Notes under the pieces: generated by a model
The model's input: only the letters and a program-made list of their open reading frames with translations
Databases searched by the model: none
What the model was told of the DNA's origin: nothing
NCBI GenBank assembly: GCA_903919545.1
Contig: CAIXIN010000091.1
Span: forward strand, 1 to 36,063
DNA length: 36,063 nucleotides
Reading direction: 5' to 3'
DNA from: an uncultured bacterium
Lineage (GTDB): Bacteria > Bacillota_I > Bacilli_A > Erysipelotrichales > Erysipelotrichaceae
In this document: piece after piece, positions 1 to 36,063 of the stretch
How the letters are laid out: every line of letters begins with the position of its first letter
Numbering within the stretch: the first letter of the stretch is position 1
Made by a program: the position numbers and the translations under genes

Positions 1-1170
1 AAAATGTATGATGCGTATAAAGCATCGTTTGATCGTATGGGTCTTAACTATAAGATCGTTACCGCAGATACAGGGGTTATGGGAGGTCTTCTCTCTGAAG
101 AATTCCAAGCTGTGACCGATATCGGTGAAGATCGCTTGGTTCTATGCGACACATGTGAATTCGCCTCCAACATCGAAGTCTCCCCTTGTGTGACCCACGA
201 TATCCCTTTAGAACCTTTTAAAGATTTAAGCGAACTATATACTCCTAACGTAGGTAAGATCAAAGATCTCGTTGAGAATTATCAGATCTCAGAAGATAAG
301 ATGACCAAATCAATGATCTATATGATCGATAAGACAGCAGTATTGGTCATGGTAAGAGCTGATGATGAGATCAATGAAGTCAAACTACAGAAGCTCTTCA
401 GTGCGACCGTAGTTGAACTCGCCAGTGCTGAAGTCGTAGAAAACTTAAGCCACGCTAAGATCGGTTATGCGGGTCCTATCGGGATCAACATCAAGATCGT
501 TGCGGATCATCGCATCAGATCCATGAGTAATTTCTTATTAGGCGCCAATAAAACAGATTATCATTTCCAAAACGTAAATGTGGATCGTGACTTCAAGGTC
601 ACTCAATACGCAGACATCAGAAACATCAAACCAAACGATGAATGTCCTAAATGCGGTGGTAAGATCTATTTCAACAATGGGATAGAAATCGGAAATACCT
701 TTAAATTAGGTGATAAATACTCCAAAGCTTTAGGACTAGAATATCTAGACGCAGACAATACGCTTCATCCTGTCATCATGGGTTCCTATGGGATAGGTCC
801 TGGTCGTTGTCTAGCAGCCATCGTTGAACAGAATCATGATGATTTCGGAATCTTATGGCCAAAGGCTCTAGCGCCTTATACCGTAGGCTTAGTCATCATT
901 AACACCAAGATCGAGCTTCAAAACACCACTGGTGAAGACCTTTATCAACAACTCCTTCAAGCAGGTGTCGATGTCTTACTCGATGATCGTGATGAAAGAG
1001 CTGGAGTCAAATTCAACGATATGGATCTGATTGGGATTCCTCTAAGAATCACCATTGGGAAAACCCTTGAACAAGGCAAAGTCGAAGTTAAATTCAGAAA
1101 TGAAAAAGAGATCCAATTGGTCGATCTCGATCAAGTGCTTCCCTTCGTAAAAACTTTCTTAAATAAGTAA
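1..1170 (+). CDS. proS: Prolyl-tRNA synthetase, 3' part (5' end outside window)
   Basis: Charges tRNA-Pro with proline in the cytoplasm. The reading frame is open from base 1, so this is about the last 389 residues of a protein that normally has about 570; the N-terminal motif 1/2 part lies upstream. Visible parts are the region just after motif 2 (TADTGVMGG, EEFQ), the bacterial-type editing insertion (roughly residues 60-210), class II motif 3 (GSYGIGPGR) and the C-terminal anticodon-binding domain (DDRDERAGVKF). A CPKCGG pair sits between the insertion and motif 3. It is the only gene on the plus strand before 35.7 kb and is followed by a strong terminator. The identification is secure; the true start cannot be seen. 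Confidence 0.97.
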   Translation, partial: KMYDAYKASFDRMGLNYKIVTADTGVMGGLLSEEFQAVTDIGEDRLVLCDTCEFASNIEVSPCVTHDIPLEPFKDLSELYTPNVGKIKDLVENYQISEDKMTKSMIYMIDKTAVLVMVRADDEINEVKLQKLFSATVVELASAEVVENLSHAKIGYAGPIGINIKIVADHRIRSMSNFLLGANKTDYHFQNVNVDRDFKVTQYADIRNIKPNDECPKCGGKIYFNNGIEIGNTFKLGDKYSKALGLEYLDADNTLHPVIMGSYGIGPGRCLAAIVEQNHDDFGILWPKALAPYTVGLVIINTKIELQNTTGEDLYQQLLQAGVDVLLDDRDERAGVKFNDMDLIGIPLRITIGKTLEQGKVEVKFRNEKEIQLVDLDQVLPFVKTFLNK

Positions 1171-1195
1171 AAAGCTGATTCAAATGAATCACATC

Positions 1196-1227
1196 AAACT
1201 GTCAACATCGAATGTTGACAGTTTTTT
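1196..1227 (+). terminator. Rho-independent terminator of proS
   Basis: A perfect 13-bp stem (AAACTGTCAACAT / ATGTTGACAGTTT) with a 3-nt loop runs into a six-T tract, starting 25 nt after the proS stop. On the minus strand no comparable T-run follows the stem, so it probably acts in one direction. Confidence 0.93.
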
Positions 1228-1331
1228 ATTGAAAGGATTATCTTAAATAGGCTGGATATTGTACAGTCATGACTTTAATCTTATATGAAAACTAAATAAC
1301 CTCAATACTAGATATTCTCTAGATGACTAAT

Positions 1332-2297
1332 TTATCCAAGGATAACTAAGGTCAGGTTGATGAGCAGTTCTTTATCTTTTGGATCGGAAGCTGCGATGAG
1401 AATAGCCAATGCTGCAAGTGTCTCATCATTGATTCTCTTGTTACCTATAATAAACAAAGCATTGTTTCTGTCTAGAAAATACAAGAAAATCGTTGATGCG
1501 ATTCGTTTGTTTCCATCGATGAAGCTATGATTCTTTGTGATCAAATAAAGCAGATTGGCTGCTTTTGATTCTAAAGTCGGATAAAGCTCCTTCCCATCGA
1601 ATGTTTGATAAATGGTGGATATACTTGAGTTAAAGGATTGATCACGTTCTTTAGCAAAATTATCACTTTTCCCAGAGAATTTGCTACGGTGAATGATATC
1701 CATACATTCACTGTAATTGATCTGATAAGTATCATGAATTCCTTCGGGTGTTTCAAATGTCCGATGATCATAATCATCTAAAATTGAAAGACCTCTATTG
1801 TAGGCTATCAAAAACTGAAGCAAATCATTACCGCTTAAAGTCAAATCACCATCGATTCTTCGATATGCATCAAGTAATTGAGTAATTTCCGACAGATTTG
1901 GGACTTCAAGTTTTTTGTTATTGATGCTATAACCTTTTCTTAAGTACTCTGAAAGTATTAAGTTGGCCCATCTTCTGAATTCAATACCTCTTTCGGACTT
2001 AACTCGATAACCCACGGATAAAATCATGTCGATACCATAATGTTCTACAATTCTTTGAACTTGTCGGTCACCTTCAAGTTGAACTGTCGCAAATTTTGCG
2101 ACAGTTGGAATATGCTTCAATTCTTCTTTCAATGCGTTATTAATATGTTTCCCTATGGTCTTTATATCTCTTTTAAATAAATCCGAGATTTGGTTTCGGT
2201 TTAGCCAGATCTCTTCCCCATCAAACTTAACATCTATAGAAACTTCACCATCGGTTGACTTGAAAATAATCACCTCATCATTTTCGAATTTCTTCAT
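1332..2297 (-). CDS. RhuM-family protein with C-terminal Fic/Doc domain
   Basis: The N-terminal half (about residues 10-130) matches the virulence RhuM family, with IWLNRNQISDLF, RQVQRIVEHYGIDMI and the SERGIEFRRWA block. The C-terminal half carries a Fic-type signature, HSFIDGNKR, near residues 257-265. Fic enzymes transfer AMP or phosphate from nucleotides to proteins. Here the motif has K where AMPylators have G, and lacks the final arginine of HxFx(D/E)GNGRxxR, so it looks closer to Doc kinases. RhuM was named from a Salmonella pathogenicity island; its biochemical role is not established to my knowledge. The gene stands alone: no Phd-like antitoxin is visible on either side. It lies convergent to proS, and its GATC content is lower than in the core genes, which fits an accessory gene. 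Confidence 0.85.
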   Translation of the reverse strand: MKKFENDEVIIFKSTDGEVSIDVKFDGEEIWLNRNQISDLFKRDIKTIGKHINNALKEELKHIPTVAKFATVQLEGDRQVQRIVEHYGIDMILSVGYRVKSERGIEFRRWANLILSEYLRKGYSINNKKLEVPNLSEITQLLDAYRRIDGDLTLSGNDLLQFLIAYNRGLSILDDYDHRTFETPEGIHDTYQINYSECMDIIHRSKFSGKSDNFAKERDQSFNSSISTIYQTFDGKELYPTLESKAANLLYLITKNHSFIDGNKRIASTIFLYFLDRNNALFIIGNKRINDETLAALAILIAASDPKDKELLINLTLVILG

Positions 2298-2450
2298 ACT
2301 TAACTCCTAGTAAAATACTTATACAATCCAAACCAAAATTATCCTTAACCATACAAAATGAAAAACCTAGAATCAGTTGATAAGAATTTCTGAAATGTGC
2401 CGAAATATCGATTTGAAAGTTAAGGAAAGCTTTAAACCTCATCTCATGCA

Positions 2451-2485
2451 AAATAAAAAGTCCACTTAATTCAGTGAGCTTTTTG
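2451..2485 (-). terminator. Possible terminator downstream of the permease operon
   Basis: Arms AGTCCACT (2459-2466) and AGTGAGCT (2473-2480) pair with one mismatch and one G-U, loop of six. On the minus strand the stem is followed by TTTTTATTTT; on the plus strand by TTTT, so it could work both ways. It lies about 190 nt past the last gene of the operon ending at 2667. Confidence 0.45.
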
Positions 2486-2607
2486 ATGCTATAGTGTGTT
2501 TTGACCTAACAAAGAACATTCGAAAGAAAACTAATAAACAAGTAAACTTATATTCAAAGCTGAACTAGGAACATTTTTACTTATTATCTCGTTTGATCCT
2601 TTTCAGA

Positions 2608-2634
2608 GGTTTCTTATAAATCCACTGCAGTACA
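2608..2634 (-). repeat. Copy A of a 27-28 bp dispersed repeat
   Basis: Plus strand GGTTTCTTATAAATCCACTGCAGTACA would be 27 bases; the shared core is TTTCTTATAAATCCACT. It matches 18661-18688 at 25 of 28 positions (one gap, two substitutions) in the same orientation. Read on the minus strand both copies start TGKACTG, as many IS3-family ends do, and can also be read as the peptide L(Q/K)WIYKK. It is most likely a leftover of a mobile element, either a terminal repeat or the end of a transposase gene; no full element is present. Confidence 0.55.
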
Positions 2635-2666
2635 ATAGAATTCGTAAAATTTTACTAGGCTTAACT

Positions 2667-3011
2667 TTATTTACGTTTCTTTTCTTCTAGGATCTCTCTG
2701 ATGTTTTGAGGAATGACCCAATTCAATAGGACAAGGTATTCACAAACTAAGATAAACAAGATCGATCCCACAAAGATACTTATTTTAACTAAAGTACTTG
2801 GATCATAAGGCATCGTGATGAGCATCAAACTTATTGGCAAGGCATATATCCCTATCATTTGAAAGAGTTGAGCTTGATGAAGCCGTTTAGCGGCTATAGG
2901 ACTTAGTTTAGAGAAATCAACTATGTAGGTCTTTTCTGCCTCATCCATAAGATAGATGTTGCCTTTTTGATTTACCACATGTTTCCATGCGATTCTTTGT
3001 CTCATGTTCAT
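2667..3011 (-). CDS. Small membrane protein of unknown function
   Basis: I do not recognise this 114-residue protein. The first 55 residues are soluble and basic (MRQRIAWKH, then a VDFSKLSPIAAKRLHQ segment). Two hydrophobic segments follow (about residues 52-68 and 75-97), and it ends in a charged tail, EILEEKKRK. The start overlaps the stop of the NuoE-like gene by four bases (ATGA), so the two are translated together and it is the third gene of the permease operon. A second Met at codon 3 is an alternative start. A role as an accessory membrane subunit for the permease or the Fe-S protein is inference from position only. Confidence 0.75.
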   Translation of the reverse strand: MNMRQRIAWKHVVNQKGNIYLMDEAEKTYIVDFSKLSPIAAKRLHQAQLFQMIGIYALPISLMLITMPYDPSTLVKISIFVGSILFILVCEYLVLLNWVIPQNIREILEEKKRK

Positions 3012-3463
3012 ATTTGTTTTCTTTCTTCCAAGATGGAGTTTAGTTTGAGTGTAAACGAAGGATTATCATCGATCTTATTATAGATCTTTTGATCTAAGAC
3101 TGCGTTAGGACCTAAAGAACATAATCCCATACATCCTGTGATTTCAAAATAGAGGATACCATCATCACTTGTACTTCCACTTTTGATGTTGATTAAAGCA
3201 CATAATGCATCTAGATGGTCTTGGTTTTCTTTATGACATGATCTACAAATCAACAAGCTATGTTTAGCCTTTGCTTTACCTTTGTTTAATGGAGCCCATC
3301 CTAAATGTGAGTTAAGTTCACTGTCACTTAATCCAAAGACTTCCTTAATGAACGCTAGTGCTTCTTCAGATACTGATCCATATTTTATTTTTAAGTTGAA
3401 GTGAACTCGTTTAGGAGAATGACCTTCGTCTTTCATCGATTGAATGATGTCTTTTAGATCCAT
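3008..3463 (-). CDS. NuoE-like thioredoxin-fold [2Fe-2S] protein
   Basis: About 151 residues. The N-terminal part (about residues 28-56) is a small helical domain like that of NuoE/HydA small subunits (SEEALAFIKEVFGLSDSEL). The C-terminal part has the cluster cysteines: C73-x2-C76 and C111-x3-C115 (ITGCMGLCSLGPN). The second pair is the standard NuoE pattern; the first has two residues between its cysteines where NuoE has about four. Such proteins pass electrons between NAD(P)H dehydrogenases or hydrogenases and partners, but no NuoF-like partner is in the window. I chose the ATG at 3463, just after the permease stop with AAAAGAGA in front, over the track's TTG at 3487. Its place between a permease and a membrane protein is unusual. 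Confidence 0.8.
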   Translation of the reverse strand: MDLKDIIQSMKDEGHSPKRVHFNLKIKYGSVSEEALAFIKEVFGLSDSELNSHLGWAPLNKGKAKAKHSLLICRSCHKENQDHLDALCALINIKSGSTSDDGILYFEITGCMGLCSLGPNAVLDQKIYNKIDDNPSFTLKLNSILEERKQI

Positions 3464-3464
3464 A

Positions 3465-4184
3465 TCAGTCTCTTTTAAAGATCCCAATCAACTTCTCAGC
3501 ACAGACCACAGTCACGATCATCCAACAGGTATACGCAAACAAAGCTGTGGTATTGAGATCGAGTTTAGCGAGATACAATTGATAACCTAAACCTGGTTGG
3601 ACTTGACCCAATAGCTCCGCCATCACCCCTACTTTGAAACCTAAGGAAACCGCTGTTTGTGTGCTCTCAATCAAATGGGTCTTGATCAAAGGTAAGATGA
3701 CTTTAACCAATCTATGCATATAGTTTTCTGGAAAAAGCTGTCTTAAGTCATTGTATTCAGGGATCGTTGTTTCAATTGCTGTACTTAAATGACTATAAAG
3801 CACTGGGAATAGGATCAGTAAAGTAATAATACTGACTGTCATTTCTCTTGAGAACCAAATCAAAATGATCAAGATATAGGTAATATTAGGGATCGTTTTA
3901 CTAACTAAAATCAAAGGTCTAAACCATGGTTTTAGTTGTGGATAAGATTCTACCAATAAAGCCATCGTTAACGCAACAATCAAAGCGATCATGGTTCCTA
4001 TTAGGACCCTTAATAGAGAAGTCGCTAAACTGATATAGAGAACGGATGTTTGTAATTGTTGAAACATCAAAAAGAGGACAGATGAAAACGAAGGTAAAAT
4101 AATTGCCTTATGAACTAGCAAGGCTGCCCCTTCCCAAATTAATGCATAGAATAACCAGATACTTATTTTTTTCATCGAAGACAT
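3465..4184 (-). CDS. ABC transporter permease, NitT/TauT-like
   Basis: A 239-residue integral membrane protein with about six hydrophobic segments and the binding-protein-dependent transport inner-membrane fold. The cytoplasmic loop that docks on the ATPase is visible in the last third (FKVGVMAELLGQVQPGLGYQLYLA), in the EAA-G pattern typical of nitrate/sulfonate/taurine-type permeases. No ATPase gene is next to it; a solute-binding lipoprotein of the matching broad class lies at 18.7 kb behind thrS. Start: ATG at 4184 with AAGG four bases ahead, but the Met at codon 4 is also possible because TATAAT overlaps the first start. Substrate unknown. It heads a three-gene operon with the NuoE-like and small membrane proteins. 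Confidence 0.87.
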   Translation of the reverse strand: MSSMKKISIWLFYALIWEGAALLVHKAIILPSFSSVLFLMFQQLQTSVLYISLATSLLRVLIGTMIALIVALTMALLVESYPQLKPWFRPLILVSKTIPNITYILIILIWFSREMTVSIITLLILFPVLYSHLSTAIETTIPEYNDLRQLFPENYMHRLVKVILPLIKTHLIESTQTAVSLGFKVGVMAELLGQVQPGLGYQLYLAKLDLNTTALFAYTCWMIVTVVCAEKLIGIFKRD

Positions 4185-4247
4185 TATACCTTATCTAGAG
4201 AACCAAAATAAAATGGACTCTTCAAATGAATGTAAGGATTATACAAT

Positions 4248-4523
4248 TTAGGCTTCTGTGAGTTGATCCAATCGTTGATTTCTAAAGTAAAGTATAAGAT
4301 CGATCCCAACCATAAAGAAGTTCAAGATATAGAAACCAATGACGTAGTTGATCTTTCCACTTAAAAGTTTAGATGTTATACCACAGGCGTATCCAAACAA
4401 GATCATACATAAGAAAAATAGACTCTTGCCTTTGGCTGTTTTTGCCTTGTAAGATTTGAGGATCGACATAGGCCAGGATACTCCAAAACTAAGCACCATA
4501 AAGACTTCAAACAATTCTGGCAT
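4248..4523 (-). CDS. PQ-loop / SemiSWEET-like small membrane protein
   Basis: 91 residues with three hydrophobic segments. The first ends in the motif SWPMSILKSYKAKTAKGKS, which resembles the PQ-loop region with P and the KGKS turn of SemiSWEET-type half transporters. The protein ends in a charged segment after LILYFRNQRLD. SemiSWEETs form dimers that pass sugars; the substrate of this subgroup is unknown to me. The track's start at 4571 would add 16 residues; I prefer the ATG at 4523, preceded by AAGGGGCG at good spacing. It overlaps the 3' end of the GNAT gene by 17 nt, so the two are probably one transcript. Confidence 0.75.
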   Translation of the reverse strand: MPELFEVFMVLSFGVSWPMSILKSYKAKTAKGKSLFFLCMILFGYACGITSKLLSGKINYVIGFYILNFFMVGIDLILYFRNQRLDQLTEA

Positions 4524-5076
4524 AATCGCCCCTTTCAAGAGACTCATTAAATCTCTTACGATCGATCTCATATCGATACTGATCTCTATTCTTTTGGCTT
4601 ATGTCTCGAGCTGGTCGAACTCCACTTTCAGTAGAAATAAGACTCATCCCTAGCTTTCTCATGAGCTGATAAGATTTATGATTCTCCGTATCACAAGTCG
4701 CTTCTATGGTATCGCATTTCAACACATTGAAACCAAAGGTCAATATTTCTAGTGCGGCTTGAAAAGCGTATCCTTTACCCCAATGAGCTCTATTTAAGAT
4801 CCATCCTATTTCAGCTTTAGTTCCTTTTAGGCTCAAAGAAACACCGCCAATCAATTGATTAGATTTTTTCTCAATGATCGCAAGACCATATTCATCTCGC
4901 GGTTCTTGAAGACTTTTAAAGATCGACAAAGCAATGAATTGTTTAGTTTCAAATAGTGTATTTGGACCCCAAAGCATGTATTTTAAAACATCCTCATCTG
5001 TCCCATAAGTATGGACCGCATCACAGTCAGTAAAAGTGTATTCACGTAAAATCAAGTCTTTAGAATGCAGTCTCAT
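4507..5076 (-). CDS. GNAT N-acetyltransferase, RimJ/RimL type
   Basis: 189 residues. It opens like ribosomal-protein alanine acetyltransferases (LHSKDLILREYTFTDCDAVHTYG) and has the acetyl-CoA binding loop WGKGYAFQAALEIL (the Q/RxxGxG/A pattern as HWGKGYA) and the late block CDTENHKSYQLMRKLGM. Enzymes of this kind move an acetyl group from acetyl-CoA to a protein N-terminus or a small amine. The substrate cannot be told from sequence. It is the first gene of a two-gene unit with the PQ-loop protein. Confidence 0.9.
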   Translation of the reverse strand: MRLHSKDLILREYTFTDCDAVHTYGTDEDVLKYMLWGPNTLFETKQFIALSIFKSLQEPRDEYGLAIIEKKSNQLIGGVSLSLKGTKAEIGWILNRAHWGKGYAFQAALEILTFGFNVLKCDTIEATCDTENHKSYQLMRKLGMSLISTESGVRPARDISQKNRDQYRYEIDRKRFNESLERGDYARIV

Positions 5077-5155
5077 ATTTACCTCATCTATTTATATGTC
5101 TATATCTATTATTGATTGAAATAAGAATGATTTTAAAAAGTAAATTTTCTTTAGT

Positions 5156-6799
5156 TTATGAGTGAAAAAGGCTTCCTTGTTCATTCATTCTTTTAAATAC
5201 AGCTACTACAGCAGGATCAAATTGAGCCCCAGAACATTTCTCAACTTCTATCATAGCTTCAGCATGACTAAGTACTTTCTTATAGGTTCTTTCATTGGTC
5301 ATGGCGTCAAATGAATCAGCCAGAGAAACAATTCTCGCCAGCAAAGGTATTTCTTTATTCTTTAATTTTCGTGGATAACCAGTCCCATCCCAACGCTCAT
5401 GATGACACAGAACAATCAATCCTACTTGAGAGAATTCACTGACTGAGACTAAAATCCGATAGCCCATTTCAGAATGTTTCTTAAGCAATTCAAATTCTTG
5501 ATTGGTAAGCGATGTATTACTGTTTAGAATCGATTCATCTATTCCAACTTTACCTATGTCATGCATAAGGCCAGCTAAACGAACTTGATTATTTTCTATG
5601 GTATTTAAGTTCATTTCTTGACCAATCCTATAACATAGATCACTTACTCTACGAGAGTGTTCAATTTCTCTAGGATTTTTCTCATAGAGTGTATTCATAA
5701 TCAGATTGATCATATTGCTCTTTGAACTGGTATGTTCAAAAAGCTTATTGGTATACATTTGATCCTCAGCCGATTTAAAGACAGACTCCATACTCTCCCC
5801 TTGTCTTGTTTTTGAACTTGTTCCAAAAGAAATAGAGATTAAACTGCCTTTCTTATTTAAATCCTCGATCATCTTTTTAATGCGTTCAATAATAATATTG
5901 ACTTCCAACATCTGTGTATTTGGCAAGATAACAACAAATTCATCGCCTCCTAATCGCGCAATAATCTCATCAGCTCTACAGCACTTCTTAATCACTTGAG
6001 CTGCTTCAATGAGAATCTTATCACCATGAAGATGACCAAAAGAATCATTGATCAATTTCAATCCATTCACATCACCCATTAGAATAGTCAAAGGATAATT
6101 ACGAGCTGTGTCTAAACGAACCAACTCTTGTTCGTAAAATCTACGATTATATAAACCAGTAAGTGGATCATGATAACTTATATATTGTATTTCTTCTTCC
6201 TTTTTTACCCGTTCTGAGATGTCTATCAGTACGATTTTAAATGTCATTGGTTCAACATCTTTTATCGCTGAAATTTCTAAATGACCCCAAAATGAAAAAC
6301 CATCCGATCTCATCATTTGAGCTTCCATCTCTACAGGAACCAAGGCATTTATAGAATCTTTCAGTTTACTAAAGTATTCATTTTGAGATTCCTTTTTAAT
6401 AAACCTAGAAAACCCATTTCTCAAGAGTTTATTCCTTTGAGTTAATAAGAGAGTACAAAACGTAAGATTGGTTTCTATTATGATTCCTTTTTCAGATAAT
6501 ACGACATATCCCACAGGAGCAAATTCATAAAGATCAAAGTACTTTGATTTTGTTTCTTCAAGCTGATTGGAAACTCGAGTAAGTTCATTGTTTTGCATCT
6601 CAAGTTCAATTTGATGAACATGAAGTTCATGAATGACTGAGATGATCTCATGAGGTTTCATTTTACTAATGTGTTCAACATCAATAAATTCATCAAGACT
6701 TAATTGTTTTTCAGCATTTGCACGAACAGATTCCTGTTTTTTCAAAGATGTTTTTATCGTTTCTTCATTCTTTGTCAACAGAGTACTATTTTTCTTCAT
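5156..6799 (-). CDS. PAS-GGDEF-HD-GYP c-di-GMP enzyme
   Basis: 547 residues, no transmembrane segment. A helical N-terminal part (about 20-90) is followed by a PAS domain (about 85-205, YDLYEFAPVGYVVL-like), a GGDEF domain with an intact RLGGDEF signature (near 280) and an HD-GYP domain with MHDIGKVG (near 408) and HHERWDGTGYP (near 453). GGDEF domains make c-di-GMP and HD-GYP domains hydrolyse it, so both activities look possible. The allosteric I-site, usually RxxD nine residues before GGDEF, reads RADE here, so product inhibition may be weak or absent. Its start overlaps the CheB-CheR fusion stop by 14 nt. That places it in the same operon and suggests the two act in one signalling path. 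Which activity dominates is unknown. Confidence 0.93.
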   Translation of the reverse strand: MKKNSTLLTKNEETIKTSLKKQESVRANAEKQLSLDEFIDVEHISKMKPHEIISVIHELHVHQIELEMQNNELTRVSNQLEETKSKYFDLYEFAPVGYVVLSEKGIIIETNLTFCTLLLTQRNKLLRNGFSRFIKKESQNEYFSKLKDSINALVPVEMEAQMMRSDGFSFWGHLEISAIKDVEPMTFKIVLIDISERVKKEEEIQYISYHDPLTGLYNRRFYEQELVRLDTARNYPLTILMGDVNGLKLINDSFGHLHGDKILIEAAQVIKKCCRADEIIARLGGDEFVVILPNTQMLEVNIIIERIKKMIEDLNKKGSLISISFGTSSKTRQGESMESVFKSAEDQMYTNKLFEHTSSKSNMINLIMNTLYEKNPREIEHSRRVSDLCYRIGQEMNLNTIENNQVRLAGLMHDIGKVGIDESILNSNTSLTNQEFELLKKHSEMGYRILVSVSEFSQVGLIVLCHHERWDGTGYPRKLKNKEIPLLARIVSLADSFDAMTNERTYKKVLSHAEAMIEVEKCSGAQFDPAVVAVFKRMNEQGSLFHS

Positions 6800-9700
6800 T
6801 AGGATTGCCTTTTACAGTTTCCAGTTCAAACAATTTCCTAGATAAAAGTTCCGCTTTCTTGCGATCTCGAACATCTCGTATATTACATTGAATTAGTTTA
6901 CGACTAGAGATTTCGAGGTGATTAAAAGTAAATTCCACAGCAATCAATTCATTTTTTGTACTTTCAAGTTCAAATTCAATATCCTGTATGTTTTTCTTTT
7001 TTTGCATTTCACTGAATTTATTCTTGTTTGGAATAATATCCTTAAAAAATCCAATATCCCAGATTTCTTTCTCTAAAAACTGTATTTCAGAATACCCTAG
7101 TAATTTGATTAAGAATGGGTTCACTTTTAGTATTTTTCCACTGGTCTTATCTAAAATAAGAATACCTTCATGTGTAGTCTCAAACAATGTACGATAACTA
7201 AATTCAGAAACCGCTAATAAATCATTGGTGTATTTAGCTTCGCTGATATCTAAGAAAGAGATAACGGTACCTTCAATGACATTATCTATCGTTCGATATG
7301 GTTGAATGATCATACTAAACCATTTTCCTTCGAGAGTTTGAACTTCGATGGTTTTCGGCACTAAGGTTTCTAGAACAGTTTTTACATCGTGGGTCAATTG
7401 ATTGTAATTCAGTAAATTGGTTACGATATGGGAAATAGGACGTCCTAAGTCACTTGCGATTAGATTGACGATCTTATCTGCTTTGGGGGTAAATCTTAAG
7501 ATTTTTTGCTGAAGATCTAAGAAAACAGTAGCAATATTTGTTCCTGCAAGAAGATTGTTCATATCATTGTTGACCTGTGATAAGTCATGAAGTTTAATTT
7601 GTAGCTCAGAATTTACCGTTGAGAGTTCTTCATTGATCGATTGTAATTCCTCTTTAGAAGTTTCCAGTTCTTCATTCGTCGATTGAAGCTCCTCATTAAC
7701 AGATTGCATCTCTTCATTCGATGACTTAAGTTCTTCATTTGAAGTTTCTAACTCTTCATTAGAAGTTTGAAGATAGTCTTCTTTAATTTTAAGCTCTATC
7801 TTTAGTTGCTGAAGTTGTTTGTCTATATCAACAGGTAAATTAACTTTTGTAGATTCTTGTGTATCAACGGTATCTTGTTCCTTTTGATTATCCAACAAAA
7901 TGATAAATAAAGGATTATCGTATTCAGAGGTCAACCCTTTCATGATGACCTTAATGGTTAGATTTACTTTGGTAAAGTGACCATTGGTTTTTACGTTGAC
8001 ATCTTCAACTCTAATGGTTTCTCTATTTTCAACGGCTTGATGAAACGCATTAGATAATTCACGTTTCAGACCTTCTCTCGCCATTTTTAAGACATTGTTG
8101 ATTCCGCTTTCACCTGGATTCAATTCTAAATATAAGCCAGAATGTCCATGTAAGTATAGAATATCTCCTTTTTCATTAACGAGAATACCTATAATGGCAC
8201 TTTCTTTTAAGATGGCTTGTTCAGCAAGATCTTTTAATGAATACTTTACTTGCTTGCTACTGTCTACTGTTTGTTTAGTCATAACAAAATCGACCTCCCT
8301 AGTACTTGGTACTAATTGAGTAAAAGTTTTTGAAATTAAACTTACCTTTTTCTGATATATTTTTATCTTATGTTCAAATATTTTAAACAACTCATCATAT
8401 TCACCTATTGTTTCAGAAGTACCTAAGAATAGAAAACCTTTTTCATTCAAAGCATAATGAAACATTGGAATAATCTTATTTTGGAGCTCTTTATCAAGAT
8501 AAATCATAAGATTTCTACAAGAAATTAAGTCTAGATGAGAAAAAGGCGGATCCTTTATGATGGATTGTTCAGAGAAGACGAGCATTTCGCGTATGGTTTC
8601 ATTGATTTGATAGGTGTCTGCACCTACTCTCAAGGTGAAGAACCTTTCTAAACGTTCAGCAGATACATCTTGAGCGATGCTTCTAGAAAAGATACCAGTT
8701 CTAGCGACCGCTATCGCTTTACTATCAATATCTGTTGCAAAAAGCTGTATGTTAAAGTTTTTCTGTAACCTTTCTATTCTTTCTTGAATCAATATGGCGA
8801 TAGAATATGCTTCTTCACCTGTTGAACAACCAGCACACCAGATACGTATATTGGAACCAGTAGGTTTATTCTCAAACAAGTTAGGAATTATGATTTCTTC
8901 GAGCTTCGAAAATGTCTCTTTATCTCTAAAGAAAGATGTAACTCCAATAAGAAAATCCGCAAACAAACATTTTATTTCATTAGGATTTTGTTGTAAGAAT
9001 TGGACATAATCTGGAAGTGATTCAATTTGATTGACAGCTAGTCTACGTTGAATACGGCGATTGATGGTATTGGGTTTATATTTAGAAAAATCATGACCCG
9101 TTTGATTTCTTATAAGAACGAAAATCTTCTTAAGTGAAGTTTCTTCTTTGAGTATATTTGATTGTTCATACTTAAAATCATAGTCATTGGCATGGGTTAG
9201 ATACGCAATAATTTGTTTTCCCATATCTGCAGGAAGCAATTGATAATCTACTAACCCAGTTGCAATCGCATTAAGAGGCATTCCGTCATACTCAGTGGAC
9301 TGAGGGGGTTGAACGATAGCCATACCACCTTCACCTTTAATGGCTCTTAATCCTAAGGTACCATCACTTCCAGTTCCTGAAAGTATTACACAGATGGCTT
9401 TCTCATGTTGATCATTGGCTAAAGATCTAAAGAAAAAGTCAATAGGCATATTTGTGCCTCTAGAAGTAAAGATTTCAAACAGTTGAAGATATCCGTTTAA
9501 GAAAGACATATTACGATTAGGTGGAATAATATACACACAGTTGGGTTCTACTTTCATTCCATCTGTAACTTCAACCACTTCCATTTTTGTATACCTTTTA
9601 ATGATCTCAGCTAAAATACTTTTATGATCAGGGGCTAAATGTTGAATCAAAACGAAAGCTAAATTAACAGAATTTTGATTTGGAATTCCAGAAAAAAACG

Positions 9701-9866
9701 CCTCAAAAGCAGCTAATCCACCCGCTGAAGCTCCAATACCTACAATTGGAAAATCTGATGAGTCTACAACTTTATTTATCTTAGAATCGTCTTTTATTTT
9801 TACCTCATCAACAATTGAAATTGGATTTTTAATAGGTTTTACTTTTTTTCTATCTTTTCCTGGCAT
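6786..9866 (-). CDS. CheB-CheR-PAS fusion signalling protein
   Basis: 1026 residues in this order: CheB methylesterase (about 40-225; GIGASAGG serine, IQHLAPDH histidine, SGTGSDGT aspartate); CheR methyltransferase (about 240-510; SAM loop WCAGCSTGEEAYS and DLISCRNLMIYL); a long coiled coil of NEEL/SxNEE heptads (about 690-780); then two PAS domains (about 790-900 and 920-1010). CheB and CheR set receptor methylation in chemotaxis, but no receptor or Che kinase is here and there is no receiver domain, so it more likely belongs to the hybrid class that links to other outputs. The ORF's first 28 codons are dropped because AAGGGG precedes the ATG at 9866. GATC content is low compared with the core genes. 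It is cotranscribed with the c-di-GMP enzyme. Confidence 0.93.
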   Translation of the reverse strand: MPGKDRKKVKPIKNPISIVDEVKIKDDSKINKVVDSSDFPIVGIGASAGGLAAFEAFFSGIPNQNSVNLAFVLIQHLAPDHKSILAEIIKRYTKMEVVEVTDGMKVEPNCVYIIPPNRNMSFLNGYLQLFEIFTSRGTNMPIDFFFRSLANDQHEKAICVILSGTGSDGTLGLRAIKGEGGMAIVQPPQSTEYDGMPLNAIATGLVDYQLLPADMGKQIIAYLTHANDYDFKYEQSNILKEETSLKKIFVLIRNQTGHDFSKYKPNTINRRIQRRLAVNQIESLPDYVQFLQQNPNEIKCLFADFLIGVTSFFRDKETFSKLEEIIIPNLFENKPTGSNIRIWCAGCSTGEEAYSIAILIQERIERLQKNFNIQLFATDIDSKAIAVARTGIFSRSIAQDVSAERLERFFTLRVGADTYQINETIREMLVFSEQSIIKDPPFSHLDLISCRNLMIYLDKELQNKIIPMFHYALNEKGFLFLGTSETIGEYDELFKIFEHKIKIYQKKVSLISKTFTQLVPSTREVDFVMTKQTVDSSKQVKYSLKDLAEQAILKESAIIGILVNEKGDILYLHGHSGLYLELNPGESGINNVLKMAREGLKRELSNAFHQAVENRETIRVEDVNVKTNGHFTKVNLTIKVIMKGLTSEYDNPLFIILLDNQKEQDTVDTQESTKVNLPVDIDKQLQQLKIELKIKEDYLQTSNEELETSNEELKSSNEEMQSVNEELQSTNEELETSKEELQSINEELSTVNSELQIKLHDLSQVNNDMNNLLAGTNIATVFLDLQQKILRFTPKADKIVNLIASDLGRPISHIVTNLLNYNQLTHDVKTVLETLVPKTIEVQTLEGKWFSMIIQPYRTIDNVIEGTVISFLDISEAKYTNDLLAVSEFSYRTLFETTHEGILILDKTSGKILKVNPFLIKLLGYSEIQFLEKEIWDIGFFKDIIPNKNKFSEMQKKKNIQDIEFELESTKNELIAVEFTFNHLEISSRKLIQCNIRDVRDRKKAELLSRKLFELETVKGNPNEEK

Positions 9867-9965
9867 GTTAATCCCCTTATAGAGTTGTCTCTGTGATGAA
9901 TAAACGACGATCATTGTAATTAAGAGAATCATTAAACTGAAGAAAAACAACTATCTAGTATAGAT

Positions 9966-9971
9966 ATTATA
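9966..9971 (-). promoter_or_regulatory. Candidate -10 box for the CheB-CheR operon
   Basis: A perfect TATAAT on the minus strand about 100 nt before the start codon, in an AT-rich gap. No good -35 box lies 17 bases upstream (roughly GGTGAT), so this is tentative. Confidence 0.35.
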
Positions 9972-10059
9972 CAACGGATATATGTTTTTATCACCATATC
10001 CTGGATAAACGAAAACAGAATAATCTATTTAAAGAAATTCTAGTTTTATTCAATTGAGT

Positions 10060-11523
10060 TTATTTTAGTAGGTATTCATTAACTTCAGAAGCGACGCTTT
10101 TGCCTTCTTGAATGGCCCATACAACCAAGCTTTGGCCTCTTCTCATATCGCCAGCGGTAAAAACTTTATCTATGTTTGTCTTAAAAGAACCATAATCTGC
10201 TTTATAGTTGCTTCTTGGATCTACTTCTAACTTAAGTTCATTTGCGATATGAGCTTCAGGTCCCATAAATCCCATAGCCAATAAGACAAGATCAGCTTTC
10301 CAAACTTGTTCACTATGATCTACTTCAACAGGTATAAATCTTCCTTTAGAATCTTTTTCCCACACGACTCTACTCGTATGGACTTCTTTAACTTCTCCTA
10401 AGTCATTGGCGATCAATTTCTTCGCACTTATCAGGTATTCTCGTGGATCTTTACCTGTGATCGCAATGGCTTCTTCTTGACCATAATCGACTTTTAACTT
10501 CTTAGGCCATTCTGGCCAAGGATTCGTGAGTGGATTACGTTCTTTAGATGGTTCTCCCATGATTTCAAACTGAGTAACACTTAGACAAGATTGTCTTAAT
10601 GAAGTCGCGACACAATCGGTTCCTGTATCGCCTCCTCCTAAAATGATCACATGTTTACCACTGGCTGAAATCGATGAAACAACTTCTTTATTTAAAAGAC
10701 GTTTTGTATTCGCTTTTAAGAAATCTACCGCAAAGTAAATCCCTTTCGAAGTAGATCCTTCGATCTCTATACCACGAGCTTTTGTCGCACCACCACATAA
10801 GATCACCGCATCATATTCATCCACTAAGGATTTTGAACTGATGTCTTTCCCTACTTCGGTATTTACGATAAAGTGAATCCCTGATCGTCTCATCAGATCG
10901 ATTCTTCGCTCAACGATGCCTTTATCAAGCTTCATATTAGGAATCCCATACATCAGTAAACCACCCACTCGATCATGTCGTTCGTAGACGGTGACCTCAT
11001 GACCCAATGCGTTTAAACAAGAAGCTGCGGAAAGCCCAGAAGGACCTGAACCTACGATGGCTACTTTTTTACCGCTAGGTTTGGATGTTTTAGGAAGAAC
11101 CCAACCTTCTTTAAATGCTTTCTCGATGATTTGATACTCGATACTGCTTATGGCGACAGGATCTAAGATCGAGCCTTCTGTACATGACCCTTCACAAGGT
11201 GCAGGACAAACACGAGCAGTAAACTCAGGAAAAGGATTGGTTCTGCTTAATCGACGATAGGCTTGTTCCCACTGATTTTTATATACCAGATCATTCCATT
11301 CTGGAATGAGATTATGTAAAGGACAGCCTGCTGTCATACCATTGAGTTGGACCCCTGAACTACAATAAGGGATCCCACAGTTCATACAACGAGCGCCTTG
11401 AACTGAAACTTGATCGTCGCTTTGAGGCAAACGAATCTCATTGGCGTCTTTTAAACGATCTAATGGTAATCGTTTAGAAGGATCACTTCTTTTATATTCT
11501 AAAAAACCTGTGACTTTACCCAT
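10060..11523 (-). CDS. gltD: Glutamate synthase small (beta) subunit
   Basis: 487 residues. It takes electrons from NADPH and passes them to the large subunit for glutamate formation. Two N-terminal iron-sulfur cysteine sets are visible (CMNCGIPYC...CPLHN and CPAPCEGSC), then an FAD-binding Rossmann motif (VAIVGSGPSGLSAA, near 150) and an NADPH-binding motif (VIILGGGDTGTDC, near 290). Length is usual for the family. It starts 12 nt after the gltB stop with AGGAGA as ribosome site, so gltB and gltD are one operon. No anomaly seen. Confidence 0.97.
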   Translation of the reverse strand: MGKVTGFLEYKRSDPSKRLPLDRLKDANEIRLPQSDDQVSVQGARCMNCGIPYCSSGVQLNGMTAGCPLHNLIPEWNDLVYKNQWEQAYRRLSRTNPFPEFTARVCPAPCEGSCTEGSILDPVAISSIEYQIIEKAFKEGWVLPKTSKPSGKKVAIVGSGPSGLSAASCLNALGHEVTVYERHDRVGGLLMYGIPNMKLDKGIVERRIDLMRRSGIHFIVNTEVGKDISSKSLVDEYDAVILCGGATKARGIEIEGSTSKGIYFAVDFLKANTKRLLNKEVVSSISASGKHVIILGGGDTGTDCVATSLRQSCLSVTQFEIMGEPSKERNPLTNPWPEWPKKLKVDYGQEEAIAITGKDPREYLISAKKLIANDLGEVKEVHTSRVVWEKDSKGRFIPVEVDHSEQVWKADLVLLAMGFMGPEAHIANELKLEVDPRSNYKADYGSFKTNIDKVFTAGDMRRGQSLVVWAIQEGKSVASEVNEYLLK

Positions 11524-11535
11524 GTGTTTCTCCTT

Positions 11536-14500
11536 TCAGTTCTGTGCGCTGGCTTCTGATTCTAAAGGTTGAAGACCTAAGCTGGGTTCATTGAAGCTTT
11601 CTTTGAACGCAACCATCATGGCTTCATCACCTTGATAACCTAAAGCAGAGGCTTTCTCAATATTTTCTAACATACGACGATAATCTGTAGGAATGATCTT
11701 CGTAAAATGAGCCAAGGCTTTATCCCAAGACTTAAGGATCTCTTCACCTTGTGGACTATGGGTCACTTCAACATGTTTCTCGATCATGTGCTTTAAAGCC
11801 AATATTTCTTGTTTATCACTTAATGGTCCTACTTCAACCATCGAAGGATTCAAACAGTTTAAATCGAAATCATAAACGTAGGCAATACCACCGCTCATCC
11901 CAGCCGCAAAGTTACGTCCTGTTTTACCTAAGATAACGACTTTACCACCGGTCATGTATTCACAGCCATGATCACCTACGCCTTCAACAACAGCCTGTAT
12001 CCCACTGTTTCTAACACAGAAACGTTCTCCTGCGATCCCATTGATGTAGGCTTCACCTTCGGTTGCCCCATAGAAAGCGACATTACCGATCAGAATGTTA
12101 TTTTGAGGAATAAAAGTAGATGAAACAGGAGGATAAACGATGATTCTTCCACCTGATAGACCTTTTCCAATATAGTCGTTACAATCTCCTTCGAGCTCTA
12201 AAGACATACCTTTAGGGATAAAAGCCCCAAAGCTTTGTCCAGCGGAACCCACAAAGGTAAGATGGATCGTATCTTCAGCCAAGCCTTTTTCCCCATAGCG
12301 TTTACTGATCTCAGAACCGATGATGGTCCCTACGACTCGATTGGTGTTGTTGATCTTGAGCTTGGCTCTGATCGGTTTTTGATTCTCTAAAGCAGGTTTA
12401 CACATCCTAAGCAGTTTCTTCATGTCTAAAGTATCTTCAAGTTTATGATTTTGAGATATGAGATGGACTCGTCCTACTTTCGAATCTACGAAAGGTTGAT
12501 AAAGGATACTCGAAAGATCAACTTTAGAAGCTTTCCAGTGTTTGATGTTTTCTTTTGATTTTAAACGATCGGTTCTCCCCACCATTTCTTGGATCGTTCT
12601 AAAGCCAAGTTTAGCCATGATCTCGCGCATTTCAGCGGCGATAAAACGCATGAAATTCTCAACGTGTTCAGGTTTGCCTTTGAAGTTCTTACGTAAATGT
12701 TCATCTTGGGTCGCAACGCCGACTGGACAGGTATTTAAGTTACAGACCCTCATCATCACACAACCTAAGGCAATCAACGGGGTCGTCGCGAAACCAAATT
12801 CTTCTGCGCCTAAAAGTGCCGCAATCACCACATCTCTTCCCGTTAATAATTTCCCATCCGTTTCTAAAACGACACGATCACGTAATCGATTTAAAACCAA
12901 GGTCTGTTGGGTCTCCGCTAGACCTAATTCCCAAGGTAGACCTGTATTGTAGATACTGGTTCTTGGTGAAGCTCCTGTTCCCCCATCATAACCACTGATC
13001 AAGATCACATCGGCTTTGCCTTTGGCGACCCCTGCGGCGATCGTTCCTACGCCTACTTCAGAGACCAGTTTCACATTGATCCTGGCGTCACGATTCGCAT
13101 TCTTTAGATCATTGATGAGTTGAGCCAAGTCTTCGATCGAATAGATGTCATGATGAGGTGGAGGTGAGATGAGCTCGACTCCAGGAATAGAATGTCTTAC
13201 TTTAGCGATCGAAGGATAGACCTTACGGGCAGGAAGTTGACCCCCTTCTCCAGGTTTAGCGCCTTGAGCCATTTTGATTTGGATCTCTTGCGCATTCACC
13301 AAGTAATGGCTTGTGACCCCAAAACGTCCAGAAGCGACTTGTTTAATGGCTGAGTTCTTACTGTCTCCGCTAGTTTCTAGATTAAAACGAGCACTGTCTT
13401 CGCCACCTTCGCCGGTATTGCTTTTTCCACCCAAACGATTCATCGCGATGGCGAGGGTCTCATGGGCTTCTTTGCTTAAAGAACCATAAGACATGGCACC
13501 TGTTTTAAATTTCTTGACGATCGAGTCGACAGCTTCTACTTCTTCGATCGGGATCGCATCGCTTCCACTAAAGTTGAAATCTAAAAGCTGTCTTAAGGTA
13601 AAGATCTGTTCATTGTTTATCTTAGAACTGAATTCTTTGAATAAACCATAGTTGTTTTCTCGACACGCCCTTTGAAGTAGATAGATGGTTTGAGGATTAT
13701 ACAGATGAAGTTCACCTTCGTCTTTGAGTTGATAAAGACCTCCGACTTCTAAAGTGTCTGTATTTGGATTGTTTTCTTGATAAGCAGAGTCATGTCTTAG
13801 TTGATTTTCAAGTGCGATCTCTTCTAGTCCTATGCCTTCTATGCGGGAGGCGGTAAAGGTAAAATACTTCTCGATGACTTCACTGTTAAGACCTACGGCT
13901 TCAAAGATCTGAGATCCATGATAACTACGAATGGTAGAGACCCCCATCTTAGAGATGACCTTCATGATGCCTTTTAAAGTGGCTTTGATGTAATGATCTT
14001 GAGCTTCTTGAACACTGAGATCTTCTAGTAATCCTTTAGAGACAAGATCCTTTACGCTTTCTAAAGCGATGTAAGGATTGATCGCTGTGATCCCATAACC
14101 GATCAACGCACAGAAATGATGGACATCTCTTGGTTCACCGGATTCTAAAACGATCCCTATACTGGTTCTGATTTCGTTTTTGATGAGATGATGATGAAGA
14201 CCAGAAGATGCCAATAAAGCAGGAATCGCCGCGTGTTTTGAATCGACGCCTCGATCACTGATGACGATTAGATTCGCACCTTCTTCTATGGCTTTATCTG
14301 CTTCTATAAAGACTCGATTGAGCGCCTTTTCTAAAGCGATAGCGCCTTCTTTCACCTTATAGAGTAGAGATATCGTCACTGCTTTAAATTGCTCATTATC
14401 GAGCTCTTTGATGGTTATAAGCTGATCATTGGTGAGTAAAGGATGATCTAAGAATAAGGAAGTCGTATGAGAAGCATCAGGATCCATAAGACTACCTGAA

Positions 14501-16143
14501 TTACCTAAAAGAACGCTAGAAGATGTAATGATCTCTTCTCTTATCCCATCTATAGGAGGATTGGTGACTTGAGCGAAGAGCTGTTTAAAGTATAGATATA
14601 GCATCTGCGGTTTTTCAGAAAGGACCGCTAAAGGAGAATCTGTCCCCATCGATCCTACAGGATCTAATCCATTGATCACCAAAGGAACCATGGTGGTCAT
14701 GATGTCTTCATAGGTATAGCCAAACGCTTTCTGTTGAGAAAGAAGATCTTTTCTAATGCTTAGATCTAATGGTTTATTTTTACTTAGACTAGAAAGCTTT
14801 ACGATGTGTTTAGAGATCCATTTTGAATATGGATGAAGTGAAGATACCTGAGTCTTGATTTCTTCATCTGAGATGATACGTTGAGCTGCTGTATCGATAA
14901 GAAGCATCTTACCTGGTTCTAGTCTTCCTTTGAATTTGATGTTTTTAGGATCTAGATTTAAGACCCCTACTTCAGAAGCCATGATGACTCGATCATCATG
15001 AGTGATCACATAACGTGAAGGTCTTAAGCCATTACGATCCAAGACACCGCCAATCATGACCCCATCAGAAAAACCTATGGCTGCAGGTCCATCCCAAGGT
15101 TCCATAATGAAATTGGTGAATTCATAGAAGTCTCGTTTAGTTTGAGATAAAGTCTTATTCTTCTCATAAGGCTCAGGAATCATCATCATGATGGCTTCAG
15201 GAAGCGATCTTCCCGTTAGACAAAGGAATTCTAAACTATTGTCAAACATCGCAGAATCACTTCCAGATTCATCGATGATGGGAAAGACCTTACTGATGTC
15301 TTTGAATACAGGAGATTGTATTCGTTTCTGTCTGGCTTTCATCCAATTGACATTGCCTCGTATCGTATTGATTTCCCCATTATGAACGATATAGCGATTA
15401 GGATGAGCTCTTTCCCAAGACGGAAAAGTATTCGTTGAGAAACGTGAATGGATCATACCTAAAGCGGAGACGAAATCTAGATCGGAAAGATCTAGATAAA
15501 AGTCTCTTAATTGCTTAGAGGTCAACATTCCTTTATAAACGACGGTTTTCGAAGATAGACTGGAGATATAAAAAGTCCCGCCTTTGTCTTCACCCAAAGG
15601 TCCTATTATTTTTTCAGCTTGTTTACGTATCGTATAGAGAGTTCTTTCAAAATCTAATGGTTCTAAAGAAGGCTCTTTTTCGATAAAGACCTGGATAAAG
15701 CGAGGCATAGCGGCTTTAGCGGTATCCCCAGGTACGCTTTTATCGATGGGGACCTCTCTCCAACCTAAGATCTTTTGACCTTCTTCAGAAACGATCTTCT
15801 CAAAAAGATCGATTTGTATCTTTCTAAATTCATCATATTTATGGGCAAAGATCATCCCTACCCCATAGTCTCCTGATTTCGGTAAATCAAAACCTAAAAC
15901 TTGACATTCTCTCTGATAAAACGCATGAGGGATCTGAACCAAGATACCAGCCCCATCCCCTGTATTCTCATCAGCTCCTTGTGCTCCACGATGACTTAAA
16001 TTCTCTAATACACTTAAGGCATCATCGACGATCTCATGGGATTTAATCCCTTTGATGTTGACCACAAAACCCATCCCACAGGCATCATGTTCATAGCTGG
16101 GGTCATATAAACCTTGTTTAACTGGAATATCGGTTCTTTTCAT
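11536..16143 (-). CDS. gltB: Glutamate synthase large (alpha) subunit
   Basis: About 1535 residues. It releases ammonia from glutamine and adds it to 2-oxoglutarate, giving two glutamates. The class II glutaminase domain opens with HDACGMGF; cysteine 22 should become the N-terminal nucleophile after loss of a short propeptide. Then follow the central domain, the FMN barrel ([10 protein letters not shown], and the 3Fe-4S cysteines in [12 protein letters not shown]) and the C-terminal GXGXG helix domain. The track start at 16191 adds 16 residues (MYGRIYKNK...); I chose the ATG at 16143 because GAGGAAA lies seven bases ahead and a promoter -10 box falls inside the longer version. Bacillus calls this subunit GltA. 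Confidence 0.97.
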
Positions 16144-16177
16144 CGGTGTTTCCTCATTCTTGGGTTTATTTTTATAG

Positions 16178-16206
16178 ATTCTACCATACAAACTCTCATC
16201 TCTGAA
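16178..16206 (-). promoter_or_regulatory. Candidate gltB promoter
   Basis: Minus-strand extended -10, TGGTAGAAT (hexamer TAGAAT at 16183-16178), 17 bp from a weak -35 TTCAGA at 16206-16201. The start site would be near 16171, leaving a leader of about 28 nt that carries the GAGGAAA ribosome site. Confidence 0.5.
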
Positions 16207-16353
16207 AATCTTTCAAGAAATTATGTAATTTCTTTCTTTAACAATCATAGCACATCATTTCAATTAAGCCAAAAGCTCTAAGAAATCTTCAAGTAGATGA
16301 TTAAATAGGATAACTGATGTTTTCAAATAGAAACTTTATTAAAGAGTATAAGA

Positions 16354-16378
16354 AATCCCAATGGAATTCATTGGGATT
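16354..16378 (-). terminator. Hairpin, possible terminator
   Basis: Perfect arms AATCCCAATG / CATTGGGATT with a 5-nt loop. On the minus strand it is followed by TTCTTATACTCTTT, a weak T-tract. It lies about 230 nt beyond the immunity candidate and upstream of the gltB promoter, so it could end the Rhs transcript. Confidence 0.45.
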
Positions 16379-16546
16379 AGTTACAAAATGATAAATCTAG
16401 AAATAATCATTTCAAGAAGATCCATGATTTATACAACATACTTAATGCAAGAATTTAATAGGTTATCGTGTATTTATTTTGAGCAGTTTTTTAAAATTGC
16501 TTAGAATATTTTAAGATATCACTGTTCTCAAAACAGCACAGTTCTA

Positions 16547-16570
16547 TTTAGACTTAGATATAAGTCTAAA
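16547..16570 (-). terminator. Hairpin 3' of the immunity candidate
   Basis: Perfect 10-bp arms TTTAGACTTA / TAAGTCTAAA with loop GATA, 35 nt past the stop of the gene ending at 16605. It is AT-rich and has no T-run after it on the minus strand, so termination is doubtful; it may be a transcript-end stabiliser. Confidence 0.3.
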
Positions 16571-16604
16571 TTATTTCTATGAAAACCCTCAAAGTCAACT
16601 TCAT

Positions 16605-17159
16605 TTATACAGTATTCTCAACTTTGTACGAAAATATAGAAACAGTAAACCATTCCTGTTCACTTTCAATTAAGAAAGCATGTTCGGAACAATAGAAACT
16701 AAATTTATCAGCAATCTTTCGGGTTTCTAATAATCCATATGAGTTTAAATCACCAACTAATTCATTTTGAAAATTTACATCCATATATTTAAGTAGATAA
16801 GGAGCATTTCCACTAACACCTCCACTCCCAATTGGAGAATAATATAAACTTTTTGAACAAATATCGTAACCTAAAAGCTCAAAATGATGATCACAAAATA
16901 TTTGATTAGTACAAACAATGAGATCACAATTTTCTTTTTTGACATCTATTAGAGTTTTTACATTAATTGCTAAAGCCAAGTTTTTTTGGTTGAATGGGAT
17001 ATTTCTTGCTTCAATTGATTGAGAGTAAAAAAACTTAACAATTGGATGTTTCTTTGAATCTAAATCCCACTCGCCATAATTAGAGCGGAATAAACCACGA
17101 TATTCAATATCTTCCTTTGATTCGAATTTTAAAATATTCAAATATGTGAATTTTTCCAT
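16605..17159 (-). CDS. Candidate immunity protein next to Rhs toxin tip
   Basis: I do not recognise this 184-residue protein. It is soluble, with no signal peptide or membrane segment, and mildly acidic, opening MEKFTYLNILKFESKEDI. It contains several aromatic-rich strands and seven or so cysteines scattered without a metal motif. It starts only 2 nt after the stop of the Rhs reading frame and has no clear ribosome site of its own, which implies translational coupling. In polymorphic toxin loci, the gene directly after an Rhs C-terminal domain usually encodes the cognate immunity protein, and that is why I propose this role. The gene is more AT-rich than its neighbours, in keeping with transfer. 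Function is inferred from position only. Confidence 0.6.
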   Translation of the reverse strand: MEKFTYLNILKFESKEDIEYRGLFRSNYGEWDLDSKKHPIVKFFYSQSIEARNIPFNQKNLALAINVKTLIDVKKENCDLIVCTNQIFCDHHFELLGYDICSKSLYYSPIGSGGVSGNAPYLLKYMDVNFQNELVGDLNSYGLLETRKIADKFSFYCSEHAFLIESEQEWFTVSIFSYKVENTV

Positions 17160-17161
17160 AG

Positions 17162-18667
17162 TTATTTTAACCCTAGTATTTCCATGATTATTTCCGCTGC
17201 TTTCTCAGTAAGCGCAATATGAATTCGTCTTCTTCCTACATGCATATGAGGTAAAGGCCAGGCACCATGTCCTACTGTAAGATCAGTCATAGTTGCAGAA
17301 ATATCTACTTTGAAATAATCACATAATTTAATTATCCAATATAAAGTTCGTTCTGAAACTACTGTTTTTGTGGTTTCAAATGTTGTCTTTAATAACTCAA
17401 CAAGAAATCCTCCTGATGTTGGAGTCATTCCAAACATAGAGATTGCTGTTGACATCATAATTTTATACTGAATATATGGGATTACTATAGCTCCGATACC
17501 ATAAGCAACTGCTCCACCAATTACAGCTCCTCCAAGTGCATACCAACCCCAATTCTTGGAAATATTCTCATCTTTATTAGTTTTTGCCCACCACCCAGCA
17601 ATTCCACCAAGTACAACTGCACTTATAATTACAGCTAGAACTACGCTCTCTCCATTTGCATCACTATAAATAATTGGATTGTTTGCACAATAAGCATATA
17701 AATTTTGACCAATAAATACTGAATTATTATCAGAAGCACTATCCGCATTTATAAATCTTCCAATCTGTGGATCATAGTATCGGCTTTGAAGGTAATAGTA
17801 TCCAGTTTCCATATCGAAACGATAGCCTCTGTAACGATATGGATTGGCGATACCTAAGGTAGATGCTAATGAACCTGTTGTAGAAACAATTTCTCCATAG
17901 GTTGAATAGGTGTAATTGACGACAATGGTTCCTGCACTATCCACTAACCCAATGATGTCATTTTGTCCGTTACGGATGTAGGTGTATTCATTCCCATTGT
18001 AGTTGATCGAGATCAATTGTCCATTAGAATCATAAGTGTAATAGGAATAGACATTTCCTGTCTTCTCATAGGTGACTTTATCCCCATTGAGATGATAAGA
18101 CGTGGTTGTACTTCCAACAGTCTTGGATGTTCGAATACCAGAATCATTATAAGTATAGCTAATAGTAGGTCCAGCACTCGTTATTGAACTGAGTTGTCTC
18201 CCTTTATCCCAATTGAATGTATTCCCATTATAGGTTTTAATATTTCCTATCTCATCATAGGTCATCGTTAATCCATTAAATGAAGTAAGTTGATCTATCC
18301 AATTGGTATTCTCATATTCATAAGTATCTGTATCTGTTGGGGTCAAACCATCCACAGAACCTGTGGTATATCCATAGGTCTTCTTCGATAAGATATTCCC
18401 TCCAAAATCATAATCATAAATAACGGTAATGTTTTCTCTTTGGTTGTTTTCTCTTATAACCTGTCCTAACTCATCATACAGATATTGTATCACTAAACCA
18501 CCATAGGAAATTGAGTTGATGTTTCCATTGGCGTCATATAAATAGCTGATCTTAGAAGTTCCATTGGTGATGGACGTCAACTGAGCTGAGGTATACTCAA
18601 CATTCTCTATCGTAATATCCGTATAGATATAACTGGTCGTAAAAAAAACTACTTCAGATGGGCTTTC
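17162..18667 (-). pseudogene. 5'-truncated Rhs/YD-repeat toxin, C-terminal part
   Basis: The open frame holds several YD repeats (YLYDANGNI, YLYDELGQV, YDYDFGGNI, YTYNDSGIR), then the Rhs core block (RYRGYRFDMETGYYYLQSRYYD...GRFINAD, near residues 250-280 of the 472-aa track ORF), then a unique tip of about 160 residues from ESVVLAVI. The tip has two Gly-rich hydrophobic segments and a C-terminal part with GHGAWPLPHMHVGRRRIHI. Full Rhs proteins have a signal or anchor and well over a thousand residues; here the frame stops at 18668-18670, inside a repeat, and there is no ATG or ribosome site before the repeats (the track start is TTG). It is therefore a remnant or displaced tip module. The toxin activity is unknown; the histidine cluster suggests a nuclease-like active site, which is a guess. 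Confidence 0.85.
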
Positions 18668-18688
18668 TTATAAATCCACTTCAGTCCA
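18661..18688 (-). repeat. Copy B of the 27-28 bp dispersed repeat
   Basis: Matches 2608-2634 at 25 of 28 positions, same orientation, with 17 identical core bases. It lies within about 10-20 bases of the point where Rhs similarity ends, and contains the stop that closes the Rhs frame, so the element it came from probably caused the truncation. It also lies 12-40 bases past the stop of the solute-binding protein gene. Confidence 0.55.
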
Positions 18689-18700
18689 CTATGTGTTCAT

Positions 18701-19609
18701 TTATTTACTAACTACTTTTGAAGCATCCAAAGATAAACTAAACAAAGCCAAGAAGGCATCGATTTCAGCTTTCTTCTCACTGGCGTATTGGACATCGACA
18801 TTGAGTCGATCCCAAGTCGCTTTGACGATGGCGGCTGAAGGAACCCCTAGAACTTCTGGAGTCAAGGAAGTGATGTCGGTTTCTACGACGCTCTTGTCTG
18901 CACTTACTGAAGTCACATAGTCGATCATAGAGTTGACGCGATCCTTGAGTTGTTTGAGTTGAGTTGAACTGAGATCATCTCTGACGAAGATGGCTGCTTG
19001 AGGATAATTATCGAAACCTGTTTTCGTTTTCCAAGCTGCTTGTAGATCTGCGACGATGCTTAAGGTGATGCCTTGAGCTTTGGCTGCAGCCATCGTTGCA
19101 CTCGCTAATGGTTCTGCTAATAGGCCTAAGGCATAAGCTTTACTGACCAATTGACCTTTCACGTCAGCTACCGCATTGAAAGGTACTTTGGTGAAGGTGA
19201 AATCAAGTTGATCAGAGACATGGTTCAACACTAGCTCAGGAACTGCTTTGGATCCAAACATCGCAAGATCCATTGAATCTGTAAAGGAAACCGCTTCATC
19301 TTTGACGATGTAGAGGTTGCCCCAAGTGACAATCGCCAATAACTTATAGTTCGCATCACCTGCTTGGATAAGTTTAGAGCCTAGATTAATCGGTGCTATG
19401 ATCACATCTTTATCGCCTTGAATCAAGGCGGCGGAGATCACATCGGTCCCATCAACGAGTTCTACCCCATCGACATCTGCCTTCAAGATCGGAATCAAAG
19501 ATACCGATGGTGCTCCTTTAGGAGACAACCACGTAAAGGTATATTTTTTCGCTGGAGTACATGCGCTCATACTTAAGGCAAGCATCAAAATAATCAATAG
19601 TTTTTTCAC
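18701..19609 (-). CDS. ABC solute-binding lipoprotein, NitT/TauT-like
   Basis: 302 residues. A type II signal peptide ends in the lipobox MSAC, so the mature protein is probably anchored by Cys17. The rest resembles the nitrate/sulfonate/NMT1 class of periplasmic-type binding proteins (DVISAALIQGDKDVIIAPINLGSKLI, then AYALGLLAEPLAS). The start is GTG, overlapping the thrS stop by four bases (GTGA), so it is the last gene of the T-box-controlled thrS operon. No permease or ATPase follows; a permease of the matching class is at 3465-4184. Ligand unknown. T-box control would fit a threonine-related ligand, but this is inference and the family does not usually bind amino acids. Confidence 0.85.
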   Translation of the reverse strand: MKKLLIILMLALSMSACTPAKKYTFTWLSPKGAPSVSLIPILKADVDGVELVDGTDVISAALIQGDKDVIIAPINLGSKLIQAGDANYKLLAIVTWGNLYIVKDEAVSFTDSMDLAMFGSKAVPELVLNHVSDQLDFTFTKVPFNAVADVKGQLVSKAYALGLLAEPLASATMAAAKAQGITLSIVADLQAAWKTKTGFDNYPQAAIFVRDDLSSTQLKQLKDRVNSMIDYVTSVSADKSVVETDITSLTPEVLGVPSAAIVKATWDRLNVDVQYASEKKAEIDAFLALFSLSLDASKVVSK

Positions 19610-21339
19610 TGTTTGGTATCCTGTTCTACTTGAATGGAAGCTATGAAGTCTTCACTACTCATCGATACAGAATCATTCTTTCCGTATCTTCTAACGTTGA
19701 CACTGCCTGAAGCGACTTCCCCATCTCCTATAACGATTTGGATTGGGATCTTTTTGATCTGGGCTTCACGCATACGATAACCTAATTTCTCATTGCGATT
19801 ATCTACGATGCTTCTGAATTTTAACGCATTGAGCTTTTCTTTGAGGGCGTCACAAGCTTCCCCGTGGATTTCCCCATTGACCCCTAAGATAGAGATTTGA
19901 ACAGGGGCTAACCATAATGGGAAAGCACCGGCATAATGCTCAATAAGGATTCCTATAAAGCGTTCTACTGAACCGAATATTACTCTATGAAGCATGACAG
20001 GACGTTTCTTTTCCCCATCTGAATCGATGTAGGTCATGTCGAAACGTTCAGGTAGATTCATATCCAATTGGATGGTTCCGCATTGCCATTCTCTGCCTAA
20101 AGAATCATTGATATGGAAGTCCAGTTTAGGACCATAGAAGGCCCCATCCCCTGGATTGATTTTAAAGGTCTTACCTGCTGCTTCAACTGCTTTTTGTAGC
20201 GCCGCTTCAGAGGCATCCCAAACTTCGATCGAACCGATATACTTGGTTTCAGGACGCGTTGAAAGTTCAATCGTATAAGTTAAATTAAACAACTTATAGA
20301 AACGATCAAAGAAGTTGATGAGACGTACGACTTCACTTTCAATCTGATCAGGAGTCATATAGATATGGGCATCGTCTTGAGTAAAGGCTCTTACTCTAAA
20401 GAGGCCGTTGAGGGCACCAGAAGCTTCATGACGATGAACCAGACCTAACTCTCCACTTCTAATCGGAAGATCCTTATAGGAATGAAGTCCATTCTTATAA
20501 ATCAAGATACTACCTGGACAGTTCATAGGTTTGATGGCGAACTTTGTCTCATCGATTTCAGAAGTATACATGTTTTCTCGATAATTGAACCAATGACCTG
20601 AAGTTTCCCAGAGTTCTTGATTCAACATCGTTGGGGTCTTAATAAACTCATAGCCTTCTTTCGTATGTTCCTCATACCAGAAGTTTTCTAGGATGTTTCT
20701 AAGAATCATCCCATTAGGTAGCCAGAAAGGAAAACCAGGACCAAATTCGCTCATCATGAAGAGATCGAGTTCTTTACCCAACTTCTTATGATCACGTTTC
20801 TTAGCTTCTTCTAATAGATGAAGATGCGCATCTAAAGATTCTTGGGATTCAAAACAGATCCCATAGACTCTTTGTAGCATCTTATTCTTAGAGTCACCTT
20901 TCCAATAAGCACCAGAGACTTTTAGTAACTTAAAGAACTTCAGTTCTTTCGTAGTAGCGGCGTGAGGTCCTCGACATAGGTCAACGAATTCATCTTGACG
21001 ATAGGTCGAAATGATGGATCCTTCTTCCATATTACCGATAAGATCCATCTTATAAGGATCATCTTTAAACAGAGCTAGAGCTTGTTCCTTAGTGAGTTCT
21101 TCACGGATGATGCGTTTACCATCCTTGGCGATCTTTTTCATTTCGGCTTCGATCTTAACGAGGGCTTCATCGTTGATGATGGCATCTCCTAGATCCATGT
21201 CGTAATAGAAGCCTTCGGTGATGACAGGTCCTACCCAAAACAAAGCTTGGGGATACAGTCGTTTAATGGCTTGAGCCATCATATGGGCTGCAGAATGATT
21301 CAATACACTGAGTTGTTCATTTTCTTTGATGTTGATCAT
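19606..21339 (-). CDS. thrS: Threonyl-tRNA synthetase lacking the TGS domain
   Basis: 577 residues, against about 640 in Bacillus or E. coli. It begins directly with the editing domain (H15-x3-H19 and LCRGPH), which removes mischarged serine. The catalytic core shows MNCPGS, motif 2 (FRVRAFTQDDAHIY), WQCGTIQLD and motif 3 (HRVIFGSVERFIGILIEH); C and H of these blocks hold the active-site zinc. The anticodon-binding domain ends the protein. The missing N-terminal TGS domain is also seen in some Mollicutes. Track start 21372 is inside the T-box terminator; the ATG at 21339 has AAGGAGG five bases ahead. A T-box leader controls it, and the solute-binding protein gene is coupled behind. Confidence 0.97.
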   Translation of the reverse strand: MINIKENEQLSVLNHSAAHMMAQAIKRLYPQALFWVGPVITEGFYYDMDLGDAIINDEALVKIEAEMKKIAKDGKRIIREELTKEQALALFKDDPYKMDLIGNMEEGSIISTYRQDEFVDLCRGPHAATTKELKFFKLLKVSGAYWKGDSKNKMLQRVYGICFESQESLDAHLHLLEEAKKRDHKKLGKELDLFMMSEFGPGFPFWLPNGMILRNILENFWYEEHTKEGYEFIKTPTMLNQELWETSGHWFNYRENMYTSEIDETKFAIKPMNCPGSILIYKNGLHSYKDLPIRSGELGLVHRHEASGALNGLFRVRAFTQDDAHIYMTPDQIESEVVRLINFFDRFYKLFNLTYTIELSTRPETKYIGSIEVWDASEAALQKAVEAAGKTFKINPGDGAFYGPKLDFHINDSLGREWQCGTIQLDMNLPERFDMTYIDSDGEKKRPVMLHRVIFGSVERFIGILIEHYAGAFPLWLAPVQISILGVNGEIHGEACDALKEKLNALKFRSIVDNRNEKLGYRMREAQIKKIPIQIVIGDGEVASGSVNVRRYGKNDSVSMSSEDFIASIQVEQDTKQ

Positions 21340-21350
21340 AGATCCTCCTT

Positions 21351-21385
21351 GAAAATAAAAGACACCCGTCATAAGGACGAGTGTC
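21351..21385 (-). terminator. T-box intrinsic terminator
   Basis: Minus-strand stem GACACTCGTC / GACGGGTGTC (one G-U pair), loop CTTAT, followed by TTTTATTTTC. Its left arm begins at the end of the T-box sequence, as in the antiterminator/terminator switch. Confidence 0.93.
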
Positions 21386-21555
21386 TCGTGGTACCACCTT
21401 GATTTCGCACTTTCATGCGCTCAACTCATTAACGCAGAGTCACGTAACTTTTCGAAGTTCCCTCACGGATGGTAAGACGGGTTCCTATGAAAGCTTTCAT
21501 CACTACGCTTTCTCTCTAAATTGGAAATGTCTCTTGTTCCGTGTTGTTGGTTTAT
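21351..21555 (-). promoter_or_regulatory. T-box leader of the thrS operon
   Basis: The conserved T-box AAGGTGGTACCACGAG lies at 21400-21385 on the minus strand, just before a terminator and 46-60 nt from the start codon. The T-box senses uncharged tRNA; binding favours the antiterminator and transcription of thrS. Upstream the RNA has an AGAGAG element typical of stem I. A candidate threonine specifier ACC sits in AGGAACCCG, but I did not fold the RNA, so the specifier is tentative. Leader length is about 215 nt. Confidence 0.93.
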
Positions 21556-21561
21556 GAAATA

Positions 21562-21590
21562 AGTGTAATGCTTAAGCTAAATCTTGTCAA
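21562..21590 (-). promoter_or_regulatory. Promoter of the T-box-thrS operon
   Basis: Consensus -35 TTGACA (21590-21585) and -10 TACACT (21567-21562) on the minus strand with a 17-bp spacer. The -35 box starts directly after the aminopeptidase stop codon. The start site would be near 21555. Confidence 0.85.
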
Positions 21591-22826
21591 TTAAAAGACA
21601 AAGTTTCCGTTTTTAAAGACGACGACTTCATTGCCTTCATGGGTTATCCCAACGATGTTCATATCAGCAGAGCCAAACATGAAGTCATTGTGAGTCATAG
21701 AATTGTTGGCTCCCGCAGCATCCAATTGTTCTTGTGACATCGAATTGCCACCTTTTACGTTCATTGGATAAGCACGACCTAAAGCCAAGTGACAAGAAGC
21801 ATTCTCATCAAATAAGGTATTGAAGAAAAGGATATTAGAGTTTGAGATCGGTGAATCATGACTAATCAGGGCAACTTCACCTAAATAGCAAGATCCATCA
21901 TCATAGTTGACCAAGGAAGCCAAAGCTTCTTTTGAGGTCTTCGCATCGAAATCAACGACTTTACCATCTTTAAAGGTCAACCAGAAATCTTCAATCAAAG
22001 CTCCATTATAATTCAAAGGCTTGGTCGCATAGACTGTCCCATTGACGCCCTTCTTTTCAGGCATCGTAAAACTTTCTTCAGTAGGTAGATTAGGATTAAA
22101 AACAATGCCTTTGGTTGATTTCTCGTTACCACCGGCCCATACATGGTTTTTAACCAATCCTACGGTTAAATCCGTGCCTTTACCATTTTTAAACTTCAAA
22201 GCTTTGAAGTTATAGTTATTGAGCATTTCATTGTGTTTATGAAGGATCTCATTGTGAGCTTTCCATTCTTTAACAGGATCATTGTCTTTGGTGACTCTGA
22301 CTGCACTTAAGATCGCATCCCATAGTTTATCTACGGCTTTAGAAGCACGTTCATTAGGGAATACTTTCTTGGCCCAACCTTCTGTAGGAACAGAGATGAC
22401 GCACCATTGAGTACGATTGCCCATCATATGTTCACTATAGAACTTTAAAGCTTTTCCTGTAGCCATACCTACTTTTTGCATCTTCAAAGGATCGATGTCG
22501 GCCATGACACCCGGGGTGTCCGCAGAGATACTGATCGCCGCATAACCTTTATCGATATAGAATTTCATTTGATCGACGATATAAGAAGGAATTTCACTTA
22601 AGACATCTACGCTTGCGTATTTAAAGTTGGTATGGGAAACCATTTGATCCAACCAACGAACAGAAACCATAGACGCTCCTGCTTTATAACCTTCTTCTAC
22701 ACATAAACGAACGAAGTCTTTGGTTTCAACGGAAGCAGAAATCAATAAAGGTTGATTCTTTCTAACGTTAGCACCTACACAAACAGCCAACTTCGCATAT
22801 TTTCTAAGCATTCTTTGACTTGGCAT
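21591..22826 (-). CDS. M29-family aminopeptidase (AmpS/PepS type)
   Basis: 411 residues. A cytoplasmic metalloaminopeptidase that removes N-terminal residues from peptides. The C-terminal half holds the acidic and histidine ligands expected for the dinuclear metal site: IEDFWLTF, LGEVALISHDSPI, CHLALGRAYP and MTHNDFMFGSADMNI. Length matches the family (about 410). It starts with AAGGAG before the ATG, 12 nt after the ROK kinase stop, so it is the last gene of the pfkA-pyk-kinase unit. This links peptide use with glycolysis in one transcript. No oddity seen. Confidence 0.94.
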   Translation of the reverse strand: MPSQRMLRKYAKLAVCVGANVRKNQPLLISASVETKDFVRLCVEEGYKAGASMVSVRWLDQMVSHTNFKYASVDVLSEIPSYIVDQMKFYIDKGYAAISISADTPGVMADIDPLKMQKVGMATGKALKFYSEHMMGNRTQWCVISVPTEGWAKKVFPNERASKAVDKLWDAILSAVRVTKDNDPVKEWKAHNEILHKHNEMLNNYNFKALKFKNGKGTDLTVGLVKNHVWAGGNEKSTKGIVFNPNLPTEESFTMPEKKGVNGTVYATKPLNYNGALIEDFWLTFKDGKVVDFDAKTSKEALASLVNYDDGSCYLGEVALISHDSPISNSNILFFNTLFDENASCHLALGRAYPMNVKGGNSMSQEQLDAAGANNSMTHNDFMFGSADMNIVGITHEGNEVVVFKNGNFVF

Positions 22827-22838
22827 GATTTTCTCCTT

Positions 22839-23738
22839 TTAGTTGCCTTGGGATATAGGTAACATCGCTGCGCCTAAGATCCCTGGTTCATCGAGTTCTG
22901 CAGGGATAAACTGAACCCCACGCATCCCTTCATGGACCATTTGATCATAATATTTCTTAACCAGTGGGAAGTAAAGTTCATGAGATTGAACCACACCTCC
23001 TCCTACGACGAAGATCGAAGGATCGACCACATGACCGATCGCTGAACACGCTGAAGCGAAATCAAACGCCATTTTATCGACGATGTCTAAAGCAGTAATA
23101 TCACCAGCTTTAGCGAGTTTGAAGATTTCATAAGCGGTGTTGATGTTTGGATTGATTCTCTTCTGAGCGATCTTGATCAAAGCAGCCCCTGAAGCGAGGT
23201 TTTCAACGGCCCCAATATTAAGGTGATTGATCTTTTCGCCTTCACGAGTAACGATGATGTTTCCGATTTCACCAGCGTAACCATTTTTACCGGATACGAC
23301 TTGGCCATTGACGACCAAAGCTCCACCTACACCAGTCCCATGGATGATGAAGTAAACGACTTTATGACCACGACCTGCGCCTAAGAGCGCTTCCGCTAAG
23401 CCAGCCACATTGGCATCATTGTCCATATAGGTAGGTAAACCAAATGCTTTTTCGATCTTTTCACAGATCGGATAATAGGCTAGACCAGGTAGATTGGTCG
23501 ACATCTTGAGTTGTTTGGTTACGGTATCTACAGGTCCTGCGACCCCGATCCCTATTCCTGAACAAGATTTGATGTCGTCGATCTTTCCTAAAAGCTCGAT
23601 GATGTTGGAAGTTACTTTTTCAGGTCCTTCTTGAGCATAGCAAGGACTCTTGAATTCTTGAAGGATCTTACCTTCTAAAGAGACTTTGGCGACACGTACA
23701 TTGGTGCCTCCTAAATCTATCCCAATCACCGTTTTCAT
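22839..23738 (-). CDS. ROK-family sugar kinase, probably glucokinase
   Basis: 299 residues. ATP-binding DLGGTN at the N-terminus and the sugar-site DNDANVAGLAEAL block (near 110) are typical ROK features, and HGTGVGGALV (near 134) is the phosphate-binding loop. The usual zinc signature CxCGxxGCxE is absent: the matching stretch reads NHLNIGAVENLAS. The ExGH motif that normally supplies a zinc-binding histidine reads GEIGN. So the fold probably holds without zinc, or the enzyme is a non-classical ROK kinase. It starts 2 nt after the pyk stop with a ribosome site inside pyk. Next to pfkA and pyk, phosphorylation of glucose or a related hexose is the best guess. Confidence 0.88.
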   Translation of the reverse strand: MKTVIGIDLGGTNVRVAKVSLEGKILQEFKSPCYAQEGPEKVTSNIIELLGKIDDIKSCSGIGIGVAGPVDTVTKQLKMSTNLPGLAYYPICEKIEKAFGLPTYMDNDANVAGLAEALLGAGRGHKVVYFIIHGTGVGGALVVNGQVVSGKNGYAGEIGNIIVTREGEKINHLNIGAVENLASGAALIKIAQKRINPNINTAYEIFKLAKAGDITALDIVDKMAFDFASACSAIGHVVDPSIFVVGGGVVQSHELYFPLVKKYYDQMVHEGMRGVQFIPAELDEPGILGAAMLPISQGN

Positions 23739-23739
23739 T

Positions 23740-25164
23740 TTATTTGACCTCCACGATCTTCATCATGTTGGCGGTGCCTTCTCCTGTAGGATAGCCCGCT
23801 GTAATGATCACATAGTCGCCTGCTTTGAAACCATTGTCTTTAGCGATGATACTGGCCAATTCATCATCATTGGTCATACTGTTTTGAATGTCTGAGAATA
23901 CAGGAATAACGCCCCAATATAGGTTCAATTTACGTTGAACTGAGGTCGTAAAGGTTACTGCGAATATTGGAACTGAAGGTCTAAATTTAGAGATACGTTT
24001 AGCGGTAGAGCCTCCTTGAGTAAAGGCAATGATTGCTTTAACGGATTCTAATTGAAGTGCTGAATCGGCAACAGAGATCCCGATTGCATCTTGAATGGTC
24101 TTACGTGAGGATTTGATGGCTAAGTCGAGACGTTCTCTATAAGGCAAGATCTCTTCCATAGCTGTCGCAATGATGTCCATCGTTGTAACAGCTTCTAAAG
24201 GATATTCCCCAGCAGCAGTTTCTCCTGATAACATGATCGCATCAGAACCATCTAATACCGCATTGGCGACATCAGAAGCTTCAGCACGTGTAGGACGAGG
24301 ATTGCCCATCATAGATTCCAACATATGGGTCGCTGTAATAACAGGTTTACCCATTTCATTGGCTTTCTTGATGATCTTCTTTTGATAGATAGGAACCAAT
24401 TGAGTTGATACTTCAACCCCTAGATCACCACGAGCGACCATGACCCCATCCGCAACTTCTAAGATAGATTCTAGATTATCATAACCTTCTTGGTTTTCGA
24501 TCTTAGCGATGATTTGGATCTTAGATTTGCCTTCGTCTAATAAGATCTTACGAATAGCTAAGACGTCTTGAGCACGTCTTACAAAGCTCGCAGCGATGAA
24601 ATCGACATCCATCTTACATCCAAAACGAAGATCAGCATCATCTTTTTCAGAGATAAAAGGCATCGATAAGGTTACGTTAGGAACGTTGACCCCTTTTTTC
24701 GTTTTGATGATGCCTGAATTTTCAATACGACAAGATAAGACACCATCAGCAACTTCTAAGACAGTGAGTCTCATTTTACCATCATCGATCAAGAGGTAAT
24801 TGCCTGGTTTAACATCTTCATACATCTCAGCACAATCGACGTGGAAACGTTCATTGTTGCCTAAAACGCGTTCTCTTACGACTTTGACAAGGTCACCCTT
24901 CTTAAAGGTAAGCACTCCGTTTTCCATTTCACCACAACGGATCTCAGGACCTTTAGTATCTAGCATGATCGCTAGATTATAACCAGAGACATTGTTGACA
25001 TCATTGATGAGTTTGATTCTATCCCCATGGGTCAAATGATCCCCATGAGAGAAGTTTAAACGAACGATGTTCATTCCAGCATTAGCCAGTTTTACGACCA
25101 TTTCCCTGGATTCGCTGGCAGGACCCAGTGTACATATAATCTTAGTTTTACGAATGGTATTCAT
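23740..25164 (-). CDS. pyk: Pyruvate kinase
   Basis: 474 residues. It makes pyruvate and ATP from phosphoenolpyruvate and ADP, the last step of glycolysis. Opening block TKIICTLGPAS and NFSHGDH, then the catalytic IIAKIEN lysine and VMVARGDLGVEV, and the nucleotide loop THMLESM. The length is like E. coli PykF; the extra C-terminal phosphohistidine-like domain of Bacillus Pyk is absent. It follows pfkA by 9 nt with AAGGAGG before its ATG. Confidence 0.97.
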   Translation of the reverse strand: MNTIRKTKIICTLGPASESREMVVKLANAGMNIVRLNFSHGDHLTHGDRIKLINDVNNVSGYNLAIMLDTKGPEIRCGEMENGVLTFKKGDLVKVVRERVLGNNERFHVDCAEMYEDVKPGNYLLIDDGKMRLTVLEVADGVLSCRIENSGIIKTKKGVNVPNVTLSMPFISEKDDADLRFGCKMDVDFIAASFVRRAQDVLAIRKILLDEGKSKIQIIAKIENQEGYDNLESILEVADGVMVARGDLGVEVSTQLVPIYQKKIIKKANEMGKPVITATHMLESMMGNPRPTRAEASDVANAVLDGSDAIMLSGETAAGEYPLEAVTTMDIIATAMEEILPYRERLDLAIKSSRKTIQDAIGISVADSALQLESVKAIIAFTQGGSTAKRISKFRPSVPIFAVTFTTSVQRKLNLYWGVIPVFSDIQNSMTNDDELASIIAKDNGFKAGDYVIITAGYPTGEGTANMMKIVEVK

Positions 25165-25173
25165 GTGACCTCC

Positions 25174-26136
25174 TTAGATCAGTCTTTCATGCAAGGCAAG
25201 TAGTTCATCTCTGGATTTTCTAGGCAAGGCTAAGGCTTCAGCGATCGGCATAGAAACGATTTCGTTCTTGAGCATACCGACACAGTGTCCACCAACCCCA
25301 TTGATCAATAATTCCACCGCTTTATCGCCCATACGAGTCGCTAAGACTCGATCAAAGGCTGTAGGAGAACCACCACGTTGGATATGACCCAACACAGTCG
25401 CTCTTCCTGAAAAGCTGGTGACTTCACTGATCTTCTTCGCCAAAGCGTTGGCGTCAGTGATCTTTTCACTGATGACGACGATGGCGTGGCGTTTTTTTCT
25501 AACTTCATCTAAGTGTTTCAACTTCGCTAAGATAGCTGCTTCATCATATCCTTTTTCAGGTGTAATGATCAGTTCTGCCCCACAACTAAGACCCGCAAAG
25601 ACCGCAAGGTCCCCACAGTGATTTCCCATGACTTCCACCACTGAACAACGGTGATGAGAAGATGAGGTATCTCTTAATTTATCGATGTTTTGAATAACGG
25701 TATTGAGTGCCGTATCAAAACCAATAGTATAATCGCTGGAAGCCACATCATTATCGATGGTACCAGGTATGCCGATACAGTTGATGCCCATATCAGTTAA
25801 AGCCATGGCACCTCTATAGGTCCCATCTCCACCGATACACACGATCGCATCGACCCCGTTTTCTCTAAGATTACGAACAGCTGTTGAACGAACAGCCCGA
25901 TCGGTAAACTCAGGTAAACGAGCCGTTCCCAACATGGTCCCGCCTCTTATGATGATGTCACTGACAGAGCGGCTATTCATCTGCCACATCCGTCCTTCAA
26001 CCATGCCTTTATAACCATCTTCTATCGCGACGACTTCAAGTCCTTGAGCCAAAGCTGATCTGACGATCGCTCTTATGGCCGCATTCATTCCCGGTGAGTC
26101 ACCACCAGAAGTCATTACACCGATTCGTTTGATCAT
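25174..26136 (-). CDS. pfkA: 6-phosphofructokinase
   Basis: 320 residues, the standard ATP-dependent bacterial size. It phosphorylates fructose 6-phosphate. Motifs in order: MTSGGDSPGMNAAIRA, IGGDGTYRGA (ATP site; the G-D-G pattern marks the ATP form), GIPGTIDNDV with the catalytic aspartate, and LGHIQRGGSPTAFDR. First gene of the pfkA-pyk-ROK-aminopeptidase unit; AAGGGA lies upstream of the ATG and a 58-nt gap separates it from dnaI. That gap has no clear terminator. Confidence 0.97.
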   Translation of the reverse strand: MIKRIGVMTSGGDSPGMNAAIRAIVRSALAQGLEVVAIEDGYKGMVEGRMWQMNSRSVSDIIIRGGTMLGTARLPEFTDRAVRSTAVRNLRENGVDAIVCIGGDGTYRGAMALTDMGINCIGIPGTIDNDVASSDYTIGFDTALNTVIQNIDKLRDTSSSHHRCSVVEVMGNHCGDLAVFAGLSCGAELIITPEKGYDEAAILAKLKHLDEVRKKRHAIVVISEKITDANALAKKISEVTSFSGRATVLGHIQRGGSPTAFDRVLATRMGDKAVELLINGVGGHCVGMLKNEIVSMPIAEALALPRKSRDELLALHERLI

Positions 26137-26194
26137 GTTATGTCCCTTTTATCCCCATCAATTTTATCATTATGAGGCCTTTTTGTGTATGTTT

Positions 26195-27109
26195 TTATGT
26201 GTTTCTGCGGTTTTTTCCACCGACTAGAAGTGGACTTGATAGGCTTTCTATACGTTCCATTAAACGGTTCGCTTTAAGGGCTTCATCATCCCCTTTTAGA
26301 TTGTATCTAAAGTGAGCTCTTAATCCATCTATTTTAAGGTTACTGGTAAACCAAGTAGACTTTTGATGATCCATACGATAGTTCAATAAAGGTAAGAGAA
26401 TTTCATCTCTAAACCATCCTGATAAGCTTTCAGCACCGATATCATCGAAGACGACTACTCGTGCTTTCTTGATCATCGCCATCGTATAATCGATCACATC
26501 CGGTGTATCAAAGCTCTGTTTGACTTTGATGGCTAAACTAGGCACATGAACCATGGCGACATTTAATCCTGTCTTCGCGAAACTATTAAGCATCGCAGAA
26601 GCAAGATAGGTCTTACCTACACCACTGTTCCCATAGAGATAATAACCTTTCTCATTGGGTTGATCGATCCAAGATGCGATCTTAGCGACACTTTCCGCAT
26701 AATCAGCTTCAAAATCCGCATTCAAAAGACTAGAGAAATCCGCAAGTAAGACTTCTTTTCCCCCATCTCTGATCAAGTATTGTTTCTCATGAGCGGTCAA
26801 ATCATTTTGAAGACTTTGGTAATCACATGGTTTATAGACGGTCTGTAAGATACCATCCAGTTCAAGATCTAAGAAATATCCGGTTTCTTTTTGTCTACAG
26901 GCATGTAGACCAGGACAATGATCACAACGACCACATTCTATAGACCAATCCGCAAAACGTTGGACATGACGAGTAATGAAGGTCTCATCGACCTTATGAT
27001 CCTTCATGAATTTAAGCACTTTAGGATCCTTTAATACATTCTGGATCAAAAGCGCTCTTGAAGCTTTTTGTTGTTCATTCAGTTCAAAAGTGATGTTAAT
27101 CTTTTCCAT
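26195..27109 (-). CDS. dnaI: Primosomal helicase loader DnaI
   Basis: 304 residues. It loads the replicative helicase on DNA with DnaB/DnaD. The N-terminal zinc part shows CGRCDHCPGLHAC (near 60), and the AAA+ part has Walker A YGNSGVGKTYL (near 158) and Walker B VVFDDIGAES. Starts with GGGAGA and overlaps the dnaB 3' end by 14 nt, the Bacillus-type pairing. Confidence 0.95.
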   Translation of the reverse strand: MEKINITFELNEQQKASRALLIQNVLKDPKVLKFMKDHKVDETFITRHVQRFADWSIECGRCDHCPGLHACRQKETGYFLDLELDGILQTVYKPCDYQSLQNDLTAHEKQYLIRDGGKEVLLADFSSLLNADFEADYAESVAKIASWIDQPNEKGYYLYGNSGVGKTYLASAMLNSFAKTGLNVAMVHVPSLAIKVKQSFDTPDVIDYTMAMIKKARVVVFDDIGAESLSGWFRDEILLPLLNYRMDHQKSTWFTSNLKIDGLRAHFRYNLKGDDEALKANRLMERIESLSSPLLVGGKNRRNT

Positions 27110-28244
27110 GCTTATCTCCCATTTTCTTAAGACGAGCTTTTAAGTCTGCCAATTCGCTTTCACTCATTGGTTCATTGTTGTTTTTATAGTCAGGGATGGC
27201 TTCTTTTCTACCCTTCACAGGTTTTGTTGAGATGCCTTGTATATGAGCTAAAGCTTGATCTTTGGTAGTGATTTTTAATCTGCTCCAAGATGCGGCGATG
27301 GTTTCCACATAGCTTTTTTTAAGGGATTGATTGCTGCTATCTAAGGCATGTTTGATCAAGACATTGACCACTTCAGGATTCAAGCGTTGATCTCTCACCA
27401 AAGAAGTGATTAAGCGTTTCTCTGTATCGGTAGGTTCATTTCCACCCTGTAACCAACGAAGGAATTGGACGGGTTCACTTAAGTAAGGATCTGAAGGCAT
27501 CTCTACAGGGTCTTTAACTTTACGTAATAAACTTTCTAGCTTCTCAGAATCAAAAGTCATCGCAGAGATATTGATGCATTCTCCTAATAAAAGAATCATC
27601 TTTTTGACACTGACCCCATAAACGGAGCCTAATTCCTCAATCAATTTTAGATTTTGAGCGCTTCTTAACGCTTGAGGAAAAACCAACTCTGCACATCGTT
27701 GTTTTAACTCTAGGATGTTAAAACGAAGGCCATCTAAACTTGTTTCTGTAGTCTCAAAATGGACTTCTGATTTAGGATCATAAGATCTTAAACGCTGAGC
27801 CTCAAAAGGTTTACTGATGGATTGAAAACCATCTTTTAAAGTTTTGCCTAAAGTATAACGTTTCTTTATGGTCTCATAATGGACATCACCGACTGCTTGT
27901 AGATAGGCTCGTCCTAGTACCGGATGATTAAGTGCTTCATTTATTTTAAGAGGCATTTTTAAAATGTATAAATAGGTGTCATTGATGAGATGATGATAGC
28001 TTTCGATGAGTGAGACTTCTTCTAAAGCTTCAAAATCAGAAACCAATTGGGTATCACTTACGCCTAATAGACTTGAAAGTTGACCATGGGTAAAAGATTG
28101 AGGTACATTTAGATGAACCAAAAGGCCGTATAGTCCAATCGCACTGCTTCCACAAAGCTTCTGATATACCAAAAAAAGACTGGCAGTATCCAGGGATGTG
28201 GAAAAAGATTCGATTTGGATCACGGCATTTTTATTTCTTTCCAT
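27096..28244 (-). CDS. dnaB: Replication initiation / membrane attachment protein DnaB
   Basis: 382 residues, the DnaB/DnaD-superfamily initiation protein of Firmicutes (not the E. coli helicase of that name). The N-terminal part is a winged-helix-like domain (LYGLLVHLNVPQSFTHGQLSSLLGVS), and the C-terminal part contains the DnaB_2-type helical block (FLRWLQGGNEPTDTEKRLI). Direct similarity is modest, but the position between coaE and dnaI settles it. It overlaps both neighbours by 14 nt. Confidence 0.9.
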   Translation of the reverse strand: MERNKNAVIQIESFSTSLDTASLFLVYQKLCGSSAIGLYGLLVHLNVPQSFTHGQLSSLLGVSDTQLVSDFEALEEVSLIESYHHLINDTYLYILKMPLKINEALNHPVLGRAYLQAVGDVHYETIKKRYTLGKTLKDGFQSISKPFEAQRLRSYDPKSEVHFETTETSLDGLRFNILELKQRCAELVFPQALRSAQNLKLIEELGSVYGVSVKKMILLLGECINISAMTFDSEKLESLLRKVKDPVEMPSDPYLSEPVQFLRWLQGGNEPTDTEKRLITSLVRDQRLNPEVVNVLIKHALDSSNQSLKKSYVETIAASWSRLKITTKDQALAHIQGISTKPVKGRKEAIPDYKNNNEPMSESELADLKARLKKMGDKHGKD

Positions 28245-28827
28245 AGATACTTCTTATTTTATCACTGTAGAGGGTCACTTGTTGAACTAATGTGGCCTCA
28301 TCTTCATTGTTTTCGATGATGTCATCGGCTAAGGCCATTTTAATCCTAGAACTCAGTTGTAGTTTACGTCTACGTCTTATCTCTTTGAGATCCAATCCAC
28401 GTTGTTCCATCAAGCGTTTATCTGCGATATCTTCATCACTAACCACCAATAGTACTCGATCAAAAGCCGTTTCCCCATGAGCTTCATACAAAAGAGGAAC
28501 TTCACTGAAGACGATAAGGGAGCCTGATTCTTGAGCTAATGAAGCTAAGTCTGAAAAAACCAAAGGATGAATAAGTGCTTCAACGAATTGACGAGCTTCT
28601 GAATGGGCTTCTTTGAAGATAAGCTCAGATAAACGAGCGTGATCTAATGTCCCATTAGGATAAAGATCCTCTTGAAAATACGTATTAAGGGCGTTTTTTA
28701 CTTCAGCTTTTTCATATTGGGCTTTGGCTAAGGTATCCGCATCAAAAACAGGATAACCTAAAGACTTTAATATACGACTGACACTGGATTTACCACTACC
28801 AATATTCCCTGTAATTGCGATGTGCAT
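28231..28827 (-). CDS. coaE: Dephospho-CoA kinase
   Basis: 198 residues. Last step of coenzyme A synthesis: phosphorylation of dephospho-CoA. P-loop GNIGSGKSS at the N-terminus, then the DADTLAK motif and HPLVF, and the lid block RLMEQRGLDLKEI. It starts 1 nt after the mutM stop and overlaps dnaB. Typical length. Confidence 0.96.
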   Translation of the reverse strand: MHIAITGNIGSGKSSVSRILKSLGYPVFDADTLAKAQYEKAEVKNALNTYFQEDLYPNGTLDHARLSELIFKEAHSEARQFVEALIHPLVFSDLASLAQESGSLIVFSEVPLLYEAHGETAFDRVLLVVSDEDIADKRLMEQRGLDLKEIRRRRKLQLSSRIKMALADDIIENNEDEATLVQQVTLYSDKIRSIYGKK

Positions 28828-28828
28828 A

Positions 28829-29635
28829 TCAGCCTTTCTGACAATGTGGACAATACACAGATGTCCTTTGACCTATTTTAATGCTTTTTAAAGGACTTGC
28901 GCAAGTCAGACAATTCTGAGTTCCTCGTCCATAGACTCGAAGATGAGTTTGAAAGCGACCTGTGATCCCTAAAGAGGCTGTATAGGAACGTACTGTTGCC
29001 CCACCTGCTAAAATGGCTTCACTTAAAACCATACGCGTAATCCCTATAAGTTCCTGCCATTGTTTAAGGCTAATACTTTTTACTTTCTTCAAAGGAGAGA
29101 TCGATGCTAAGAAACAGATCTCATCGGCGTAGATGTTACCTATCCCTGCGATCACTGATTGATCGAGAAGAAAGGTCTTAAGAGGAATACTTCTTGTTTT
29201 AGCGAGATCTTTAAGATAAGCAGGCGTCAATGCATCATCGAAAGGTTCACATCCAAGTTGAGTCAAGAGTTCTACTGGATCCTTAAGCGAATACTGTATT
29301 CTTCCAAACTTACGTGTATCGTTGAACTCTAGTTTCTGGTTGGATAAGACAAAGATCACATGGGTATGTTTCTTAGGTTCATCGTCTAATGGGGTTAAGA
29401 AGAATCTTCCTTCCATTCTCAAATGAACGCTCATAAACCCTCGATCAAAGGTAAAGATCAAATACTTTCCTCGTCGAGTAATGTCTACGATCCTACGTTG
29501 AGTAAGATCTTCGATAAAACTAGGTGATTCATAGACAGTCCTAGGCCAAGTGACCTTAACATCTAAGATCTTTTCTCCTATAATCTGGCTTTTTAAGGTC
29601 CTAACGACCGTTTCTACTTCTGGTAATTCAGGCAT
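28829..29635 (-). CDS. mutM: Formamidopyrimidine-DNA glycosylase
   Basis: 268 residues. It cuts oxidised purines such as 8-oxoguanine out of DNA. The catalytic Pro2-Glu3 is seen in MPELPEVE; the helix-two-turn-helix holds DQSVIAGIGNIYADEI; the C-terminal zinc finger is CLTC...YCPHC. Its start overlaps the polA stop by one base (TAATG), so the two are coupled. Confidence 0.97.
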   Translation of the reverse strand: MPELPEVETVVRTLKSQIIGEKILDVKVTWPRTVYESPSFIEDLTQRRIVDITRRGKYLIFTFDRGFMSVHLRMEGRFFLTPLDDEPKKHTHVIFVLSNQKLEFNDTRKFGRIQYSLKDPVELLTQLGCEPFDDALTPAYLKDLAKTRSIPLKTFLLDQSVIAGIGNIYADEICFLASISPLKKVKSISLKQWQELIGITRMVLSEAILAGGATVRSYTASLGITGRFQTHLRVYGRGTQNCLTCASPLKSIKIGQRTSVYCPHCQKG

Positions 29636-32166
29636 TATTTAGCCTCATACCAAGAGTCTCCATAAGCTTCTGAGACTTCCATAGGAACTTTAAGATTAAC
29701 AGCTTCAATCATCGCTTTCTTGATTTCTACTTTAACGATCTCTAACTCATCTTTAGGGACATCAAAGACCAATTCATCATGAACCTGAACGATCATCTTT
29801 GTCTTTAGATGATGTGCTTTGAGTGCTTTATCGACAGAAATCATTGCGATTTTTATAATGTCTGCAGCTGTACCTTGAATAGGCGCATTCATCGCTGCTC
29901 TTTTTCCGAATTCTCTAATCTGATAAGATTTATCGAAGATCTCAGGGATCTCTCTTCTACGTTTAAACAAGGTCTCTACATAGCCCTGTCTTTGAGCACT
30001 GAAGACCGTATCATCCATATAACGTTGGATGTTTGGATAAGAAGTCAAATAGGCATCGATAAACTTCTGAGCTGATTTACGATCCGTTCCTAATTGAGCC
30101 GCTAAACCAAAATCACTGATCCCATAGATGATCCCAAAGTTAACTGCCTTGGCTTGTCTTCTCATCGATGAGGTCACATCCTCTGCAGAGACATGAAAGA
30201 CATCCATGGCTGTTTTCGTATGGATATCCAGATGGGTCTTAAAGGCTTCAATCATGGCGCTCTCATCTGCCATATGAGCTAAAACACGTAATTCGATCTG
30301 AGAATAATCACAGGCATATAAAAGATTACCTGGACTAGGAATAAAGGCCTTACGTATACCACGGCTTTCTTCATCTCTTACTGAAATGTTTTGTAGATTA
30401 GGATCATAAGAGGATAAACGTCCTGTTTGAGCGGTGGTTTGGCTATAAACGGTGTGAATCTTATGATCAACTTGAATGAACTTCTTTAAGCCTTGAGCGT
30501 AAGTTGAATAGAGCTTTTGATACTTACGATATTCAATCAGTTTACTGATGACAGGATGCGCATCGACTAGGCTCTCCAACACATCGATGGCTGTAGAGCC
30601 TTTACGATTGGATGGTAAACCAAGTTCAACGAAAAGGACTTCTCCTAATTGTTTAGGTGAATTCACATTAAACGCATGTCCTACGATCTGAGTGATCTGA
30701 TCAGATAACTCGTTTAATTTCGCTAAGGTTTCTTCTGCGATCTTATCGAGAATGGACTCATCGACTAAGATCCCCTCTTTCTCCATTTGATAAAGCAAGC
30801 GAATCAAAGGTTCTTCGACTTTATCATAGAGTTCTTTCATCGATTTTACTTCAATCTTCTCTAGTAGTAAGGAACAATCTTGAGAAAGCTTAAGGGCGAT
30901 GAGTCTGGATAAGGTCATCGTATCCTCAGATAAGACAGCTTTAGGATAATCTGGCCAATTGTATTTAACTTGGATCTTCTCATAGGTATTGATCGAAGAA
31001 TCATCTAGATAAGATAAAATCATAGGATCTTCGAAAGTTCCGTTGACGGATACTTTTGCGCTATCACAGGCGTGTAAAAAGGATTTCGCATCATAGACAC
31101 GTTTGATCTCTGATGAGGCAAGATAAGCAATAATGTTTGGTTCTTTTAAGAGATCTTCTTCTTTGACGAAACAACTTAATTTTCCATCAGAGAAAGCCAA
31201 CCCAAAGAAAGGATGAGGCCAATCTGTATCTAATCTATAATGAGGAAAGATCGCGATGTCTTTTTGATTAAGATCTTCAAACTTATCGCCGCTTTCTAGA
31301 TGTTCAAGTTTAACTTTTTCAACTTTGATCAAAGATTTCATCTCATAACGTTCAAAGAAAGCATTCGCTTCACTGTTGGCAGGTTGATAGACCATTTCTT
31401 CTAAAGGAAGATCTATTTCAGCATCCGTCTTGATCGTTGCGAGCCATTTTGAGAAAAGAGCTTGTTCAGAATACGTTTCTACGTTTTCTTTGAGTTTGCC
31501 TTTGAGATCATCTTTGTGAGCCAAGACATTCTCAACGGATCCATAATCCGCAAGTAATTTTAAAGCTGTCTTTTCTCCTACACCAGGTAATCCTGGAATA
31601 TTATCAGAAGCATCTCCCATAAGACCTTTTAGATCACAGATCTGAGCTGGTTTTAAAGCCATCTCTTCCATTAAGGCTGCTTCATCCATTTTCTTGATTT
31701 CAGTGAGACCTTTTTTCATCAACCATACTGAAGTGGTTCTATCGATCAATTGAAGCAGATCTTTATCACTGGATAAGACATTGATGTCCCAATCTGGAAA
31801 TCTTTTTACTAAAGATCCGATGATGTCATCGGCTTCTAATCCATCTTGTTGATAATGACATAGATGCGCTGCAACACAGTATTCTCTTACAATAGGAAAC
31901 TGCATCTTAAGTTCTTCTGGTAATGCTTTTCGTGTACCTTTATAATCTTCATATTTCTCATGTCTAAAAGTAGGTTTACCACTATCCCAAGCAATCATTA
32001 AAGCTTGAGGTTGAACCAAGTCTATGGCTTTTGAAAGCATACTGACAAAACCAAAAACAGCGTTGGTGTATACACCTTGGCTATTGGCACTCAAACGGGT
32101 ATAGGCTGTCGCATAATAAGCTCTAAAAAACATCGAATTACCATCTACTAAGAGCATTTTTTTCAT
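29635..32166 (-). CDS. polA: DNA polymerase I
   Basis: 843 residues. N-terminal 5'-3' exonuclease (LLVDGNSMFFRAYY, DGLEADDIIG, GLMGDASDNIPG), a middle 3'-5' exonuclease-like domain whose usual DTE catalytic residues are not recognisable (YRLDTDWPHPFFG), and the polymerase with motif A CDYSQIELRVLAH, motif B RRQAKAVNFGIIYG and motif C VQVHDELVFD. A degenerate proofreading domain is common in Bacillota. It repairs DNA and removes Okazaki primers. It heads the polA-mutM-coaE-dnaB-dnaI run. Confidence 0.98.
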   Translation of the reverse strand: MKKMLLVDGNSMFFRAYYATAYTRLSANSQGVYTNAVFGFVSMLSKAIDLVQPQALMIAWDSGKPTFRHEKYEDYKGTRKALPEELKMQFPIVREYCVAAHLCHYQQDGLEADDIIGSLVKRFPDWDINVLSSDKDLLQLIDRTTSVWLMKKGLTEIKKMDEAALMEEMALKPAQICDLKGLMGDASDNIPGLPGVGEKTALKLLADYGSVENVLAHKDDLKGKLKENVETYSEQALFSKWLATIKTDAEIDLPLEEMVYQPANSEANAFFERYEMKSLIKVEKVKLEHLESGDKFEDLNQKDIAIFPHYRLDTDWPHPFFGLAFSDGKLSCFVKEEDLLKEPNIIAYLASSEIKRVYDAKSFLHACDSAKVSVNGTFEDPMILSYLDDSSINTYEKIQVKYNWPDYPKAVLSEDTMTLSRLIALKLSQDCSLLLEKIEVKSMKELYDKVEEPLIRLLYQMEKEGILVDESILDKIAEETLAKLNELSDQITQIVGHAFNVNSPKQLGEVLFVELGLPSNRKGSTAIDVLESLVDAHPVISKLIEYRKYQKLYSTYAQGLKKFIQVDHKIHTVYSQTTAQTGRLSSYDPNLQNISVRDEESRGIRKAFIPSPGNLLYACDYSQIELRVLAHMADESAMIEAFKTHLDIHTKTAMDVFHVSAEDVTSSMRRQAKAVNFGIIYGISDFGLAAQLGTDRKSAQKFIDAYLTSYPNIQRYMDDTVFSAQRQGYVETLFKRRREIPEIFDKSYQIREFGKRAAMNAPIQGTAADIIKIAMISVDKALKAHHLKTKMIVQVHDELVFDVPKDELEIVKVEIKKAMIEAVNLKVPMEVSEAYGDSWYEAK

Positions 32167-32186
32167 TTCTTTGCCTCACCTTTAAT

Positions 32187-32215
32187 TTCAAAAGTGAATC
32201 CCTTAGGATTCACTT
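32187..32215 (-). terminator. Terminator of the ZnuA-like gene
   Basis: Perfect 10-bp arms AAGTGAATCC / GGATTCACTT with loop CTTA; on the minus strand it runs into TTTTG. It overlaps the stop codon of the upstream gene, and polA starts 20 nt beyond. Confidence 0.7.
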
Positions 32216-33170
32216 AATCGATCAATTTCAATACTGCAAGATTCTTATACATCAAGGTCATATAATCATCTTTGTTTTCAATATCTTTCTCTGTTAAGAA
32301 AGCTAAACTATGCAATTGGATCTCATCTAAAGCAAATTCAGATTTAAGTTCTTCATACAAAACCAACATATCTGCACTCATCAAGGGATCCTTGATGATG
32401 TATTGAACACCTTCATCTTTGATTTTAGCTTTCATGATGGCGAGTTGATCCGCATTAGGCAAGACCCCATATCGAGAAAGAACGATAGGATAGATCCTCA
32501 TCCCATAAGCTTTTTGCCAATTCCCAAAACTAGGAGTGATGCTTACGACGGAGATCTCTTTGGTTCTAATCAATTGATAATTCGCATCCATATTAGCCAA
32601 TTCTACTTCTAGATCCGAAAAGTTTGCCTCAAAGAAAGCTTTCTCTTCAGGATAATTACTTACCAACCATTTCTTTATGGTAGAGGCCATAGAAGTCATC
32701 GTAATAGGATCTAGCCATAGATAAGGATCAGATTCATACATATCGATCGTATCAAACACAGAACCTTCATAATATTCTGAAGTAACTGAGATCGATTGAT
32801 TTCCAATCACATTGGTAGTATAGCGCTTAAAGGCATATACGGCAGACGAACCTACTAGATCAATGATCTTCACATTGCTTTTTTGGATGTCGTCTAGATG
32901 TGCTGATATGTAAGGTTCAAGTTGTCCCATTTGAAAGAAGACATCCAGTTTACTTAAAGTGGTTTTGAAATCTTCAACAGCTTGAGCACGAGTAATGGTT
33001 TCACCTGTACTCAACATCACGATGTTTACCTTTTCTTTAGCAATTCTTTTAACAAGATATTCAACAGGATATGTAGATACCCCTATTTCGAGCACGCTTA
33101 ACTTACAGCCCGTAAGGCTGCCAAGTGAGATGATGACCGATAAAAACAAGATTAAAAATGTTTTACGCAT
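32214..33170 (-). CDS. Cluster A-I (ZnuA/TroA-like) binding lipoprotein
   Basis: 318 residues with a lipoprotein signal (LGSLTGC). The fold resembles metal-ion binding proteins for zinc or manganese: the opening VSTYPVEYLVKRIA, the long helix, and DPYLWLDPITM. In the usual metal site this block reads DPHxWLDP, and here the histidine is tyrosine. The early His of the first motif is also missing. It may use other ligands, bind no metal, or be a diverged paralogue. Ribosome site GGAG lies before the ATG. It sits alone between mreD and polA with no permease or ATPase near it. Confidence 0.82.
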   Translation of the reverse strand: MRKTFLILFLSVIISLGSLTGCKLSVLEIGVSTYPVEYLVKRIAKEKVNIVMLSTGETITRAQAVEDFKTTLSKLDVFFQMGQLEPYISAHLDDIQKSNVKIIDLVGSSAVYAFKRYTTNVIGNQSISVTSEYYEGSVFDTIDMYESDPYLWLDPITMTSMASTIKKWLVSNYPEEKAFFEANFSDLEVELANMDANYQLIRTKEISVVSITPSFGNWQKAYGMRIYPIVLSRYGVLPNADQLAIMKAKIKDEGVQYIIKDPLMSADMLVLYEELKSEFALDEIQLHSLAFLTEKDIENKDDYMTLMYKNLAVLKLID

Positions 33171-33201
33171 AAGGGCTCCATTTCCAAATAATTATAGCAT
33201 A

Positions 33202-33753
33202 TTATGGCTTTAGGGTAGGATTCCAGAGCACTCTTTCGCGACGTTGTTTATTAAGAGCCAAGCTTTTTTGAGCACTATATTTTAAACGATTTAGTCCTGC
33301 TAAGCCTAATAGTAAAGGAACATGTCCTATCAAAGTTAGAAATTCACGCTTTATAAACCAAGCATTGAGATACAAATGAGTAATCCCAAAAATAAACAAG
33401 ACAGCGTATTGAGCTAATTCCTTGATGAATAGACCAGTGATCCCCATAAAGATCTGTTCAAAGAGAGATTCATTGAGTTGACTAGACCAAAACTTAACGA
33501 TATAGATGCTTAGTGGATAAGCGATCACATTACCAACCATTTGATGTTGAAAGAGATCTATCGCTAAACCTAATGCAGCCCCACTTAAGACCGCAATAAG
33601 AACTGGTTTTTTAATACTGATCAATAAAAAAGCTAAAAATCCTAGATTAGGTATAAAAACCAAAGCACGAAGCGATGTATCGATAGGAAAGATGATCCTT
33701 AAGATAAGATCACCTATAAATCCCGCAAATACAAAAGCGAGGTCAATCCACAT
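33202..33753 (-). CDS. mreD: Rod shape-determining protein MreD
   Basis: 183 residues and about five hydrophobic segments, as MreD of the elongasome. It works with MreC in the side-wall growth machine of rod cells. The sequence is weakly conserved, so the call rests mainly on its place right after mreC. The track start at 33783 would overlap mreC by 41 nt; the ATG at 33753 has GAGGAAAT before it and overlaps the mreC stop by only 11 nt. Confidence 0.82.
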   Translation of the reverse strand: MWIDLAFVFAGFIGDLILRIIFPIDTSLRALVFIPNLGFLAFLLISIKKPVLIAVLSGAALGLAIDLFQHQMVGNVIAYPLSIYIVKFWSSQLNESLFEQIFMGITGLFIKELAQYAVLFIFGITHLYLNAWFIKREFLTLIGHVPLLLGLAGLNRLKYSAQKSLALNKQRRERVLWNPTLKP

Positions 33754-34597
33754 TAAGATTTCCTCGTTTAACGATGGCGACATAGTTGATATGAGCGAAA
33801 TCTGCCGCTGGGGTCACATAGACTTTGACACCACCAGCACTTTGTTGAACCTCTACTTTAGATACTGTTCCTACTAAAAGTCCACTAGGATAGGTTTCTC
33901 CTAAGCCACTGGAGATGACTGTCATCCCTTCATTAATACTCGCATTGGTTTCAAGTAAGCTCAAGATATACGATCCTGAATTGACATCATAATACTCTAA
34001 TAAGGCTTCTGCAGTATCGGTTTGGGTGATCCTGATCTTAACGGATACCTTGTTAAGTTCTTCTTCTGTGGTTAAAAGAAGGACCTCACAAGAGTTGGAG
34101 GTGATTGAAGTAACTTTCCCAATGAGACCTGTAGAACTTATGACTGCATCGTTGAGTTCGACTCCATCTACAGTACCTACATTTAGTCCTAAGACATGAT
34201 TGAAGGCATCCGGGGTACGATTGATCACCAAAGCCGCAATCAAATGATATTCAGACATCGATAACTTTAAGTCATTGAGGACCTTTAGATCTTCGATGTC
34301 TCGATAAGCTTCATCTAGTCGAGCTTGAAATTGTTCTAAGAGATCGATTTGTTTTCTTAAACGTTCGTTTTCTGCTTTTAGGGAATATAAAGAACTGAAA
34401 TCATCCATAAAGTTCCCTATGGATTGAATTGGATTATCAAATAAGGTATAGCGCAAGCTTGAAAAGAACCCATATGCTTGGTTGACCGTACCTTCGACTT
34501 GATCATTTAATCTAAACATCGCTAAAAGGAGGGATAAGGCAAGGCATACCCCTACGATTTTTAGTAAGAAGCGGTTAAACGGATTGAGTCTGTTCAT
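33743..34597 (-). CDS. mreC: Rod shape-determining protein MreC
   Basis: 284 residues: one N-terminal membrane helix, a coiled coil (about 70-105, LKAENERLRKQIDLLEQ), and the beta-rich extracellular domain with the GLIGKV and GLGETYPSGLLVGTV blocks of the family. It is a scaffold of the cell elongation complex. AGGGGATA precedes the ATG. No mreB is beside it, so that gene is elsewhere or outside the window. Its presence says the cell has a wall and is probably rod-shaped. Confidence 0.95.
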   Translation of the reverse strand: MNRLNPFNRFLLKIVGVCLALSLLLAMFRLNDQVEGTVNQAYGFFSSLRYTLFDNPIQSIGNFMDDFSSLYSLKAENERLRKQIDLLEQFQARLDEAYRDIEDLKVLNDLKLSMSEYHLIAALVINRTPDAFNHVLGLNVGTVDGVELNDAVISSTGLIGKVTSITSNSCEVLLLTTEEELNKVSVKIRITQTDTAEALLEYYDVNSGSYILSLLETNASINEGMTVISSGLGETYPSGLLVGTVSKVEVQQSAGGVKVYVTPAADFAHINYVAIVKRGNLNVD

Positions 34598-34635
34598 AAG
34601 TCTATCCCCTATTATAAAGAGAGTAGACCCTTAGT

Positions 34636-35316
34636 TCAATCTTTTTTCAGTATTTGACGTAAGCTTGTGTACCCATAGTGAGAAACGATCAGATGATCCA
34701 GTAAAGGAATGCCCATTGTATCACCTGCTTCTTCTAAGACTTTAGTTACCAAACGATCATTTTCACTGGGACTTACATCACCACTGGGATGATTATAAAC
34801 AGCGATGATACGAGCTGCGGATACTTTAAGAGCTTCCTTATAGACCTCTCGAGGATGAACGATGGATCTGTCTAATCCTCCCATATACAAGATCTTATAC
34901 CCAATGATATGGTTTTTTGTATTTAGAAAGACCACCATAAATTGTTCCTGCTGAGAAGAACCCAATTCTTTCTTCAACCAATTGACCAATCGAGATGGTT
35001 GATCGATCACATCGACTTCTAAAGACGCTTGTTGAGCCATTCTTCGACTTACTTCACATAAGGCTAATACTTCAGAAGCTTTTACACCTTTGATGCCTTT
35101 GATTGATTCTAAAGTATTCACATCGAGTGCAGAAAGATTATTGATCGATCCACATAGACTTAAAAGTTCTTGAGCGAGTTGTATGGCGGATTTACCTGCA
35201 ATACCACTTCTAAGTAAGATCGCTAAGAGTTCCGCATCGTTAAGTGATCTTATTCCTAAACTTCTTAATTTCTCGCGAGGTCTTTCGCTGTTTTGTATTT
35301 CTTTTATCTTCATCAT
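34636..35316 (-). CDS. radC: RadC-family JAMM/MPN protein
   Basis: 226 residues. Helix-hairpin-helix part near the N-terminus (LSALDVNTLESIKGIKGV) and the JAMM metalloprotease-like motif VYNHPSGDVSPSEND near residue 175. The name comes from a radiation phenotype later assigned elsewhere; its real role is not settled. The position before mreC is common in bacteria. It has weak ribosome signals and a hairpin directly upstream. Start may be either of two adjacent ATGs (35316 or 35313). Confidence 0.95.
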   Translation of the reverse strand: MMKIKEIQNSERPREKLRSLGIRSLNDAELLAILLRSGIAGKSAIQLAQELLSLCGSINNLSALDVNTLESIKGIKGVKASEVLALCEVSRRMAQQASLEVDVIDQPSRLVNWLKKELGSSQQEQFMVVFLNTKNHIIGYKILYMGGLDRSIVHPREVYKEALKVSAARIIAVYNHPSGDVSPSENDRLVTKVLEEAGDTMGIPLLDHLIVSHYGYTSLRQILKKD

Positions 35317-35317
35317 T

Positions 35318-35337
35318 AAAAAGAGGACATCGTCCTC
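35318..35337 (-). terminator. Hairpin between the 41-aa ORF and radC
   Basis: Minus strand GAGGAC / GTCCTC, 3-nt loop, followed by TTTTT. It covers the stop of the 41-aa ORF and ends two bases before the radC start. The stem is short (6 bp), so it may attenuate rather than fully stop transcription, or hide the only Shine-Dalgarno-like GAGGA. Confidence 0.45.
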
Positions 35338-35461
35338 ATTTTCCCCAAGTCATTTCGATCCCGGGAATACTCACTCTGCCTCGTCCTGAGGTCAGAAGCT
35401 TGTAGATGGCAGCTATGCCCGCTACGATCGCAACATACAGCAGTAAACTAGATGTTGTCAT
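35336..35461 (-). CDS. 41-residue membrane microprotein (not in ORF track)
   Basis: A short ORF reading MTTSSLLLYVAIVAGIAAIY, then a KLLTSGRGRV tail and SIPGIEMTWGK. It has GGAGG five bases before the ATG, the best ribosome site in this part. One transmembrane segment (about residues 5-20) precedes a basic tail, so it is probably inserted in the membrane. It lies 34 nt after the 58-aa ORF and just before radC. I do not recognise it; a small membrane regulator of nearby envelope genes is speculation. Confidence 0.65.
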   Translation of the reverse strand: MTTSSLLLYVAIVAGIAAIYKLLTSGRGRVSIPGIEMTWGK

Positions 35462-35495
35462 ATGGTCCTCCACTCATACTTATGAGGGCCTAAGC

Positions 35496-35672
35496 TTATT
35501 CCCTAAATGATTTCTTTAATTCTTCTATTGAATCTTCTAAGACTTTGATCGTCTTAAAAACTTCCTCATCACTGACGCTTTGTTTGCCCCATTGGAAGTG
35601 TTCTAAAAGATCAGATGCTTTAAGAGTAATGATTTTTACGAGTCTATTTCTAAGTTCAAAGGTTTGCTTCAT
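35496..35672 (-). CDS. 58-residue helical protein (not in ORF track)
   Basis: A short ORF starting MKQTFELRNRLVKIITLKAS and ending EDSIEELKKSFRE, mostly predicted helical with a charged coiled-coil-like C-terminus. There is no Shine-Dalgarno before the ATG, and a TATACT -10 box on the minus strand lies so close (35684-35679) that the transcript may begin at or near the start codon. Codons look like those of real genes (many AAA, GAA and CTT), but it is short. Function unknown. It is divergent from the sugar transporter and may share its control region. Confidence 0.55.
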   Translation of the reverse strand: MKQTFELRNRLVKIITLKASDLLEHFQWGKQSVSDEEVFKTIKVLEDSIEELKKSFRE

Positions 35673-35677
35673 GAATA

Positions 35678-35710
35678 AAGTATACCATAGTGAAAAAATA
35701 CGGTATACTT
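35678..35710. promoter_or_regulatory. Inverted repeat with divergent -10 boxes
   Basis: AAGTATACC (35678-35686) and GGTATACTT (35702-35710) are exact reverse complements with a 15-nt AT-rich spacer. Each arm contains TATACT, once on each strand, so both arms can serve as a -10 box for the divergent genes. Neither has a clear -35. The symmetry also suits a regulator binding site for the sugar transporter. Confidence 0.5.
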
Positions 35711-35730
35711 GAGATAAAAGAGGGTTTTCT

Positions 35731-36063
35731 ATGCAAAAACAAAAGTTGTCTTTGTCTGAGAAGTTGGCCTTTAGTTTTGCGGGTATGGGCCAAAATATTA
35801 TCTATAATTTGGTTATTACCTTGATCATGTTTTATTATACTGATGTAGCTTTAATTAAGCCTGAGGTCGTCGCGACGATCATGTTTTTTACCCGTTTATG
35901 GGATGCAATTAATGATCCTTTGATGGGAATGTTGGTCGATAAGACCAAGACGAGATTTGGTAAACTAAGACCTTATTTAATGGCAGTACCTATTCCGCTT
36001 GCGATCTTTACGATTTTGACTTTCGCTGTACCTGATATGAGCCCAGGCATCAAGATCTTATAT
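35731..36063 (+). CDS. GPH/MelB-type sugar:cation symporter, 5' part
   Basis: Not in the ORF track because it runs off the window: 111 codons stay open to the last base. The start MQKQKLSLSEKLAFSFAG has AGAGGG six bases ahead. The first membrane segment follows (QNIIYNLVITLIMFYY), then the block TDVALI...FFTRLWDAINDPLMGMLVDKTKTRFGKLRPY, which is diagnostic of the glycoside-pentoside-hexuronide family: the D-P-L-G and D-K-T-x-T/S-x-G-K-x-R-P signatures. It probably carries a sugar or glycoside together with Na+ or H+. Full proteins have about 450 residues. The substrate cannot be told from this part. Confidence 0.93.
   Translation, partial: MQKQKLSLSEKLAFSFAGMGQNIIYNLVITLIMFYYTDVALIKPEVVATIMFFTRLWDAINDPLMGMLVDKTKTRFGKLRPYLMAVPIPLAIFTILTFAVPDMSPGIKILY

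Follow-up and report, generated by a model that had tools for sequence, protein, structure and literature searches.

A probable orphan rhs-CT/rhsI module with a candidate toxin tip and a candidate immunity gene beside an IS3-type end

The orphan rhs-CT/rhsI module of Salmonella Typhimurium LT2 consists of an rhs fragment in which some of the core is kept, with no initiation signals and a linked immunity gene, and it needed recombination with the main rhs gene for expression, a step favored by a 522-bp stretch of 95% identity (PMC3967940). In Salmonella Rhs the tip is also reported to be made internally and held by the immunity protein (PMC7043789). Orphan cdiA-CT/cdiI pairs are likewise detached toxin tips with their immunity genes, and in E. 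coli EC93 transposable-element sequence is present at the junction (PMC3150448). The window, the whole 36,063-nucleotide stretch analyzed here, is contig C91 of a 2.0-Mb assembly (284 contigs, estimated 80% complete), and the locus comprises the following features.

18701 to 19609, minus strand: upstream gene for a lipoprotein-like protein (302 aa) that overlaps thrS and whose 3' end forms the left insertion border; the sister genome is colinear to 18701
18654 to 18690, minus strand: IS3-type left-end remnant, TGGACTG...TTTATAAGA..., at the 5' junction (about 40 bp), recognized by similarity to the L036 and L040 copies
17651 to 18641, minus strand: 5'-truncated rhs core, YD repeats to the motif DANG, assigned from TIGR03696, PF05593 and similarity to the C112 Rhs gene
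17162 to 17650, minus strand: variable Rhs tip (162 aa), candidate toxin, with two hydrophobic Gly-rich segments followed by a C-terminal domain with GHGAWPLPHMHVGRRRIHI; differs from seven sibling tips, differs in GC3 from the core, no homologue
16605 to 17159, minus strand: candidate immunity gene for a soluble 184-aa protein of net charge -6, assigned from position, open frame and codon usage, no homologue
16260 to 16604, minus strand: AT-rich remainder of the insertion on its 3' side, as far as the region upstream of gltB; colinearity with the sister genome resumes at 16259

The arrangement resembles the LT2 orphan in combining an rhs fragment, a partial core, a variable tip and a small linked gene with no initiation signals. 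It differs in that the contig has no main rhs gene ahead of the module, the nearest core in the assembly is 76% identical compared with 95% over 522 bp in LT2, and the tip and immunity sequences, whose toxic and protective roles are here putative, match nothing searched. The cdiA-CT/cdiI orphans share with the window the detached tip and immunity gene and the mobile-element sequence at the junction, whereas they belong to a CdiA delivery protein, have a VENN motif and form arrays beside the main gene. Orphans described so far mostly follow directly after the main gene, a placement that is typical and not obligatory. Similarity to the Gram-positive WapA/WapI system is seen in the sibling genes of this genome, which are large (one with 2448 codons and a hydrophobic N terminus) with YD repeats and variable tips, whereas the window fragment has lost the whole export and wall-binding part. 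We read the locus, with a probability of roughly 0.6, as an orphan rhs-CT/rhsI module with a candidate toxin tip and candidate immunity gene, placed by an IS-associated rearrangement. A sequence-only reading had proposed a displaced Rhs tip with a linked candidate immunity gene, which is borne out by the core, the repeats, the 2-nt spacing and the layout of the sibling loci. The new toxin-immunity pair that it proposed falls in an established category, that of orphan rhs-CT/rhsI modules; the sequences themselves are unclassified.

The rhs fragment and the downstream 184-codon ORF are both on the minus strand, which that reading had not given, and the coordinates and anatomy it described (YD repeats, Rhs core, unique tip and next ORF) are correct. 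The open frame extends from 18667 to 17162 (501 codons) with Rhs homology from 18641, and none of its start codons has a clear ribosome site; the first TTG, at 18580, begins a 472-aa ORF in which residues 225-310 match TIGR03696 Rhs_assc_core (profile search, E 1.1e-20). Four matches to PF05593 RHS_repeat in the open frame define the YD repeats, and the DPxG-like motif that ends the core reads DANG. The unique tip following DANG spans 17650-17165 and ends in a TAA stop, and its two hydrophobic segments have KD values above 1.6. The signal peptide or export part and the long N-terminal region are absent, with stop codons located 5' of the start of Rhs homology. The missing N-terminal export part and the lack of a good start site mean that the tip in this state does not work as an exported toxin. 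GC3 is 0.32 in the core and 0.19 in the tip and immunity gene, a drop that fits exchanged modules.

Seven further Rhs 3' ends are located on contigs C112, C58, C149, C185 (two), C180 and C204, with Rhs repeats also on C43, so that other Rhs genes exist in the genome, as the sequence-only reading had supposed. Comparison of the window tip with the seven sibling tips shows that they share about 30 residues after GRFINAD and then diverge, and each sibling end is followed by a different same-strand ORF at a spacing ranging from a 50-nt overlap to a 55-nt gap. The shared core, divergent tips and individual downstream ORFs place the window fragment in the polymorphic toxin gene set of this genome. 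The C204 sibling tip belongs to a known toxin family, Ntox37, which it matches above the curated cut-off. The tips at L037, L038 and L040 appear nuclease- or peptidase-like by eye, an assignment set aside for want of Pfam support. The hydrophobic N terminus and large size of the 2448-codon gene, one of two on C185, are those expected of WapA-like exported proteins; together with a small downstream ORF it occupies L039:9328-17182, and another Rhs gene starts at 17640, forming a tandem.

No second rhs core is present within the 36-kb contig, and the full-length rhs gene with a matching core that had been sought is found neither next to the fragment nor elsewhere in the assembly. The nearest core, that of the C112 Rhs gene, has 76% DNA identity over 906 bp and a longest exact match of 26 bp, which does not support ready recombination within the assembly. 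The earlier suggestion that the tip could recombine onto an intact rhs gene is accordingly weakened when set against the Salmonella values, although a better partner could lie in the 20% of the genome that the assembly does not cover.

The sister genome G073 (98% complete) illustrates the site in its empty form. The two share 96.7% DNA identity along 10 kb as far as window position 18701, and 95.6% from 16259 on; between these points G073 has 78 bp, holding a terminator-like hairpin, compared with 2441 bp in the window. G073 has no Rhs core, and among eight genomes of the genus only G000 and G123 have one. The simpler reading is that the window lineage gained about 2.4 kb, the alternative being a loss in the sister. 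The 302-aa lipoprotein-like protein encoded at the left border matches no Pfam family. Elsewhere in the window, a 5-kb stretch (5062-10081) encoding a PAS-GGDEF-HD protein and a CheB-CheR-PAS fusion (1054 aa) is also absent from G073, where the colinear flanks are only about 130 bp apart.

The remnant at the 5' junction is 86 and 84% identical to L036:2777-2812 and L036:2513-2549, respectively, and is also similar to L040:2356. On C112 this IS3-type stretch precedes OrfA-like sequence. A 23-base pattern of the IS end matches six sites in the genome when up to three mismatches are allowed, and its reversed control matches none. The C112 copy (L036:2513-2847 region) begins some 50 bp past the candidate immunity gene of that locus and is followed 263 bp further on by a second copy, and the C180 copy (L040:2356-2392) is 40 bp behind its candidate immunity gene; the ends at both loci are oriented as their rhs genes, 40-55 bp behind the candidate immunity genes. 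A fifth copy is located at window 2612-2634, and a weak sixth on C149. About 300 bp from the fifth copy, window 1335-2297 encodes a 321-aa protein with RhuM and Fic/DOC domains. The few cases in this genome suggest that IS ends may mark module borders.

The sequence-only reading had recognized neither the tip nor the 184-aa protein, and this remains so after profile searches, in which no library gave a match (for the tip, Pfam, NCBIfam, PADLOC and PHROGs models). Relatives of the tip are absent from 196 family, 316 order and 392 phylum-drawn genomes, and those of the 184-aa protein from 196 family, 392 phylum-drawn and 395 class-drawn genomes. Neither protein gave anything beyond chance in GTDB genome contigs, viral contigs, plasmids and the PDB, nor did the tip in phages, which were searched with the tip only. 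The same tip was also looked for behind other Rhs cores, and none was found. Above the order level these genome searches cover samples, so the absence of relatives reflects the limits of the searches as much as novelty. Prion-protein matches to the Gly-rich segment and a match in G235 (E 0.001, a lipoprotein-like ORF) were dismissed as low complexity or chance, and the single viral contig matching a DNA pattern for GHGxWPxPHxH was dismissed as unrelated. AlphaFold models from the single sequences of the two proteins are too poor to be of use, with pLDDT values of 28 and 45.

Some findings speak against the reading as an orphan module: no homologue of the tip or the candidate immunity protein emerged from the searches to show an exchange history or a family function, the structure models are poor, and no full-length rhs gene with a matching core adjoins the fragment or occurs elsewhere in the assembly. 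An unlikely but serious alternative is that the locus is a dead remnant, in which an IS-associated deletion decapitated an rhs gene so recently that the tip and immunity frames have stayed open for that reason alone, with neither part expressed or selected. The truncated frame with no start codon at a good ribosome site, the loss of the 5' part at an IS end, the missing partner gene and the promoter-like sites, which at 19 compared with 14.5 +/- 3.9 expected are not beyond chance, would all agree with such decay. It is opposed by the absence of stops and frameshifts from the roughly 670 codons that make up the core remainder, tip and immunity gene, and by published orphans of similar appearance that are functional (PMC3967940, PMC7043789). 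The module could, even so, be decaying. That the two form an internal toxin-antitoxin pair instead, in which internal promoters drive production of the truncated tip within the cell and the 184-aa protein keeps it in check, is highly improbable: the 2-nt spacing, the Salmonella precedent (PMC7043789) and some 10-of-12 promoter-like sites within the rhs core are in keeping with it, but the chance-level number of these sites and the lack of an in-frame start with a good ribosome site are not.

Least probable is that the 184-aa ORF is unrelated to the tip, either a chance ORF or an independent gene, as its having no homologue, family or structure might allow. The ORF is intact (17159-16605) and begins 2 nt past the TAA stop of the tip, and a same-strand ORF close behind the tip is likewise present at all seven sibling Rhs ends. 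In 2000 Markov shuffles of the region under a dinucleotide model, no open frame was as long as 184 codons (longest, 135), and the annotated frame is the best of six by the codon usage of neighboring genes. The sequence-only statement that this ORF lacks its own ribosome site is almost correct; the sole Shine-Dalgarno-like stretch is an AGGG 11 nt upstream, within the last codons of the toxin. Going beyond the orphan-module reading, the tip and the 184-aa protein may be undescribed toxin and immunity families with a new fold or target, and the IS3-type ends repeated break points that move modules, a combination that we regard as speculative and rather improbable.

Under the preferred reading of an orphan module, the 3' end of a WapA-like rhs gene with its tip and immunity gene would have been separated from the N-terminal delivery part and now be placed between the lipoprotein gene and gltB. 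The upstream break at the IS3-type end suggests that an IS-associated rearrangement probably placed or truncated the module. In its present form the tip cannot be exported, and it is probably either silent or expressed at a low level. The window has no terminator-like site on the minus strand between 19700 and 16150, and the terminator following the lipoprotein gene in G073 is absent, which makes read-through expression of the immunity gene possible, perhaps from the thrS-lipoprotein genes, with translation by coupling or from the weak AGGG site. We infer toxicity and neutralization from position only. In a target cell the hydrophobic segments of the tip would aid entry, and the His/Arg-rich C-terminal domain would be an enzyme, for which the predicted solubility of the immunity protein makes the cytoplasm the probable site of action; the 184-aa protein has no hydrophobic segment (maximum KD 0.69), which with its charge of -6 fits a cytoplasmic target. 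The most economical function is that of a kept immunity gene, whose product would guard the cell against kin carrying the same tip on an intact Rhs protein.

The locus adds another lineage, one with large WapA-like Rhs genes, to those with orphan Rhs modules, which have been studied best in Gram-negative bacteria, and its value is that the sister genome displays the empty site and an IS end sits at the break. A new toxin-immunity family is a reasonable proposal for the unclassified pair, whose toxic and neutralizing activities are putative.
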